DNA from: Bacillota bacterium
GTDB lineage: Bacteria; Bacillota; Dehalobacteriia; UBA4068; UBA4997
Direction: 5' to 3'
Assembly: GCA_017397935.1 (NCBI GenBank)
Contig: JAFQHN010000017.1
Span: 1 to 64,000, forward strand
DNA: 64,000 nucleotides
Program-made: the position numbers and the translations under genes
Shown: positions 1 through 64,000 of the stretch, one piece after another
How positions within the stretch are numbered: position 1 is the stretch's first letter
Layout of the letters: the number at the start of each line of letters is the position of its first letter
The notes under the pieces: generated by a model
Told to the model about the DNA's origin: nothing
What the model saw: only the letters and a program-made list of their open reading frames with translations
The model's database searches: none

Positions 1-900
1 CCCCTGCTGAAAGTGGAGGCCACCAAAAGCTATGGCGCCGATGTGGTTATCGCCGGTGATGTTTTCGACGAGGCCTGCGATAAGGCGCTGCAACTGGCTG
101 CCGAGAAGGGCTATACCTTCATTCCGCCGTTTGATGATTATGATGTTATCTGCGGCCAGGGCACCATTGCGCTGGAAATTTTGCAGGAGCTGCCCGATGC
201 CGATGAAATTCTGGTGCCCATTGGCGGCGGCGGTTTGGCTGCCGGTATTGCCATGACGGCCAAAGCCATCAATCCGCAAATCAAGGTTATCGGTGTTGAG
301 CCGATTGGCGCCATGTCGATGAAGAAATCCATCGAGAACGGCCGCCCCTGCTCTCTGGAAACCGTAAAAACCTGTGCCGAGGGCGTGGCTGTGCGCCGCC
401 CCGGTGACCTCACCTTTGCCTTCTGCTCGCAGTATCTGGATGACATCATCACCGTTACCGAGAAAGATATTATGGAGGCCTTTTTGCTGACGCTGGAAAA
501 ACACAAGCTGGTGGCCGAGGGTGCCGGTGTTATCCCGCTGGCTGCCGTTAAAAAACGCGCCGTGGCCGGCAAAAAAATTGTCTGCCCCATCTCCGGCGGC
601 AACATTGATATGGTGACCATCTCCTCCATCATCAATCAGGGTATGATCAGCCGCGGCCGCATTATGTGCTTCTCGGTGGAGCTGCCTGATAAGCCGTGGC
701 AGCTGGTTAAGGTGGCAAGCCTGCTGGCCAACCACAACGCCAACGTCATCGAGCTGCAACACAACCAGTTTAAGGCGCTGGACCGCTACTCCAACAAGGT
801 TGTGCTGGAAGTCACCGTAGAAACCAACGGCCACGCTCACATCCAGGAAGTACTGGAAGCCTTGCAGGATGAAGGTTTTGCCGTAAAACGCATTTATTAA
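1..900 (+). CDS. ilvA: Threonine ammonia-lyase (dehydratase), 3' part, ACT domain at C-terminus
   Basis: The gene enters from the left edge, so the N-terminus with the PLP-binding lysine is missing. The frame reads from base 1 (PLLKVEATKSYGADVV). The enzyme deaminates L-threonine to 2-oxobutanoate. Visible are the glycine-rich PLP phosphate loop (VPIGGGGLAAG), the family stretch VEATKSYGA and a second PISGGNIDM segment. The last 70 or so residues form a single ACT-type regulatory domain (FSVELPDKPWQLVKVASLL). One short ACT domain fits the catabolic/Clostridia type rather than the long biosynthetic IlvA, so the symbol could equally be tdcB. A strong hairpin terminator follows. Confidence 0.9.
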   Translation, partial: PLLKVEATKSYGADVVIAGDVFDEACDKALQLAAEKGYTFIPPFDDYDVICGQGTIALEILQELPDADEILVPIGGGGLAAGIAMTAKAINPQIKVIGVEPIGAMSMKKSIENGRPCSLETVKTCAEGVAVRRPGDLTFAFCSQYLDDIITVTEKDIMEAFLLTLEKHKLVAEGAGVIPLAAVKKRAVAGKKIVCPISGGNIDMVTISSIINQGMISRGRIMCFSVELPDKPWQLVKVASLLANHNANVIELQHNQFKALDRYSNKVVLEVTVETNGHAHIQEVLEALQDEGFAVKRIY

Positions 901-913
901 ACCGCCAACATAA

Positions 914-953
914 CAAAAACGCCCGTCATTTTTACTGACGAGCGTTTTTTTTG
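914..953. terminator. Bidirectional intrinsic terminator between ilvA and the convergent minus-strand gene
   Basis: Inverted repeat AACGCCCGTCA / TGACGAGCGTT with one mismatch, around a 7-base loop. A run of T follows on the plus strand and a run of A precedes it, so it can serve both convergent genes. Confidence 0.85.
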
Positions 954-960
954 CAATTTT

Positions 961-1365
961 TTAATTTTCGGGATACTGCCATTCTCCGGCCTCATTTTTA
1001 TGCAGTACCAGCTCATAGCCGCCGTCCCCACGGTAAAAGAAAATTTCCGTATCGTCCGGCTGCAAATCCAGCACAAACTCATGCTCTATACGCAGGCTGC
1101 GGTCCGATTTGCCCAAGCCGGCATAGAAATGCAGGTAATGCGGCTTAACTCCGCCGCCCTTATCGGCAAAATCACGCACAGAAAGTACAGGATTTGGCAC
1201 ATTCACCTGCATGGTAAGCTGCGTGCCATCCGCCGATAACTGCCAATCAGCCAAGTGAACATCCGTCCGCGGCACCAAAACCGTGTTTAACAGATAAGCC
1301 GCACACAGCACCAGCACCACCGCCATAATCAGCAGGCATTTTTTCTTATTAACAAAACCACGCAC
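961..1365 (-). CDS. Hypothetical membrane-anchored protein
   Basis: No family recognised. The start is taken as GTG at 1365, because AGGGAGG lies 6 bases upstream; a longer TTG frame would overlap that site. From this start the protein has about 134 residues: a short basic N-terminus (RGFVNKKK), one hydrophobic helix (residues 10-27) acting as an uncleaved anchor, then an outside domain of mostly beta character. It follows nusB by 36 bases and is probably cotranscribed with it. It contains no cysteine pair or known catalytic motif. Confidence 0.65.
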   Translation of the reverse strand: MRGFVNKKKCLLIMAVVLVLCAAYLLNTVLVPRTDVHLADWQLSADGTQLTMQVNVPNPVLSVRDFADKGGGVKPHYLHFYAGLGKSDRSLRIEHEFVLDLQPDDTEIFFYRGDGGYELVLHKNEAGEWQYPEN

Positions 1366-1401
1366 ACTATCAACCTCCCTCAATCCAAAATCTGCGGGAG
1401 T

Positions 1402-2256
1402 TTATTTGCCGCCCTTTTTGTCATCACGCTTAACATAGGGCTTGCGGTCATTAAATTTGCGCTCACCGAATTTTTTATCGCCGAATTTCTTATCACCGTT
1501 AAATTTACATTCGCCGTCAAACGGTTTTTTCTCAAATTTACGATCGGTATTCCGCTCAAACTTCCGCTCAGAATTGCGGTCTGAATTGCGTTCAAAAGGC
1601 TTGCGGTCACGCTCAAACGGCGCCGCTTCTTCCAATTCCTCCGGCTCCGGCTGAATAATGTCAGCCTCGGTCAAATCATCCTTGCGGATTTTACGGAAAC
1701 TGCGCGACGCAAACTGCTCGGTAATCGGCATGGACGGCGGGGCAGACACTTCCTCCACCGGCTCAGCTTCTGCCACCACAGCGTTGGCCTTCGCCTCGGC
1801 CTTGGCTGCGGATTCAGCCATAGCTTCCTCACTCGGCATATACTCCGGCTGGTTGCCCTCCAGGACTTTAATGCGGAAGTTATCCAGCACCGCGTTGATA
1901 AAGGCCGGCGAATCATCCGTGCCAAATGCACGCCCTATCTCAATCGCCTCGTTGATAACAATGGCGGCAGGGGTAGAGGGCAAATATTTCAGCTCATACA
2001 TAGCGGTATGCAGCACCAGCTTGTCCACCGAGAACAAACGGTCATACTGCCACCCCTTGGCAAACATCTTGATATACTGTTCCACCTCGAAACGTTTCTC
2101 CCAGGCGCCACGCGCCAATTCCTCGGCAAACGCCGCCGATGCAGCTGACAAATCCGCCTTCTTCAAGGTGCGGCCGGCCATCTGCCAATCATTTCCACCC
2201 TCCAACAACTGAAAAAGCATCTGGAAAGCTGTCTCTCGCGCTTTGTGCCTGCTCAA
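1402..2256 (-). CDS. nusB: Transcription antitermination factor NusB with long disordered basic/acidic tail
   Basis: Residues 1 to about 132 are a normal NusB fold (MSRHKARETAFQMLFQ; a conserved STPAAIVINEAIEIGRAFGTDD segment; FINAVLDN), the RNA-binding partner of NusE in antitermination on rRNA leaders. Normal NusB ends near 135-150 residues. Here about 150 more follow: an Ala/Glu/Pro-rich linker, then from about residue 215 an Arg/Lys/Asp/Phe-rich stretch of short repeats (RNSDRNSER, DKKFGDKKFGERKF). The start is TTG at 2256, with GGGAGG 8 bases upstream. The tail is in frame and in the usual base composition, so a frameshift artefact is unlikely. It sits downstream of asp23-amaP-DUF2273, as in many Firmicutes. 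Confidence 0.9.
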   Translation of the reverse strand: MSRHKARETAFQMLFQLLEGGNDWQMAGRTLKKADLSAASAAFAEELARGAWEKRFEVEQYIKMFAKGWQYDRLFSVDKLVLHTAMYELKYLPSTPAAIVINEAIEIGRAFGTDDSPAFINAVLDNFRIKVLEGNQPEYMPSEEAMAESAAKAEAKANAVVAEAEPVEEVSAPPSMPITEQFASRSFRKIRKDDLTEADIIQPEPEELEEAAPFERDRKPFERNSDRNSERKFERNTDRKFEKKPFDGECKFNGDKKFGDKKFGERKFNDRKPYVKRDDKKGGK

Positions 2257-2341
2257 AATCTATTCCTCCCAATATCAACCGCAAATTGGTCAATCATTTT
2301 ATAACAAAATCATATTAAACAAAATTTATTTACAGCAAAAA

Positions 2342-2584
2342 TTATTTGCCGCTGCGCCATTCGCGCCAACGTGCCTGCACTTTATCCGGCCAGGAACCAA
2401 CATCATCGCCAGAATCCATACGCCAGCCGATGAATACACCAACAGCCACACAGGCCGCCACCACCAGCGTATCACACAAGCCAAACACGGCAATAGATAA
2501 ACCACAAGCCACACCGCCCAGCAAGCCAATGCTCATCGCGGGGTGTTCTGCATAAAATTCCTTACACCAATCAATGTAATTCAT
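2342..2584 (-). CDS. DUF2273 small integral membrane protein
   Basis: 80 residues with two closely spaced hydrophobic helices (about 17-34 and 39-53) around glycine-rich turns (GLLGGVACG, AVGVFIGWRMD), matching the small DUF2273 proteins that accompany Asp23 genes. ATG at 2584 is preceded by GGGGAGATAAACG. It lies 22 bases after amaP and is presumably in the same operon. Family role is unclear; membrane location with the Asp23/AmaP envelope-stress proteins is the only supported inference. Confidence 0.8.
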   Translation of the reverse strand: MNYIDWCKEFYAEHPAMSIGLLGGVACGLSIAVFGLCDTLVVAACVAVGVFIGWRMDSGDDVGSWPDKVQARWREWRSGK

Positions 2585-2606
2585 CGTTTATCTCCCCTTT
2601 GCCGGC

Positions 2607-3155
2607 TCAGGCGTTGTTACCGGCCGTAACATCAGCGATAACCACCTTAACAGCGGCTACCTTCAAGCCAACCATGCTCTCCAACTGCTGTTTAACGGCA
2701 TTTTGCAGATTGGTGGAAAGCTCCTGCATATTAGCATTGGCGTTGGCGTTCACCCTCAAAATCACCTGAGTACCCTCGGGTGCATTAACCAACTTACTTT
2801 CCAGCGTAACCACATCGGTAAAATTCAACTTCTGCTGCTGGATAATGCAATCCACCGCGGCCGTACTGATCTGCGCATTACTGCCGTCATCACCCAGCTT
2901 AACCACATTGGCAGAAGACTCTTTGTGCTTGCTTCTGGCGCAAACCACGCCGAAGAAAATCAGCACCGCCAGCAATACCAGCACCGCAGCACCAATCAGC
3001 ACCATCCAACGATACGCATAGGCCATGTTCAGCAAAATATCAGCATACACCAGCGTTTCTTTGATCGGCCTGAAACACAGCCAAATTCCGCAGCCGCCCA
3101 GTGCCGCCAGCAGTAGCGTGAACAAAAACAGTAAAAATTTCTCCAAAAATCTCAT
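2607..3155 (-). CDS. amaP: Alkaline shock response membrane anchor protein AmaP
   Basis: 182 residues with the AmaP layout: two N-terminal membrane helices (residues 4-26 and about 46-69) followed by a cytoplasmic alpha/beta domain resembling Asp23 (KLGDDGSNAQISTAAVDCIIQQ). AmaP recruits Asp23 to the membrane. The start is ATG at 3155, chosen over an upstream in-frame codon because AAAGGATGG sits just before it. It lies between asp23 and the DUF2273 gene. The run NANANAN in the soluble domain is a small low-complexity oddity. Confidence 0.85.
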   Translation of the reverse strand: MRFLEKFLLFLFTLLLAALGGCGIWLCFRPIKETLVYADILLNMAYAYRWMVLIGAAVLVLLAVLIFFGVVCARSKHKESSANVVKLGDDGSNAQISTAAVDCIIQQQKLNFTDVVTLESKLVNAPEGTQVILRVNANANANMQELSTNLQNAVKQQLESMVGLKVAAVKVVIADVTAGNNA

Positions 3156-3276
3156 CACAAACCATCCTTTATTGCGGAGAATTTGTTTCTCCAACTCAGC
3201 AAAGGGCTATGGCAACAGCCGATAGCCCCTGCAAACAGGCAAACACCAATCTTTTGTTAGCAGGCAAATGCGCAGA

Positions 3277-3693
3277 CTATTCCTCAACAGTCTCAGCCGC
3301 AGGTTTCTCTGCCGGGGTTTCCTCCACAAACTGCACGCCGGTAATATGCACATTGACCGCTGTTACATTCAGGCCGGTCATATCGCCAACTGCCTGTGCG
3401 ACAGCCTGCTGAATAGCCGCTGCAACCACAGGGATCTTCTTGCCGTATTCCACCACAATGCTAATATCAATAACCACATCATTGTCGGTAATCTCAACTT
3501 TAACACCCTTGGTCATGGTTTTTTTGCCCAACATCTGAGAAAAACCGCTGACCATATTACCACTCATGCTGGCCACGCCGTCAATATCAGCCGCAGCAAT
3601 ACCTGCAATAGTCGCCACAACCTCGTTAGCAATCTTTACGCTGTTAGTATCTTCCTGATTCTGAACTTCAACTTCCAAAATCTGTTCATCCAT
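3277..3693 (-). CDS. Asp23/Gls24 family envelope stress response protein
   Basis: 138 residues: a central Asp23 domain (VKIANEVVATIAGIAAADIDGVASMSG; GVKVEITDNDVVIDISIVVEYG; GLNVTAVNVHITGV) and an acidic Pro/Glu tail (VEETPAEKPAAETVEE). Proteins of this family form abundant filaments or meshes under the membrane and are linked to cell-wall homeostasis. The start is ATG at 3693, 7 bases after GGAGGT. A consensus-like promoter at 3724-3752 suggests it heads its own unit (asp23-amaP-DUF2273, perhaps nusB) separately from spoIIIA. Confidence 0.9.
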   Translation of the reverse strand: MDEQILEVEVQNQEDTNSVKIANEVVATIAGIAAADIDGVASMSGNMVSGFSQMLGKKTMTKGVKVEITDNDVVIDISIVVEYGKKIPVVAAAIQQAVAQAVGDMTGLNVTAVNVHITGVQFVEETPAEKPAAETVEE

Positions 3694-3723
3694 GAGAAAC
3701 ACCTCCAATTTTTTGATACCTTT

Positions 3724-3752
3724 ATTATAGCAGAAAGGCCGGCAGATTACAA
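3724..3752 (-). promoter_or_regulatory. Sigma-A-type promoter for the asp23 unit
   Basis: On the minus strand TTGTAA, a 17-base spacer and TATAAT lie about 30 bases before the asp23 start. This separates the constitutive or stress-controlled asp23 unit from the sporulation operon upstream. Confidence 0.8.
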
Positions 3753-3798
3753 CTATGTTTTTTGCAAGGCGGCAAGTTTGTTTTGCGCGGCATAAAGG

Positions 3799-4542
3799 TC
3801 AATCCTTCATCACCACGATAACATTTTCATACCCAATTCCGGTATAATTATCCACCACAGAAGCAATTTTTTCAGCCTCACTGTCGCTCATATTCTCCGG
3901 GCTGATATTCAGCACCACATTCACCTTTTCCGGCTGCACAAACACCGCTGCCTCGCCGCCGTATTTGGCTACCAGAATACTCTCCAACATCAATTCCTGC
4001 TCAATGGCCTCGGCCTGCTCAATAATTTTCTGCTGGGATTGCTGACGGATTTCGGCCGAGCTTTTCTCATCATCAATCAAACCTTGCAGCATTTCCAGCT
4101 GCCGGGAACGCGCTTTCTCCCTCTCCAACCGATAATTGATAAAGAAATCGCTGTCGCTGTTGATGCTTAAATTGCCGCCGGTTTGCAAGTTCTGCCCGTC
4201 ATCCTGCTGCTGTTTGCCCTGTTCAGGCGTATTATCAAGCTTGGCCGCAGTACCTTCTGCGTCGTCGCTCATTTGGTCATCCGGCTTATCAGCCTCATCA
4301 TTTTTCAATATCTGCACCTCACCCTCACCGCTTACCTTCTGCACCTCATACGGCAGATTATCACTCACATACAGCACATCATCACCGACTGCCGCGCGCT
4401 CCTGCGCCTCCAACCCAACATACGCCGAAAGCAGCAGCAACATTACCGCAAAGGTCATGCTCCATTTGTTCAGCGCCAGCTTTTTTAGCCCGCTCCACCG
4501 TTTTTCCTTCTGCTCATCTTTAATTTTGGTAGTTTTGCTCAT
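3799..4542 (-). CDS. spoIIIAH: Stage III sporulation protein AH
   Basis: Forespore-engulfment channel component; in the family the mother-cell SpoIIIAH pairs with forespore SpoIIQ. About 247 residues: cytoplasmic basic N-terminus, one membrane helix (about residues 30-45, WSMTFAVMLLLLSAYVGL), a charged low-complexity linker (about 70-130), then an EscJ/PrgK-like ring-building domain at the C-terminus (MLESILVAKYGGEAAVFVQ, VNVVLNIS, ASVVDNYTGIGYENVIVVM). ATG at 4542 follows AGGAGG by 7 bases. It is the last gene of the spoIIIA operon, which also matches its usual position. Confidence 0.93.
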   Translation of the reverse strand: MSKTTKIKDEQKEKRWSGLKKLALNKWSMTFAVMLLLLSAYVGLEAQERAAVGDDVLYVSDNLPYEVQKVSGEGEVQILKNDEADKPDDQMSDDAEGTAAKLDNTPEQGKQQQDDGQNLQTGGNLSINSDSDFFINYRLEREKARSRQLEMLQGLIDDEKSSAEIRQQSQQKIIEQAEAIEQELMLESILVAKYGGEAAVFVQPEKVNVVLNISPENMSDSEAEKIASVVDNYTGIGYENVIVVMKD

Positions 4543-4583
4543 CACTTTTCCTCCTCATCACAAACATTGACATAAATGTATAA

Positions 4584-5165
4584 TTATTCGGCAGGGCAAA
4601 TCACGATTCGGTGCGCCGGCACCGCCAACAGATAGGTCAGCGCATCGAACAGGCGGCGGCGGACATCAGGGTCATCGCCGCCTTGGGCCACCACCAGCAC
4701 ACCCTGCACCTGCGGCATGGTCTGCTGCACCGTCACGGGGTTATCGTTACCCTCGGCCAAGACAAGAGTATCAGCCTGAGTTTCCTCGGTGGTGCGGCGG
4801 CTGCCGCCCTGTTCATCCTGCTCATCGGTACTGCGCAGCGTGGTGCTGGCATTCACGGCGTACTCCGTGCGGCCGCTTTGGGCAAAGGTCACCGATACCG
4901 TAACCTCGCCGGCACCGCGTATTTGGCTCAAAATCTGCGACAATTTGGCCTCCAACGCAGCCTCCGTTCCCTCAGCCGGCGACATTTCCACCTGCGGCGG
5001 CACTTCCTGCTGTTCTCCCCCATCAGCCCACGATGACACCGCCATCAGCAGCAAACCCAGCACCAAAACAGCCAGCAACAGCGGGATTCGCCGCCTTTCC
5101 CGGTCCGCCAGGCCCAGCTTCGCCCAAAAATCTGCCCGTGATTTCATCAAACTCATCAACCTCAC
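4584..5165 (-). CDS. spoIIIAG: Stage III sporulation protein AG
   Basis: About 193 residues: an N-terminal cytoplasmic segment, one membrane helix (about 27-43, PLLLAVLVLGLLLMAVSSW) and a secretin-ring-like extracytoplasmic domain (ILSQIRGAGEVTVSVTFA; VQGVLVVAQGGDDPDVRRRLFDALTYLLAVPAHRIVI). In the family it forms a large ring in the mother-cell membrane as part of the feeding-tube channel. The start is uncertain: GTG at 5165 lies 9 bases after AGGAGA; TTG 5174 and ATG 5156 are alternatives. It starts just downstream of the spoIIIAF stop, so the genes are probably translationally coupled. Confidence 0.9.
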   Translation of the reverse strand: MRLMSLMKSRADFWAKLGLADRERRRIPLLLAVLVLGLLLMAVSSWADGGEQQEVPPQVEMSPAEGTEAALEAKLSQILSQIRGAGEVTVSVTFAQSGRTEYAVNASTTLRSTDEQDEQGGSRRTTEETQADTLVLAEGNDNPVTVQQTMPQVQGVLVVAQGGDDPDVRRRLFDALTYLLAVPAHRIVICPAE

Positions 5166-5179
5166 CCCTGCCAATCTCC

Positions 5180-5737
5180 TTATCCGTCACCGTACTCCGC
5201 CACCGAAACCCTGACCTCCGCCTCCGACAAATCATAAAACGCCGCCACACTCTGCCGCACTTTGGCCGCAATTTCCGCAGCACCCCCCTGTCGCTCATCA
5301 ACGCTTAACAATATGGTGACTCGTCCCCAATTATGCCCCCAATCTGCCGCCAAATCCTCTGACGCCAGCTGTATCTGCACCTCACAATCAGTCACACCGT
5401 CTTGCAGCGCCACAAATTTGCTCAACTGCCGTTCAATATCCGCAGCCAAGCTCTCAGCCGCTTCATCCGCCGCCTGCCCTGCCAGCCGCCCACCGGCCAT
5501 GATAATCTCCTCGGTGTTGTCCTGCGGCGGCACAAAAATTTCGGCCGTCAACGCCAAACCCTCATCATACAGCGCCGCCACCGGCCCAAGCAGCGCCCCC
5601 AGCACCAGCAGGCCCATCACCAGCCGCGCCGTTTTCTTCATGCCACCCTGCGGCAGCAGCACCTCCAAAAACAGCGTCAGGCCACATAACACCAGCGCCT
5701 GCCGCGCCACCGCCGAAACCACATCCACCAACAGCAT
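5180..5737 (-). CDS. spoIIIAF: Stage III sporulation protein AF
   Basis: 185 residues: two N-terminal membrane helices (about 9-27 and 37-55), then a soluble domain ending in a ring-building motif (VTILLSVDERQGGAAEIAAKVRQSVAAFYDLSEAEVRVS in shortened reading). This matches SpoIIIAF of the mother-cell channel complex. ATG at 5737 is preceded by GGGAGGTGCGAA. It lies 13 bases after spoIIIAE and is part of the same transcript. Confidence 0.9.
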   Translation of the reverse strand: MLLVDVVSAVARQALVLCGLTLFLEVLLPQGGMKKTARLVMGLLVLGALLGPVAALYDEGLALTAEIFVPPQDNTEEIIMAGGRLAGQAADEAAESLAADIERQLSKFVALQDGVTDCEVQIQLASEDLAADWGHNWGRVTILLSVDERQGGAAEIAAKVRQSVAAFYDLSEAEVRVSVAEYGDG

Positions 5738-5750
5738 TTCGCACCTCCCG

Positions 5751-6905
5751 TCAGCGCAGCATACAGGTCAGATTGCCCATACAAATTGTTATGCAAACCA
5801 GCAAAAAAAAGAAGATGGTCGAGGCGGCCACCACACCAAAAAACAGAACCACCACCCCTGCCAAAGAGTTCAGCAGCGCCGCCAGTTCGGTATCACCCAG
5901 CGGCTCGCACACGGCACCGGCCAGCCGCAGCACCAAATACATCAGCAGTATCTTCACCGCGGGCACAATGCAGATCAGCAGCAGCACCACCAACCCCAGC
6001 ACACCGACAACATTTTTCAGCAGCAGCGCCGCTGATAACACCGTATCCAGCACATCGGCCAGAGTGCGCCCCACCACCGGGATAAATATTCCGCTGGCAC
6101 TTTTCACCGCTCGATACCCCAGGCCGTCCAACGCCGCACCGGACAGGCCCAGCAACCCCAAAAACGCCGTAAACACCGCCAGCATCAGGGTGAAAACGCC
6201 CATCGCCAAATCCTTGGCCAGCTTGGATAACCCATCCAGCTTTACTCCGGCTGAGATTCGGCCGCCCAGCAGCAGCGCCCCGCTGACATACAGCAGCGGC
6301 AGCACAAAAAACCGCTGCAAATGCAGAGCCACACTCACCGCAAACAGCATCGCAGGATTAAACAGAGCCACCGCCGATGCCGCCCCCATAGACACCAACA
6401 GCGTCAGCAGCACCGGCAGCAGCGCATACAAAAAGTCGCTCATCATGGTTATGGCATGGCCGGCCGTTTCTCCGCACAGCAACAGAACTTGCAGCGCCAA
6501 GCCCAAAAACGCCATATAAATCACGCTGCCGGCCAATTTGCCTACGCCGTTTTCGTTAAGCGCCCCCAAGCGAGCCACCAACGCCGCCAGCACCGCCAGC
6601 ACCAGCAGCTGCCCCAAAATCCGCAGGGCCGTTTGCAGCTCTCCCAGCGCCACCGCCGCCGCCAAATCGCCCAAAACCTCAGGCCGCAAATCCAAATTGC
6701 CCTGCTTGGCCTCCTGCCACCACTCCTGCAACGGGTCAGCCGCCAGGTAACCGCCCAGATAATCGCCGACTTCCTCAATCACCTGCTCCAAATCAGCATA
6801 ATCCACCGCAATTTCGCCCACATCCACCGCCCAAAGCGGCAGGGGCAGCAGCCAGCACAATATCAGCGGTAGGCACCACCGCCCAAGCATCTTTACCCAC
6901 CCCAT
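5751..6905 (-). CDS. spoIIIAE: Stage III sporulation protein AE
   Basis: 384 residues: a probable signal peptide or first helix (residues 8-26, CLPLILCWLLPLPLWA) and about seven further membrane helices, with the family pattern of polytopic SpoIIIAE, the putative permease-like core of the channel. Long hydrophobic segments such as VLAVLAALVARLG, ALLPVLLTLLVSMGAASAVALF and VVVLFFGVVAASTIFFFLLV are visible. ATG at 6905 lies 7 bases after GGCGG; ATG 6890 is a less likely start. It follows spoIIIAD by 13 bases. Confidence 0.92.
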   Translation of the reverse strand: MGWVKMLGRWCLPLILCWLLPLPLWAVDVGEIAVDYADLEQVIEEVGDYLGGYLAADPLQEWWQEAKQGNLDLRPEVLGDLAAAVALGELQTALRILGQLLVLAVLAALVARLGALNENGVGKLAGSVIYMAFLGLALQVLLLCGETAGHAITMMSDFLYALLPVLLTLLVSMGAASAVALFNPAMLFAVSVALHLQRFFVLPLLYVSGALLLGGRISAGVKLDGLSKLAKDLAMGVFTLMLAVFTAFLGLLGLSGAALDGLGYRAVKSASGIFIPVVGRTLADVLDTVLSAALLLKNVVGVLGLVVLLLICIVPAVKILLMYLVLRLAGAVCEPLGDTELAALLNSLAGVVVLFFGVVAASTIFFFLLVCITICMGNLTCMLR

Positions 6906-6918
6906 ATCATCACCGCCT

Positions 6919-7311
6919 TTACGGCAAAATTTGCAGCACCAGCTCCAATATATTCACCACCACCGGCACCGCCAGCACCATCACCGTGATTTTCCCGGCC
7001 AGCTCCACCTTGGCGGCATAGGCGCTCTCGCCCGCATCCCGGCACAAACCGGCCGCAAACTCCGCCACATAGCTCACGGCAATAATCTTCAAAATCAGCC
7101 GCAGATAATTGCCGTTCAGCCCTGCCTCCTCGGCCAGCCGCCGAAAAACCGCCAGCACCTCGGCCAGCACCGGCAGCAGCCGCAGCATAACCAGTGCCGA
7201 CACCGCCAACGCCAACAGCAGCGCAAAAACCGGCATACCGCCCTGCCGCAGCAACAGCGACACCACCAGCGCCCCCAGCACCAACCCAACAACTGCCATA
7301 AACAGCGCCAT
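6919..7311 (-). CDS. spoIIIAD: Stage III sporulation protein AD
   Basis: 130 residues with three to four membrane helices (MAVVGLVLGALVVSLLL, PVFALLLALAVSALVMLRLLP, VVVNILELVLQIL) and the conserved LRLILKIIAVSYVAEFAAGLCRDAGE segment of SpoIIIAD, kept intact here. Same operon, 21 bases after spoIIIAC; GAGGG precedes the ATG. Acts in the outer forespore membrane complex. Confidence 0.92.
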   Translation of the reverse strand: MALFMAVVGLVLGALVVSLLLRQGGMPVFALLLALAVSALVMLRLLPVLAEVLAVFRRLAEEAGLNGNYLRLILKIIAVSYVAEFAAGLCRDAGESAYAAKVELAGKITVMVLAVPVVVNILELVLQILP

Positions 7312-7332
7312 TTTTCGGTTCCCTCGATCCGT

Positions 7333-7530
7333 TCAATACAAATAAAATACGCTCTGCACCTCATCAAACAACGAAATCACCAGCGGCAGCACTTTCAGCA
7401 GGGCGATAACCAGCCCCGAAAGCAGCACCAGATAGCTGTACTCCTCGCGACCGGCCTGTTTTAACAGGGCATTTATCACCGTCACCGCAATCGCCAGCCC
7501 CGCCAGAAAAAATATCAACCCAACCTCCAT
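7333..7530 (-). CDS. spoIIIAC: Stage III sporulation protein AC
   Basis: 65 residues, close to the usual length of SpoIIIAC. Two membrane helices flank the family signature LKQAGREEYSYLVLLSG. The start at ATG 7530 is preferred over ATG 7551 or TTG 7569 because it gives the normal family N-terminus (MEVGLIFFLAGLAIAV) and has a G-rich ribosome site (GGGGGCGAG) upstream. Part of spoIIIA. Confidence 0.9.
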   Translation of the reverse strand: MEVGLIFFLAGLAIAVTVINALLKQAGREEYSYLVLLSGLVIALLKVLPLVISLFDEVQSVFYLY

Positions 7531-7575
7531 CGACAATATGCTCGCCCCCATTAGTGCCCATAATAACAACCAAAA

Positions 7576-8103
7576 TCACAACCATAAACACACCAGCAGC
7601 AGGCCGCTGCACCACCCCAGTGCCCCCAGCAAACGGTAAAGCCGCTCGCAGCGCGCCGCCGCCTCATCATGCAGGGACGCCAAACGCTCCTCAGTCAACG
7701 CCAACAGCCGCCGTTGATTAGCCAAACCGGATTTTCCCAACCCTGCACCCAAATCCGCCAGCACACTCACATCCGCCGCCGATAAATGCCAACCGGAGCG
7801 CTCGGTCACCAACAGCTCCTGCCAAATTTGCGGCAGAGCCGCCTGTTTCTGCCGCCCCAACTCATCGCCAAGATTAGCAAAAAAGCAACCGGCCGTCCCA
7901 TCCACTCGCTCGCCCAGCAGGGAGCACAGCCGCGGCAGGGGCAGCACCCCAAAATTCATCTCCGCCGATAACAAACGCACCGCCGACAGCCAGCTTTGAA
8001 GCTCAGTTTGCCTCATTTTAAGCGCCAGCCGCACCAGCCCAAACACCCCCAGGCAGGCCACCAGCACACACAGCGCACCAAACATCACACACAGCGCGCT
8101 CAT
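7576..8103 (-). CDS. spoIIIAB: Stage III sporulation protein AB
   Basis: 175 residues with hydrophobic helices at each end (residues 3-25 and about 158-174) and a helical middle with the SpoIIIAB features LLSAEMNFGVLPLPRL and GLGKSGLANQRRLLALTEERL. The fold resembles GspF-type platform proteins of secretion systems. The start codon overlaps the spoIIIAA stop (ATGA), so translation is coupled. Confidence 0.92.
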   Translation of the reverse strand: MSALCVMFGALCVLVACLGVFGLVRLALKMRQTELQSWLSAVRLLSAEMNFGVLPLPRLCSLLGERVDGTAGCFFANLGDELGRQKQAALPQIWQELLVTERSGWHLSAADVSVLADLGAGLGKSGLANQRRLLALTEERLASLHDEAAARCERLYRLLGALGWCSGLLLVCLWL

Positions 8104-9017
8104 TTCAGCCGCACCCCGTCTGCATCGTAAACCACAGCAGGCAGCAGCACGCCACCCTTACGCCGCGGAAAAATCACCCTCTCAAAAAACCCCTGCCGCA
8201 GCAAATCACCCAGCCACGGCCGCCCCAGCAGCTCATCATAATCGGCGGCGTGGGCGCTGGCCAGCACCGAAACCCCGGCATTCAACGCCTCGGCCAAGGC
8301 GGCCGCATCCTCCCTGCTGCCAATCTCATCGGTCACCACCACCTGCGGCCCCATCACCCGCAGCAATATCTGCACCGCACTTGCCTTCTCGCAGCCGGAG
8401 ATGACATCACAGCGGCTGCCCACATTCAACTGCGCCTGCCCGTTAAAAACCGCCGCCAGCTCCATGCGCTCATCAGCCACCCCCACATTCAGCGGCGATA
8501 TTCCGGCCTCTCCGTCAGCCAGCATCCGCACCAAATCACGCAGCAAGGTGGTTTTGCCCACCCCAGGCGGCGCGGCCAGCAGCGTCCGCAGTACCCGTCC
8601 GCGGCAGATGATATACGGCAGCAGCGGTTTGGCCACCCCCGGCAGCTCACGCGCAATACGGATGTTCTGGCTGCAAATGTCACGGAAGCCGCCCAGCCGT
8701 CCGTCTGCATACCAGGCCTGCCCCACCAGCCCCACACGGTGCCCGCCGGCCAGCGTCACAAATCCCTGCCGCAGCTGCTCCTCAAACGCATAAACCGAGT
8801 TGTCCAAAAACAACATCAGCTGCTGCTCCTGCTGCTCCCGCCGCCAAATCAAATCCAGCGTCAGCTCATTATCCAACAGGCGCAGGCGCACGGGCCAACC
8901 CGTCCGCAGCCGAATTTCCTGCACCGCCGCGAGGTCTGCCGCCTGCCGCACCGCCGTCGCCAACTCCGGCAATAGCTGCCCCAACAGCCGCTGCCAACGC
9001 TCATCTTCCTCCCACAT
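8100..9017 (-). CDS. spoIIIAA: Stage III sporulation protein AA, secretion-type ATPase
   Basis: 305 residues, the only ATPase of the complex and likely its motor. It has Walker A (APPGVGKTTLLRDLVRML), a Walker B-like segment (VVVTDEIGS) and the N-terminal family segment EIRLRTGWPVRL; the GFVTLAGGHRVGLVG loop is also typical. ATG 9017 is 7 bases after GGAGGT; the upstream in-frame GTG overlaps that ribosome site. First gene of spoIIIA. Confidence 0.94.
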   Translation of the reverse strand: MWEEDERWQRLLGQLLPELATAVRQAADLAAVQEIRLRTGWPVRLRLLDNELTLDLIWRREQQEQQLMLFLDNSVYAFEEQLRQGFVTLAGGHRVGLVGQAWYADGRLGGFRDICSQNIRIARELPGVAKPLLPYIICRGRVLRTLLAAPPGVGKTTLLRDLVRMLADGEAGISPLNVGVADERMELAAVFNGQAQLNVGSRCDVISGCEKASAVQILLRVMGPQVVVTDEIGSREDAAALAEALNAGVSVLASAHAADYDELLGRPWLGDLLRQGFFERVIFPRRKGGVLLPAVVYDADGVRLK

Positions 9018-9050
9018 CGCCTGCACCTCCGCTTGCTGTAAGTTATTTTA

Positions 9051-9078
9051 AGCTTATGGTACAACCTTTTTAATAAGA
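9051..9078 (-). promoter_or_regulatory. Possible sigma-E promoter for spoIIIA
   Basis: Minus-strand TCTTATT, 13 bases, then CATAAGCT, about 35-60 bases before spoIIIAA. This is a partial match to the sigma-E pattern as known from Bacillus (ATATT-like and CATACAAT-like boxes). The match is weak and spoIIIA is expected to be mother-cell controlled, so the call leans on context. Confidence 0.35.
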
Positions 9079-9120
9079 ACAAAGCCCGGCCGACAAATTA
9101 CGCCGCCTGTTCTCAGGCAC

Positions 9121-9150
9121 AAAAAAAGAGAGCCGCCGCAGCGACTCTCC
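9121..9150 (-). terminator. Intrinsic terminator after the ABC-F gene
   Basis: Minus-strand stem GAGAGTCGC / GCGGCTCTC with a short loop, then seven T. It ends 11 bases past the ABC-F stop and separates that gene from spoIIIA. Confidence 0.85.
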
Positions 9151-9161
9151 ATAATATCAAA

Positions 9162-10718
9162 TCAGACAATGCGGTTGGTCCACTTGGTACAATCCCAGAC
9201 CTCATCCACCACATCACGGTAAAATTCAGGCTCGTGGCAGATAAGCAAAATACTGCCCTTATACGCCAGCAGCGCGCGTTTCAGCTCATCCTTGGCGTCA
9301 GCATCCAGGTGATTGGTCGGCTCGTCCAGCAGCAAAATATTGCTCTCGCGGTTGATCAGCTTGCACAAACGCACCTTGGCCTGCTCACCGCCCGATAACA
9401 CCCGCACCTGGCTCTCAATATGCTTGGTGGTCAGGCCGCATTTGGCCAGCGCCGCCCGCACCTCATACTGCGGCATAGCCGGAAACTCGTTCCAAATCTC
9501 ATCAATGCAGGTGGTGGCATTGTTATAATCACCCTCCTGCTCAAAATAACCGATCAGCAGGTTATCACCCAACTCCGCACGGCCCGAAACCGGCGGCACC
9601 AACCCCAAAATGCTTTTCAGCAGGGTGGTTTTGCCGATACCGTTGGCACCCACCAGTGCAATTTTCTTCCCACGCTCCATCGACAAATTCAGCGGAACAG
9701 ATAACGGCTCATCATACCCGATAACCAAATCGTGCGTCTCAAAAATAATCCGCCCCGGGGCCCGCCCCACCTTAAAATTAAACTCCGGCTTAGGGCGCTC
9801 GGCCGCCAGCTCGATCAGCTCCATATTATCCAGCTTCTTCTGCCGTGACATCGCCATGTTGCGGGTGGCCACCCGTGCTTTGTTCCGCGCCACAAAATCC
9901 TTCAACTCGCTGATTTCCTGCTGCTGACGCTTATAAGCCGCCTCCACCTGCGCCTTCTGCATGGCATAAACCTCTTGGAAGTGGTAATAATCGCCCACAT
10001 AACGGGTCAGTTTCTTATTCTCCATGTGGTAGATGAGATTGACCACCTCATTAAGGAAAGGAATATCGTGAGAAATCAACACAAACGCATTCTCGTACTC
10101 CTGCAAATAGCGTTTAAGCCAAACAATGTGCGCCTCATCCAGATAGTTGGTCGGCTCGTCCAGCAGCAAAATATCGGGCTTTTCCAGCAGCAGCTTGGCC
10201 AGCAGAACCTTGGTACGCTGCCCACCGGAGAGGTCGGTCACATCATGCTCCATACCCAGCGACAAAAGACCCAAAGCCTGTGCCACCTCATCCACCTTGG
10301 TGTCGATCATATAAAAATCGTGCGCGTCCAGCATCTCCTGGATCTCACCCAGCTCAGCCAGCATATTTTCCATCTCGTCGGGGTCAGCCTCGCCCAGCGC
10401 CTCACAAATTTCATTCATCCGCGCTTCCAAATCAAACAGCCACGCAAAGGCCGAGCGCAGCACATCATAAATCGTCATGCCCGGTTCCAAAACGGTATGC
10501 TGGTCCAGATAACCGGCACGAACATGGCGCGCCCACTCCACCTTGCCCTCATCAGGCTGGCGTTTGCCGGTAACAATATTCATAAAGGTGGATTTACCCT
10601 CGCCGTTGGCACCCACCAAACCGATATGCTCACCTTTCAGCAGACGAAAAGAAACATCCTCGAAAATCACCCGGTCACCAAAGCCGTGAGAAAGATGCTC
10701 AACATTCAAAATGCTCAT
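9162..10718 (-). CDS. ABC-F family ATP-binding protein (YbiT/YkpA-like)
   Basis: 518 residues with two ABC ATPase cassettes and no membrane part. Cassette 1: Walker A GANGEGKST (about 38-46), signature LSGGQ, Walker B LLLDEPTNYLD. Cassette 2: GANGIGKTT (about 355), LSGGEQ, LLLDEPTNHLD. A charged linker (YKRQQQEISELKDFVARNKAR) joins them, as in ribosome-binding ABC-F proteins. The role is translation-related, probably ribosome rescue or E-site binding; resistance is possible but nothing here points to it. It is inserted between the CD1247-type gene and spoIIIA with its own promoter and terminator. Confidence 0.9.
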   Translation of the reverse strand: MSILNVEHLSHGFGDRVIFEDVSFRLLKGEHIGLVGANGEGKSTFMNIVTGKRQPDEGKVEWARHVRAGYLDQHTVLEPGMTIYDVLRSAFAWLFDLEARMNEICEALGEADPDEMENMLAELGEIQEMLDAHDFYMIDTKVDEVAQALGLLSLGMEHDVTDLSGGQRTKVLLAKLLLEKPDILLLDEPTNYLDEAHIVWLKRYLQEYENAFVLISHDIPFLNEVVNLIYHMENKKLTRYVGDYYHFQEVYAMQKAQVEAAYKRQQQEISELKDFVARNKARVATRNMAMSRQKKLDNMELIELAAERPKPEFNFKVGRAPGRIIFETHDLVIGYDEPLSVPLNLSMERGKKIALVGANGIGKTTLLKSILGLVPPVSGRAELGDNLLIGYFEQEGDYNNATTCIDEIWNEFPAMPQYEVRAALAKCGLTTKHIESQVRVLSGGEQAKVRLCKLINRESNILLLDEPTNHLDADAKDELKRALLAYKGSILLICHEPEFYRDVVDEVWDCTKWTNRIV

Positions 10719-10756
10719 AATGCACTCCCAAAATCAAAAATATTACAAACCAAGTA

Positions 10757-10786
10757 AGTATAGCACATTCAGCGGCCCAAAAGCAA
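10757..10786 (-). promoter_or_regulatory. Promoter for the ABC-F gene
   Basis: Minus-strand TTGCTT, 18 bases, TATACT with an extended TGC before the -10 box, about 40 bases upstream of the start codon. Confidence 0.65.
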
Positions 10787-10817
10787 GACCGCAGCCGGCC
10801 CCACCCTGATTTTGCAC

Positions 10818-10850
10818 AAAAAAAGAGCCGACACACAGGCATCGGCTCTC
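10818..10850 (-). terminator. Intrinsic terminator after the CD1247-type gene
   Basis: Minus-strand stem GAGCCGA / TCGGCTC with a 9-base loop, followed by seven T. Confidence 0.88.
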
Positions 10851-10890
10851 AATCATTTCAGTTATCAAACCAAAACTATTATTTATCGGA

Positions 10891-11388
10891 TTATTCCTTG
10901 TCCTCGCAGCCGCAGGTGCATTCTTCCTCTTCTTCGGCTTCCAGGTCAATATATTCTGCATCGTTGGAGAACACAGCTGCATCACAAACGGGGCAAACCA
11001 CTTCGATCGGCTCGTCAGCTTCCAGAATATCAGAGCTGAAGCAAACAACCTCATGGCAGTTGGGGCAGGTAACCTCAACATAGTCGTCCTCATCACATTC
11101 GCAGTCGCCTTCTTCTTCGCAATCGCAGTCGCAATCACAATCACAGCCGCAGCCACATTCATCTTCACCAAAGACTTCTTCCTCAACTTCGGCCAGGTCT
11201 TCGTCCAATTCGTCTACATAATCGTAAACTTCATCCAAATCTTCAGAAATTTCAGCCACGGCATCAGCCATATCAGCCAAAACATCCAGCATAGCGGTAA
11301 TCAGTTTGCCTTCCTTGGAATCCTCGTTGATTTCCATGCCCTGAGCCAAACCCTGCAAGAAAACAACCTTCTCTTTCAATTCACACAT
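10891..11388 (-). CDS. CD1247 N-terminal-domain protein with Cys-Asp repeat and zinc-ribbon motifs
   Basis: 165 residues. Residues 1-45 match the CD1247-type N-terminus (LKEKVVFLQGLAQGMEI, SKEGKLITAMLDVLADMADAV). Then come an acidic helical stretch, a cysteine tract with alternating Cys and Asp (ECGCGCDCDCDCDCEEEG), two CPxC knuckles (VTCPNCHEVV and VVCPVCDAAV, a likely zinc ribbon) and an acidic tail ending CTCGCEDKE. ATG 11388 follows GGGAGG by 8 bases. It is usually found beside efp and spoIIIA, as here. Function unknown; metal binding is inferred from the ligands. Confidence 0.82.
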   Translation of the reverse strand: MCELKEKVVFLQGLAQGMEINEDSKEGKLITAMLDVLADMADAVAEISEDLDEVYDYVDELDEDLAEVEEEVFGEDECGCGCDCDCDCDCEEEGDCECDEDDYVEVTCPNCHEVVCFSSDILEADEPIEVVCPVCDAAVFSNDAEYIDLEAEEEEECTCGCEDKE

Positions 11389-11505
11389 CTGCAAAACCTC
11401 CCTTTTAATTACATTTATAGCTTAAATTAAATATGGTCTGTTTAAGCATACACATAAACATCCGCTTTATTCAATCAGTTATTCTGCCCAAAATCCCCCG
11501 AATAA

Positions 11506-12063
11506 TTAAACACGCTCGATATATTCACCGGTAGAGGTGTTTACACGGATAACGTCACCCTCGTTAACAAAGAAAGGTACTTTGATGATAGCGCCGGTGT
11601 CGGTGGTGGCAGGCTTGGTACCGCCGGTAGCAGTATCGCCCTTGATGCCGGGTTCGGTTGCCACGATGGTCAGCTCTACCTGCGGGGGCAGGTCAACGCA
11701 CAGCACAGCACCCTTATAGGACAGAACATAAACGTCCATGTTTTCCTTCAAATATTTAATCTGGTCACCAATCTGCTCAGCAGTCAGAGGCAGCTGATCA
11801 TAGGTATTGTTGTCCATAAAGATATAGTCAGTACCGTCCATATACAGATACTGCATCTGCGCACGCTCCATATGAGCCTTCGGCAGCTTCTCGCCTGCGT
11901 TAAAGGTACGCTCAATGTTGCCGCCGCTGCGCAGGTTCTTCAACTTGGAACGCACAAAAGCATTACCCTTGCCGGGCTTTACGTGCTGAAAATCTACAAC
12001 TACAAAAGGATCGCCATCCAATTCGATGGTCACACCGGGTCTCAGATCGTTACTGGAAATCAC
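11506..12063 (-). CDS. efp: Translation elongation factor P
   Basis: 185 residues, full family length, three beta-barrel domains. The conserved loop [10 protein letters not shown] carries Lys32, the residue that is modified or functional at the ribosomal P site, where EF-P relieves stalling at polyproline. The C-terminal signature appears as [20 protein letters not shown]. The start is GTG at 12063 after GGGAGG. A good promoter lies 65-95 bases upstream. Confidence 0.97.
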
Positions 12064-12128
12064 AAGAAATACCTCCCAAAATTCTGAAAATTATTTCAGA
12101 TTATATTCAATTTATACAAACCCATTAC

Positions 12129-12157
12129 ATTTTACCACATCCGCACAGCTTAGACAA
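12129..12157 (-). promoter_or_regulatory. Promoter for efp
   Basis: Minus-strand TTGTCT, 17 bases, TAAAAT. The leader to efp is about 60 bases and AT-rich. Confidence 0.7.
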
Positions 12158-12200
12158 GCTTTTTTTGCAGACAAGCGCGGCAAAATACAGCATTTACAGA

Positions 12201-12246
12201 CAAAATAAGCACAAAGGTCAGAAGCGGACTCCCGGCATTTGTGCTT
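12201..12246 (-). terminator. Probable terminator after rplS
   Basis: Minus-strand AAGCACAAA and TTTGTGCTT arms (9 bp) around about 22 bases, followed by a modest ATTTTGT tract. The long loop makes it weaker than the others in the window. Confidence 0.55.
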
Positions 12247-12264
12247 AATTGTGTTACCAAAAAA

Positions 12265-12606
12265 TTAGCGAATATCCTTGATACGAGCAGCTTTACCGGT
12301 CAGGTCGCGCAGGTAGTACAGTTTTGCTCTGCGAACACGGCCGCGACGCATAACCTGAATTTTCTCCAACTTGGGAGAATGTACCGGAAAGGTCTTTTCT
12401 ACGCCAACGCCATAGCTTACACGACGAACAGTAAAGGTCTCGCGGATACCGCTGTTCTGACGCTTGATAACAATACCTTCGTACTGCTGAATTCTTTCCT
12501 TGCCGCCCTCAATAATTCTGATGAACAGACGTACGGTATCACCGGCCTTAAATTCCGGAATATCGTCACGCAGTTGCTCTTTTTCCAATGCTTCGATTAC
12601 GTTCAT
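12265..12606 (-). CDS. rplS: 50S ribosomal protein L19
   Basis: 113 residues, full length ([72 protein letters not shown]). L19 sits at the 30S-50S interface. It stands alone here, without the rpsP-rimM-trmD genes that often accompany it. A promoter and a strong leader hairpin precede it. Confidence 0.98.
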
Positions 12607-12682
12607 TTTTCTTCCTCCTTAATATTGCCAAGGCATTCTTACCGGCCGACAATCGAAAACCGACCGACAGCGGACTACCTGT

Positions 12683-12720
12683 TTGTGCGGCCAACCCCAC
12701 TTATCCGCAGGTTGGCACAA
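12683..12720 (-). promoter_or_regulatory. Leader hairpin upstream of rplS, possible L19 autoregulatory leader
   Basis: Minus-strand arms TTGTGCCAACC / GGTTGGCCGCACAA pair almost perfectly around a 12-base loop. It lies just downstream of the rplS promoter and about 80 bases before the start. Firmicute L19 genes can carry an autogenous RNA leader; assignment to that class was not tested. Confidence 0.5.
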
Positions 12721-12731
12721 TATGCTCTAAT

Positions 12732-12760
12732 ATTCTAACACAGACTTGCCGCTTATGCAA
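12732..12760 (-). promoter_or_regulatory. Promoter for rplS
   Basis: Minus-strand TTGCAT, 17 bases, TAGAAT, giving a leader of about 115 bases. Confidence 0.75.
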
Positions 12761-12798
12761 GCATTTTTACTGTATTTTTGCATATTTTCTTAATTTTA

Positions 12799-13896
12799 TT
12801 AGTGCTTATGATGCTCATGACAGCCGCAGGTGCAGCCATCATGGTGTTCGTGCGGCTCGCCCACCTCAATCACCTGATGCTCATGGTCATGGCAGCCGCA
12901 GGTACAGCCGTCATGGTGTTGATGCGCGGGTTTCGCCACCTCCGAAAGGTCAATTTGATTTTTCAGGCTCTCGGCAAAACGGCGGAAACGCTCCTTGTCC
13001 AGCTCATCCACCATTTCTTTCAGCTCGTCGGTGTTAAAGCTGTACTTATCGCCGCAGAAACGGCACAGAACCTCGGTTTCCTCACCGGCAGCCAATTTCT
13101 CCTCATACAGCGATTTCAATTCCTTATAACCCAGGCTGATCAACGCCCCACGCAGGCGTTCCTTGCTGCAAGTGCAGCGATAACTGAGCGGAGTGCGGGT
13201 CAACTCTCTCCACGGCACACCCAGCATGATTTCGTTGCCCATTTCTTCCAGCGTAAAGCCATCAGCCACCATCTGGCTGACAGACGGCAAATTGGCCAGG
13301 TTAAATTCCAGCTGCTTGATGACCATTTCATCAGCGTGCGGCAAAACTTGCAGCAAAAAGCCGCCGGCCGCCCCCACCGTACCATCCGGCGCAATCTGCA
13401 CACCCAAACCTACTGCGGATGCCGTCTGCTCCGATTCTACAAAATACTCGGCAATATCATCACCGATTTCACCGGTCACCAGCTCCACCGTACCGGAGTA
13501 CGGTTCACCAAAACCCATATCCTTGATAACCGTCAGCGTACCCTTACCAATGGCAGGGCCCACTGTCAGATTCCCGTCAGCGCTGCGGGGCATCTCCACA
13601 TGGGGGTTGGCCACAAAACCGCGCACCGCACCGTTGGCCTCGGCCACCACCGCCAAAGAACCCAGCGGCCCGTCACCGTTGATACGCAGGGTAACGTTAT
13701 CTTTCTCATTTTTCAAATTCTGGCCGAAGAAAACACCGGCCGTCAGCAGCCGCCCCAAAGCAGCCGCACCCACGCTCCACGCATCATGGCGGCGTCGGCC
13801 TTCCTCGCAAAGCTCGGTGGTCTGCGCCAACCACAGTTTAACGCTGCCGTCCTCGCTGACACCACGCAAACAAAAATCTGCTTTGCTTTTCACCAT
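12799..13896 (-). CDS. hslO: Redox-regulated chaperone Hsp33 with His/Cys-rich C-terminal extension
   Basis: 365 residues; ordinary Hsp33 is about 290. Residues 1 to about 235 form the chaperone core. The redox zinc switch is present as CTC near residue 235 and CRFC near residue 270 (YRCTCSKE; LCRFCGDK), the CxC/CxxC pair that binds zinc and forms disulfides under oxidative stress. A further tail of about 60 residues holds a duplicated block, HHDGCTCGCHDHEH and HHDGCTCGCHEHHKH, separated by an acidic spacer. The blocks are strong metal-ligand clusters. ATG 13896 follows GGAGG by 8 bases. Cotranscription with the DUF1858 gene upstream (98 bases) is likely. Confidence 0.93.
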   Translation of the reverse strand: MVKSKADFCLRGVSEDGSVKLWLAQTTELCEEGRRRHDAWSVGAAALGRLLTAGVFFGQNLKNEKDNVTLRINGDGPLGSLAVVAEANGAVRGFVANPHVEMPRSADGNLTVGPAIGKGTLTVIKDMGFGEPYSGTVELVTGEIGDDIAEYFVESEQTASAVGLGVQIAPDGTVGAAGGFLLQVLPHADEMVIKQLEFNLANLPSVSQMVADGFTLEEMGNEIMLGVPWRELTRTPLSYRCTCSKERLRGALISLGYKELKSLYEEKLAAGEETEVLCRFCGDKYSFNTDELKEMVDELDKERFRRFAESLKNQIDLSEVAKPAHQHHDGCTCGCHDHEHQVIEVGEPHEHHDGCTCGCHEHHKH

Positions 13897-13994
13897 CGTC
13901 AAATCCTCCCAATCGGCAAAAACTGCCGTTAAATGTCGTTTATCCGTAAAAAAGCCGGGGCAAACATCTGCACCCGGCCTTCCGCTTGCTTTGC

Positions 13995-14249
13995 TTATTC
14001 AGCCTCTGTTGCAGCCTCATCAGCAGCCTTGGCCTCAGCCTCTTCTTCGGCCTTGTCGGCAGCCTTGTTCAGCGCAGCCATCAGAGCATCAACATCCATA
14101 CCGTGGGCCATGGCACCCTGCTCAATCGTCTCAAAATGAGCAGCCGCACAACCCAGGCAGCCCATGCCAAACTCAAAGAAAACCTCTACGATCTGCGGAT
14201 ACTTCTGCACCGCATCAATAATGCCCATATCTCTGGTTATTTTTTCCAT
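13995..14249 (-). CDS. DUF1858 domain protein
   Basis: 84 residues: a DUF1858 domain (ITRDMGIIDAVQKYPQIVEVF; FGMGCLGCAAAHFETIEQG; GMDVDALMAALN) with its characteristic CLGC pair and an Ala/Glu-rich helical tail. Relatives are small proteins tied to iron-sulfur or hybrid-cluster metabolism, but a precise role is not known. ATG 14249 lies 7 bases after AGGAGG. It sits just upstream of hslO, suggesting a shared thiol/redox context. Confidence 0.85.
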   Translation of the reverse strand: MEKITRDMGIIDAVQKYPQIVEVFFEFGMGCLGCAAAHFETIEQGAMAHGMDVDALMAALNKAADKAEEEAEAKAADEAATEAE

Positions 14250-14270
14250 TTTATTTATCCTCCTGTCAAT

Positions 14271-14294
14271 ATAAATCACATTATAAATCACATT
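14271..14294. repeat. Direct repeat TATAAATCACAT x2 in the DUF1858 leader
   Basis: Two adjacent copies of TATAAATCACAT on the plus strand (minus ATGTGATTTATA), with a period of 12-13 bases, 22-45 bases before the DUF1858 start. It overlaps a possible -10 box and could be an operator; no factor is implied. Confidence 0.5.
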
Positions 14295-14424
14295 GTAGAA
14301 TTTGCATTTTCATCAGCTTTATGCGGCTTACCGCAATAAGCCTATTTTATATCATATCATCTTTTGGCCGCAAATGCAATGCCATTTACCGCAAATCATA
14401 GCAAAATGCTCTGTTTTAGATTTT

Positions 14425-17400
14425 TTACTGCTGTTTGGCCACCTTTACCACCACATTCTGCTCACCAAAATGCACTTTATACAAATCCACGGCGTCGCTG
14501 TCCACCTGCAATCCCAGGCCCCGTTGATACCGCTGGATGTCGCTGTAATAAGGCACAACCTCCAATGAGCCTGCTCTGTCTGCCGCCAGCCGCCGAATAT
14601 CCGCCAAATGTGACGAATCCGGCACACGGATATAAACAATGGCCTGCGGTTTTTCGGCAGCCTGCTCTTTGCGGCGGCGGGGATAACGGGAATTTTTGTC
14701 CTCATCCTTGGGTTTGGGGGCCTCGGTGCCCTTGGGTGCTTCCAGAAAATCCATACCTTCCAGGGCAAACACCGAATCAACAATTATGGTGTAGCGTTCA
14801 TCATCTTCCACCTGCAAACGGCCGTTTACCAGCACCGGAGTCCCCTCAACAATGGCGCTGCGGCTCTCGGTATAGGCCTTGGGGAAGGCCACACAGCGCA
14901 CCGCCGTCGTTTTGTCCTCCAAGTTGAAAATCGCCATACTGTCGCCCTTTTTGGTCAGGCGGTTCTGGCTCTGCACCACCAAACCGGCCACCCGCAAAAA
15001 GGTTCGGTCAGATAACGCAGTAATATCAGACAGCCGGTGGTTTACAATCGGCCGCAGCTTATCGGTGTATTCATCCAACGGGTGGCCGCTTACATAAAAG
15101 CCGATGCTCTCTTTCTCCATGTGCAGCAGCTCCATCTTGTCCAGCTCGGCAATCTGCGGCAGCTCAACCTCCATCAGCTTTTTCTGCTCCACCCCAAAAT
15201 CAAACAATGAGAGCTGCTCCGAGGCTTTTTCTTCGGCATAACGGCGCCCGATTTCCAATGCCTGCTCATACACCGCCAAATACTGCGAGCGCTTGCCGCC
15301 CAGACTATCCAGCGCACCGGAGCGGATCAAGCCCTCCAAAATGCGCTTATTGACGGTAATGCGGCTGCACAAATCGGTCAAAGAGGTAAATTTGCCGCCC
15401 TTGTCACGCTCGGCGATGATCTGGTCAATCACCTCGCGCCCCACGTTCTTAATCGCCGCCAAACCAAAGCGAATTTTGCCGTCCGATACCGAGAAGTTGG
15501 TATAAGACAGGTTAATGTCCGGCGGCAAAATCTCCAATCCCGTTTTGCGACATTCTTCAATGTAGGTGGTCACCTTGTCGGCATTTTCCATAAAGCTGGT
15601 CAGCATGGCCGCCATAAATTCCGGGCCATAGTGGCAGCGCAAATACGCCGTTTGATAAGATACAATACCGTACGCCGCCGAGTGACTCTTATTGAAACCG
15701 TAGCCGGAGAAGAACTCCATCAGGTCAAAAACCTCATTGGCCACCTTGTCCTCCACGCCGTTCTTGCGCGAGCCTTCCAGAAAGTCCTTGCGCTTGGCCG
15801 CCAGAACCTCGGCCTTCTTTTTACCCATCGCGCGCCGCAATTCATCGGCCTGCCCCAGCGTAAAGCCGGCCATAGTGCTGGCCACCTGCATGATCTGCTC
15901 CTGATACACCATAACGCCATAGGTTTCTTCCAGCACCGGCTTCAACATCGGGTGCGGATAAACCACCTTGGTTTCGCCGTGCTTGCGCTTAATAAAGTCG
16001 CTTACCATGCCGCCCTCCAACGGGCCGGGGCGATACAGCGCCACCATCGCAATAATGTCCTCAATTCGCTCAGGGTGCAGCGCCTTCAAATAAGAACGCA
16101 TACCGTCACTTTCCAGCTGGAAAACACCGCCGGTATCGCCGTTGCACAGCATATCATAAGTTGCCTTGTCATCCAGCGGGATCTTGTCAATGTCCAAATC
16201 CTCGCCGCGGCTTTTGCGGATATTGTCCAACGCATCACCGATAACCGTCAAGGTGCGCAGGCCCAAAATATCCATTTTCAGCAGGCCCTGCTCCTCCACC
16301 TGCTCTTTCTCAAACTGGGTGGTCAAAATATTCTCGCCAATCTTAAAGCAGGGCATATAATCGGTTACCGGCGCCGGAGAAATCACCACGCCGGCCGCAT
16401 GGGTGCCCGTATGCCGCGGCATACCTTCCAGCTTCATCGACATATCCATCAGCTCTTTGATGCGCTCATCCTCATCATACAGCTGCTTTAATTCCTGCGA
16501 TTCTTGCAGCGCCTTGGGAATCGTCATCTTCAAATCGTTGGGGATAAGCTTGGCAATTTTGTTGACTTCCGGTATCGGCATATCCAGCGCACGGCCAACA
16601 TCCCGCACCACCAGCTTGGATTTCATCGTACCAAAGGTGACGATCTGCCCCACCTTCTCGGCGCCGTATTTGTTAACCAGATAATCAATAACCTCGCCGC
16701 GGCGCACCACGCAAAAGTCAGTATCAATATCAGGCATACTCACGCGCTCAGGGTTCAAAAAGCGTTCAAAAATCAGCTTATAGCGTATCGGGTCAATGTT
16801 GGTAAGCCCCAGACAATACGCCACCAAAGAGCCGGCCGCCGAGCCTCTGCCCGGGCCTACACGGATACCGTTCTCATGGCAGAAGTTTACCAAATCCCAC
16901 ACCACCAGAAAGTAACCGGGGAAGCGCATATGGTTGATAATGCCCAGCTCATAATCCAGACGCTCTTTCAGCTCCGGTGTAACATCGGGGTAACGCTCGG
17001 CCAGGCCTTTCTCGCATAGATACCGCAGGTAGCTCTCCAAATCATAGCCCTCCGGCACCGTCACAATAGGCAAATCTGCCTGCGGGTGTTTGTCCAGATT
17101 GATTTGGCAGCGCTCGGCAATCTTCACGGTATTGCTCAAAGCCTCAGGCCACTCCCCAAAAAGCTGCTGCATCTCCTCAGGCGATTTCAGATAAAACTCA
17201 TCATTCGGGAAGCGCATCCGCAGCGGGTCATTACGCAGACGCCCCGTTTGCACACACAGCAGCATATCATGCCACTCGGCATCGCTGCGGTCAATATAAT
17301 GGCAGTCATTGGTGCAGACCAAACCGATATTCAAATCATGCGCCAATTTGATCAGCATGGGGTTGGTCAGCCGCTGCTCCTCCAAGCCGTGGTCTTGCAG

Positions 17401-17952
17401 CTCGATAAAATAATGGTCGCGGTCAAAAATTTCCAGATACTCGCGCGCCACATTATAAGCCGCCTCGTTATCGCCCTCCAACATCGCCTGGATAACCTCA
17501 CCCGCCAAACAGGCCGAAAGACAAATCAGGCCCTCGCTGTGGGCACGCAGCACCTCACGGTCAATACGCGGCTTGTAATAAAATCCTTCCAGATAAGCGA
17601 TGGCGTTCAGCTCGCACAGGTTACGGTAGCCCTGCTGGTTCTCGGCCAGCAGCACCAGGTGATAAGCACTTTTGTCCTCCTTGCCCTCCTTCAAAAACCG
17701 GGAACGCGGCGCCACATAAAACTCGCAGCCCACAATCGGCTTGATAGGCGGCAAACCCTCGGCTGCCCTCTCCTTCGATACCTTTTTGCACTCCTCGTAC
17801 AGCTTCAATACACCAAACATATTGCCGTGGTCGGTCACCGCCACCGCCGGCATATTCAGCGCCGCACACTTGGCCACCATGCCCTTGATGCGCGCCGCAC
17901 CGTCCAGCAGAGAATACTCACTGTGGTTATGTAAATGCACAAATTGAACCAT
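14425..17952 (-). CDS. dnaE: DNA polymerase III subunit alpha (DnaE)
   Basis: 1175 residues, normal for DnaE1/DnaE-type alpha subunits. An N-terminal PHP domain starts at once (FVHLHNHSEYSLLDGAARI; VTDHGNMFG). The polymerase palm carries the catalytic aspartates in SMPDIDTDF (about residue 400), after GPGRGSAAGSLVAYCLG. Helix-hairpin-helix segments (about 830), an OB fold (FLRVAGLVVQSQNRLTKKGD, about 1000) and a C-terminal domain follow. There is no proofreading exonuclease insert, so it is not PolC. The gene stands alone, with weak start-site support from TTGAGGTTGATGAT. Confidence 0.97.
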   Translation of the reverse strand: MVQFVHLHNHSEYSLLDGAARIKGMVAKCAALNMPAVAVTDHGNMFGVLKLYEECKKVSKERAAEGLPPIKPIVGCEFYVAPRSRFLKEGKEDKSAYHLVLLAENQQGYRNLCELNAIAYLEGFYYKPRIDREVLRAHSEGLICLSACLAGEVIQAMLEGDNEAAYNVAREYLEIFDRDHYFIELQDHGLEEQRLTNPMLIKLAHDLNIGLVCTNDCHYIDRSDAEWHDMLLCVQTGRLRNDPLRMRFPNDEFYLKSPEEMQQLFGEWPEALSNTVKIAERCQINLDKHPQADLPIVTVPEGYDLESYLRYLCEKGLAERYPDVTPELKERLDYELGIINHMRFPGYFLVVWDLVNFCHENGIRVGPGRGSAAGSLVAYCLGLTNIDPIRYKLIFERFLNPERVSMPDIDTDFCVVRRGEVIDYLVNKYGAEKVGQIVTFGTMKSKLVVRDVGRALDMPIPEVNKIAKLIPNDLKMTIPKALQESQELKQLYDEDERIKELMDMSMKLEGMPRHTGTHAAGVVISPAPVTDYMPCFKIGENILTTQFEKEQVEEQGLLKMDILGLRTLTVIGDALDNIRKSRGEDLDIDKIPLDDKATYDMLCNGDTGGVFQLESDGMRSYLKALHPERIEDIIAMVALYRPGPLEGGMVSDFIKRKHGETKVVYPHPMLKPVLEETYGVMVYQEQIMQVASTMAGFTLGQADELRRAMGKKKAEVLAAKRKDFLEGSRKNGVEDKVANEVFDLMEFFSGYGFNKSHSAAYGIVSYQTAYLRCHYGPEFMAAMLTSFMENADKVTTYIEECRKTGLEILPPDINLSYTNFSVSDGKIRFGLAAIKNVGREVIDQIIAERDKGGKFTSLTDLCSRITVNKRILEGLIRSGALDSLGGKRSQYLAVYEQALEIGRRYAEEKASEQLSLFDFGVEQKKLMEVELPQIAELDKMELLHMEKESIGFYVSGHPLDEYTDKLRPIVNHRLSDITALSDRTFLRVAGLVVQSQNRLTKKGDSMAIFNLEDKTTAVRCVAFPKAYTESRSAIVEGTPVLVNGRLQVEDDERYTIIVDSVFALEGMDFLEAPKGTEAPKPKDEDKNSRYPRRRKEQAAEKPQAIVYIRVPDSSHLADIRRLAADRAGSLEVVPYYSDIQRYQRGLGLQVDSDAVDLYKVHFGEQNVVVKVAKQQ

Positions 17953-18115
17953 ATCATCAACCTCAATTTAAGCAATCATAAAAACAATCTACAACATTAT
18001 ATTATACCACATCCACCGCTTAAAAAAAAGACAGAAACTCAGCAATCACTTTTTACTTTTGTGTTGATATATGCTTATCCGCCACCCCCCTCGTCGATTT
18101 GACGGAAAGCGGCAC

Positions 18116-18151
18116 AAAATAAGGCTCTCACCTGATAAGGATGGGAGCCTC
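18116..18151 (-). terminator. Terminator after the lipoprotein gene
   Basis: Minus-strand arms GGCTCCCA / TGAGAGCC with one mismatch and an 8-10-base loop, then TTATTTTGT. Confidence 0.6.
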
Positions 18152-18163
18152 TTGTAGCTGTAT

Positions 18164-18610
18164 TCAATTTTCTGCCCATTCATCATATATGATATTTTGC
18201 GGCAACTCATCCGGAACATTTTCTTTCAGTATGTTTTCCATTTCAGCGGCCTGCTCATAAGACATATTGCACCATTCCCCGGTAGGCGTCATAAAAAACA
18301 GATTTCCAAAATGAACCATTTCTATGGTCTCCGAGCCTGTGCTTATGGTAATCGTCCAGCTACCTCCATTGTATTGAGCAGGATCCTCTTTTGTAGGACT
18401 CAATTCAAGGGTTGTGAAATATTCCACAAGTTTTTCATTTTTGGCACTATCCGTATAGGAGAAAGTAGTAAGCGGACCACCATTCCATGCAACTGTAATT
18501 TTCTCAATGTTATCCGGCAAGGTGATAACTACGCTCTTGCCCTTTGCGCCGCAGCCAACTAAATTAAACACGCATACCAAAGCCAAAACTACTGCTATCA
18601 ACTTCTTCAC
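18164..18610 (-). CDS. Hypothetical lipoprotein
   Basis: 148 residues from GTG 18610, which follows AGGAGGTGCTTGT. Lipoprotein signal peptide MKKLIAVVLALVCVFNLVGC with the lipobox cysteine at 20. The mature part is a small beta-rich domain (SVVITLPDNIEKITVAWNGG; GSWTITISTGSETIEMVHFG; EYFTTLELSPTKEDP). No family recognised. Base composition is lower in GC than the flanks, like the next gene. The product should be anchored outside the membrane. Confidence 0.75.
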   Translation of the reverse strand: MKKLIAVVLALVCVFNLVGCGAKGKSVVITLPDNIEKITVAWNGGPLTTFSYTDSAKNEKLVEYFTTLELSPTKEDPAQYNGGSWTITISTGSETIEMVHFGNLFFMTPTGEWCNMSYEQAAEMENILKENVPDELPQNIIYDEWAEN

Positions 18611-18718
18611 ACAAGCACCTCCTGCATAGTTATACATTCTTATTTATTCAGGCAAACGGTCGCATAGTGAAACTACGCAGCAAAATATGATAAAGTAAAC
18701 TGAAAGATAAGCAAACAT

Positions 18719-19123
18719 TTAGCGGCATAAGTTTTCCGGTCTTCTGCCGATTCCATTTTTTTGTTCTTCTAATTGAAGTTTCAATATGTTTGCCAAATTG
18801 GAATAATTGTATTTTGAAGAAAGCTGTATTCCATATTCCAATAATTTAATTGCGATTTCCAATGGTAATTCATCTGAATTATGAACCGCCCACCATGGAA
18901 ACACCTTGCAGCAATTATCCTTTTCTGCTATCAGAAACATATAACCAATCAATTTATCATCCCGAAACACAAAGAGATATTGCGGAAGTGTTCCTGCCTG
19001 AGATTTTTCCATTTCCTTTTTCATTGTTTCTTGTTCGGTACAAAAACCGATTTGCAGCAGCTGTTCCAATACAATATCTTTCATTTCATTCGGTATGTCT
19101 CGGTAATTGCAAATATTTATCAT
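18719..19123 (-). CDS. Hypothetical protein, possible GNAT-like acetyltransferase
   Basis: 134 residues from ATG 19123 (GAGGTG upstream). The segment YLFVFRDDKLIGYMFLIAEKD resembles the beta strands of GNAT acetyltransferases, and a helix-rich half follows. The acetyl-CoA pyrophosphate loop (Q/RxxGxG/A) is not seen, so the call is weak. Visibly AT-rich compared with all neighbours except the lipoprotein; codon use (AAA, AAT, ATT) differs too, suggesting recent arrival. No partner gene is evident. Confidence 0.55.
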   Translation of the reverse strand: MINICNYRDIPNEMKDIVLEQLLQIGFCTEQETMKKEMEKSQAGTLPQYLFVFRDDKLIGYMFLIAEKDNCCKVFPWWAVHNSDELPLEIAIKLLEYGIQLSSKYNYSNLANILKLQLEEQKNGIGRRPENLCR

Positions 19124-19280
19124 TGACACCGCACCTCATTTGTCAAATGTGAATTTGTTGAGCAGTTGCTATATGTTAATATACATCCCTCTGTCATTTC
19201 GATAAAGGAGGTTGTTTCTTATATAAATCAGTCCAACAGGCAAAAAAGAAACTCAGCAGCTTCTGTCTTATTCTCACATA

Positions 19281-20066
19281 TTATCGGCCCTCTCGCCGCA
19301 AATTTTCTTGCAGCAGCGTCATATAACCACGCTCGGCAAAGCTGCAATATGTATCACCGCAAACTATCAAATGGTCCACCAGCTTTACATTCACATCAGC
19401 CAAAGACCGCATACAACGCCTGGTCATCTCAAAATCCTCAACACTCACCTTAGTGCGCCCACCGGGGTGATTATGCGCCAGCACCACGTTGCGGGCCTTC
19501 TGCGTCAACGCCGTCCGCACCACATCCTGCACCGATATTGCCACGCTGCCAATATCACCTTCGCCCAGCCGCACACTGTTCAGCAGCTGCATACCGGCAT
19601 TCAGGCAGATAAGATACACCACTTCGTTTTTCTCGCCCACAAACAGCTCGCAGACATACTCACCAAAAGCCTCCACCGAGCCAAAGATCAGCTTATCCCG
19701 GTTTTTGTCCTGCTTAAACCTGCCAAACATCTTGGGCATCACGCTCAGCATAAAGGCGGTATTCTCACCAACGCCGTTTACTTGCAGCAAATCCTCATAA
19801 TCCGCCTCCAACACCCTGGAAAGCGAGCCGAAGTGTCTAATCAGATTATGCGCCAGAGCATTGGTATCACCGCGCGGCAGGCCAAAATACAGCAGCACCT
19901 CCAATACCTCATGGTCGGCCAGGCTGTCCACTCCGTATTGCAGCACCCGCTGCTTCATGCGCTGGCGGTGACCGATGTGCAAACTGCCGTCAGCCGATTT
20001 TGCTTGGGTTTTCTGCTTTGCTCCCGATTTTTCACTCGGCATTTCAATCGGCTTTTTCGTCATCAT
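19281..20066 (-). CDS. radC: RadC family JAB-domain protein
   Basis: About 261 residues. An N-terminal basic tail (KQKTQAKSADG), a helix-hairpin-helix-like segment (FGSLSRVLEADYEDLLQVNGVGENTAF) and a C-terminal JAB metalloprotease-like domain with the HNHPGG-x8-D metal motif (LAHNHPGGRTKVSVEDFEMTRR). RadC proteins are widespread and of unproven function despite the name. Start among ATG 20066, ATG 20063 and GTG 20069 is unresolved (GGGCGG upstream). It lies 30 bases after the LCP gene. Confidence 0.9.
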   Translation of the reverse strand: MMTKKPIEMPSEKSGAKQKTQAKSADGSLHIGHRQRMKQRVLQYGVDSLADHEVLEVLLYFGLPRGDTNALAHNLIRHFGSLSRVLEADYEDLLQVNGVGENTAFMLSVMPKMFGRFKQDKNRDKLIFGSVEAFGEYVCELFVGEKNEVVYLICLNAGMQLLNSVRLGEGDIGSVAISVQDVVRTALTQKARNVVLAHNHPGGRTKVSVEDFEMTRRCMRSLADVNVKLVDHLIVCGDTYCSFAERGYMTLLQENLRREGR

Positions 20067-20096
20067 CACACCGCCCTGCTTAAAAATTTGCTGCGA

Positions 20097-21587
20097 TTAT
20101 TTCGCCAGATATTCCGCCACATAGCCGGTCACGCCGCCGGTCTGTATACGATACCAACCGTTCTCCTTGCCCAGCTTGCTCACCACATCGCCATCCTTCA
20201 CCGAGGCGATGATTGCATAATCCAACCCCGGGCCGGAGCGCACATTTACCGATTTGGCCGTGATAGTTAAATTCCCGGCAGCAGTCGGCTCCGCCTTGGC
20301 AGGCACATCAGATACCTCAGGTTCAAGCGGCTCCTCCGGTACTACCTCAGGCATCACCTCAGGCACCACCACAGCCTCATCCTCATCTGTATTACCGTCC
20401 TCATCAGCAGTCGGCTCGTCTGCTTCACCGGTCATATCATCGTCCACCAAACCGCCCACCGGCTTATCCGTGGGCACATAACCGCTGTTATCTTCAATAT
20501 TATCTTCGGCATTATCACCGGTATTTTCATCAGTTGTTTCGCCGTCAGTAATCTCTTTATCCTCCGGTAATTCCTGCACCGGCTCATCATCAACAGGCTC
20601 GTCCACCGGCTTTTCCGGCAAATTCACCGGCTTAAATCCGGGCTTTTTGGTCAAATCAGCATCGGGCAAATCATCCGGCTCGGCATAAAACACACGCAGC
20701 ACCGCATCCTGCACCGCCGCCTCATCCAAAATCCAATAACTGCCGCCGTTGATAGTCTGCGGCGCACCCTGCAAAGTTTCCATCGCAAAGGCCGTATCCA
20801 AATCAACACCCTTATAGTTATCCACCAGCGCCGCCAGCTGCATATAACTCAAATCGGTATCCACCATATCCAGCAGCGCGGTCATCACCTGCGGCAGCTT
20901 GCTGACATCCTCCATGCTGATAATGCGATTATAAACCGCCTTCAAAAAAATCTGCTGACGCTCGGCACGGGCAATATCCCCACCCGCGTCATAGCGGTAA
21001 CGCACAAAACCCAGGGCCTGCTGTGCATCCAACAGCTGATACCCCGGCTCCAAATCAATATCACCGTACCAGGTATGCGTGTGCATCTTCTTCGGCACAT
21101 CAATATAAACGCCGCCCAGCAGCTCCACAATATCCTCAAAACCGCTGAAATTGGTCACCGCATAATAATCAATCGGCACACCCAGCAGGTTACTCACCGT
21201 TTCCTTGGTCAGCTCAATGCCGCCGTATGCGTAAGAATGGTTGATTTTGTCCGGATTGCGCCGCCCGGGGATCTCCACCCGGCTGTCACGCGGAATAGAA
21301 ACCACATTCACGCGGTCATTCTGCAAATCCACATTAAACACCATAATGCTGTCAGCGCGGCCATTGCCTTTTTCATCAGCATCGGTGCCCACCACCAGCA
21401 CATTCATGCGCTCCTCGGTGTATTCATCCTCCTGCCGGTCAGGCACCACATCATCCAGCGCCTGCTCGGCCGTAAAATACATCGCCGCCACACCAACGCC
21501 CACCAGCACCGCCAACACCAGCAAAACTTTCAGCACCAGCCCGCCGATTTTCCGCTTGGGCTGTTCTGCCTCCTGCTTCTTGCTCAT
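20097..21587 (-). CDS. LytR-CpsA-Psr (LCP) family glycopolymer ligase with SH3b domain
   Basis: 496 residues: a basic cytoplasmic tail, one membrane helix (about 16-37), an extracellular LCP domain (about 60-290; MNVLVVGTDADEKGNGRADSIMVF; VSIPRDSRVEIPGRR; DYYAVTNFSGFEDIVELLGGV; QALGFVRYRYD) and a long acidic Pro/Thr/Asp/Glu linker (about 320-425). A bacterial SH3 domain ends the protein (SVNVRSGPGLDYAIIASVKDGD). LCP enzymes attach secondary polymers to peptidoglycan; SH3b suggests wall targeting. Its leader has a promoter and a 17-bp tandem repeat. Confidence 0.92.
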   Translation of the reverse strand: MSKKQEAEQPKRKIGGLVLKVLLVLAVLVGVGVAAMYFTAEQALDDVVPDRQEDEYTEERMNVLVVGTDADEKGNGRADSIMVFNVDLQNDRVNVVSIPRDSRVEIPGRRNPDKINHSYAYGGIELTKETVSNLLGVPIDYYAVTNFSGFEDIVELLGGVYIDVPKKMHTHTWYGDIDLEPGYQLLDAQQALGFVRYRYDAGGDIARAERQQIFLKAVYNRIISMEDVSKLPQVMTALLDMVDTDLSYMQLAALVDNYKGVDLDTAFAMETLQGAPQTINGGSYWILDEAAVQDAVLRVFYAEPDDLPDADLTKKPGFKPVNLPEKPVDEPVDDEPVQELPEDKEITDGETTDENTGDNAEDNIEDNSGYVPTDKPVGGLVDDDMTGEADEPTADEDGNTDEDEAVVVPEVMPEVVPEEPLEPEVSDVPAKAEPTAAGNLTITAKSVNVRSGPGLDYAIIASVKDGDVVSKLGKENGWYRIQTGGVTGYVAEYLAK

Positions 21588-21620
21588 AGCACCATCCTCC
21601 TCACAAAAAATACTATCACT

Positions 21621-21688
21621 AAATTATTATCATAACCAAATTATTTCTGCCGCTAAATTATTATTTTCACCAAATTATTATTTTTTCT
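21621..21688. repeat. Four 17-bp tandem repeats in the LCP gene leader
   Basis: Plus-strand AAATTATTA-type units begin at 21621, 21638, 21655 and 21672, exactly 17 bases apart; the second half varies (consensus roughly TTTNCACC). They lie between the LCP promoter and the start codon, hence within the transcribed leader. Confidence 0.8.
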
Positions 21689-21737
21689 GCACATTCCTGA
21701 TAATTTTTTGCACATTAAAACCCATTTTAGCGTCTAC

Positions 21738-21766
21738 ATTATAGCACACTCATCCACTGTTTACAA
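21738..21766 (-). promoter_or_regulatory. Promoter for the LCP gene
   Basis: Minus-strand TTGTAA, 17 bases, TATAAT. Transcription would start near 21731, giving a leader of about 145 bases. Confidence 0.82.
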
Positions 21767-21807
21767 TCCATTTAGCCGCTTATCCCATACACCCGGCCAC
21801 AAATAAA

Positions 21808-21842
21808 AGCAAGGGCAGCCATAATCAGCCACCCTTGCCCAA
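21808..21842 (-). terminator. Terminator after the microprotein gene
   Basis: Minus-strand GGCAAGGG / CCCTTGC arms with an inner GGC stem, followed by TTTTATTTG. Confidence 0.75.
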
Positions 21843-21865
21843 AACTCACTTAAATCATGCCGGCT

Positions 21866-22051
21866 TTAATCCCGATTGCGGCATACCAGCCAAGCCACCA
21901 GACCAATCACCGACACCAATACCACGCCGCCCACAACGAACAGCATCATCGGAAAACTGCCGCCCAGAAAACCGGTCACAAAAACACTTGTCGGCCCGTC
22001 AGCCCCGCCGATAACCCCAACGGCTGCTGCATTATTCCCCAATACACTCAT
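21866..22051 (-). CDS. 61-residue membrane microprotein with Na+-decarboxylase beta-subunit motif
   Basis: ATG 22051 lies 7 bases after AGGAGA, and a terminator follows, so this is likely a real gene. The N-terminal half contains AVGVIGGADGPTSVFVTGFLGG, equivalent to the IGGADGPT loop that carries a sodium-site aspartate in the beta subunits of oxaloacetate, methylmalonyl-CoA and glutaconyl-CoA decarboxylases. The C-terminal half is one strong membrane helix (MMLFVVGGVVLVSVIGLVAWLV) ending in RNRD. A real beta subunit is about 370-430 residues; no remnant of the rest is nearby. It sits 32 bases downstream of guaB. Function unknown. Confidence 0.75.
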   Translation of the reverse strand: MSVLGNNAAAVGVIGGADGPTSVFVTGFLGGSFPMMLFVVGGVVLVSVIGLVAWLVCRNRD

Positions 22052-22083
22052 CACAAATTCTCCTCAACATCAATCAACAAACA

Positions 22084-23547
<1,464 letters not shown>

Positions 23548-23590
23548 CTAAATTATTTGCAGACTTCGCACTATTCTTCATATTTACTCT

Positions 23591-23619
23591 ATTTTACTCT
23601 TATTTTGTCTGCTTGTCCA
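23591..23619 (-). promoter_or_regulatory. Promoter for guaB
   Basis: Minus-strand TGGACA, 17 bases, TAAAAT, with a leader of about 50 bases. A 7-bp palindrome (ATTTTCT-C-AGAAAAT, 23633-23647) lies just upstream of the -35 box and could be an operator. Confidence 0.7.
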
Positions 23620-23676
23620 GCAAATTTTAGCCATTTTCTCAGAAAATCTTATTTCTCTGCCGCCTCGCCATAACAA

Positions 23677-23712
23677 TAAAAAACCCTGCGGCAAAACAAC
23701 CGCAGAGTATAT
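23677..23712. terminator. Terminator between the coiled-coil gene and guaB
   Basis: CTGCGG / CCGCAG arms around an 8-base loop. On the minus strand GGTTTTTT follows. Confidence 0.75.
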
Positions 23713-23763
23713 TTTTTAAGCACCCCACAAAAGGCGTTAAACCCCAATAAGGTACAAAATATC

Positions 23764-24087
23764 TTAAATTTCCTGCTCGCACTGATGCAGCATACGCACC
23801 AGCCGCACATTTCCCTCCCAGGCGCTGCGGGCCAGCAGAGAGTTTTGTCGGCGCAGGCGCTCATTCTCCCGCCGCAAGTTTCCCAGCTCCACCTGCTTAT
23901 CCTGCTCGGCCTGCTCCAAAATTCGCATCAGCACCCGCCGTGATAACCGCATCTGCTCCAATCTCTCCTCCAAGGCCTCCACCCGCTGCTGCAAAAGCTG
24001 CTCGGCCAGAGAGCGTTTGGTTTCCCCGCCAAAACAGGGCAGCAGCGTCAATTCCTTATCATCGCCCACCCGTTGTCTTTCCGCCAA
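23764..24087 (-). CDS. Hypothetical coiled-coil protein
   Basis: 107 residues, no family recognised. Residues 25 to about 95 form a long amphipathic helix with leucine heptads (SLAEQLLQQRVEALEERLEQMRLSRRVLMR and following), typical of a parallel coiled coil. No membrane segment, cysteine motif or DNA-binding motif is visible. It is a minus-strand single gene between the PHP phosphoesterase and guaB, with a terminator after it. It may be structural or regulatory; not assigned. Confidence 0.7.
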   Translation of the reverse strand: MAERQRVGDDKELTLLPCFGGETKRSLAEQLLQQRVEALEERLEQMRLSRRVLMRILEQAEQDKQVELGNLRRENERLRRQNSLLARSAWEGNVRLVRMLHQCEQEI

Positions 24088-24204
24088 AATTTTTGCCTCC
24101 CTTTTTCGGTTTGGCTTATTATATGCAAATCACCCGTTTTTTATAGCAAAAGGCAGCGACCATGCCGCTGCCAAATTCCGCCAATATTTTTCTCATTTTA
24201 CTTG

Positions 24205-25080
24205 TTAGTTCCCGTTCAGCAACTCATAAGGATCGGGGAGATTTTTTAACGCCCACTTGCGCCGCCGATACCAAAGCTCAGCCAGCTCAGCCCCGGTGGC
24301 AAAATGTCCGCCCAAACCGCCGGTGTGGCAATCAGAGCCGCCGCTTACCGCCAGACCATACTCTGCCGCCAGCCGCCGATAATGCTGTTCGGTCTGCCCG
24401 TCGTGGTCGGGGTGAGCACACTCCATGGCATCCACGCCCACCGCCGCCAGCAGGGGGATAATCCGGTCATCGCCCACCTGCACCGGGTGAGCCAGCACCG
24501 CCAACGCCCCGTTCTCATGCAGCAGCCGCACCGCCTCCTCCGCCGAAAGTTTCAGCCGCGGCACATAGGCAGGCCGCCCCGGAGAAAGCCACCTGGCAAA
24601 AACCTCATCATTGTCCGCCGCATAACCGGCCTCCACCAGCTTCCGCGCAATCAAGCCCCGGCCAAGAGAACCCTGCTCAGCATAATCCGCCAGCCAGTCA
24701 TCGCCCAGCGGCATACCCAACTCAGCCAGCTTAGCCAGAATTTTGGCTCCGCGCTGCCGCCGATGCGCCTGCATCTCCTGCAATCTCTGCGGCAGTTCTC
24801 CGCGCAGCGGGTCCACTCCCAAACCCAGAATATGCACCTCATGCGCACGGCCGTCAATTTCCGCCTCACAGCTCAGCTCCACACCGAAAATCACGCTGAT
24901 GGGCAGCTTTTTCGCCGCCTCAGCCGCCTCAGATAAGCCATCAAAGGTGTCATGGTCGGTTATCGCCAACCCGCCAAGGCCGATTTCCGCCGCCTGCCTC
25001 ACCAGTTCCGTCGGTGTAAATGCTCCATCCGACGCGGTGGTGTGATTATGCAGATCATAGTGTTTAACAGGCTCTTTCAT
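24205..25080 (-). CDS. PHP-domain phosphoesterase
   Basis: 291 residues, a single PHP domain with the full metal-ligand set: DLHNHTTASDG, AITDHDTFDG, GVELSCE, AHPVQVG, GGSDCHTGG. These resemble YciV/TrpH-type 3',5'-nucleotide phosphatases and RNase-like enzymes; the exact substrate cannot be read. ATG 25080 follows GGGGG; a longer TTG frame is less likely. It lies 21 bases downstream of the AGCS symporter gene. Confidence 0.88.
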   Translation of the reverse strand: MKEPVKHYDLHNHTTASDGAFTPTELVRQAAEIGLGGLAITDHDTFDGLSEAAEAAKKLPISVIFGVELSCEAEIDGRAHEVHILGLGVDPLRGELPQRLQEMQAHRRQRGAKILAKLAELGMPLGDDWLADYAEQGSLGRGLIARKLVEAGYAADNDEVFARWLSPGRPAYVPRLKLSAEEAVRLLHENGALAVLAHPVQVGDDRIIPLLAAVGVDAMECAHPDHDGQTEQHYRRLAAEYGLAVSGGSDCHTGGLGGHFATGAELAELWYRRRKWALKNLPDPYELLNGN

Positions 25081-25101
25081 TATCAAAGCCCCCAAAATCG
25101 T

Positions 25102-26526
25102 TTAGCCTCTCTTGGCAAAATACTCTCTGGTCAGCTTAACCACCGTACCGGAGAGCAGGAACAGACCAATCAGGTTGGGGATCGCCATCAAACCGTTAAA
25201 GGTCTCGGCAATACTCCACAGCAGGCCCAAATCCATCGTCGCACCGGGGATGGTCACCAGCACATACAGCGCCATAAACGGCTTGATTGCCTTTTCTTTC
25301 AGCAAAAATTCCACACAGCGACTGCCATACAGACCCCAACCCAAAATGGTGGAAAAAGCAAAGCAGCACATAGCCAGCGCCATAAAAATGCTTACCCAAC
25401 TGCCATAAACTTCAACAAAACCGTTCATGGTCAGCTCGGCACCGGCCGCCTGCCCATAAACCACGGGTGTGCCGCTGCACAAAATCACCAGCGCGGTCAG
25501 CGTACAAACAATGATCGTATCGGCAAAAACCTCAAAGATACCAAACAGGCCCTGCTGCACAGGAACCTTCTCATCTGCGCAGGCATGGGCAATAGAGCCG
25601 GTACCAAGGCCTGCCTCGTTGGAGAAAATACCACGGGCCACACCCTTTTGCAGACACAAAAAGCTGCTGCCCACCACGCCGCCGGTCACCGCAGCGGGAT
25701 TAAATGCGCCGTAGAAAATCTGATAAAACACATTGGGGATATTCTCAAAGTTGATAATCAACACGCCCACGCTCATACCCAGATACAGCAGCACCATAAA
25801 CGGCACCAGCTTCTCGGCCACCTGGCCAATACGCTTAACGCCGCCAAACAGCACCGCACCCACCAGCGCCGCAATAATCAGACCCAGCACCAGATTAACC
25901 GTGCCGGTGCTCTCAGGCGTAATTACATTATAACTCAACAGCGCCGTATCAATAGCCGAAACAATGGTGTTGGTTTGGGTGGCGTTGCCGGTACCGAAAA
26001 CCGCCAGCGTGCCAAACAGGGCAAACAGCGCCGCCAGCCAATGCCAGTTTTTGCCCAGGCCGTTCTTGATGTAATACATCGGGCCGCCCACCACTTCGCC
26101 GCGAGCGTTGCGCTCACGGAAGTGCACAGCCAAGGTCACCTCAGAGAATTTGGTACACATACCCAGCAGAGCCGACATCCACATCCAGAACACCGCACCG
26201 GGGCCGCCAATGGCAATCGCACCCGCCACACCGGCAATATTACCCGTGCCCACCGTGCCGGCCAGCGCCGTACACACCGCCTGAAAAGGCGTAATGGTGC
26301 CGTCCGCCGCCTGTTCACGCCTAAAAGCCTTGCCCACCGTCTGCCGAATGGCAAACACAAACCGCCGAAACTGCACAAACCCCGTGCGGAACGAAAGCAG
26401 CAAACCCACACCGATAATGCAGGTGATCGCCGGCAAACCCCACACAAAGCCGTTTACCTTAGAGTTGATCTCCGTTATCCAATACATCATCAGATCCATA
26501 AATTCCATTGATTCCATCGATTCCAT
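25102..26526 (-). CDS. Sodium:alanine/glycine symporter (AGCS family)
   Basis: 474 residues, about ten membrane helices. AGCS signature features are clear: GTITPFQAVCTALAGTVGTGNIAGVAGAI, GGPGAVFWMWMSALLGMCTKFSE and NEAGLGTGSIAHACAD. It imports small neutral amino acids with sodium. ATG 26526 follows GAGGT. The first residues repeat (MESMESMEF), from an imperfect 9-bp DNA duplication at the start. No riboswitch was recognised upstream. Confidence 0.93.
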   Translation of the reverse strand: MESMESMEFMDLMMYWITEINSKVNGFVWGLPAITCIIGVGLLLSFRTGFVQFRRFVFAIRQTVGKAFRREQAADGTITPFQAVCTALAGTVGTGNIAGVAGAIAIGGPGAVFWMWMSALLGMCTKFSEVTLAVHFRERNARGEVVGGPMYYIKNGLGKNWHWLAALFALFGTLAVFGTGNATQTNTIVSAIDTALLSYNVITPESTGTVNLVLGLIIAALVGAVLFGGVKRIGQVAEKLVPFMVLLYLGMSVGVLIINFENIPNVFYQIFYGAFNPAAVTGGVVGSSFLCLQKGVARGIFSNEAGLGTGSIAHACADEKVPVQQGLFGIFEVFADTIIVCTLTALVILCSGTPVVYGQAAGAELTMNGFVEVYGSWVSIFMALAMCCFAFSTILGWGLYGSRCVEFLLKEKAIKPFMALYVLVTIPGATMDLGLLWSIAETFNGLMAIPNLIGLFLLSGTVVKLTREYFAKRG

Positions 26527-26841
26527 CTTACTTACCTCATTTTCCTATAATTTAAGCCGCGGTTACGACATTTTCAACCTATTATAAAGACAGCATTATA
26601 ATAATACCATAAATTTTGCATATTGTAATGCCTCAACCGTAAAATCAAAGGTTTTACAGGCAAATCGCCATAAAACTCCGTAAATTTAATATAATTCACA
26701 ACAAAACACATTAAAATATTCGGCATTATACATTTTTATACATAAATTATCCGGCCGCACAATGCAAAAACAGCCGCCTCTCACAGCCGTCCATATAAAA
26801 AGGTGCGGCTTTTACAGCCTCCATATAAAAAAGTGCGGCCC
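26527..26841 (-). other. AT-rich leader/intergenic region before the AGCS gene, with a 31-bp-period duplication
   Basis: No gene seen. Mostly AT-rich, with stretches such as TATTATAATG that could hold a promoter for the symporter but no clear box pair. Near 26783-26840 two copies of ACAGCC-CCATATAAAA-GTGCGGC lie 31 bases apart; the right copy forms the ymdB terminator and the left copy has lost the complete stem. Confidence 0.55.
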
Positions 26842-26853
26842 TTACGGCCGCAC
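26827..26853 (-). terminator. Terminator overlapping the ymdB stop codon
   Basis: Minus-strand GTGCGGCC / GGCCGCAC with a 5-base loop, then six T. The last two sense codons form the 5' arm and the TAA stop lies in the loop. Confidence 0.85.
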
Positions 26854-27639
26854 CAGTCTCTTAATCACTTCAATTTTTTTGGCTTTACCCTCAGCGGTAA
26901 ATTCCAGCAAAGCGGCGTTCAGCTCCGCCTCACCCTCAGCCACACGGAAAGGTGTCGGTTTGCCGTTCAGGTAGCGTTCCACCACCGTTTCGGCCTCCAC
27001 CCCCAAAATAGAATCCAGCGGCCCCGTCATCCCAACGTCGGAGATATAAGCCGTGCCCCTGGGCAGCAGCTTGGCGTCATTGGTCTGCACGTGGGTATGC
27101 GTACCCCACACCGCCGTCACCCGTCCATCCAAAAACCGCCCCAGCGCCAGCTTCTCCGATGTTGTTTCGGCGTGGAAATCCACCAGCACAATCGGCGTTT
27201 GCTGCTTGATCTCCTTCAACAGCTCCTCCACCCTGCGAAAAGGGCAATCCAGCGCCGGCATATTCATATACACCCGCCCCAGCAGGTTGATTACGGCAAT
27301 TTTCACATCACCGCACTTAAAAATCCGATACGCCTCGCCGGGTGTACCCTCAGGCAGGTTGGCCGGCCGACAAATCTTCTCCTCTTTTTCCAACAGGCTA
27401 AAAATATCACGGTTGCCCCAGATATGGTTGCCCAGCGTAATCGCATCCACACCCAAATCACGGTAAAACGCAAACCCCTGGCGGCTAAGCCCCTTGCCGT
27501 TGGTGGTATTCTCGCCGTTTACCACCGTAAAATCCACATCAAATTCCCATTGAAGCTCGGGCAGGGCCTTCTCCAAGGCCTCACGGCCGCAACGCCCCAC
27601 CACATCGCCCACGATAAGCGCCTTATAAGTTTTCTCCAC
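26842..27639 (-). CDS. ymdB: TIGR00282-family metallophosphoesterase (YmdB)
   Basis: 265 residues. Metal ligands typical of YmdB, a 2',3'-cyclic nucleotide phosphodiesterase, are all present: LIVGDVVGR, VVNGENTTNGKGL, LGNHIWGNRD, LVDFHAETTSEK, AVWGTHTHVQTNDA. Bacillus YmdB affects biofilm and motility gene expression; here that is only known for the family. GTG 27639 follows GAGG with an 8-base spacing, and the site lies inside the end of engB, 3 bases away, so the two are cotranscribed. Confidence 0.92.
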   Translation of the reverse strand: MEKTYKALIVGDVVGRCGREALEKALPELQWEFDVDFTVVNGENTTNGKGLSRQGFAFYRDLGVDAITLGNHIWGNRDIFSLLEKEEKICRPANLPEGTPGEAYRIFKCGDVKIAVINLLGRVYMNMPALDCPFRRVEELLKEIKQQTPIVLVDFHAETTSEKLALGRFLDGRVTAVWGTHTHVQTNDAKLLPRGTAYISDVGMTGPLDSILGVEAETVVERYLNGKPTPFRVAEGEAELNAALLEFTAEGKAKKIEVIKRLVRP

Positions 27640-27642
27640 GGC

Positions 27643-28305
27643 TTAAACCTCGTCATTCAGCACATCTTCTGCCACAGTCTGCGGCTGTTCAGGATTATTT
27701 TCATCATTATTATTATCCTGCAAGGCCAGCAAATATTCCTCGATACGGCCCAACAAAACCTCTCGCCCGTCCCTGTTCACCGATGAAAACGGGATGATTT
27801 CGCTCTTCTTCGCCCCCAGCGCCTTGCTGATAACCGTCAGGTGCTTGTCCCGCGCGCCTCTGCTGATTTTATCGGCCTTGGTGGCCACCAGCAGCGTCGG
27901 TACATTGGCCGCCATCAGCCAACTCCACATCTGCTTGTCCAGCTCGCTCGGCTCGTGCCGAATATCCACCAGCTGCAAAAACAGCGTCGGCCCCTTGTAT
28001 CCGTGCAAAAACTGGTCGATCATAAACCGCCAGTTCTCGCGCTCCGATTTCGCCACCTTGGCAAAGCCGTAGCCCGGCAGGTCCACCAGATACCACGCAT
28101 GGTCAATATCATAAAAGTTAATGGTGCGGGTTTTGCCCGGCTGGGCACTGGTGCGTGCCAGGTTGCGGCGGTTCAGCAGCGTGTTTATCAGCGAACTTTT
28201 GCCCACATTAGACCGCCCGCAAAAAGTCACCGCCGGCAGCACCGCCTCAGGATACTGCGATGGCTTAACCGCCGTCAGCAGATAATCGGCTTTTTTTATT
28301 TGCAT
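27643..28305 (-). CDS. engB: Ribosome biogenesis GTP-binding protein EngB/YsxC
   Basis: 220 residues, single GTPase domain: G1 GRSNVGKSS (about 30), G3 DLPGYGFA, G4 ATKADKIS, G5-like IPFSSVNR. It acts in 50S assembly. The C-terminal 25 residues are an Asn/Asp/Glu/Pro tail ([18 protein letters not shown]), longer than usual. It follows lon by 24 bases, the normal order in Firmicutes. Confidence 0.96.
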
Positions 28306-28329
28306 AATTTCTTCCTCATATATTAAAAG

Positions 28330-30777
28330 TTATACCAGCGCCACCGCCAGCACATCCTGCAAGGTTTCGGCGCAGACAAATTTCACATTATCGCGCACCA
28401 CCTGCGGAAGCTCAGGCAAATCCCGTTTATTGTCCTTGGGGATAATCACGGTTTTTACACCGGCCCTGTGCGCCGCGATGGATTTTTCCTTCAAGCCGCC
28501 AATCGGCAGCACACGCCCCGTCAGCGTGATCTCACCGGTCATGGCCACATCGTTTTTAACCGGCCGCCCGCTGAAAGCTGATGCCAGCGCAGTTGCCATG
28601 GTAATACCGGCCGAAGGCCCGTCCTTGGGTATTGCGCCCTCCGGCACGTGCAGATGAATATCCAGCTTGCTCACGTCCTCGGGCACATTGTACTCGCCGC
28701 CGATAGACCTCAGATAAGTCCAGCCGGCCTGCGCACTTTCCTTCATCACATCACCCAGCTGGCCCGTCAGCAGCAAATTGCCCTTACCCGGCAGCAGCTG
28801 CACCTCCACCGTCAGCATATCACCGCCGGCCGCCGTCCACGCCAGGCCGTTTACCACGCCCACCGCCGGTTTCTTGCCAATCACATCATAATGGAACTGC
28901 GGCTCGCCCAGCAGCTCCTTCAAATTGCGTTTGCTAACGCTCAATTTCTCCCATTCTCCGCTGACAATGCCCTTCACGGCCTTGCGGCAAATTTTGGCCA
29001 GCTGACGCTCCAAGCTGCGCACACCGGCCTCGCGGGTATAGCTGCGGATGATCTCCAACAGCACATTGTTGGTAATAGAAAGCTGCTTGGCGGTCAGTTT
29101 ATGCTCTGCGCGCTGTCTGGGCAGCAGATGACGCAGGGCAATTTCCATCTTCTGGTCCTCGGTATAGCTGTCCAGCCGCACGATCTCCATTCTGTCCCAC
29201 AGCGGCTCCGGAATATCGTGCTCCACATTGGCGGTGGTAATAAACATTACCTGCGATAAATCATAGGGCAATTCCAGATAATGGTCGCTGAAAGTGTTGT
29301 TCTGGGCCGGGTCCAGCACCTCCAACATGGCGCTGGCCGGGTCCCCGCGGAAATCGCTGGCCATCTTGTCAATTTCATCCAGCAAAAACAGCGGATTACT
29401 TACGCCGGCATTTTTAATATACTGCATAATGCGCCCCGGCTGAGAACCGATATAAGTGCGGCGGTGGCCCCTGATTTCTGCCTCATCATGCACGCCGCCC
29501 AAAGATACACGCACATACTCACGCCCCAGTGCCCGGGCAATCGACTTGGCCAGAGAGGTTTTACCCACACCGGGCGGCCCCACCAGACACAAAATCGGTC
29601 CCTTCAAGCTGCCGGAATGCTGCCGCACCGCCAGATATTCCAGAATACGCTCCTTCACCTTCTCCAAACCGTAATGGTCCTCATCCAAAATACGCTCGGC
29701 CTCAGCCAAATCATTGTTATCCTGCGTGTAAATGTGCCACGGAATATCCAGCACCCATTCAATATAATTTTCCACCACGCTGGCTTCGGCAGTCAGCGGC
29801 GGCATGTGCCGCAGACGCCCAAACTCTTTTTCCAGCCTCTCAATCACAAAATCCGGCAGAGCCAGCTTATCCATGCGGCTGCGGTATTCCTCAATCTGAC
29901 CGCTGCGGTCCTCGTTATCCCCCAGCTCATGGTTGATAGCCCTGATTTGCTCACGCAGATAATACTCCTTCTGGTTGCGCTCAATCTGGTTATGCACACG
30001 GCTGCCGATTTTACGCTCCAATTCCAGAATTTCGGTTTCCTTGACAATAATTTCCAGCAGCAGCTCCACGCGTTTGCGCACATCAAAAGCCGCCAGCACC
30101 TTTTGCCGCTCATTAAGCTGCAAGAACAAATTGCCGGCCACCGCATCCGCCAGCTCGCCCACCTTTTCAATCGCATTGATACGGTTGGCCGCCTCTGCGG
30201 GATACTTCTTGTTCACCGCCACAAAACCGGCAAAAGCCTCCTTCAAGCGGCGCTTCAAAGCCTCATCCAGCATGGTTTCCCCGGCCGCATTTTCGTCATG
30301 CTCCCGCACCACCGCCGCAGCATAAGGCTCCAACTGCGTATAATATTCCACCTTGGCGCGTCTTAGTCCGCCCACCATCATCCGCACAGTGCCGCCGGGC
30401 AGCTTCAAAACCTGCTTTATCTCGGCCACCGTGCCCTCCTCATAAATATCCTCCGGCTGGGGGTCCTCCACCTGCACATCCTTCTGCATAGCCAAAAAAA
30501 TCTCACGGCCGGTCAGCATGGCCTCGTCCAGCGCCAAAATGCTCTTCTCTCGCCCCACATCCAAATGCACCACCGTGTTGGGGAACACCAGCATACCTCT
30601 CAGCGGGATCATCGGCAGCTCCACACAACCCTCGGGAATCTCCGGGCGGGCATTTTCTTCTGCCTCGGCCAAAGCGGCCAAATCCTCGGGCAGTTCATCA
30701 ATCAAATTTTCCGGCAAATCCTCCGGGAAGATCGGGAAATCATGGTTCCATCCCTTTTTATTGTTATTATCCGGCAT
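28330..30777 (-). CDS. lon: ATP-dependent protease Lon
   Basis: 815 residues from ATG 30777 (GGAGG, 6 bases). N-terminal substrate domain (about 55-250; [25 protein letters not shown]), AAA+ module with Walker [16 protein letters not shown] and a [14 protein letters not shown] segment, and the protease domain with catalytic serine in [14 protein letters not shown] (about 715) and lysine in [13 protein letters not shown] (about 758). A short acidic N-terminal extension (about 45 residues) precedes the core. It degrades misfolded and regulatory proteins. Own promoter at 30903-30930. Confidence 0.98.
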
Positions 30778-30902
30778 AAAAACCTCCATTAAAATTGCTG
30801 TAAATCACGCAATAAAACCATATCATTAAAAGCCCAACGATGCAGGCTCCTGCCAATATCAGCTCATCCACAGCCGCCCAAAATTGCATACAGCTGTTCA
30901 AT

Positions 30903-30930
30903 TTATTAGTATATCATATTCTGCCGTCAA
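30903..30930 (-). promoter_or_regulatory. Promoter for lon
   Basis: Minus-strand TTGACG, 16 bases, TAATAA, giving a leader of about 120 bases. It lies after the clpX terminator, so lon-engB-ymdB may form a separate unit. Confidence 0.6.
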
Positions 30931-30975
30931 AATAAAGCCTTATTCCGCCTGAAAATTTTACCGCAGCTTCGGCCA

Positions 30976-31010
30976 CAAAAAAAATGACCGGTCACCAACC
31001 CCGGTCATTC
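30976..31010 (-). terminator. Terminator after clpX
   Basis: Minus-strand GACCGG / CCGGTC arms, 9-base loop, then eight T. Confidence 0.88.
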
Positions 31011-31038
31011 TCTTATAAATTCAGTATTATATCCAATA

Positions 31039-32304
31039 TTACGCTGTCGTCTTGCAGTTGTCGCTGTCCTCTTTGATAAGCAGCGGCGGCTGCTGGTTTT
31101 TCAGCGTGTCCAGCGTGATAACACATTTGGTCACATCCCCGCGGGAGGGCAGCTCAAACATGGTATCCATCATCATCTCCTCAAAGATAGAGCGCAGGCC
31201 TCTGGCACCGGTTTTTCTGGTCAGCGCCTCATCGGCCGCCGCCTCCAACACATCAGGATTAAAGCAAAGCTCCACGCCGTCCATCTCAAACAGCTTTTGG
31301 TATTGCTTGACCAACGCATTCTTCGGCTCGCTCATCACCTTGATCAGCGCCTCTTTATCCAGAGAAGACAGCGTTACCATTACCGGCAAACGACCCACAA
31401 ACTCCGGGATCAGCCCAAATTTCAGCAGATCCTCCGGCATGGCCTTGGCCAGAATAGCGTCCTCCTCGGCACGGGTGCTGGCAATCTCGGCGCCAAAGCC
31501 CAGCGTCTTGGTGCTGGTGCGCTGCTTGATGATGTTCTCAATGCCGCAAAACGCCCCGCCGCAGATAAACAGAATATTGGTGGTGTCAATTTGCAGCAGC
31601 TCCTGGTGGGGATGCTTGCGCCCGCCCTGCGGCGGCACCGACGCCACCGTACCTTCCAGAATTTTCAGCAGGGTTTGCTGCACGCCCTCGCCGGAAACAT
31701 CACGGGTAATGGAGGGGTTTTCGCTCTTGCGGGCAATTTTATCAATCTCGTCAATGTAGATAATGCCCTTCTGGGCACGCTCAATGTCATAATCTGCTGC
31801 CTGAATAAGTTTCAACAGAATATTCTCCACGTCCTCACCCACATAGCCGGCCTCCGTCAAAGAGGTTGCGTCGGCCACCGCAAACGGCACGTTCAAAATC
31901 CTGGCCAGCGTCTGCGCCAGCAGGGTTTTGCCGCTGCCGGTGGGGCCCAGCATCAAAATATTGCTCTTTTGCAGCTCCACACCCTCTGCCATATTGCCGC
32001 AGCGAATACGCTTATAGTGGTTATAAACCGAAACCGCCAGCACCTTCTTGGCTTTATCCTGGCCGATAACATAATCATCCAGCACCGCTTTGATCTCATA
32101 CGGCTTGGGGATCTCACCTGTCATTTCCTCGTCGGCTTCGGCCTCGGCCCGGAAAACATCCTCCTCAATAATTTCGGCACAAAGCTCAATACACTCATTA
32201 CAGATGCACACACCGGGCCCTGCAATCAGCTTGCGTACTTCGTCCTGGGTTTTGCCGCAGAAGGAACAGCGAATCTGCTCCATATCACCTGGCCTTTTGG
32301 GCAT
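31039..32304 (-). CDS. clpX: ATP-dependent Clp protease ATP-binding subunit ClpX
   Basis: 421 residues. Zinc-binding N-domain with four cysteines ([11 protein letters not shown] and [10 protein letters not shown]), AAA+ Walker A ([15 protein letters not shown]), Walker B region ([14 protein letters not shown]), the ClpP-binding IGF-type loop appearing as LGFGAE, and sensor-2 in the GARGLRSI segment. It unfolds substrates for ClpP. ATG 32304 follows AAGGAG; the upstream GTG overlaps the ribosome site. It lies 41 bases after clpP, then a terminator. Confidence 0.98.
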
Positions 32305-32345
32305 TTTTTCCACTCCTTAAAAAAGTTTCCACAGAAAATTATTGC

Positions 32346-32930
32346 TTAGTGTTTATCAATAACCGCGTCAATCAGGCCGTATTTCAGCGCTGCCTCGGCA
32401 CTCATAAAGAAATCACGCTCGGTATCGGCACAAATCTTCTTATAAGTCTGGCCGGATCTTTCAGCCATGATGTGGTTCAATTTTTCCTTCATCTGAATAA
32501 TCCGTCTGGCGTGGATCTCAATATCCGTGGCCTGGCCCTGCGTACCACCCAGCGGCTGATGAATCATAATCTCGCTGTTAGGCAGGGCATAACGCTTGCC
32601 GATAGCACCGGCCGTCAGCAAAAACGCCCCCATCGAGGCCGCCATGCCAATGCAAATGGTGCTTACATCAGGCCGGATATACTGCATGGTGTCAAAAATC
32701 GCCATGCCGGCCGTAATCGAACCGCCGGGGCTGTTGATATACAGATGAATATCCTTCTCGGCATCCTCCGATTCCAGGAACAACAACTGGGCAATCACCA
32801 GGTTAGCCACCGCATCATTGATCTCGCTGCCCAAAAAAATTACGCGGTCTTTCAGCAGCCGAGAGTAAATGTCATAAGAACGTTCTCCCCGGCTGGTCTG
32901 CTCCACCACCATCGGAATCAACATATTCAT
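32346..32930 (-). CDS. clpP: ATP-dependent Clp protease proteolytic subunit
   Basis: 194 residues from ATG 32930, 6 bases after GGAGGAG; an in-frame extension upstream lacks a site. Catalytic serine in [13 protein letters not shown], histidine in IMIHQPLGG, and [14 protein letters not shown] nearby: the full triad region is intact. Forms the tetradecameric barrel with ClpX. Between tig and clpP lies a perfect 11-bp inverted repeat (32963-32995). Confidence 0.98.
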
Positions 32931-32962
32931 ATTATTCTCCTCCGCCCAAAGTCTTAGAAATA

Positions 32963-32995
32963 GTATGCGTATAGACCAAAGGTTTATACGCATAC
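32963..32995. promoter_or_regulatory. 11-bp perfect inverted repeat in the tig-clpP gap
   Basis: GTATGCGTATA and its exact complement TATACGCATAC, separated by 11 bases, end about 33 bases before clpP. It is followed on the minus strand by TATTTCT, so it may be an attenuating hairpin or a protein operator. It is not a CIRCE or a CtsR-type site. Confidence 0.75.
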
Positions 32996-33043
32996 CACAA
33001 AATATCCTTAAATTGTCATTAATTTCCCGTTTTTCGGGGTAAA

Positions 33044-34345
33044 TTATTTAATTACAGTGTTGGCGTTGATCAGGTCAATGGCCTTCAACATCTTAACATT
33101 GTACTCAAAGAACTTCAACTGCTCATTAGAAGAGAAGGTGTTCTTGATCTCCTGCAAGGTCTTGCCATAGGTGTCGGCAATTTCCTGCATCTGTTTTTCC
33201 ATATCAGCGTCCTCAGCCTGAATATTCTCAGCCTTAACGATGGCTTCCAGCACCAGGTCCTGCTTAACAGTCATCTCGGCGCGATCCTTCTGCTTGGCCT
33301 TCCAATCAGCACGGGTAGAGTTGGTCAGCTCGAAGAATTTCTCCAAAGTCAGTCCCTGATATTGCAGCTGGCCTTCAAAGTCACGCAGCATCTGGTCCAG
33401 CTTTTCGTCGATCATAATAGCGGGAACATCCATCTCGGCGTTGGCCACAACCTGCTCCAAAGCCTTGTTCTGGGCAACATCAACAGCCATCTGCTCGGCC
33501 TTCTCCTGCATCTCAGCCATCAGCTTCTCACGCAGCTCAGCCACGGTATCGCAGTCCTCGCGCATATCCTTTACAAAATCGTCATCAACCGGCGGCAGAT
33601 CACGGCGGCGTACATCATGTACCTTAACCTTAAAAACAGCCTCTTTGCCGGCCAGCTCGGTGCTGTGATATTCCTCGGGGAAGGTAACCTTAACATCGGT
33701 TTCCTCGCCGGATTTAACGCCGATCAGCTGATCCTCAAAACCGGGGATGAAGGTGTGGGTGCCAATGCCCAGCGGATATTTCTCACCCTTGCCGCCTTCA
33801 AATGCCACACCGTCAACAAAGCCCTCAAAGTCGATTACAGCGATGTCGCCGTCCTCAACAGCGGTGCCTTCGGGCATATCCATAGTGCGGGCAATACGCT
33901 CCTGCATACGCTTGATTTCGTTGTCAATGTCCTCCTCGGTGGGAACATACAGCTCTTTTTCCACCTCGATACCCTTGTACTGGCCCAGCTTAACCTCGGG
34001 CTTAACCACAACCTTAACTTCCAGCTGAACATCTTCGCCGCGGGTCAGGTTCTTAACATCCAAACGGGGCTGGTCAACCGGGAAAATACCGGTCTGGTCG
34101 ATGGCAGCACCGTACATCTCCTGCAACATATCCTCCAAAGCCTCTTGCAGCAGAGCCTCCTCGCCAACATAGTTCTCAACGATTTTAGCAGGCACTTTGC
34201 CGGAGCGGAAGCCGGGAATGTTTACTTCCTTAGAGATTTTTTTCAGGGTGATTGCAATAGCGCGGTCCAAATCAGCAGCGCTTGCAGTCATTTCCAGAGT
34301 TACTTCGTTGCCCTCGCGGGACAAAACTTTTGCATTTACGTCCAT
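33044..34345 (-). CDS. tig: Trigger factor (ribosome-associated chaperone, PPIase)
   Basis: About 433 residues: N-terminal ribosome-binding domain with the [13 protein letters not shown] loop (about 45, the L23-contact signature), a central FKBP-type prolyl isomerase domain (about 150-240; [41 protein letters not shown]) and a helical C-domain. ATG 34345 is taken; a TTG 9 bases upstream has better-spaced GGAAGG and cannot be excluded. It heads the tig-clpP-clpX cluster. Confidence 0.97.
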
Positions 34346-34371
34346 AGTTTCCAATTCTTCCTTCCTGATTT

Positions 34372-34398
34372 TACGGCCAACAGCCTTGCGGCCGGCCG
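34372..34398. promoter_or_regulatory. Hairpin in the tig leader
   Basis: ACGGCC / GGCCGT arms enclosing a GC-rich interior, about 27 bases before tig. It could attenuate or stabilise the leader. No T-run follows on the minus strand, so it is not a normal terminator for tig. Confidence 0.4.
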
Positions 34399-34521
34399 TT
34401 TTTAAGCATTTTTATTTATTTTTGCTGTTCCATATTAAAACGCGCATAAAATACGCCAAAATATGCTAAATTTTTTATATTCCATAAGGTCAGGCGGTTT
34501 TCCTGCCAAAGTTATAATTTT

Positions 34522-35955
34522 TTATACAAATATTTCGGCTGTCAGGCCCAATTCCCCGGTATATCGCGCCAGCAGCGGCCGCACTTCCTCAGCCAGAAAT
34601 TCTTCGGTCTGCTCCCTGGCCCGTCCGGTGTAATTCTCCGGCCACAGCAATTCGGTCAGCTTGCCCAGATCCATATTAAACGCAGGGTCGGCCGCAATCA
34701 GCTCCAACAGGTTGTTGTCGCCGCCCTCACGCTTAATGCGGTCGCCTGCCTGCATAGAATACTGACGGATCTTCTCATGCAGCTCCTGGCGGTCACCGCC
34801 GGCCTTCACCGCATCCATCAAAATATTCTCGGTGGCCATAAAGGGCAGCTCGGCCAGCAGGTGCTTCTCGATCACCCGCGGATACACCACCAAACCGGAG
34901 GCCACATTCAGATACAGCTCCAAAATCGCATCCACCGCCAAAAACGCCTCGGGCATACTCAAACGCTTGTTGGCCGAGTCATCCAGCGAGCGTTCAAACC
35001 ACTGAGAAGCCGCCGTAACAGCGGGGTTCAGTGCGTCAATCATCACATATCGGGCCAGCGCTGCCATCCTCTCCGAGCGCATGGGGTTGCGCTTGTAAGC
35101 CATGGCGGATGAACCTATCTGATTTTTCTCAAAAGGCTCCTCGATCTCCTTCAAATGCTGCAACAGCCGCATATCATTAGAGAATTTGTGTGCGCTCTGA
35201 GCAATTCCGGAAAGCGTTGCCAGCACCATGGCGTCGATTTTGCGGGTATATGTCTGGCCCGAAACCGCCAGGCAGCGTTCAAAACCCATCTTCTCCGCGA
35301 TTCTCAGCTCCGCCGCCTTCACCTTCTCATGGTCTCCCTCAAAGAGTTCCAAAAAGCTGGCCTGCGTGCCCGTCGTCCCCTTAGAGCCGAGCAAAGCCAG
35401 CTTGCCCAGCTTATGCTCAACCTCCTCCACATCCAGCAGCAAATCCTGCAACCAAAGTGTGGCCCGCTTGCCCACGGTGGTGGGCTGTGCCGGCTGAAAA
35501 TGCGTATAACCCAGGGTGGGCAGCGCTTTATACTCCTCGGCAAAATCTGCCAGTTTGGCAATCACATTTATCAGCTTGCCGTGGATAAGCCGCAGCGCGT
35601 CCCGCATTATGATTATGTCGGTGTTATCACCCACATAACAGCTGGTCGCCCCCAGATGAATGATACCGCGGGCAGTCGGGCAGCAATCGCCGTAAGTATG
35701 CACATGGGCCATCACATCATGGCGCAGCTTCTTCTCATAGGCCGCTGCCGCCGCATAATCAATGTCCTCAATATGCTCTTTCAGCTCAGTCAGCTGCTCA
35801 TCGGTAATATCCAGACCAAATTCCTGCTCTGTCTCGGCCAGGGCAATCCAAAGCCGGCGCCAGGTGCGGAATTTATTGTCCGCCGAGAACAGATGCTGCA
35901 TCTCCTTGCTGGCATAACGGCTGGAAAGCGGGCTGGTATAATTATCGGTAGTCAT
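34522..35955 (-). CDS. purB: Adenylosuccinate lyase
   Basis: 477 residues, fumarase/aspartase superfamily. It cleaves SAICAR and adenylosuccinate in purine synthesis. Signature GSSAMAYKRNPMRSERM (about 285-300, holding the mobile catalytic serine loop) and the histidine regions DVMAHVHTYGD and GYTHFQPAQPTTVGKR are intact. AGGAGA precedes ATG 35955. The leader carries the 43-bp element shared with glmU-prs. It resembles the longer purB type found in many Firmicutes and eukaryotes. Confidence 0.96.
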   Translation of the reverse strand: MTTDNYTSPLSSRYASKEMQHLFSADNKFRTWRRLWIALAETEQEFGLDITDEQLTELKEHIEDIDYAAAAAYEKKLRHDVMAHVHTYGDCCPTARGIIHLGATSCYVGDNTDIIIMRDALRLIHGKLINVIAKLADFAEEYKALPTLGYTHFQPAQPTTVGKRATLWLQDLLLDVEEVEHKLGKLALLGSKGTTGTQASFLELFEGDHEKVKAAELRIAEKMGFERCLAVSGQTYTRKIDAMVLATLSGIAQSAHKFSNDMRLLQHLKEIEEPFEKNQIGSSAMAYKRNPMRSERMAALARYVMIDALNPAVTAASQWFERSLDDSANKRLSMPEAFLAVDAILELYLNVASGLVVYPRVIEKHLLAELPFMATENILMDAVKAGGDRQELHEKIRQYSMQAGDRIKREGGDNNLLELIAADPAFNMDLGKLTELLWPENYTGRAREQTEEFLAEEVRPLLARYTGELGLTAEIFV

Positions 35956-36007
35956 AGCAATTCTCCTGTTAAAATTTACATTCCTCTTGCCAGATTTTCT
36001 CGATTTC

Positions 36008-36050
36008 CGCCAAATGTTTACGCAAGCATATACGTTTGGTTGACGATTCA
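36008..36050 (-). promoter_or_regulatory. Shared 43-bp purine/PRPP leader element, purB copy
   Basis: Read on the minus strand it contains GTCAACCAAACG, 9 bases and GCGTAAACA, with conserved flanks, 53-95 bases before purB. The same arrangement occurs before glmU-prs (58686-58728). A possible -10 box (TATAGT, 36066-36071) would place it early in the transcript. Confidence 0.75.
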
Positions 36051-36090
36051 GCGGTCATTTTTTTTACTATATTAAGCAATTATTAAGCAA

Positions 36091-37539
36091 TTATTTATTC
36101 AGCAGTTCGGTCAGCTTGGCGTTGACCTTGCCGGCGTCGGCCTTGCCCTTGGTAGCCTTCATAACCTGGCCCACCAGGAAGCCTACCGCTGCCTTCTTGC
36201 CATTTTTATAATCAGCTACGGATTTGGGGTTGGCCTCGATGATACCGGCAATCAGGCTGTCCAGCTCGCCATCATCACTCATCATCTCCAAGCCGTTCTC
36301 CTTAACATAGGCCACAGGGTCAATGTCCTCGGCATAGATCTTCTCAAAAATCGCCTTGGCGGTGGTTTTGTTGATAGTGCCGGCAGCCACCAGCTTCAAC
36401 AGCTCGGCCAATCTCTCAGGAGAGAAGGTCAGATCAGCCGCCTCACGCCCCTCGGCATTCATCAGGCGCATACAGTCACCCAACAGGAAGTTGGCGGCCT
36501 CTTTGGGCAGATTGCACAAAGCTACGGTCTGCTCAAAAATCCCGGCCAGATGGCGAGAACGGGTAAGCTGGGCGGCATCATAGGCCGAGAGCTTAAAATC
36601 CTCCACATAGCGGGCCTGCTTTTGGTCGGGCAGCTCCGGAATAGTGGCGGCAACACGGGCCAAATGCTCATCGCTGATGTTGATGGGCGCCAGGTCCGGC
36701 TCGGGGAAGTAGCGGTAATCGTGGGCGTTCTCCTTGGAGCGCATAGCGTAACCCACGCCCTTTTCATCATCCCAGCGGCGTGTTTCCTGCCGTACATGGC
36801 CGCCGTCCTCGATCAGCTCGATCTGGCGGAAAATTTCGGCCTCAATCGCGCGGGCAATCGCCTTAAAGGAGTTCATATTCTTGGTTTCGGTGCGGGTGCC
36901 CAGTTCCGGGTCACCGCAGCGGCGAACCGACAGATTAACGTCGGCGCGCATGGAGCCCTCCTGCATCTTGCAGTCGGACACATTAAGATACTCCATGGTG
37001 GATTTCAGTTTTTCCAGATAAGCCAGCACCTCATCGGCCGAGGACATATCCGGCTCGCTGACGATTTCCAGCAGGGGCACACCGCAGCGGTTATAGTCGA
37101 TCAGCGTGCTGCCGCTTTTGGCATCGTGGCTGAGCTTGCCGGCGTCCTCCTCCATGTGGATCTGGTGAATACGCACTTTTTTGGGGCCGTTATCGCCCTC
37201 AATTTCCAGATAACCGTTGCGGCAGATGGGCAGATACAGCTGCGATGTCTGGTACGCCTTCGGCAGGTCCGGATAGAAATAATTTTTGCGGTCAAATTTA
37301 CACTGCTGGGTAATGGTGCAGTTGGTGGCGATACCTGCGGCAATCGCTTTCTCCAACACCTGCTTGTTCATTACGGGCAGTACACCCGGCATACCCGAGC
37401 ATACCGGGCAGACATGGGTGTTCGGCAGGCCGCCGAACTCGGTGGAGCAGTTGCAGAAAATTTTGGTGGCCGTGTTCAGCTCCACATGAACTTCCAGGCC
37501 GATAACCACCTCATAACCGGTGTTTTTATAGCCAGCCAT
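36091..37539 (-). CDS. gatB: Asp-tRNA(Asn)/Glu-tRNA(Gln) amidotransferase subunit B
   Basis: 482 residues. Kinase-like cradle domain (YEVVIGLEVHVELNTATKIFC; zinc cysteines in FCNCSTEFGG and HVCPVCSGMPG; the LIDYNRCGVPLLEIVSEPD signature) and a C-terminal tRNA-binding YqeY-like tail. It phosphorylates and amidates the mischarged tRNA with GatA and GatC. Start ATG shares one base with the gatA stop (TAATG), with AGGAGG upstream. Confidence 0.98.
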   Translation of the reverse strand: MAGYKNTGYEVVIGLEVHVELNTATKIFCNCSTEFGGLPNTHVCPVCSGMPGVLPVMNKQVLEKAIAAGIATNCTITQQCKFDRKNYFYPDLPKAYQTSQLYLPICRNGYLEIEGDNGPKKVRIHQIHMEEDAGKLSHDAKSGSTLIDYNRCGVPLLEIVSEPDMSSADEVLAYLEKLKSTMEYLNVSDCKMQEGSMRADVNLSVRRCGDPELGTRTETKNMNSFKAIARAIEAEIFRQIELIEDGGHVRQETRRWDDEKGVGYAMRSKENAHDYRYFPEPDLAPINISDEHLARVAATIPELPDQKQARYVEDFKLSAYDAAQLTRSRHLAGIFEQTVALCNLPKEAANFLLGDCMRLMNAEGREAADLTFSPERLAELLKLVAAGTINKTTAKAIFEKIYAEDIDPVAYVKENGLEMMSDDGELDSLIAGIIEANPKSVADYKNGKKAAVGFLVGQVMKATKGKADAGKVNAKLTELLNK

Positions 37540-39029
37540 TATTCAGCCTCCTTCTGCATTTCAATTTCCGTATTTAATTCCGTCTTTAATTCGGGGGTAC
37601 GCAGGTGCCAATCTGTGTGCTGCTGATAAGCATAACCCAGATTAACCAGCGTTTCTTCGCTCATAGCTTTGCCCAGCAGCTGCATACCAATCGGCATATT
37701 CTCGCTGTCGAAGCCGCAGGGCAGGGCAATAGCCGGAATACCAATCAGATTTACCGATACGGTGTAAATATCAGAGAGATACATAGCCAGCGGGTCAGAC
37801 AAGCTCTCGCCCAAACGCGGTGCGGTGGTGGGGGCCACCGGGCTGATAATCGCATCATACTTGGCAAAGGCCGCATCAAAGGCCTGACGAATCAAGGTAC
37901 GCACCTTCAATGCCTTCTGATAATACGCATCATAATAGCCGGAGCTTAATGCGAAAGTACCCAGCATAATGCGGCGTTTAACCTCAAAGCCAAAGCCTTC
38001 GCTGCGGGTGGTCAAATACAAATCCTCCAAATCGGTAAAGGATTCGGGATGATAGCCGTACTTAATGCCGTCATAGCGCTGCAAATTGGAGCTGGCCTCG
38101 GCCGACGCAATAATATAGTAGGCCGGCACAGCGTATTCCATCATCGGCATCTCAAATTCTTCAATCTCGGCGCCCAGCTCGGTAAATTTCTCACACGCCG
38201 CCAGAATAGCAGCACGGATTTCGGGATTCAAACCCTCACCCAGATAGTTGGTGGGCAGGCCAATCTTCTTGCCGCGCAAATCGTCATTCAGCGCAGCGGC
38301 AAAATCAAACTGCACACCCTCGGCCGAGGTGCTGTCTTTTTCATCATAACCGGCGATAACCGAAAGCACCGCCGCACAATCCTCCACATTATGGGCAATC
38401 GGGCCAATCTGGTCAAGAGAAGAACCGTAAGCCAGCAGGCCGTAACGGGAAACCGCACCGTAAGTGGGTTTAATACCCGTAAGGCCGCAGTAAGCGCAAG
38501 GCTGGCGGATGGAACCGCCGGTATCGGAGCCGAGAGCAACAGGTGCCAAGCCTGCCGCAACAGCCGCTGCCGAACCGCCGGAGCTGCCGCCGGGAACACG
38601 GTTTTCATCCCAGGGGTTGCGGGTGATACCGGTGTAAGAGGTCTCAGTGGTGCTGCCCATGGCAAATTCATCCATATTGGCCTTGCCGAGGATCACCGCA
38701 CCGGCCTCAGCCAGCTTCTCGATAACCGTGGCGTTATAGGGCGACATAAAACCCTCCAAAATGCGCGAACTGCAAGTGGTGGGCAAATTTTCGGTGGCAA
38801 TATTGTCTTTAATGGCAATCGGCACACCGGCCAACAGGCCGGTCAGGCCCTCTGCCAGACGCTCGTCCACCCTGGCAGCATCCTCAACCGCTGCCGTGTT
38901 GATAGAATTATAAGCATGATACACGCCGTCATACTTGGAGATTTCCTCCAAATAAGCCGCCGTGGCCGCAGCAGCCGTGGTTTTGCCCTGGGCCAAAGCA
39001 GCTTTCAGCTCCTTCGCTGTTTGTTGCAT
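37539..39029 (-). CDS. gatA: Asp-tRNA(Asn)/Glu-tRNA(Gln) amidotransferase subunit A
   Basis: 496 residues, amidase-signature enzyme that releases ammonia from glutamine. Catalytic lysine in GVPIAIKDNIAT (about 75) and the Ser-cisSer pair in PGGSSGGSAAAVAAG (about 150). Also GSDTGGSIRQPCAYCGL. ATG 39029 lies 9 bases after AGGAGG; an in-frame TTG two codons up is less likely. Middle gene of gatCAB. Confidence 0.98.
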   Translation of the reverse strand: MQQTAKELKAALAQGKTTAAAATAAYLEEISKYDGVYHAYNSINTAAVEDAARVDERLAEGLTGLLAGVPIAIKDNIATENLPTTCSSRILEGFMSPYNATVIEKLAEAGAVILGKANMDEFAMGSTTETSYTGITRNPWDENRVPGGSSGGSAAAVAAGLAPVALGSDTGGSIRQPCAYCGLTGIKPTYGAVSRYGLLAYGSSLDQIGPIAHNVEDCAAVLSVIAGYDEKDSTSAEGVQFDFAAALNDDLRGKKIGLPTNYLGEGLNPEIRAAILAACEKFTELGAEIEEFEMPMMEYAVPAYYIIASAEASSNLQRYDGIKYGYHPESFTDLEDLYLTTRSEGFGFEVKRRIMLGTFALSSGYYDAYYQKALKVRTLIRQAFDAAFAKYDAIISPVAPTTAPRLGESLSDPLAMYLSDIYTVSVNLIGIPAIALPCGFDSENMPIGMQLLGKAMSEETLVNLGYAYQQHTDWHLRTPELKTELNTEIEMQKEAE

Positions 39030-39055
39030 AATCAAAATCCTCCTGCCTTTACGGC

Positions 39056-39343
39056 CTATTCTACGGTCTGCGGCACCTTAAAGCAGCCGTCCTCCACCGC
39101 GATGGCATTCTGCAAAATCTTATCACGGCCAAAGCTTCCGGCCGCCACATCCTCACGCAAAACATTCTCCACACCGGAAACGTGCGTAAGCGGCTGCACC
39201 GCCGAGGTATCCAGCGAGTTGAGAATGTCCATATACTGCAAAACTCTGGTCAAATCCTGCTGCATCAGCACCTTCTCATCCTCCGATAGGCGCAGCTTGC
39301 TGAGTTCGGCCACATATTCAACCATTTTAGCATCAATTTCCAT
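39056..39343 (-). CDS. gatC: Asp-tRNA(Asn)/Glu-tRNA(Gln) amidotransferase subunit C
   Basis: 95 residues, normal GatC length. It wraps around GatA and bridges GatB. Conserved VEYVAELSKLRLSEDEK, LTRVLQYMDILNSLDTSAVQPLTHV and LREDVAAGSFGRDKIL are visible. GGAGG precedes the ATG. First gene of the gatCAB operon. Confidence 0.97.
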   Translation of the reverse strand: MEIDAKMVEYVAELSKLRLSEDEKVLMQQDLTRVLQYMDILNSLDTSAVQPLTHVSGVENVLREDVAAGSFGRDKILQNAIAVEDGCFKVPQTVE

Positions 39344-39513
39344 AGTTTACCTCCAAGTTATCAGCCCGCAGTTCATCATATACAATATAATACCGACAAA
39401 TTTACGGACTTTACCCATTATCAATCAGTTCATTGTAGCATACCGGGCCGCTGTTTTCAATACCCGGCCCTGCTTTTCCCTGCATTACCGCTTAATTACA
39501 GCGGATTTTACGC

Positions 39514-39590
39514 CTTTTTATGACATTACAGTACCATTACCGGCAAAGGTATGGTCAGCACCGAGAGTACAGTTGTAATAATCTGCGCCT
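39514..39590 (-). pseudogene. Remnant of the AEC-transporter 3' end (tandem duplication)
   Basis: On the minus strand it reads TTVLSVLTIPLPVMVL-stop, nearly the same as the last residues of the AEC gene just upstream (TTVLSVLTIPLLVMVL). The flank TTTTTATGACA is duplicated as well. It has no start and about 20-25 percent base changes, so it is a dead tail of an older tandem copy or a local duplication. Confidence 0.75.
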
Positions 39591-39606
39591 ATTTTTATGA
39601 CAAAAT

Positions 39607-40524
39607 TTACAGTACCATTACCAGCAACGGTATGGTAAGTACTGAAAGAACCGTGGTGAAAAATATGCCCTGTGATACCAGCTTGACATCGCCGCCGTAT
39701 TCCACCGACATCATGGTGGCGTTGGTGGCCACCGGCATGGCCGAGAGCACCACCAAAATCTGCCCCAGCACATCGTCCGCCGGCAGCAGCGGTTTAAGCA
39801 GCACAAAAATCAGCAGCGGCAGCACCAGCAGCTTTACGCCCACAAACAGGTAAACCCGCCATTCCTCAAAAAGCTCTTTTAACGGCATGGCGGCAATAGT
39901 GCAGCCCAAAATCAGCATGGCCAGCGGCGTGGTGGCATTACCCAGCGTCAGCAGCGCAGAGTTCACCACCTGCGGCAGCGGAATATGCAAAAAGAACAGC
40001 ACCAGCGCCAACACCGATGACAGCAGCGGCAGGTTCAGCAGTTTGCGCCAATCAAAGGCGGCCTGCCCGGCTCCCGCAATCATTTGCAGCCCCACCGAGA
40101 ACACCAGCAGATTAAACACAATGTTGAAAATTACCGCAAAAACCAGCTTGTCTGCCCCAAAAATCGCGGTGATGACGGGGAAGCCCATAAACCCCACGTT
40201 GCCAAAGATGAGCATATATTGGTATGTCCCGCGCTGTTCGGTCGGCAGTTTCAGCAGACGCACCATAACAGCAGCCACCGCAAAATAAACCGCATACACC
40301 ACCGCCGAGAACAAAAATGTGCGCCCCAGCGCGGCGTTATCCAGCGCACCCCCGTCCACCGAGAACGAGGTGATGATCTGCGCCGGCAGCGTCACATTAA
40401 GCACCACCTTGGATAATATCCCGTTGGCGTTTTCGCCCAGCAGGTGTTTGCGCTCCATCACATAACCAATAAACATCATCAACAGCAGCATCAGCATCTG
40501 CTGCAAAACCAGCATAAAATTCAT
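39607..40524 (-). CDS. AEC family transporter (auxin-efflux-carrier type)
   Basis: 305 residues, about ten membrane helices in two five-helix halves. Features: MFIGYVMERKHLLGENANGILSKVVLNVTLPAQIITSFS at the N-half, LIFGNVGFMGFPVITAIFGAD, and ATPLAMLILGCTIA at the C-half with VLSAMPVATNATMMSVEYGGD. The family exports or imports small organic acids such as malate; the substrate cannot be told. GGAGG precedes ATG 40524. Divergent from the AI-2E-family gene. Confidence 0.88.
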   Translation of the reverse strand: MNFMLVLQQMLMLLLMMFIGYVMERKHLLGENANGILSKVVLNVTLPAQIITSFSVDGGALDNAALGRTFLFSAVVYAVYFAVAAVMVRLLKLPTEQRGTYQYMLIFGNVGFMGFPVITAIFGADKLVFAVIFNIVFNLLVFSVGLQMIAGAGQAAFDWRKLLNLPLLSSVLALVLFFLHIPLPQVVNSALLTLGNATTPLAMLILGCTIAAMPLKELFEEWRVYLFVGVKLLVLPLLIFVLLKPLLPADDVLGQILVVLSAMPVATNATMMSVEYGGDVKLVSQGIFFTTVLSVLTIPLLVMVL

Positions 40525-40760
40525 TTTTTTAAGCCTCCGTCAAAATTTCCATAAAAATATGCCAAAATCACAACTAAAAGTTTATTATACACCCAGATTA
40601 CGCAAAACAAAATAGCCAAATTGCAAAATAAGCCGCCGCGGCTCTTGTTTTTTGCCGCCGCATCTGTGATAATATAATTTACAGGCATTTAATAACTGCC
40701 GTATATAATCAACACGCAATATTATTTATGAATATATAAGATAGATAGATAGGTGGGTAT

Positions 40761-41933
40761 ATGAATAACAACAACTTTAATATCAGCAGAAAAACCGCCC
40801 TGACGCTGGCGGTGATAATCTTCGGTGCGGTGCTGTTAAACTGGGCATTAACTCACACCTATGCGGCCGGCAGATTTCTCTCCGGTATCGGCTCGCTGCT
40901 GACGCCGTTTCTGCTGGGCGGCGGTATTGCCTTTGTGTTCAATGTGCCCATGCGCGCCATAGAGAAGCACCTGCTGCCCAAATCCACCAAGCTGCAAAGC
41001 ATACGCCGGCCGCTGGCCTGGCTGCTGACGCTGGCGCTGCTGCTGCTGGCCTGCTCGCTGGTGGTTATAGTAGTCATCCCGCAAATGATCACCACGCTGG
41101 GCACAATTTCTCAGCAGGCCATGCAGGCGGTAAAAAACGCCGGCCAATATCTGGCAACCATCCCGCCCGAGGTACTGCGGCTCTTTCCCGATTTGGAGCA
41201 GACCTTGCAGGATCTGGGCCTTAACATCAGCACCGTGTCTGATAAGGCGGCCAAAATGCTGCAAAATCTGGGCAGTCTGTTCGCCTCCGGCTTTAATATC
41301 TTAGGCAGCATCATCAGCGCCTTTACCACGCTGTTCATCGGCTTTTTCTTCTCCATTTACCTGCTTTTCGGCAAAGAAAAGCTGGCCGAGCAGGGCAAAC
41401 AGGTGCTTTACACCCTGCTGCCCACCCCCAAGGCCGACAAAGCGGTGGAGGTTCTGCGCCTTACTGACCGCACCTTTGCCAATTTCATCACCGGCCAATG
41501 TTTGGAAGCCTGTATTCTCGGCCTGATGTTCTTTGTGGCCATGCTGCTGCTGCGTCTGCCGTATGCCACCCTCACCGCCGTGCTGATTGGCGTGACCTCG
41601 CTGGTGCCCATCTTCGGTGCCTTTGTCGGCTGTATCATCAGCGCCCTGTTCATCGCACTTAACAACCCCATGCAGGCCGTGATTTTTCTGGTAATGTTCC
41701 TGGTACTGCAACAGATAGAGGGCAACCTGATCTACCCCAGAGTGGTCGGCGGTTCGGTCGGTTTGCCGGCAATCTGGGTGCTGGTGGCCATCACCCTGGG
41801 CGGCAATCTGCTGGGCATACTGGGTATGCTGGTGTTCATCCCGCTTTGCTCGGTGGCTTATGCGCTGTTCAGCAGCTTTGTGCAGCAAAAGTTAAAGGCC
41901 GATAATATCCCGCCCGAAAAGTGGCAGAATTAA
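40761..41933 (+). CDS. AI-2E family transporter (PerM/YtvI-like)
   Basis: 390 residues, about seven to eight membrane helices (ALTLAVIIFGAVLLNWAL; LLTLALLLLACSLVVIVVI; FVAMLLLRLPYATLTAVLIG). Conserved PTC-type GLPAIWVLVAITLGGNLLGILGMLVFIP at the end. The family exports small signals or sodium, and the name is often historical. AGGTGG precedes the ATG. First plus-strand gene after the long minus block, ended by a shared terminator. Confidence 0.88.
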   Translation: MNNNNFNISRKTALTLAVIIFGAVLLNWALTHTYAAGRFLSGIGSLLTPFLLGGGIAFVFNVPMRAIEKHLLPKSTKLQSIRRPLAWLLTLALLLLACSLVVIVVIPQMITTLGTISQQAMQAVKNAGQYLATIPPEVLRLFPDLEQTLQDLGLNISTVSDKAAKMLQNLGSLFASGFNILGSIISAFTTLFIGFFFSIYLLFGKEKLAEQGKQVLYTLLPTPKADKAVEVLRLTDRTFANFITGQCLEACILGLMFFVAMLLLRLPYATLTAVLIGVTSLVPIFGAFVGCIISALFIALNNPMQAVIFLVMFLVLQQIEGNLIYPRVVGGSVGLPAIWVLVAITLGGNLLGILGMLVFIPLCSVAYALFSSFVQQKLKADNIPPEKWQN

Positions 41934-41965
41934 CCCCCATATACCCCCATATAACATTAAAAAAT

Positions 41966-42000
41966 GAGTGCGGTTATCCAAAACCGCACCCGTTTTTATT
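41966..42000. terminator. Bidirectional terminator between convergent genes
   Basis: GTGCGGTT / AACCGCAC arms with a short loop, T-rich on both strands (TTTTTATTTT on plus, TCATTTTTT on minus). Confidence 0.88.
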
Positions 42001-42010
42001 TTGCTTAATT

Positions 42011-43240
42011 TTACTGCTGATTTATCTGCTCTTGCAGCATACGGTCCATGTTGGCCGCCACCCGTTTAGAATCAGTAACGGCGGTCACCACATTCATCGG
42101 GCCGGTCACCACATCACCGGCAGCAAAAACCATCTCCTTGGTGGTCTGGCCCTGGTCATCCACCACCAAAAAGCCGGAAGCATCCACCTGCAAACCGGGC
42201 GTGGTATCCACCAGACGGCGGCGCGGGCCCTGGCTTACGGCAATCACCACCGAGTCAGCCTCCACCTGCTGCAAATCGCCCTGCAAGCCCACCGAATCAC
42301 CCTGCATATTAAACACCACATCACGGAAGACGGGGCCTTTTTCGTTGATTTCCACCAGCTGCTTGCCAAATTCCAGCTCGGCACCGTCCAGCTGGGCGTA
42401 TGTAAGCTCCCGCTTGGCGGCCGTGGCCACCAGCATATTGGAGTACAGAGTCACCTTTTTGCTGCCGCGGCGAAGTGCTGTTCTGGCCACATCCATGGCG
42501 GTATTGCCCATGCCGATGATCGCCACCTCTTCCCCCAGCTCATGCTGGCCGGGGTTGGATAAATAATCCAGACCAAAGCGCACATTTCCGCGGCTCTCAC
42601 CCTTAACCCCCAGGGTGCGGGCGCGCCACACACCGCTGCCGATAAACACCGCGCGGTAATCGTCACGGAACAGGTTATCAATACTCAGCGCGTTGCCAAT
42701 GGTGGTGTTCAGACGAATGGTAATGCCCATAGACTCCAACTTTTGCTTATAGCGCTTCAAAATGCTCTTGGGCAGGCGAAAATCCGGGATGCCGTACTGC
42801 ATTACGCCGCCGATTTTATCCTTCGCCTCAAAAATCGTCACGCTGTAACCGCGTCTGGCCATCTCCACCGCCACCGTTATGCCCGCCGGTCCGCTGCCGA
42901 TAACCGCCACCGCAATGCCGTTGGGCGGCGCCAGCTCCGGCTGCATCTTATCAAAAAAAGTATCGGAGATATAATTCTCAATGCTGCTTATCTGCACCGC
43001 CGAGCCGGTTCTGCCCAGCACACAATGCCCCTCACACTGTTTCTCATGCATACATACGATAGAGCATATCAGCGAAAGCGGATTATTGTCAAACAGCATT
43101 TCACCCGCCTCATTGGGGCGATGCTCCTTCAAAAGCCGAATCATCTGCGGAATGGGCGTATTGATGGGACATCCCTGCCGACAGGCAGGCTTGCGGCAAT
43201 TCAAACAACGGTTAATCTCATCAAGCACATGGCCGGACAC
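42011..43240 (-). CDS. NAD(P)-dependent Fe-S flavin oxidoreductase (GltD/NfnB-like)
   Basis: 409 residues. An N-terminal cysteine-rich dicluster domain (CLNCRKPACRQGCP and CSIVCMHEKQCEGHC), then an FAD-binding GxGxxG (VIGSGPAGITVAVEM, about 112), an NAD(P)-binding GMGNTAMDVARTA (about 245) and the C-terminal FAAGD motif. This is the architecture of glutamate synthase small subunits and the NfnB subunit of the ferredoxin:NADP transhydrogenase. The partner subunit (GltA or NfnA) is not adjacent, so the true electron acceptor is open. GTG 43240 follows AAGGAGG by 7 bases. Confidence 0.88.
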   Translation of the reverse strand: MSGHVLDEINRCLNCRKPACRQGCPINTPIPQMIRLLKEHRPNEAGEMLFDNNPLSLICSIVCMHEKQCEGHCVLGRTGSAVQISSIENYISDTFFDKMQPELAPPNGIAVAVIGSGPAGITVAVEMARRGYSVTIFEAKDKIGGVMQYGIPDFRLPKSILKRYKQKLESMGITIRLNTTIGNALSIDNLFRDDYRAVFIGSGVWRARTLGVKGESRGNVRFGLDYLSNPGQHELGEEVAIIGMGNTAMDVARTALRRGSKKVTLYSNMLVATAAKRELTYAQLDGAELEFGKQLVEINEKGPVFRDVVFNMQGDSVGLQGDLQQVEADSVVIAVSQGPRRRLVDTTPGLQVDASGFLVVDDQGQTTKEMVFAAGDVVTGPMNVVTAVTDSKRVAANMDRMLQEQINQQ

Positions 43241-43345
43241 ATCATTCCCTCCTTAAAAATCAACAATAACCTCACGGTTCCTCACACATCACCTTACGGT
43301 TAAATTATATCATCTTTACAGGGTTATTACAACCCAAACCCCCAG

Positions 43346-43990
43346 CTATACCTGTTTAACTTTCCGCCAAATTTCTGCCGCGCAAAAAAGCAGCAGGCTC
43401 ATCCCCACGCCGGCAAAAACATCCCACACCGAATGTTGCTTCACAAACAGTGTTGATAAGCAGATAAGCAGCATCAGCACCGCCACGGCAGCTTTCAGCA
43501 GAACACGCCCCCGCAAACTGCGGCTGCGGCAGGCCACCAAAGCAATCGCCGACGATATGGAACAATGCAGCGATGGGCAGACGTTGCGCGGTGAATCCAC
43601 CAGCCAGATAAACTGCATCAGCCGGGAGAAAAAGTTGTCCCTCGGCAGCATCTCCGGGCGCAGTTCCAACCCCGTCGGCAGCCATATATATGCCGCAAAG
43701 CTGATTATTGCCCCCGTAAAAACCACAAAGCACAATTCCCGGAAATCGGCCTTATCCAGCAGCAAAAAAGCCAGCAAGCTGCCCGGAAAAATCGGGAACC
43801 ACAAAAAATAAAACACCGCAAACCATTCATTAAACGGTATCATATCATCCAACGGGCTGTGCAGGATAAACTGCGGCTCCTTCACCGCCAGATCCAGCCC
43901 AAAAAACAGCAGCAGATAAGCCGCCAACAGCCCCACCAGCGCATAAAACTCCGGTGTGCGGCGCAGCCAGGCCTTAAAATCTTTCAGCAT
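43346..43990 (-). CDS. PAP2 superfamily integral membrane phosphatase
   Basis: 214 residues, about six membrane helices. PAP2 motifs C2 and C3 appear as CPSLHCSISSAIALV and LFVKQHSVWDVFAG, which supply the histidine and aspartate. The C2 motif is PSLHCS instead of PSGH, as in the inositolphosphotransferase-like branch. A likely lipid or undecaprenyl phosphatase; the substrate cannot be told. No obvious operon partner. Confidence 0.85.
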   Translation of the reverse strand: MLKDFKAWLRRTPEFYALVGLLAAYLLLFFGLDLAVKEPQFILHSPLDDMIPFNEWFAVFYFLWFPIFPGSLLAFLLLDKADFRELCFVVFTGAIISFAAYIWLPTGLELRPEMLPRDNFFSRLMQFIWLVDSPRNVCPSLHCSISSAIALVACRSRSLRGRVLLKAAVAVLMLLICLSTLFVKQHSVWDVFAGVGMSLLLFCAAEIWRKVKQV

Positions 43991-44154
43991 AAAACTCCTT
44001 AATCAAAAACACAATGCCATCAAATTATAACATTATTATAGCAAATTCGCCCTGCTTTGTCCATATCAGCAGCCATCGGGCCGCAGGTATCAACACCGCA
44101 GAGCGAATTTTTTTGCCAAATTTAACTGTTTTATGCCCCTTCACACGGCATATT

Positions 44155-44367
44155 TTACTCAATGCCGGTCACGGTGTAATCCTGCGCCTCCACCGCCGCC
44201 CGCAAATCAGCATCGCTCACCTCGGCCGAGAGTTCAACCACCGCCGTGCCCTCCGCAGAACTGGCCACTGCCGATTCCACACCGGGCAGCGCCAACAGCA
44301 CCTTCTGCACACGGGCCTCACAATGGCCGCACATCATACCCTCAATACGCATGGTTTTCTTCATCAT
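44155..44367 (-). CDS. Possible internally initiated CopZ-like copper chaperone (C-terminal part of copA)
   Basis: In frame within copA, ATG 44367 or ATG 44364 lies 5 or 8 bases after GGAGG (CGGAGGTGAAG). This would release a 70-71-residue protein with the metal motif GMMCGHCEA, the size and layout of CopZ. The same bases also encode copA residues, so it is dual-use coding, if used. Inference only. Confidence 0.5.
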
Positions 44368-46677
44368 CTTCACCTCCGTTTTATCAATTTCTTTATTATT
44401 ATCAAATAGATTATCAAATTTATCAGCGGCTTTTTCAATCGGATACAGCTTAAATAAATTCAGCCGCAGGGCGTTGCTAACCACACAAAAACTGGATAAG
44501 CTCATCGCCGCCGCCGCAAACATCGGGTTAAGCTGCCAACCCAGCACAGGGATAAACACACCTGCCGCCAGCGGGATACCGGCCGCATTATAGGCAAACG
44601 CCCAAAACAAATTCTGCTTAACGATACGCAGCGTGGCCCTGCTAAGCCGTATAGCCGCCGCCACATCAGCCAAACTGTTCTTCATCAGCACAACCTCGGC
44701 CGCATCCACCGCCACATCGGTGCCTGCGCCAACGGCCACGCCCAAATCAGCCGCCGCCAGCGCCGGTGCATCGTTTATGCCGTCACCCACCATCAGCACC
44801 TTGCCCTGTGCTTGCAGCCGCCGCACCGCCTGCTGCTTGTCATCGGGCCGCAGTTCAGCCAACACCTCGGTCACCCCGGCATCACGGCCGATTTTCTCCG
44901 CCGTCCGCCGATTATCACCCGTCAGCATCACCACACGGCAGCCCAGGCTTTGCAGCTCGCTGATCGCGGCACGGCTGTCCTCACGCAGCACATCAGCCAC
45001 CGCCATCATCCCCAGCAGACGGTTGGACACGGCAAAATACAGCGGCGTTTTACCCTCGGCCGCCCAATCTTCGGCCAGCTTCCGCCACTTCTCCTCCACC
45101 GCAGCCTCGCGCTTAATATAAGCCAGATTGCCGCCAGCCAGCCGCTTACCCTGCCAAATACCGCACAAGCCGCCGCCAGCCTCAATCTGCCAGTCGGTTA
45201 TCAACTCATCTTTATACGCGATATTCTCAGCCGCCGCACGGCGCACCACCGCACCTGCCAGGGGGTGTTCGCTGTCCGCCTCCAACGCCGCCGCCAGCCG
45301 CAGCAGCTCGGCCTTATCCACACCGTCCGCCGGGCAAATATCCGTCACTTCGGGCGTGCCTTGGGTAATGGTGCCGGTCTTATCCAACGCCACGATCTGC
45401 GTTTTGCCGCACTCCTCCAAAGCTGCCGCCGTCTTAAACAAAATGCCGTGTTTGGCGCCCAAACCGCTGCCCACCATGATCGCCACCGGCGTGGCCAAAC
45501 CCAACGCACACGGGCAGCTTATCACCAGCACAGATATGGCACGGGCCAGCGCAAAACCGCCGCTTGCCCCCAAACCCAGCCAAACAGCCGCCGTCACCGC
45601 CGCAATCACCAGCACCACAGGCACAAAAACCCCGGCCACCTTATCGGCCAGCTTGGCGATCGGGGCCTTGGTTGCCGCAGCGTCACTCACCATGCGGATT
45701 ATCTGCGCCAGAGTGGTGTCCTCGCCCACACGGGTGGCACGGCAGGTCAGCACGCCGCTTTGGTTCAGCGTTGCCGCCGCCACATCACAACCGACAGTTT
45801 TCTCCACCGGCACACTCTCTCCCGTCAGCGCCGCCTCATTCACCGCCGCGCTGCCGCTTATCACCTCGCCGTCCACGGGGATATATTCCCCCGGCCTCAC
45901 CACAAAAACATCGCCCAAGCGCACCTCGGCCACCGAAACCTGCTGTTCCGCACCGCCGCGCAGCACCACCGCCGTCTGCGGAGATAACCTCAGCAGGCTT
46001 TGCAGGGCATCGGTCGTGCGGCCTTTGGCTCTGGCCTCCAACATTTTGCCCAGGGTGATCAGCGTCAAAATCATCGCCGCCGATTCATAATACAAATCGT
46101 GCAGGCCATTCATACAGGCCAAATCATCAGCCGTCGTCATGCCGAAAAGCACATAGGTGCTGTATGCAAAAGCCGCCGCCGCCCCCATTGATACCAGCGT
46201 ATCCATGTTGGGCGCGCGGTTTATCAGCCCCTTAAAGCCGGAGATAAAAAACCGCTGATTTATCACCATAATAACGCCCGTCAGCAATAACTGCACCAGG
46301 CCCTGCGCCATAGGGTTGGCGTCCAAAAACTTCGGCAGCGGCAAATCAAACAGCATCTGCCCCATCGAGAAATACAGCAGCACCGCCAAAAACGCCAAAG
46401 ACCACACCAGCCGTGCCAACAGCCGCGGAGTTTCTTTGTCCTCCAAATCGCCGTTGGGTTGGGGCGCATTTTGCTGATTGCCCATCTCGGCTGCGCCGTA
46501 GCCTGCCGCCTGTACTGCCGCCACAATTTCCGCCGATGCCGCCTCTCCCTGCACCACCATGCTGTTGGTCAACAGGCTTACGCTGCAGCTTTCCACGCCG
46601 TCCAGCTTGCTGACGGCTTTTTCCACTCGACTGCTGCACGCCGCACAGCTCATGCCGGTTATCTCAAACTTACGCAC
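44155..46677 (-). CDS. copA: Copper-translocating P-type ATPase with N- and C-terminal HMA domains
   Basis: 840 residues. N-terminal heavy-metal domain with [10 protein letters not shown] (about 8-17), eight membrane helices, TGES (about 285), the Cu(I) CPC motif ([11 protein letters not shown], about 388), the phosphorylated aspartate in DKTGTITQG (about 433) and [11 protein letters not shown]1B-1 type copper efflux pump. Unusual: a second HMA domain ([16 protein letters not shown], about 770-840) is fused at the C-terminus, with a linker. It has an internal Shine-Dalgarno and start (see separate entry). GTG 46677 is the start, with AGGA upstream. Confidence 0.95.
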
Positions 46678-46752
46678 CGATTTATCCTCAATATATCCTC
46701 AAAACTTCCTCTTACATTCCTATATCTACCGCATTACTGGGTTTTCTCTTAA

Positions 46753-46781
46753 ATTCTAACCTTTTCCGCCCCAACAGTCAA
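46753..46781 (-). promoter_or_regulatory. Promoter for copA
   Basis: Minus-strand TTGACT, 17 bases, TAGAAT, about 75 bases before copA. The spacer is of normal length, so it is not a MerR/CueR-type stretched promoter, and no CopY-type palindrome (TACAnnTGTA) was found. Confidence 0.72.
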
Positions 46782-46800
46782 GAATCAACACTGTATTTTT

Positions 46801-48165
46801 TTACCGGCCATCGTTTGTCAGCTTAACCAGCTCAGCATACAGACTTTTTGACTGCTTCTTATATTTCTTCGCCGGCTCCGTTTGATACGGCAGCACCACA
46901 CAAACCCGGCAGCCCTGCTCCGGCCGCCCGGTCAGCTCCATACTGCCGCCGTGCAAGGCAATTATGCCCCGGCTGATGCTTACACCCAGGCCCGTGCCGT
47001 TTGGCTTGCTGGTATAAAAAGGCCGCATCAGATGTGCCTGCTGCTCGGCCGTGATACCGATGCCGTTATCCTCAATCAGTAGAGAGACCTCCTGCTTCTG
47101 CTCATCCCACGCCGTACTTATCTTAATTTCGCCGGCCAGCCGCGGCTGTTTCTGCCGCAGGGCCTCAATAGCCTCCATGCTGTTTTCCAGACAATTCAGC
47201 AGCACCTGCTTAATGCGTGTACGGTCAATATATAGCAGCGGCAGGTCCTCCGCCAAATCGGTCAGCACCTCCATCCGCTGCATACGGCAGCATGGATAAA
47301 GCAGGCGCAGCGTTTCCTCAATCACCTCGTTCAGCGAATAATCCGTCACATTTTCATCACAGCGCCCCAGCCCCATAAAGCCGTACAGCAGCTTATTCAT
47401 CTCGGCAATCTGCTCGTTCATCATCCGCAGAAACCCCTGCACGCTTTCCGATTCGGGGCATTTGGTCTGCATTACCTGCACCACACCGCTGAAATTCTGC
47501 ACAATATTCTTAACCTCATGCAGCACCCCACCGGATAATTTGCCCATGTGGGTAAGCTGCATATTCGCCTCGGTTTGCATTAGCTGCCTTATCTGCCAGA
47601 AGTCGCTTATCCGGGTGTCCAGCCTCTCCAACAGCAGCAGATTAACCCGGCCGCCCCGTCCGTTGTCGTCTATCGGCAGCAGGCGTATGCCCCAATGCCC
47701 CTGCCCGCAGGTCAAACGGTCGGCGGTCAGCTCGGCACTCCATGCAAAGCCGCCGGCCACCGCATTATCCAGCGCCAGAATCAGCTCGGCATCACAGGTT
47801 ATGCGCCCCAGCGCCGCCGATAAATAACCGCCCACCACCTGCTGCATACTGCTGTGCAAAACCTCATCAACAACCTGCGCGGTGGCGGCCAGCACCCTGC
47901 CCCATTCATCAACCAGCAGCAGATTAACAGGAAGCTCGGGCAGCACCTTGCTCCACAATAACTGCGCCCGCACCAGCTCTCCCAGCACGCTGTCCAGCGC
48001 ATCGGCAGTATATTCGGGCAGCGGCTTTTTATCCTCCCGTGCGGTGTTGATTTCAGCAGCACGCTCCTCCACGCCCTGCGGCTTGGCTGTATGCTTAAAT
48101 GCTGTATGCTTAAATATCGCATCAAATTCGGCGTTTATTTGGTTATCAGGCATATTTTTAATCAT
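46801..48165 (-). CDS. Cytoplasmic sensor histidine kinase
   Basis: 454 residues. An N-terminal sensor region without membrane helices (about 1-210, partly acidic; includes a duplicated FKHTA), then the phosphoacceptor box LSGGVLHEVKNIVQNFSG (His about 219) and a HATPase domain with N-box LLNCLENSMEAI, G1 EDNGIGI and G2 PFYTSKPNGTGLGVSISRG. No response regulator is adjacent, so it is an orphan kinase. Such orphan kinases may feed sporulation phosphorelays; that is an inference. ATG 48165 after GGGGTG. Confidence 0.88.
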   Translation of the reverse strand: MIKNMPDNQINAEFDAIFKHTAFKHTAKPQGVEERAAEINTAREDKKPLPEYTADALDSVLGELVRAQLLWSKVLPELPVNLLLVDEWGRVLAATAQVVDEVLHSSMQQVVGGYLSAALGRITCDAELILALDNAVAGGFAWSAELTADRLTCGQGHWGIRLLPIDDNGRGGRVNLLLLERLDTRISDFWQIRQLMQTEANMQLTHMGKLSGGVLHEVKNIVQNFSGVVQVMQTKCPESESVQGFLRMMNEQIAEMNKLLYGFMGLGRCDENVTDYSLNEVIEETLRLLYPCCRMQRMEVLTDLAEDLPLLYIDRTRIKQVLLNCLENSMEAIEALRQKQPRLAGEIKISTAWDEQKQEVSLLIEDNGIGITAEQQAHLMRPFYTSKPNGTGLGVSISRGIIALHGGSMELTGRPEQGCRVCVVLPYQTEPAKKYKKQSKSLYAELVKLTNDGR

Positions 48166-48341
48166 AGTTCACCCCGGCAAATTCGTTTGCTGATGTTTTC
48201 CGCAAAATATCGTCCATGCCTGCGCCAAATCTGCAAAAAAATCAGGTAAATTGTGACACCTTCGCCCAACTTACCCGGTCTTTCGCTTTTTTCAGGCAAC
48301 AATCAACATGGTTTGCCTTTTTTCAACACTAAATTTGATTA

Positions 48342-48914
48342 TCAGTCCGTAATCAGCAAATCCATCGGTCGGTCAAATTCATCAGCAGGTATTTGCGGCA
48401 GCACCTGCCGTTTATATCCCACACCAATCACCGTCACATCCGCCGAAAGCTGCGGCAAAAAGCGGTCATAATACCCCTTGCCGTGCCCCAGGCGCTTATT
48501 CTCCACATCAAACGCCACCCCCGGCGCCAGCACCACACCAATTTCGGCAGGCTGCACCACCGCCGCTGTCAGCGGTTCATACACCCCCAGCCCCACCTTG
48601 AATAGCTCCGAATCCGGCCCATACTCCACCGCCTGCATTATCCCCGGCGGCAGATCATATGTCCGCGGTACGGCCAGCTTATATCCCCTGGCCCACAGCC
48701 AATCATGCACCGCAGTCAGGTCAACCTCACGCCCATAGGCCAGATAACTGAACACCGCTTTGCCCTGCTTATCTGCGGGCAGCTTGCCCAGCACTTCAAT
48801 CACCCGTCGGCAGATCTCCGCACTGCCTGCGGCGGCCTCCTCTGCGGTCATCTCACGCCGCTTAGCCAGCATTTGCCGCCGAAGAGCCCGCTTTTGCTCC
48901 GTAATATTTTCCAT
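48342..48914 (-). CDS. 5-formyltetrahydrofolate cyclo-ligase
   Basis: 190 residues. It converts 5-formyl-THF to methenyl-THF with ATP. The family signature GHGKGYYDRFLPQL (about 143-156) and the N-terminal KRALRRQMLAKRREMT are clear; the VVLAPGVAFDVENKRL strand precedes the signature. No strong Shine-Dalgarno is seen before ATG 48914 in an AT-rich leader (TATTATATT), so the start is by homology. It lies 51 bases from tsaD. Confidence 0.92.
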   Translation of the reverse strand: MENITEQKRALRRQMLAKRREMTAEEAAAGSAEICRRVIEVLGKLPADKQGKAVFSYLAYGREVDLTAVHDWLWARGYKLAVPRTYDLPPGIMQAVEYGPDSELFKVGLGVYEPLTAAVVQPAEIGVVLAPGVAFDVENKRLGHGKGYYDRFLPQLSADVTVIGVGYKRQVLPQIPADEFDRPMDLLITD

Positions 48915-48965
48915 AATATAATACCAGAATCAAATATCAACATAAAACGACATACAGTTCGTATA

Positions 48966-49970
48966 TTAAATATAAAAATAAAGCGGCAGGTTGGCCTGTG
49001 CATTAAGTGACCAATCCGCAAACTCGCCGCGCTGATATTTACCAAGTGCCGCCGCCGCAATCATGGCCGCGTTGTCGGTGCAATACTTGGGCGATGGATA
49101 AACCACCTGCATCTCGGGCGCCAATTCCTTAACTCTCTCACGCAGCGCCTGATTAGATGCCACACCGCCAGCCAGCACGATAGTCTGCTGCCCAAACTCA
49201 CAGGCCGCACGCACCGCCTTGGTGGCCAGCACCTTAATAATCGCCTCCTGCGCCGAAGCCGCCACATCCTCCATGCGGAAGTCCTCGCCCTTCATCCGCT
49301 TTTTGTTCAAGAAGTTCAGCACCGCGGATTTTAAGCCGCTGAAACTGAAATCATAGCTGTCATCCAGCCACGCACAGGGGAAATCATAAATCGGCTCGCC
49401 ATCCTTGGCCGCCGCCTGAATAGCCGGACCACCGGGATAGGGCAAACCCAGCGCACGGGCAATCTTGTCAAAAGCCTCACCGGCCGCGTCATCACGGCTC
49501 TGCCCCAGCAAACGGTATCTGCCCGCCGCCTCAGCCACCGCCACGCCGCTGTGGCTGCCCGATACCACTAACGCCAGATAAGGATAAGTCAGCTGCGGAT
49601 GCTCCAAAAACGGCGCACTCATGTGCCCTTCCAGGTGATGTACGCCAATCAGCGGCACCCCGGCCGAAAAAGCCAGCGCCTTGGCATAAGATACCCCCAC
49701 CAGCAAAGAACCGATCAGCCCCGGCCCCTGCGTTACGGCCACCGCATCCAGATCCGCCAGCTTTACACCTGCCTCATCCAGCGCATGGCGTACTACCGGC
49801 ACCACCGAGTTCAAATGCTCACGCGAGGCAATCTCCGGCACCACACCGCCGTAGAGCTGATGCACCGGTATCTGCGTGGCCACCACATTACTCAGCAATT
49901 TATAGCCGTCGGTGATAACTGCGGCCGCAGTTTCATCACAGCTGCTTTCAATCGCCAGAATTTTTACCAT
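48966..49970 (-). CDS. tsaD: tRNA N6-adenosine threonylcarbamoyltransferase TsaD
   Basis: 334 residues, full length. It transfers threonylcarbamoyl to A37 of ANN-decoding tRNAs (t6A). ASKHA fold with the metal motif GVHHLEGHMSAP (about 106-115), the N-terminal ILAIESSCDETAAAVI and phosphate loops (GLPYPGGPAI, LAGGVASNQALR). GAGGT precedes ATG 49970. Last gene of the tsaE-tsaB-rimI-tsaD block. Confidence 0.98.
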   Translation of the reverse strand: MVKILAIESSCDETAAAVITDGYKLLSNVVATQIPVHQLYGGVVPEIASREHLNSVVPVVRHALDEAGVKLADLDAVAVTQGPGLIGSLLVGVSYAKALAFSAGVPLIGVHHLEGHMSAPFLEHPQLTYPYLALVVSGSHSGVAVAEAAGRYRLLGQSRDDAAGEAFDKIARALGLPYPGGPAIQAAAKDGEPIYDFPCAWLDDSYDFSFSGLKSAVLNFLNKKRMKGEDFRMEDVAASAQEAIIKVLATKAVRAACEFGQQTIVLAGGVASNQALRERVKELAPEMQVVYPSPKYCTDNAAMIAAAALGKYQRGEFADWSLNAQANLPLYFYI

Positions 49971-50009
49971 AATTATACCTCAAATCATATCACATATATC
50001 ACATTTATA

Positions 50010-50477
50010 TCACATCAAGGCCCGTCCGCTGATGTCACAGCTCATCAGCAGGGCGTCCTCGTGGTTGTCCTCATAATATCCGGGGCGGCAGCCGTTAACC
50101 GCAAAGCCGCACTTGGCATACACCGCCAGCGCCGCCGCGTTTCCCCGCCGCACCTCCAAATTGACCTTGGTGCAGCCCAGCAGCGCCGCCATATCCAGCA
50201 GACCGTTCATCAGCTGATACCCGATACCCTGCCCGCGTACCTCGGCCAGCACTGCCACATTGTTTATCTCCGCCTCATCCAGCACCTGCCAGAAGCCGGC
50301 ATAACCCAGCAGCCTGTCGCCCTCCACCACCGCAATCACGTGTGATATTGGCCGTGCCAGCTCGGTCAGGTATGCGTCCCTGCTCCACGGCTGGGCAAAA
50401 GCCTCATTCTCAATGGCCACCAGTTGGCTGAGGTACTTGCCGGCATTGTCCAAAGATAACTCCACCAGCACGCTCAT
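50010..50477 (-). CDS. rimI: Ribosomal protein alanine N-acetyltransferase RimI
   Basis: 155 residues, GNAT fold with the acetyl-CoA loop VRGQGIGYQLM (about 78-88), the motif IENEAFAQPWSRDAY and the C-terminal YAKCGFAV...YYEDNHEDALLM. It acetylates the N-terminal alanine of S18 in E. coli and often lies in the t6A operon. The start overlaps the tsaB stop by 4 bases (ATGA). Confidence 0.95.
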   Translation of the reverse strand: MSVLVELSLDNAGKYLSQLVAIENEAFAQPWSRDAYLTELARPISHVIAVVEGDRLLGYAGFWQVLDEAEINNVAVLAEVRGQGIGYQLMNGLLDMAALLGCTKVNLEVRRGNAAALAVYAKCGFAVNGCRPGYYEDNHEDALLMSCDISGRALM

Positions 50478-51196
50478 GCCTTTTCCTCCGCCTTTAATTT
50501 GGCTATGCGATTTCGCTCAGCCTCCGATAAGCGCAGGTAGAAGGCCTCCACTCTCTCCGGGGGCAGTGCCTCCTCAGTTCTTTCCTGCGCGATAAAAGCC
50601 GCCCCAAAAGCACCGAAAAGCCTTTTCTCCGGCGGGGCAATCCGACAAGCCTCACCCAATTCGGCACGCATTTGGTTTATGTAAATTTCGGCGGCGTCGC
50701 CCACAAAAATAACCTGCTTAATATCAGCGGAGGCGGCCAGAAATTCACGCAATCTCTCCGCCAAATCACTCAGCGATAACGCCATCGGCGGCCAAATCTC
50801 CGCACCGTCGGGCGCATATAAAGCCGTGTAAACCTCGTTCCGCCGTGCATCCAGCACCGGGCAGATAAAAGCACCCATCTGCCGCACCGCATAAGCCTCG
50901 GCCTCCAAGGTGCCCACCGGCAGCAGCGGCAACCCCTGCCCCTCGGCCAGTCCCTTCGCCGTAGCCAAACCGATACGCAGACCCGTAAAAGAACCGGGGC
51001 CGTTGGTAACCGCCACCAAATCCATATCCGCCAAGGTCAGCCCTGCACCGCCAAGCAGCGCTTGCAGCATGGGCAGCAGCCTCTCCGAGTGCGTCAGCCC
51101 CACATTCAGGCAGCAGGACGCAATCAGCCTGTCACCCTCAACCACCGCCAGGGATAACCCCTTACCGGCCGCGTCAACTGATAAGATTTTCGCCAT
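50474..51196 (-). CDS. tsaB: tRNA threonylcarbamoyladenosine biosynthesis protein TsaB
   Basis: 240 residues from ATG 51196 (GGAGG, 9 bases); a longer frame up to 51322 overlaps tsaE and lacks family features. ASKHA-like fold partner of TsaD (KILSVDAAGKGLSLAVVEG; LVAVTNGPGSFTGLRIGLATAKGLAEG). The start overlaps the tsaE end by 23 bases, and the stop overlaps rimI. Part of the t6A operon. Confidence 0.95.
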   Translation of the reverse strand: MAKILSVDAAGKGLSLAVVEGDRLIASCCLNVGLTHSERLLPMLQALLGGAGLTLADMDLVAVTNGPGSFTGLRIGLATAKGLAEGQGLPLLPVGTLEAEAYAVRQMGAFICPVLDARRNEVYTALYAPDGAEIWPPMALSLSDLAERLREFLAASADIKQVIFVGDAAEIYINQMRAELGEACRIAPPEKRLFGAFGAAFIAQERTEEALPPERVEAFYLRLSEAERNRIAKLKAEEKA

Positions 51197-51659
51197 AAGC
51201 CAGCGCCTCCTCCAACCATTTATGCTCACCGTGGACGGTAATTTCAATCTCACGCCACTCGGCGCCGTCATCATCCAGCCGCCGTTTGATGTCAATATCC
51301 AGCCTGTCCTCGGGCAGGTCATCCAGCATTATCTGCGGCCATTCCACCAACACCACGGCCTCGCCATCAAAATACTCGTAGATACCCCTCTCCCAGGCCT
51401 CATCAGCATCCGCCAGGCGGTATAAATCCATGTGCACAAAGGGCAGCCGTCCGCTGAAATACTGGTCGGCAATGGTAAAGGTGGGGCTGGTTACCTGCTC
51501 CTCCACCTCCAAGCCCTCGGCCATCCCCTGAGAAAACAGGGTCTTACCGGCGCCCAGTTCTCCCGTCAGCGCAATACACAGGCCGGCCGGCGCAAACTGC
51601 CCCAAAATCCGCCCAAAGCGGTGGGTTTCCTCCGGTTTATAAGTACAAAAACGCCACAT
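51174..51659 (-). CDS. tsaE: tRNA threonylcarbamoyladenosine biosynthesis ATPase TsaE
   Basis: 161 residues from ATG 51659 (AGGAA, 7 bases). Walker A GELGAGKTLFSQGMAEG (about 39-55), switch regions VTSPTFTI and VHMDLYRLAD. It powers the TsaB-TsaD complex. First gene of the tsaE-tsaB-rimI-tsaD block. Confidence 0.96.
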   Translation of the reverse strand: MWRFCTYKPEETHRFGRILGQFAPAGLCIALTGELGAGKTLFSQGMAEGLEVEEQVTSPTFTIADQYFSGRLPFVHMDLYRLADADEAWERGIYEYFDGEAVVLVEWPQIMLDDLPEDRLDIDIKRRLDDDGAEWREIEITVHGEHKWLEEALAYGENLIS

Positions 51660-51809
51660 AATCGTTCCTACCAATCATTAAGATTTCTGTTTCGGTCAAT
51701 TTTCAGCCCAAAACCTACTCATTTTATCAGTATACTACTTTCAGCGGCTAAACCTCAACCCCTTTATCAAATTTCTTAAAAATAATCGGTATATTCACAA
51801 TCCATATAT

Positions 51810-52496
51810 TCACACACTGCACGCCGCCGCAAACGCTTCCCATAATTTCCCCGCGCCGCATAAACGCTCCGGGTGCCATTGTACGCCCACCGCAAACCGC
51901 CGCTCCGCCAGCACAATGCCCTCCACCAGTCCGTCGGGCGCCCATGCACAGGCAGCTGCCATCTCGCCCGTCTGCCTTACCCCCTGATGATGAAAGCTGT
52001 TTACCTCAGCCGTGCCGCCGTCCGCCACGCCGCAAATCTCCGCCAGCCGGCCGCTTAGCTTCACCTCATGCCAGGGCTGTTCGGCCGGTGCGCTCTGGTT
52101 GTGCAGCAATCCCTGCGGCATCTCCCGCAAATCCTGCCACAAACTGCCGCCGCTCCACACATTTATCACCTGCATACCGCGGCAAATCCCCAGCAGAGGC
52201 AGATCAGCGGCATAAGCCGCCCCCACCAGCGCCAACTCCCAGCTGTCCCGCCGATTATCCACCTCGCCCAGGCCGTAACGCGGCTGCTCGCCCCACAGCT
52301 TGGGGTGCAAATCTCCGCCCCCGCTTAAAATCAGTCCGTCCAGCCGCCCGACGACCTCCTCAACAGCCTTATCAGCCAAATCCTGCGGCGGCAGCGCCAC
52401 GCCGCACATCCCCACCTTGTTCAACTGCCGCAAATAATAAGAGCGCAGGAACATCTCATCCCCACGCTCTCCGCAGCTTATCCCCACCAATCGCAT
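51810..52496 (-). CDS. Class I glutamine amidotransferase / gamma-glutamyl hydrolase (PuuD-like)
   Basis: 228 residues from ATG 52496 (GGAGG, 8 bases). The catalytic triad is visible: nucleophile in LLGICRGMQVINV, histidine in GVQWHPE, plus NSFHHQGVRQ. It resembles hydrolases of gamma-glutamyl compounds (gamma-glutamyl-GABA). No polyamine genes are adjacent, so the substrate is open. Transcribed with tsaE in sight but spaced by 150 bases. Confidence 0.9.
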   Translation of the reverse strand: MRLVGISCGERGDEMFLRSYYLRQLNKVGMCGVALPPQDLADKAVEEVVGRLDGLILSGGGDLHPKLWGEQPRYGLGEVDNRRDSWELALVGAAYAADLPLLGICRGMQVINVWSGGSLWQDLREMPQGLLHNQSAPAEQPWHEVKLSGRLAEICGVADGGTAEVNSFHHQGVRQTGEMAAACAWAPDGLVEGIVLAERRFAVGVQWHPERLCGAGKLWEAFAAACSV

Positions 52497-52556
52497 CGGC
52501 CACACCTCCGCTTGATTTTATGTACGCCCATACGATTTTATCCTGTTTTTTACCTG

Positions 52557-53270
52557 CTATAAAATCATCGCCAACCCCTCGATCACCGTTAAATGCAAAG
52601 GGTAATAAAGATAAAAGAAATATTTTTGCCCCGCCCAGCCACGCTTCTCATGCGGTATGGCCAACAGCGGCAGCGCTAACAAGCCGGCATACTGCTTGCC
52701 GCCCATCGGAGAAGATACCGCCAGCACCAGCAGACCAACCGCAAAACCCAGCAGCGGCCGCAGCCTGCTCCTGCCATCCTCGCCGCCCCGGCTGCCAATC
52801 TCGGCCCAAAGCGGCAGCATTACCCCCGCAAAGCCGTAATCTATATGCACCTCGCCGCAAAACAGCCACACCACCGCAATCAGCGCCGCCAAAGCCACGC
52901 CATCGGCCATACTCCGCCCCTGCTTAAACCGCCGAAGCAGCAGCACCAGCACCGCCGACAACCCCAGCGTCACCAGCACATTACCGTAAACCTCGCCGCA
53001 ATACAGCCAATACGCCGCCATAAAGGCCGCGCCCAGGCCCAGCAGCCGTGCCACATAAGCCGCCCCGTTGTGCGTGTAACGGCAGCCCTCCCACACCGTG
53101 TAAGAGAATATGGGAAACGCCAGCCGCCCGATTATCCGCAGCCAATCACACCCCGGCAGCAGTGCATAACCGATATGGTCTAAGGTCATCGCCACCAGGC
53201 CCAGCATTTTCAGTTGATTTTGGGTAATTGAAAACCCGTTTTGATTAAAATTTAAGCTGATTGTATTCAT
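52557..53270 (-). CDS. TraX family membrane protein
   Basis: 237 residues from ATG 53270, about seven membrane helices. TraX features: QLKMLGLVAMTLDHIGYALLPG, WLRIIGRLAFPIFSYTVWEGCRYT and C-terminal KYFFYLYYPLHLTVIE. F-plasmid TraX acetylates pilin; chromosomal members are of unknown role and related to acyltransferase-3 enzymes. Only GTGGGT precedes the start, so the site is weak. Confidence 0.85.
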   Translation of the reverse strand: MNTISLNFNQNGFSITQNQLKMLGLVAMTLDHIGYALLPGCDWLRIIGRLAFPIFSYTVWEGCRYTHNGAAYVARLLGLGAAFMAAYWLYCGEVYGNVLVTLGLSAVLVLLLRRFKQGRSMADGVALAALIAVVWLFCGEVHIDYGFAGVMLPLWAEIGSRGGEDGRSRLRPLLGFAVGLLVLAVSSPMGGKQYAGLLALPLLAIPHEKRGWAGQKYFFYLYYPLHLTVIEGLAMIL

Positions 53271-53330
53271 ACCCACAGTATAGATTTTGTGCAGGCGGCT
53301 GTCAATATTCAATCCACCCTTAATCCGCCT

Positions 53331-53705
53331 TTAATCCGCAAATCCCGTGGGCACAATACCCATACTTATCTCCATCGCCTGGTTGATTCGGCTCATGGTC
53401 AGCTCATCCAGCACCGCCACCCGCTGCTGCAAGCGCTGCTTATCAATGGTGCGTATCTGCTCGGCCAACACCACCGAATCCCGTGCCAGACCGGACTCCT
53501 TGCGGCTCAGCTCCACATGGGTGGGCAGCTTGGCCTTGCACATCCGGGAAGTTATCGGCAGCACAATCGTCGTCGGGCTGAAATTGTTGCCCACATCATT
53601 CTGCACCACCAGCACCGGCCGCACTCCGCCCTGCTCGCTGCCCTGCACCGGGTTTAACTCCGCAAAAAATATTTCTCCGCGCCTCAGCGCCATCTTGTTG
53701 GTCAT
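53331..53705 (-). CDS. ndoA: EndoA-type endoribonuclease toxin (MazF/PemK)
   Basis: 124 residues, very close to EndoA in Bacillus: LRRGEIFFAELNPVQGSEQGGVRPVLVVQND, THVELSRKESGLARDSVVLAEQIRTIDKQRL. Cleaves mRNA at specific short sites. The loop residues and the C-terminal helix are intact. EndoA genes usually follow a small antitoxin gene (EndoAI/MazE). The 211 bases upstream hold no open frame longer than about 15 codons with a ribosome site, so the antitoxin is not at its normal place. GGGAG precedes ATG 53705. Confidence 0.92.
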   Translation of the reverse strand: MTNKMALRRGEIFFAELNPVQGSEQGGVRPVLVVQNDVGNNFSPTTIVLPITSRMCKAKLPTHVELSRKESGLARDSVVLAEQIRTIDKQRLQQRVAVLDELTMSRINQAMEISMGIVPTGFAD

Positions 53706-53848
53706 CTCGGCTCACTCCCGCTGATTTTGGCAGGCCGCCGCTGCTTTTATGTAGCCTTATGCGCCACCTGCTCTTATCAAGGATTCTGCCCCATGCCGCA
53801 CCTGCTTATACCGGCCAAAATTCGCCAAATTTACCCCAACCCAACCGC

Positions 53849-53893
53849 CAAAAAAACAACACCCGTGGCAGATTAAATCCGCCCGGGCGCTGT
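53849..53893 (-). terminator. Terminator after the phosphosugar mutase gene
   Basis: Minus-strand GCGCCCG...CGGAT / ATCTG...CGGGTGT arms with two internal mismatches, then TTGTTTTTTT. Confidence 0.7.
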
Positions 53894-53916
53894 CATATTT
53901 GCGTTTTTAATATTTC

Positions 53917-55683
53917 TCAATACTTCTTTATATACTTGCTCACCGGCTTAAAGAATTGCTGCTGCACGGCTTTCAGGTTGTCCTCGGCCTCGTCCTCATC
54001 CGCACCGGCAATACAGAAGTAAAAACGGATTTTCGGCTCAGTACCGCTGGGGCGCACCTTAATAAAGCTGCCGTCGGCAAAGGTAATGCCCAGCATATCC
54101 ACCTGCGGGAAGTCCAGCGGTTTAAGCTCGCCGTCCACCAACTGCTCGCCCTTGGCATAAAACTCACGCCGTGCCACGGCCATGCCGCCCAAATCTTCGC
54201 GTCTGTCCTCCGCCAAAATCTGCAAAATCTCCTTTATCTGCTCACGCCCGTCCATGCCGGATAACGTCACCGCCACCTGCGCATCCAGATAGTAGCCGAA
54301 CTTCTCATAAATCACATCCAGCACATCCGGCAGAGTCTTATCCAACAGCTCCTTGTAATACAGTGCCGCCTCGGCCACCAGCGCCGCCGCCAGCACGGCA
54401 TCCTTATCCCGCGCATAGGTGCCCTTCAAATAGCCCAGGCTCTCCTCAAACCCCAGCAGAAAAGTCCCCCGGCCGCTTTCCTCCATCAGCTTGATCTGCT
54501 CGCCGATGTACTTAAAGCCAACCGGCACCTCCTTCAAATCAACCCCCAGGGAGGATACCACCTTATTGGCCAGCGCCGTGGATACCACACTCTTTACCAC
54601 CATGCCGTCAATCGGCAGCGTGCCCAGCTCCTTCTCCTGCTTGATGATGTAATAAGCCAGCAGCACACCAACCTGGTTGCCCGTCAGCCGCTTAAATTTA
54701 CCGTTGGCCGTACGGCAACAAACCCCCAAACGGTCGGCGTCAGGGTCGGTCGCCAGCAGCAGATCCACCTGTCCGCCGCCTTCACTCTCAATTTTCTCGG
54801 CCAGCTTTTCGGCCAGCTTCCACGCACCGTCCTCCTCCGGGTTAGGCACGGCCACCGTCGAAAATTCGCTGTCGGCCACCGCCTGTTCCTCCACCAAATG
54901 CAGGTTAACAAAGCCGTTTTCGCGCAAAATCCGTTCCACAGGCGCTTTGCCGGTACCGTGCAGCGGCGTAAATACAATGTTCAGCTTATCCCCACGCGCC
55001 GCCGACATCTGACTGTTCAGCATCTGCTCCCGCACCCGTGCCGTGTAAATATCATCCAACTCGGCGCCCAGCATTTGCAGCAAGCCTGCGCTTTTGGCCT
55101 GCTCAATCGGCATTACCGGCACCTGCCAGCAATTTCGCTCCGCCATCTTGGCCACAATGCGGTCAGCCTGTTCGGGCGGCAGCTGTCCGCCATCCTCCCA
55201 ATACACCTTATAGCCGTTGTACTGCTTGGGGTTATGGCTGGCCGTGATCATAATGCCCGCAATCGCCCCCGTCTGCCGCACCGCAAAGGATAACACCGGA
55301 GTAGGCCGAAGTTCCGCACACAAATAGGCCTTAATGCCGTTGGCCGCCAGCACACCGGCCGCCTCCCGGGCAAAATCCGCCGAAAAACGCCGCGAATCAT
55401 AAGAGATAGCCACGCCGCGCGCCTTGGCCGCCTCGCCGTATTCCGCCACCATATCGGCCATGCCCTGCGTCAGCCGCCGGATAAGATAAATGTTCATGCG
55501 GTTGGTGCCGATGCCCAATTCTCCGCGCATACCGCCGGTGCCAAACTCCAAATCACAGTAAAAGCGGTCGGTGATCTCAGCCTCATCCTCGGCCACCGCC
55601 AGCAGCTCAGCCCGGTCAGCCTCGCTCAGCCAATCCGCCGCCAGCCACTCCTCAAAACGCTCTTTTATCTGCTGTGTCAACAT
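53917..55683 (-). CDS. Phospho-sugar mutase (phosphoglucomutase type)
   Basis: 588 residues, the large PgcA-like class. Catalytic serine in MITASHNPKQYNGYKVYW (about 145), metal loop LLATDPDADRLGVCC (about 308) and sugar-binding FEESLGY (about 410), and the phosphate-binding VRPSGTEPKIRFYF near the end. It interconverts glucose-1- and glucose-6-phosphate or a related hexose. Minus strand, with no clear operon partner. Confidence 0.95.
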   Translation of the reverse strand: MLTQQIKERFEEWLAADWLSEADRAELLAVAEDEAEITDRFYCDLEFGTGGMRGELGIGTNRMNIYLIRRLTQGMADMVAEYGEAAKARGVAISYDSRRFSADFAREAAGVLAANGIKAYLCAELRPTPVLSFAVRQTGAIAGIMITASHNPKQYNGYKVYWEDGGQLPPEQADRIVAKMAERNCWQVPVMPIEQAKSAGLLQMLGAELDDIYTARVREQMLNSQMSAARGDKLNIVFTPLHGTGKAPVERILRENGFVNLHLVEEQAVADSEFSTVAVPNPEEDGAWKLAEKLAEKIESEGGGQVDLLLATDPDADRLGVCCRTANGKFKRLTGNQVGVLLAYYIIKQEKELGTLPIDGMVVKSVVSTALANKVVSSLGVDLKEVPVGFKYIGEQIKLMEESGRGTFLLGFEESLGYLKGTYARDKDAVLAAALVAEAALYYKELLDKTLPDVLDVIYEKFGYYLDAQVAVTLSGMDGREQIKEILQILAEDRREDLGGMAVARREFYAKGEQLVDGELKPLDFPQVDMLGITFADGSFIKVRPSGTEPKIRFYFCIAGADEDEAEDNLKAVQQQFFKPVSKYIKKY

Positions 55684-55800
55684 AATTCTACCACCCTTTT
55701 CATATTAAACAAAAACCTGCTTAGACAAAACTCTGCTGTTATGTTATACTGTTCATACTAATATATTAAGGTGACGGACAAACAATAACGGTTATTTTTA

Positions 55801-56199
55801 TTAAAATTCATCCAACAGTTCCCTGCGCTTTTCATCATATTCTTCCCGGGTTATCAACTGCCGGTCATACAGAGAATTTAATTTTATCAGCTTCGCTTCA
55901 ATATCTTCTCTGTCATCATGGGCTTTCGGCATATCCATACCGTATTCACCGCGTCCATCATATTCACCGTCTTTCCCGTCTTCAATGATGATTTCATGGG
56001 TCGCAATACCCTCGTCGGAAAATCCGTTTTTATAATGAGTAAAAGCTATCACTCCGGCTATCGCAGTCCATACAATACCAAACGGGCCAAATGTCGGTAT
56101 CACAATAAAACAGCCTATTAACACAAACAAAATCCCGATGACAAATCCCATCTTTGATTGCGTTCTTCCGGGTTGTACTTTAATTTTCTTAGGTGCCAT
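55801..56199 (-). CDS. SHOCT-domain membrane protein
   Basis: 132 residues from ATG 56199 (weak GTGGGA site; a GTG at 56223 is the alternative). Two adjacent membrane helices (about 18-34 and 38-54), a charged middle (EIIIEDGKDGEYDGRGEYGMD) and a C-terminal SHOCT helix pair (IEAKLIKLNSLYDRQLITREEYDEKRRELLDEF in shortened form). SHOCT is a short oligomerisation domain often at the ends of unrelated proteins. Role unknown. Confidence 0.75.
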   Translation of the reverse strand: MAPKKIKVQPGRTQSKMGFVIGILFVLIGCFIVIPTFGPFGIVWTAIAGVIAFTHYKNGFSDEGIATHEIIIEDGKDGEYDGRGEYGMDMPKAHDDREDIEAKLIKLNSLYDRQLITREEYDEKRRELLDEF

Positions 56200-56344
56200 A
56201 TCCCACTCATCATCCCTTCTCACATCACAACTTAAACTATCCTTCTGTCACTTATCATTCTAAACAAATCACGCCAAAATAGCAAGTACAGGCGGCAAAA
56301 TAAACCGCAATTTTCCACCCAAATAACATAAAGGAGGCCCCGTT

Positions 56345-57325
56345 ATGACCGCCATCTTAACCCTTGACATCGGCGGCAGCAAAACCGCAATTTCTCTCTG
56401 GCAAGCCACCTGCGCCTGCCCGCGGCTGCTGCACACCGCCGCCGTCCCCACCGATTACACCGATGCCGACGGACTTATCCCCCACCTGCGGCAATTCTGC
56501 CAAACCGTCGCCATAGATAATGACTATAAAAACGACTATAAAATCGAAGCCTGTGCGCTGGCCATAGCCGGCCCCACCAACAGAGCAGACGGCCTGCTGC
56601 GGCTGACCAATAACCCTCTGGTGCTGGATATTACGGAGCTGTACCCGATATTTCCTGCCTGCCGCTTCACCGTCCTCAATGATTTGGAGGCGCTGGCTTA
56701 CGCCCTGCCGCACCTTTCGGCCTCCTCTTTGCAGCAGTTAAACCCCAATGCCGCCCCCAACCCTCACGCCGCCCAATTTACCCGGCTGGCCGCTGCGGTG
56801 GGCACAGGTTTTGGTGCGGCAGCCCTGCTTAACGGCGGCCGTGTTCTCCCCACCGAGGCCGGACATTGCCGCTTTGCCCCGGCAGACGCCGCCCAGGCCA
56901 GGCTGCTGGCCGACCTGCACCTTAACACTATTACCAATGAAACCCTTCTCTCCGGTGACGGTTTAGAGCGTATTTACACCGCACTTAATCTCCAATCCGC
57001 CCCGCTTACCGCTGCCGAAATCAATTCTCGCGCCCAACTTGGCTGCCCTGCCGCACTGGCCGCCACCGATATGTTCAGCAGCTGTCTGGGCACGGCGCTC
57101 GGCAATCTGGCCGTTACCTTTTTGGCCGGCGGCGGTATATTTCTGGCCGGCGGTGTCTGCCAAAAGCTGGGGCCGCTGTTAAACGCCGCGCTGTTAATGC
57201 AGTCCATGGTCATCCCCGGCCCGTTTGCGGCTTATCTGGCAGCGCTGCCCGTCTGGCAGATAACCGACCCCAATGCTGTTTCCCTCGGCGCAGCCGCCCT
57301 GGCCGACCGCACCCTGCTGGGATAA
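56345..57325 (+). CDS. glk: Glucokinase, Glk type
   Basis: 326 residues, ATP-glucokinase of the Glk (E. coli-like) family rather than the ROK type usual in Firmicutes. ASKHA fold: phosphate 1 ILTLDIGGSKTAISLW, AIAGPTNRADGLLRLTNNP, catalytic aspartate in FTVLNDLEALAYALP (about 116), AVGTGFGAAAL and GVCQKLGPLL. The expected SEGGH-type glutamate-glycine motif is TEAGH. GGAGG precedes ATG. Single plus-strand gene between minus neighbours. Confidence 0.88.
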   Translation: MTAILTLDIGGSKTAISLWQATCACPRLLHTAAVPTDYTDADGLIPHLRQFCQTVAIDNDYKNDYKIEACALAIAGPTNRADGLLRLTNNPLVLDITELYPIFPACRFTVLNDLEALAYALPHLSASSLQQLNPNAAPNPHAAQFTRLAAAVGTGFGAAALLNGGRVLPTEAGHCRFAPADAAQARLLADLHLNTITNETLLSGDGLERIYTALNLQSAPLTAAEINSRAQLGCPAALAATDMFSSCLGTALGNLAVTFLAGGGIFLAGGVCQKLGPLLNAALLMQSMVIPGPFAAYLAALPVWQITDPNAVSLGAAALADRTLLG

Positions 57326-57334
57326 TCACAAATC

Positions 57335-57395
57335 AAAAATGCTCCTCTTTGCAAAAAACCGCGGTGCCGCCGTTATCTGCAAAAAGGAGCATTTA
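57335..57395. terminator. Bidirectional terminator between glk and corA
   Basis: AAATGCTCC / GGAGCATTT arms continued by TCTTTGCA / TGCAAAAA, enclosing a GC-rich apex. T-rich on plus (ATTTATTTT), A-rich at the other side. Confidence 0.8.
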
Positions 57396-57397
57396 TT

Positions 57398-58360
57398 TTA
57401 ATGCCATTTATTATAAGAATTCATCTGCCGCAGCAGGAAGAAGCACAGCAGCGAGGCCACCACGCACACCACCAGCACAGTCAGCGTGGTAAACGGGTTA
57501 TCAGCCATCGGCATGGGCACATTCATACCAAAAAAACTGGTGATAAAGGTCGGCACCGCCACAATCAGCGTGATAACCGTCAGAAAATTCATCACCTTGC
57601 TCAGGTTGTTGTTGGATATCGAGGCCAGCGCATCCATCGAGTTTCGCAAAATGGTGGTGTAAATGTCGGCCATCTCCACCGCCTGCTTGTTCTCGATGAT
57701 CACATCATCCAGCAAATCACGGTCCTCTTCATACATCCGTATGGTACGTGTGCGGAACAGCTTCTCCATCACCTTGTCATTAGAACGAAGAGATGTGGTA
57801 AAATATACCAAGCTCTTTTGTAAATTAAGCAGGCTGTTCAGGTCATCATTGTTCATGGCCTGGCGCAAACGGGCCTCCAAGGCCTCATAACGGCGGTTGA
57901 TGTCACGCAGAGATTTCAGGTAAATATTGGTCTGCATCTGTAAAATTTGCAGAATAAGCCGTGTTTTCTTAAAAGTTGCGGCCGATTTGACACGTCCGCC
58001 GGAAAAATTACGGTACAGGTCCAGCTCATTCAAGCTGACCGTCACAATATATTCATCGTTCAACACAATGCCCAGCGGCACGGTGTCATAAAGCACGGCA
58101 GAGCCGGTAATCACCGGCACATTAACGATGATAAGGATTTGGCCGTCATCGGTTTCCACACGGGCCAGCTCCTCATCGTCCAGGGGATAACGGATAAACT
58201 CCTCGGCGATGCCGGTTTGGGCACTCACCAGGCGGATCTCCTCGGGGGTTGGGTCCACCAGATTTATCCAATCGCCCTTTTGCATAGTCCCAACCTGCTG
58301 CATCAGCGGGGTCACGGTCTCGGCTGCACCCTCCATGGGGGTGCGGTAAATTGTCAGCAC
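57398..58360 (-). CDS. corA: CorA family magnesium/divalent cation transporter
   Basis: 320 residues, full length. Long cytoplasmic alpha/beta domain and helices (RDINRRYEALEARLRQAMN), then two C-terminal membrane helices with the selectivity motif as SFFGMNVPMP between them (TM1 about 262-280, TM2 about 292-313). Pentameric channel. GTG 58360 lies 6 bases after AAGGAGGAG. The leader contains competing hairpins that could mask that site, pointing to regulation at translation. Confidence 0.95.
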   Translation of the reverse strand: MLTIYRTPMEGAAETVTPLMQQVGTMQKGDWINLVDPTPEEIRLVSAQTGIAEEFIRYPLDDEELARVETDDGQILIIVNVPVITGSAVLYDTVPLGIVLNDEYIVTVSLNELDLYRNFSGGRVKSAATFKKTRLILQILQMQTNIYLKSLRDINRRYEALEARLRQAMNNDDLNSLLNLQKSLVYFTTSLRSNDKVMEKLFRTRTIRMYEEDRDLLDDVIIENKQAVEMADIYTTILRNSMDALASISNNNLSKVMNFLTVITLIVAVPTFITSFFGMNVPMPMADNPFTTLTVLVVCVVASLLCFFLLRQMNSYNKWH

Positions 58361-58480
58361 AAGGTACTCCTCCTTTTGGTTGGGAGAGCCAAATGCCCAG
58401 CTAAATGCCGCTTTGAGCCCTCCCGTATTCAGTTATGTTGATAATACTTCCGGGGTCGCCCTCCACAGCATTCACCTCTT
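58361..58480 (-). promoter_or_regulatory. Structured corA leader with possible ribosome-site switch
   Basis: Minus strand: GTATT (58447-58443) pairs with AATAC (58429-58425). GGGAG (58424-58420) can pair with CTCCC (58386-58382), or the overlapping CTCTCC (58388-58383) can pair with the GGAGGAG ribosome site (58373-58367). These two pairings exclude each other. A 24-codon upstream frame (58475-58401, GTG start) also crosses it, with a weak ribosome site. No M-box consensus was recognised. Confidence 0.5.
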
Positions 58481-58640
58481 TCCGGGGGATTTAATGATTT
58501 TGTCCGGTGATGTCCGGATTTTATGCTTGACAAAACTGCTTAAATTTGTCTGCACAGTATATCATACCTCTAATTTTGCATTTTTGGTAGTCCTTTTTGT
58601 AAAAAAAACTTGCCGGAACACAGATTTTTTTGTTATTTTA

Positions 58641-58649
58641 TGCTATACT
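58641..58649 (+). promoter_or_regulatory. Extended -10 promoter candidate for glmU-prs
   Basis: TGC-TATACT, an extended -10 box with a poor -35 region (T-run). Transcription would start near 58656, about 290 bases before glmU. Confidence 0.5.
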
Positions 58650-58685
58650 TAAAGTGCTGATGAGGTGCTGACGGGTGTTTTTTGG

Positions 58686-58728
58686 CCGATTGTCAACCAA
58701 ACGGTCATACTCGCGTAAACAATTAACG
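58686..58728 (+). promoter_or_regulatory. Shared 43-bp purine/PRPP leader element, glmU-prs copy
   Basis: GTCAACCAAACG, 9 bases, GCGTAAACA; 31 of 43 bases match the purB copy (36008-36050), with identical spacing. It lies just downstream of the predicted promoter. It does not match the Bacillus PurR box as I know it (AWWWCCGAACWWT). Confidence 0.75.
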
Positions 58729-58943
58729 CCGACAAAACTTATCGTAAGCCGAAACGGGGTATTTAAGCCTAAAATTTGCGGTTTGGATAAGCTTTTGCCG
58801 TAAAATTTAGTTGCAATATGCCAGGCATAGGGATTTCACCCCCTGTTTGGCCGATAAAGCACCGAAGTTACCTTAAAAAAGGTCGGTATAAAAATCAGCA
58901 TATAAAACCGAAAAAATTTGGAAAACCGAAAGGATTTTTGCCG

Positions 58944-60362
58944 ATGAATAATTTGTTTGATATGCCCAAAACCACCGCCGTAATTTTGGCGGCCGGCAAG
59001 GGCACCAGAATGAAATCCACACTCCCCAAGGTGCTGCACAAGGCAGGCGGCCGCACTATGCTGGCCCAGGTGCTGCATCAGGTGCGGGCGGCCGGCATTG
59101 AGGACTGCTGTGTGGTGGTGGGCCACGGTGCCGAGGAGGTGCGTGCCAGCCTGCCCGCAAGCGAAAACCTGCATTTTGCCCTGCAAATGCCGCAGCTGGG
59201 TACCGGCCATTGTGCCCAGCAGGCCCTGCCCCACATCCCCAAGGACAGCGAGGCGGTGCTGTTGGTGTGCGGTGACACCCCCCTGCTGACGGCGGCAACA
59301 TTATCTGCCCTGCAAGAAAAATTTATCTCCACCGGGACGGACGGCCTGATTTTGACGGCCGAGATGACCAACCCCACCGGTTACGGCCGCATTGTGCGCG
59401 GCGAGGACGGCGGTGTGTGCGGCATTGTGGAGGAAAAAGACGCCACCGCCGAACAGAAACGCATCACCGAAATCAACACGGGGGCCTACATCTTCCGCCA
59501 TCAGGTGCTGGCCGATGCGCTGGGCAAGCTGGACAACAACAATGCCCAGGGCGAATATTATCTGACGGATGTTATCAAGATCATCGCGGCGGCCGGCGGG
59601 AAAATCGACACGCTGACCACCGCCGACCCCATGGAAACCACCGGTGTGAATGACCGCGCACAGCTGGCGCAGGCTGCTGCCGAGCTGTACCGCCGCAAGG
59701 CTCATGAGCTGATGGTGGCCGGTGTGACTATCATCGACCCGACCAACTGTTATATTGACCAGCAGGTAGAGGTGGGGCCGGATACCGTTATCTACCCCAA
59801 CTGCCAACTGCGGGGCGAAACCAAAATCGGCAGCGGCTGTGTTATCGACAGTGACTGTATCATCACCGACAGCCAGGTGGGTGACAACTGCACCCTTATC
59901 AAGGCGGTGCTGACCGAGGCGAAAGTGGGCAGCGGCGCCAACATCGGCCCGTTTGCCTATCTGCGTCCGGGAAGCAATCTGGGCGACAAGGTTAAGGTGG
60001 GCGATTTTGCCGAGATAAAGAATGCCAACATCGGGGACGGCAGCAAGATACCGCACCTCTCTTACATTGGTGATGCGGATGTGGGCAGCGGTGTGAACAT
60101 CGGCTGCGGCACCATTACCTGCAATTATGACGGCGTACATAAGTTCCGCACCGTGATTGGCGATAATGTGTTCATCGGCAGCAACACCAATTTGGTGGCA
60201 CCTGTTACGGTGGGCGATGACGCTTTTGTGGGGGCAGGCAGCACCATTACCCGTGATGTGGCCGCCGGTGCGCTGGCTGTGGAAAGAAGCAGGCAGCAGC
60301 AGTTTGACGGCTGGGCAACCGAAAAAAGCCCCAAGGCGCTGGCCGCCAAAAGCAAAAAATAA
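58944..60362 (+). CDS. glmU: Bifunctional UDP-N-acetylglucosamine pyrophosphorylase / GlcN-1-P acetyltransferase
   Basis: 472 residues from ATG 58944 (AAAGGA, 9 bases); ATG 58962 is an alternative. N-terminal uridyltransferase (VILAAGKGTRMKSTLPKVLH; LQMPQLGTGHCAQQALP; LVCGDTPLLT) and a C-terminal left-handed beta-helix acetyltransferase (LRPGSNLGDKVKVGDFAEIKN; FIGSNTNLVAPVTVGDDAFVGAGSTI). Makes UDP-GlcNAc for wall polymers. The predicted leader carries the shared purine/PRPP element. Confidence 0.97.
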   Translation: MNNLFDMPKTTAVILAAGKGTRMKSTLPKVLHKAGGRTMLAQVLHQVRAAGIEDCCVVVGHGAEEVRASLPASENLHFALQMPQLGTGHCAQQALPHIPKDSEAVLLVCGDTPLLTAATLSALQEKFISTGTDGLILTAEMTNPTGYGRIVRGEDGGVCGIVEEKDATAEQKRITEINTGAYIFRHQVLADALGKLDNNNAQGEYYLTDVIKIIAAAGGKIDTLTTADPMETTGVNDRAQLAQAAAELYRRKAHELMVAGVTIIDPTNCYIDQQVEVGPDTVIYPNCQLRGETKIGSGCVIDSDCIITDSQVGDNCTLIKAVLTEAKVGSGANIGPFAYLRPGSNLGDKVKVGDFAEIKNANIGDGSKIPHLSYIGDADVGSGVNIGCGTITCNYDGVHKFRTVIGDNVFIGSNTNLVAPVTVGDDAFVGAGSTITRDVAAGALAVERSRQQQFDGWATEKSPKALAAKSKK

Positions 60363-60547
60363 GGCTGAAAATAAGCGTAGAAGTAAGTTATAGTAAAAAA
60401 GGCGGAAAATATGCAGAAAATTCTGCGGAATATAAGAGGAAAAAAGCGAATTTTGCGGAAGATATATATTACGGAAAAGTTTGTGCAAAATTTATTTTAA
60501 TTTTAATTAAGATTTGGTTGTTTTATTTGAGGAGGTAATTGAAAGAC

Positions 60548-61498
60548 ATGAGTGGCTCTGCATTGAAAATCTTTACCGGCAACGCCAACCCGGAATTGGC
60601 GGCAGAAATTGTAAATTATCTGCAAATTAAGCTGGGTACTGCCAAGGTTTCTCACTTTAAGGACGGCGAGGTACGCCTGGAAATTGGGGAAAGCGTTCGC
60701 GGCAACGATGTATTTATCGTACAGCCGACCTGCACCCCGGTAAACGAGAATCTGATGGAACTGCTGATTATGGTGGACGCCATGAAGCGCGCTTCGGCAA
60801 AATCCGTAACTGCGGTCATCCCCTACTACGGCTATGCCCGCCAGGAGCGCAAACAGAAGGCCCGTGATCCGATCTCTGCCAAGCTGGTGGCCAACCTGAT
60901 TGCTGCGGCCGGCGCCGACCGTGTGGTGGCTGTTGACCTGCACACCAGCGCCATCCAGGGCTTTTTCGATATTCCGGTGGACCATTTGCCGGCTGTACCG
61001 ATTCTGGCTGAGTATTACAAGAAGAAAAATCTGGACAACCTGGTAGTAGCCTCCCCCGACATCGGCGGTGTGGCCCGTGCCCGTAACCTGGCCGAGCGTC
61101 TGAACTGCTCTCTGGCCATCATCGACAAGCGCCGCCCCGAGCCCAACAAGGCTGAGATCATGGGTGTTATCGGCAACGTTGAGGGCAAGAATGTAATTAT
61201 GGTGGACGACATGATCGATACCGCCGGCACCATTACCCAGGGCGCAAACTTCCTGCGTGACCAGGCAGGCGCCAATGAGGTTTATGCCTGCTGCACCCAT
61301 GCCATCTTCACCCCGCCGGCCATTGAGCGCATCAACGCATCCGCATTAAAGGAAGTGCTGATCACCAACACTATTCCGCTGCGCCCCGAAATCTGCGGCG
61401 AAAGCGACAAGATCCGTATCGCATCGGTGGCCCCGCTGCTGAGCGAAACCATTTTGCGTATCCACGAGAATATGTCGGTTAGCCGTTTGTTTGACTAA
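60548..61498 (+). CDS. prs: Ribose-phosphate pyrophosphokinase (PRPP synthase)
   Basis: 316 residues from ATG 60548. Class I PRPP synthase: KIFTGNANPELAAEIVNYL; the flexible-loop region YYGYARQERKQKARDPISAKLV; DLHTSAIQGFFDIPVDHL; PRPP loop VIMVDDMIDTAGTI. GAGGAGG lies 12 bases upstream, longer than ideal; an in-frame TTG at 60539 is closer but too near the site. Linked with glmU as in Bacillus. Supplies PRPP for purine, pyrimidine, histidine and NAD synthesis. Confidence 0.97.
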   Translation: MSGSALKIFTGNANPELAAEIVNYLQIKLGTAKVSHFKDGEVRLEIGESVRGNDVFIVQPTCTPVNENLMELLIMVDAMKRASAKSVTAVIPYYGYARQERKQKARDPISAKLVANLIAAAGADRVVAVDLHTSAIQGFFDIPVDHLPAVPILAEYYKKKNLDNLVVASPDIGGVARARNLAERLNCSLAIIDKRRPEPNKAEIMGVIGNVEGKNVIMVDDMIDTAGTITQGANFLRDQAGANEVYACCTHAIFTPPAIERINASALKEVLITNTIPLRPEICGESDKIRIASVAPLLSETILRIHENMSVSRLFD

Positions 61499-61571
61499 AC
61501 ACCGGCTGAAACAGGCATAATACGCATAAAAACATAAAAAACCATATCCCTATAAGGAGTTTATAAGTTAA

Positions 61572-62810
61572 ATGACTGAACAGAATGTATATGATATTTT
61601 GCAGGAGCGCGGTTACATCGAGCAAAGCACAGATGAAGGCATCCGCGACCTGCTGGGCAAAGAGAAGGTAACCTTTTACATTGGCTTTGACCCGACTGCC
61701 GACAGCCTGCACGTTGGCCATTTTATTCAAATCATGGTTATGGCGCATATGCAGAAGGCCGGACACCGCCCCATCGCCCTGTTTGGCGGCGGCACCGGCA
61801 TGATTGGTGACCCCTCGGGCCGTACCGATATGCGCAAGATGATGACCCAGCAGACGATTCTGGACAACATCGCTGCCTTCAAAAAGCAGATGAGCCGTTT
61901 TATCGACTTTGACAGCGAGGCCGAAAACTGCGCCATCATGGTAAACAACGGCGATTGGCTGCTGGATCTGAACTATGTGGAATTTATCCGCGAGGTGGGC
62001 GTACATTTCTCGGTAAACCGTATGCTGGCCGCCGAGTGCTTCAAAAACCGCATGGAGAAGGGTCTTTCCTTCTTTGAGTTTAACTATATGCTGATGCAGA
62101 GCTATGACTTTGTGAAATTGCAGCGCGATTACAACTGCCAGATGCAGATGGGCGGCAACGACCAGTGGTCCAACATCATCGGCGGTGTGGAACTGAACCG
62201 CCGCATGGACGGCAAGCAGGTTTACGGCCTGACCTTTAAGCTGCTGACCAACAGCCAGGGCAAGAAGATGGGCAAAACCGAAAGCGGCGCCCTGTGGCTG
62301 GATGCCAACAAGACTTCTCCCTACGAATTTTATCAGTATTGGCGCAACATTGATGACGCCGACGTGGAGAACTGTCTGGCCCTGCTGACCTTCCTGCCGA
62401 TGGACGAGGTAAGACGCCTGGGTGCATTGAAAGATGCTGCCATCAACGAGGCCAAGGCTGCACTGGCTTATGAGGTGACCAAGCTGGTACACGGCGAGGA
62501 GGAGGCCAAAAAGGCGGAGGCTGCCAGCAAATCTCTGTTTGGCGGTGCGGCTGCCGGCGGCGACCTGCCCGGTACCGTGATCGCTGCGGCTGATTTGGAG
62601 GGCCTGGACATTTTGGGTCTGCTGAACAAGTGCGGTCTGATTAAGAGCAACGGTGAGGGCCGCAGATTGATTCAGGACGGCGGTGTGTATCTTAACGGCG
62701 AGCGCGTGGCTGACCACACCCGTGCCATTACTGCCGAGGACTTTGCGGACGGCCGTGTACTGCTGCGCAAGGGCAAAAAGGTATATCATCAGGTGACCGT
62801 TGGCGAATAA
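61572..62810 (+). CDS. tyrS: Tyrosyl-tRNA synthetase
   Basis: 412 residues, class I. Signature HVGH within [17 protein letters not shown] (about 47), the KMSKS loop as [14 protein letters not shown] (about 228), [12 protein letters not shown] for tyrosine and [12 protein letters not shown], and a C-terminal S4 RNA-binding domain (about 345-412; [25 protein letters not shown]). AAGGAG lies 12 bases before ATG. No T-box motif was recognised in the short gap after prs, so it may be read from the prs transcript. Confidence 0.97.
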
Positions 62811-62837
62811 GCCGACCTTTTGGGAGGACGCAACCGA

Positions 62838-63521
62838 ATGTTAAAAACTCCTGAACGAGATGCGACTAAAAACTTTTTAATCAAGAAGATAATTTGCGGG
62901 ATATTGCTGCTGTGCCCCCTGCTGTTTTGCGGCTGCGGGCAATATGATGCCGCTGCCATGCTGCAAGGTAATCTGGATGTGATATATTTGGGTGAGTACT
63001 CGCCGGAATATTTGCAGGCGGTGGATTTGAGTGCCGACGAGGCCGAGGCTGCCTACGAGAACGGTCTGCTGACCTCGGCGAAATCCTTTGCGCACAAATA
63101 TGACATCAACTGGGAGCTGTTGAGCGAAGAAACACGCGAGCGTCTGGTGGATTTGCAGCGCGAGGTTTACCGCCACAGCAAATATGAGGTTGGCGAGGCG
63201 GTGGCTGACGGCGAGGATTATCTGGTGGAGCTGACGGTGCAGCCGATTGACACCTATTCCAAATTTTTGGCGGAGGATGCCGAGGGCTTGCTGGCCGACC
63301 GCCAGCAGCGCCTGGACGCCGGCGAGCTGGACGGAATGAGCGAGCAGCAGTTGGAGGAAGATTGGGCGCAGAGCATTTTGAGCCTGATGGAGCAGCGGCT
63401 GGACGCCGTGGGCTATTTGCCGGCGGAGACGATTACGGTGCGGATCGCGCCGGATGAGGACGGCTACCTGACGATTACCGACAGCGACTTTGCCCGTATT
63501 GACGGCTTGATTATTAAATGA
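62838..63521 (+). CDS. Hypothetical lipoprotein downstream of tyrS
   Basis: 227 residues from ATG 62838, 9 bases after GGGAGG. Signal peptide with lipobox (IICGILLLCPLLFCGCG; cysteine about 33), then a soluble mixed domain (MLQGNLDVIYLGEYSPEYLQ; SKYEVGEAVADGEDYLVELTVQPIDTYSKF; acidic helices). Several gut Clostridia carry unnamed lipoproteins of similar design; no family is assigned. Closely follows tyrS (27 bases), then a strong terminator. Confidence 0.8.
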   Translation: MLKTPERDATKNFLIKKIICGILLLCPLLFCGCGQYDAAAMLQGNLDVIYLGEYSPEYLQAVDLSADEAEAAYENGLLTSAKSFAHKYDINWELLSEETRERLVDLQREVYRHSKYEVGEAVADGEDYLVELTVQPIDTYSKFLAEDAEGLLADRQQRLDAGELDGMSEQQLEEDWAQSILSLMEQRLDAVGYLPAETITVRIAPDEDGYLTITDSDFARIDGLIIK

Positions 63522-63547
63522 GCCTGTTACTTGTTAAATGAATAACC

Positions 63548-63590
63548 AAAACCACCCTGCCGAAGGAAATATCGGCGGGGTGGTTTTTTT
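63548..63590 (+). terminator. Strong intrinsic terminator after the tyrS-lipoprotein unit
   Basis: AACCACCC-TGCCG / CGGCG-GGGTGGTT arms around a short loop, then seven T. Confidence 0.9.
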
Positions 63591-63600
63591 GCTGGGGGTA

Positions 63601-64000
63601 TGAGGCGTGCTATTGTCGCTTATCGCAAGCTGAGGTGACGGAAACGCAAAAGTGTACCGGATGTGCTTATCGTAAACCAGAATGGGAGCAAAGCAGACGG
63701 TATGCTATTATCGCTCATCGTACACCAAAGTGAAAGAAACGCAGGAATGTATCGGAGGTGCTTATCGTAAGCCAAAGTGGAGAAAAGCAGACGGTGCGCT
63801 ATTGTCGCTTATCGTACACCAAAGTGAAAGAAACGCAGGAGTGCGCCGGATGCAAGGCATCACGAGGGAAATCGCAGGAGGCGTACTAATAGTACGCCGA
63901 CAAGCCAAGCCGACAACAAGCCGCAAGATGGCGTGCTATTGGGCTTCCGCGGACACAACAGACGGTGTGCTATTGTCGTTTCTTATTAGGGTTGGCGGGG
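63601..64000. repeat. About 95-bp tandem repeat region, noncoding
   Basis: Units starting GCTATTRTCGC lie at 63609, 63704 and 63798 (spacing 95 and 94), with a last partial one at 63969. Each unit has two halves sharing GCTTATCGTA-CCAAAGTG. At 63880-63898 a near-perfect palindrome (GGCGTACTA-A-TAGTACGCC) interrupts the array. Frames are broken by stops and none has a ribosome site. The region continues off the right edge. Confidence 0.8.

Follow-up and report, generated by a model that had tools for sequence, protein, structure and literature searches.

A module corresponding to the Na+-site hairpin of decarboxylase beta subunits in a 61-residue microprotein and in unrelated host proteins

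The beta subunit of Na+-pumping decarboxylases comprises ten helices and two hairpins, and its Na+ site includes Asp203 at the tip of hairpin H1, whose replacement (D203A) abolished Na+ binding, while Ser382 in the second hairpin and Asn412 also matter for Na+ binding, as reported in PMC7274780. Here, we analyzed a gene for a 61-residue microprotein (MSVLGNNAAAVGVIGGADGPTSVFVTGFLGGSFPMMLFVVGGVVLVSVIGLVAWLVCRNRD) in a 64,000-nucleotide stretch of DNA from a Bacillota bacterium, referred to as the window. The sequence AVGVIGGADGPTSVFV in the microprotein is that of the hairpin tip with the Na+-site residue Asp203 in decarboxylase beta subunits, and residues 8-26 of the microprotein equal the H1 tip of the beta subunit family (PF03977/TIGR01109; structures 6iva and 6iww). 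The likeness extends to about 26 of 349 profile positions, whereas the second hairpin, the core and the scaffold domain of the beta subunit have no counterpart. The microprotein also resembles the OadG-type gamma subunits in being small, with one helix, a short cytoplasmic tail and a putative N-out orientation; however, these subunits are encoded together with the other decarboxylase subunits, whereas the microprotein gene lies behind guaB and the pump genes of the same genome lie on another contig (C24).

The microprotein gene and its module

The original prediction gave no strand for this gene, which we place on the minus strand (Table 1); the plus-strand reading of the same interval was dropped, as its open frame is without meaning. 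Initiation at a GTG in frame with the ATG and one codon before it (22054) would instead give 62 residues. The ribosome-binding site, the terminator and the guaB context described in that prediction were all recovered, and so were the motif and the single membrane helix of the encoded protein. The upstream gene is presumably guaB, a name taken from the prediction and from our reading of the sequence rather than from a family search. Since a promoter-like site was detected upstream of guaB, and none was found on the minus strand between guaB and the microprotein frame, the two genes are likely to share one transcript.

Table 1. Features of the microprotein locus in the window
Feature	Position	Strand	Basis or remark
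Promoter-like site upstream of guaB	23619-23591	-	
guaB (IMP dehydrogenase, presumed)	22084..23544	-	ends 32 nt upstream of the microprotein gene
Ribosome-binding site GAGGAG	22060..22065	-	read from the sequence; 8 nt 5' of the ATG
Microprotein gene, 61 codons	21866..22051	-	ATG at 22051, stop at 21866-21868; guaB-linked homologues in G001, G006 and G007
Module AAAVGVIGGADGPTSVFVT, residues 8-26	21974..22030	-	partial Pfam and NCBIfam matches; edges from the 40-host profile
Asp18 codon, equivalent of Asp203 (Na+ site) in the Salmonella beta subunit	21998..22000	-	alignment
Predicted transmembrane helix, about residues 32-56	21884..21958	-	hydropathy; followed by a CRNRD tail
Intrinsic terminator-like hairpin, 15 pairs, T-rich tail	21807..21840	-	fold z -3.84

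The Pfam OAD_beta model (PF03977) aligned residues 6-31 of the microprotein with profile positions 110-135 of 349 at 26 bits, below the cut-off of 31.6 bits for this family, and the NCBIfam model (TIGR01109) likewise gave a partial match, while no match to an OadG family model was obtained in Pfam or NCBIfam at E values up to 1. The match lies far above chance, with reversed-pattern controls yielding 0 matches in the genomes scanned. By alignment, the module of the microprotein is hairpin H1 of the beta subunit, with the IGGADGPT of its tip and the equivalent of Asp203 both present, and it is the sole part of the sequence that could be recognized; the ten helices, the two hairpins, Ser382 and Asn412 of the beta subunit are otherwise missing from these 61 residues with their one predicted helix. 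The AF2 model places a helix at residues 32-60 (pLDDT 80-97 over residues 31-60) and folds the module as a beta-hairpin at low confidence (pLDDT about 58-62), too weak to build on. Because the CRNRD tail follows the helix, the positive-inside rule predicts an N-out/C-in topology, in which the module would lie outside with the helix as its anchor.

Within the genus, guaB was found in eight of nine genomes, the window's own included. An intact microprotein gene follows it in four of them (G000, G001, G006 and G007), is interrupted by a one-base frameshift within the motif in G008, and is absent behind guaB in G002, G003 and G004. The G001 copy reads GGADGQT, with a Pro-to-Gln change. The closest pair, G006 and G007, differs by 13 synonymous and 3 nonsynonymous changes (44.7 and 108.3 sites, respectively), and the more distant pair, G006 and G001, by 20.5 and 25.5 changes (43.5 and 109.5 sites). 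The microprotein gene is therefore under purifying selection in the genus and has been lost in some species. The original prediction had held that a lack of homologues in relatives, or nonsynonymous drift, would point to a decaying fragment; instead, homologues occur in three species of the same genus, and the closest pair is strongly constrained.

Two side observations concern the same locus. The frameshift in G008 (L218, just after guaB) falls inside the GGADGP codons and is either a real lesion or an assembly error. In addition, G001, G006, G007 and G008 have another single-helix frame, about 33 codons long and ending in YAVMRHKDD or YAIMKQGND, immediately after the microprotein gene (about 3214-3315 in L206, and at the same place in L207, L208 and L209); no such frame is present in the window.

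Distribution and conservation of the module outside the pump

The microprotein was used to scan 84,980 species genomes, which yielded 54 loci, the majority of the matches being in unrelated proteins. Overall, once OadB copies had been set aside by two regular expressions, the 18-19-residue module was found outside the pump in 114 distinct hosts, a mixture of exact-motif searches, PgsA orthologues and soluble-family orthologues with different biases. With the module masked, these hosts fell into 55 homology clusters, of which the guaB-linked microproteins account for four, so that the true number of clusters is lower. Isolates are among the carriers (L050, L075 and Vescimonas fastidiosa), and the module is therefore no metagenome artefact. 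Pfam names among 20 tested hosts include CDP-OH_P_transf (PgsA), Glycos_transf_4 (MraY), G3P_acyltransf (PlsY), HAAS, HTH_3, Peptidase_M56, Peripla_BP_2, SBP_bac_1, PGA_cap, Cu_amine_oxidN1, Big_14 and DUF6449. In these hosts the module adjoins the Pfam domain, with the exception of the M56 peptidase (L040), where it occupies a loop within the match.

According to a simple hydropathy rule for helices, the module lies between two helices in 47 of the 114 hosts, after at least one helix or a signal peptide in 16, just after a lipobox cysteine in 15 and at the N-terminus ahead of a helix in another 15, while 21 hosts have no helix. A helix or signal was thus predicted in 93 hosts, including four members of the soluble cluster (L057, L065, L283 and L285) that we count as false positives. 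The position is membrane-bound or exported in all but 3 of the 55 clusters; these three soluble clusters are a 22-member family, the pair L147/L256, and L034. At the small end of the range are two lipoproteins of 47 and 44 residues (L180 2954-3097 and L183 2930-3064), which consist of a lipobox signal and the module with hardly anything else. Inspection by eye of ten small carriers showed no shared gene neighbours.

Two other accounts of the spread were set aside. Phage cargo was rejected: exact matching of GVIGGADGPT and of GIIGGADGPT to a viral collection found a single contig in each case, and both contain relatives of bacterial hosts (the HAAS-type L219 and the soluble-family L220). A ribosome arrest peptide, the other possibility considered, does not fit, as the residues after the Pro are also conserved.

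Alignment of 40 hosts gave the consensus AASVGVIGGADGPT[AS][IV]FV[ST], with conservation confined to positions -7 to +11 around GGADGPT and information dropping sharply outside; these hosts were hand-picked, several from one family, and their exact core partly reflects how they were found. Most copies came from exact-motif searching, which overstates conservation, a bias avoided by tests on PgsA, the soluble family and the guaB-linked genes. PgsA orthologues were sought with the first 140 residues of the protein, which matched in 83 of 87 genomes; in the 30 orthologues retrieved, GGADGPT was exact in 7, variant in 4 and missing in 19. The soluble family, whose members have about 510 residues with the module near the C-terminus (L179 1609-3156; L222 1151-2683, WP_118599744.1; L400 1285-2823), was fetched by the first 447 residues, and 18 distinct members reach the C-terminus. 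Here, GGADGP was present in 11 and variant in 3, so that a recognizable module is kept in 14, while 4 have none. In the 14 keepers the module is the best-conserved 11-residue window, with an identity of 0.90 against 0.51 overall, a figure that leaves out the four members without it (L402, L405, L407 and L415); a preceding version of this test covered 11 of 16 aligned rows, each of which had the module, and was repeated on the 14 of 18. No Pfam match was obtained for L179, and the predicted fold of L400 matched no PDB entry at E values at or below 0.001.

In the AF2 model of the soluble host, the module loop is predicted to be disordered (pLDDT about 32-36). Strong conservation despite apparent disorder is characteristic of linear motifs. 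In general, conservation of the module is sharp and short and falls in disordered or loop regions of unrelated hosts, as is typical of such motifs. The losses among relatives show that the module is not essential. The Asp was retained in every variant copy listed from PgsA, the guaB-linked genes and the soluble family, which are too few for significance.

The census of one order included a control motif from the same pump. The H1 pattern occurs in 264 of its 394 genomes, and a second conserved OadB motif, HAMGPNV, in 288 of the same genomes. Counted by eye, at least two copies of HAMGPNV were present in 4 of the 394 (G342, G589, G687 and G754), against 58 of the 394 with at least two copies of the H1 module among the matches listed. 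The near lack of surplus HAMGPNV copies indicates that it is H1 that has spread, and not pieces of OadB generally. Among the matches listed for the order, 149 places (one further match, that of L044, was left out) divide into 117 OadB and 32 not OadB. A looser pattern, counted over OadB and other proteins together, matches 131 of 299 genomes in the phylum to which the window belongs.

Possible roles: docking module, pump regulator or captured fragment

The explanation that we favor, though tentatively, is that the module serves as a short linear docking or address module, mainly outside the membrane, with the window's protein as the smallest kind of carrier. The module would then be a tag for which the various carriers share one binding partner, located at the outer membrane face or close to it, and the microprotein, as a minimal carrier, would present the tag outside, anchored by the helix. 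The partner might conceivably belong to, or sit near, the decarboxylase complex, in line with the PF03977 matches and the OadG-like hosts described below, although four module genomes gave no such match over the cut-off. This role suits a module that is short and sharply bounded, lies in loops and linkers, is outside in nearly all clusters, and is constrained wherever this could be tested. Speaking against a tag is the frequent absence or decay of the module in the PgsA and soluble families, as well as its loss, frameshift or altered motif behind guaB in five genomes of the genus (G001-G004 and G008), and the three soluble clusters speak against a purely outside role. A broader version, possible and somewhat more doubtful, envisages an address system of anaerobic Bacillota, in which the Na+-site hairpin peptide would sit on some fifty unrelated sets of proteins and be read by one common outer-face reader. 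The peptide would have been copied in evolution from the hairpin of the decarboxylase pump; membrane proteins, lipoproteins and secreted proteins, together with a small number of soluble proteins, would carry it, and the guaB-linked and similar microproteins would be its minimal carriers.

The main rival is a regulator or accessory of the pump, in which the module would mimic H1, insert beside the beta subunit and compete with or tune it, the microprotein being a stripped gamma-like subunit; we regard this as unlikely. In its favor, of 39 genomes selected by their GVIGGADGP motif, 35 have a PF03977 match over the cut-off, a few of these matches being contig-end fragments (that of G370 covers only 46 positions). 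The window's own genome also encodes the pump: the full-length beta subunit that the original prediction proposed to look for is a 402-codon open frame at C24, accompanied by gamma-like and biotin-carrier genes, and the Asp of its motif aligns with Asp203 of 6iva (residue numbered by hand). The layout of the microprotein, putatively N-out with one helix, is OadG-like, and in three loci (L061, L178 and L253) a protein judged by eye to be OadG-like, with no Pfam OadG match, has the module at its N-terminus and is encoded next to a divergent beta paralogue with IGAADGPT; in one further locus (L077) a module host lies about 0.9 kb from oadB. Against this role, the hosts include PgsA, MraY, PlsY, M56 peptidases, binding proteins and soluble proteins, four module genomes (G334, G341, G354 and G359) gave no PF03977 match over the cut-off, and the microprotein gene stands behind guaB, outside the pump operon. 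The 'competitor subunit' of the original prediction may apply but is too narrow, the module being present in PgsA, MraY, PlsY, lipoproteins and other proteins foreign to the pump. Next comes neutral capture, in which H1 fragments of oadB would repeatedly have entered loops and linkers as tolerated filler and then decayed; this, too, seems improbable to us. It agrees with the position of the module outside the annotated host domains or in their variable loops, with its decay or loss among PgsA relatives, and with an amino acid match to the OadB of the same genome that is slightly closer than in shuffled pairs (13.55 of 23, against 13.10; p 0.004, relatedness not controlled). However, codon identity is no higher to the genome's own oadB (z 5.8) than to the genome with the closest codon usage (z 6.1), although some of these control genomes are themselves near relatives, and recent copying from the own oadB accordingly has no support beyond codon usage as measured with this imperfect control. 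Capture is likewise hard to reconcile with a module that, where kept, surpasses every other window of a 500-residue soluble protein in conservation, with the constraint between G006 and G007, and with the spread of H1 and not HAMGPNV.

The two remaining readings come from the original prediction. A decaying relic of a full-length beta-subunit gene is very improbable: the frameshift in G008, the Pro-to-Gln change in G001 and the missing genes in G002-G004 would be expected of decay, but the place behind guaB is kept in the genus, the G006-G007 pair is constrained, the gene has its own ribosome site and terminator, and nothing else of a beta subunit is left in it while a full-length copy exists elsewhere. 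Least probable of all is a stand-alone small ion-binding or ion-conducting protein. The equivalent of Asp203 is present, and its retention in the few variant copies listed (too few for significance) would suit such a role; on the other hand, Ser382 of the second hairpin and Asn412, both shown to matter for Na+ binding in PMC7274780, are absent from the 61 residues, and many module hosts are enzymes or lipoproteins. The 'new small ion-handling protein' therefore finds no support, and a docking motif fits better than an ion site because the module lacks the remaining parts of the Na+ site.

Several observations on pump genes are recorded here in their own right. In the window's genome, two near-identical gamma-like genes (L002 16-168 and 187-585) stand in tandem before the biotin-carrier gene and oadB. 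A weak third match in this genome (C16) was dismissed as chance, as it lies inside a frame judged by eye to be CrcB-like. The divergent beta paralogues (L061 827-1930, L178 1667-2794 and L253 2699-1887) read IGAADGPT instead of IGGADGPT, and NVSG instead of NVAG. The non-pump protein L045 2386-3402 reaches 35.4 bits to OAD_beta, over the cut-off on the module alone, and non-pump places in G331, G345 and G368 do the same.

Relation to known peptide elements

Promiscuous short tags are already a known kind of thing. As far as we looked, no description exists of an ion-site hairpin that has spread into some fifty unrelated clusters of hosts: a search of open-licence PMC full texts for GGADGPT found no paper, and related searches of these texts, including ADGPT (judged by the titles listed), gave nothing relevant. 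If the module is a true tag, it would reveal an unseen interaction system over gut Clostridia and their relatives, for which a carrier list and a bait peptide are ready. Even if it is no tag, unrelated proteins have come to carry the Na+-site hairpin of a textbook pump. For annotation, non-pump hosts that exceed the Pfam pump-subunit cut-off on the peptide alone may be misnamed.

Rickettsia palindromic elements are DNA repeats that occur in frame in many unrelated proteins, and the module resembles them as one peptide found in frame within many unrelated proteins. Unlike these elements, the module stretches differ at third codon positions and give one to three matches per genome with a match, rather than the near-identical DNA in many copies per genome that marks selfish DNA. 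PEP-CTERM, GlyGly-CTERM and LPXTG are C-terminal tripartite sorting or anchoring signals, which the module resembles in that a single short motif recurs, often beside a helix, on many exported proteins that are unrelated to one another. Their order of motif, helix and basic tail at the C-terminus is matched in form by the tiny N-out hosts and not by the lipoproteins, inter-helix loops or mature N-termini; whereas the known signals are C-terminal, the module stands at N-termini, after lipoboxes and in inter-helix loops.
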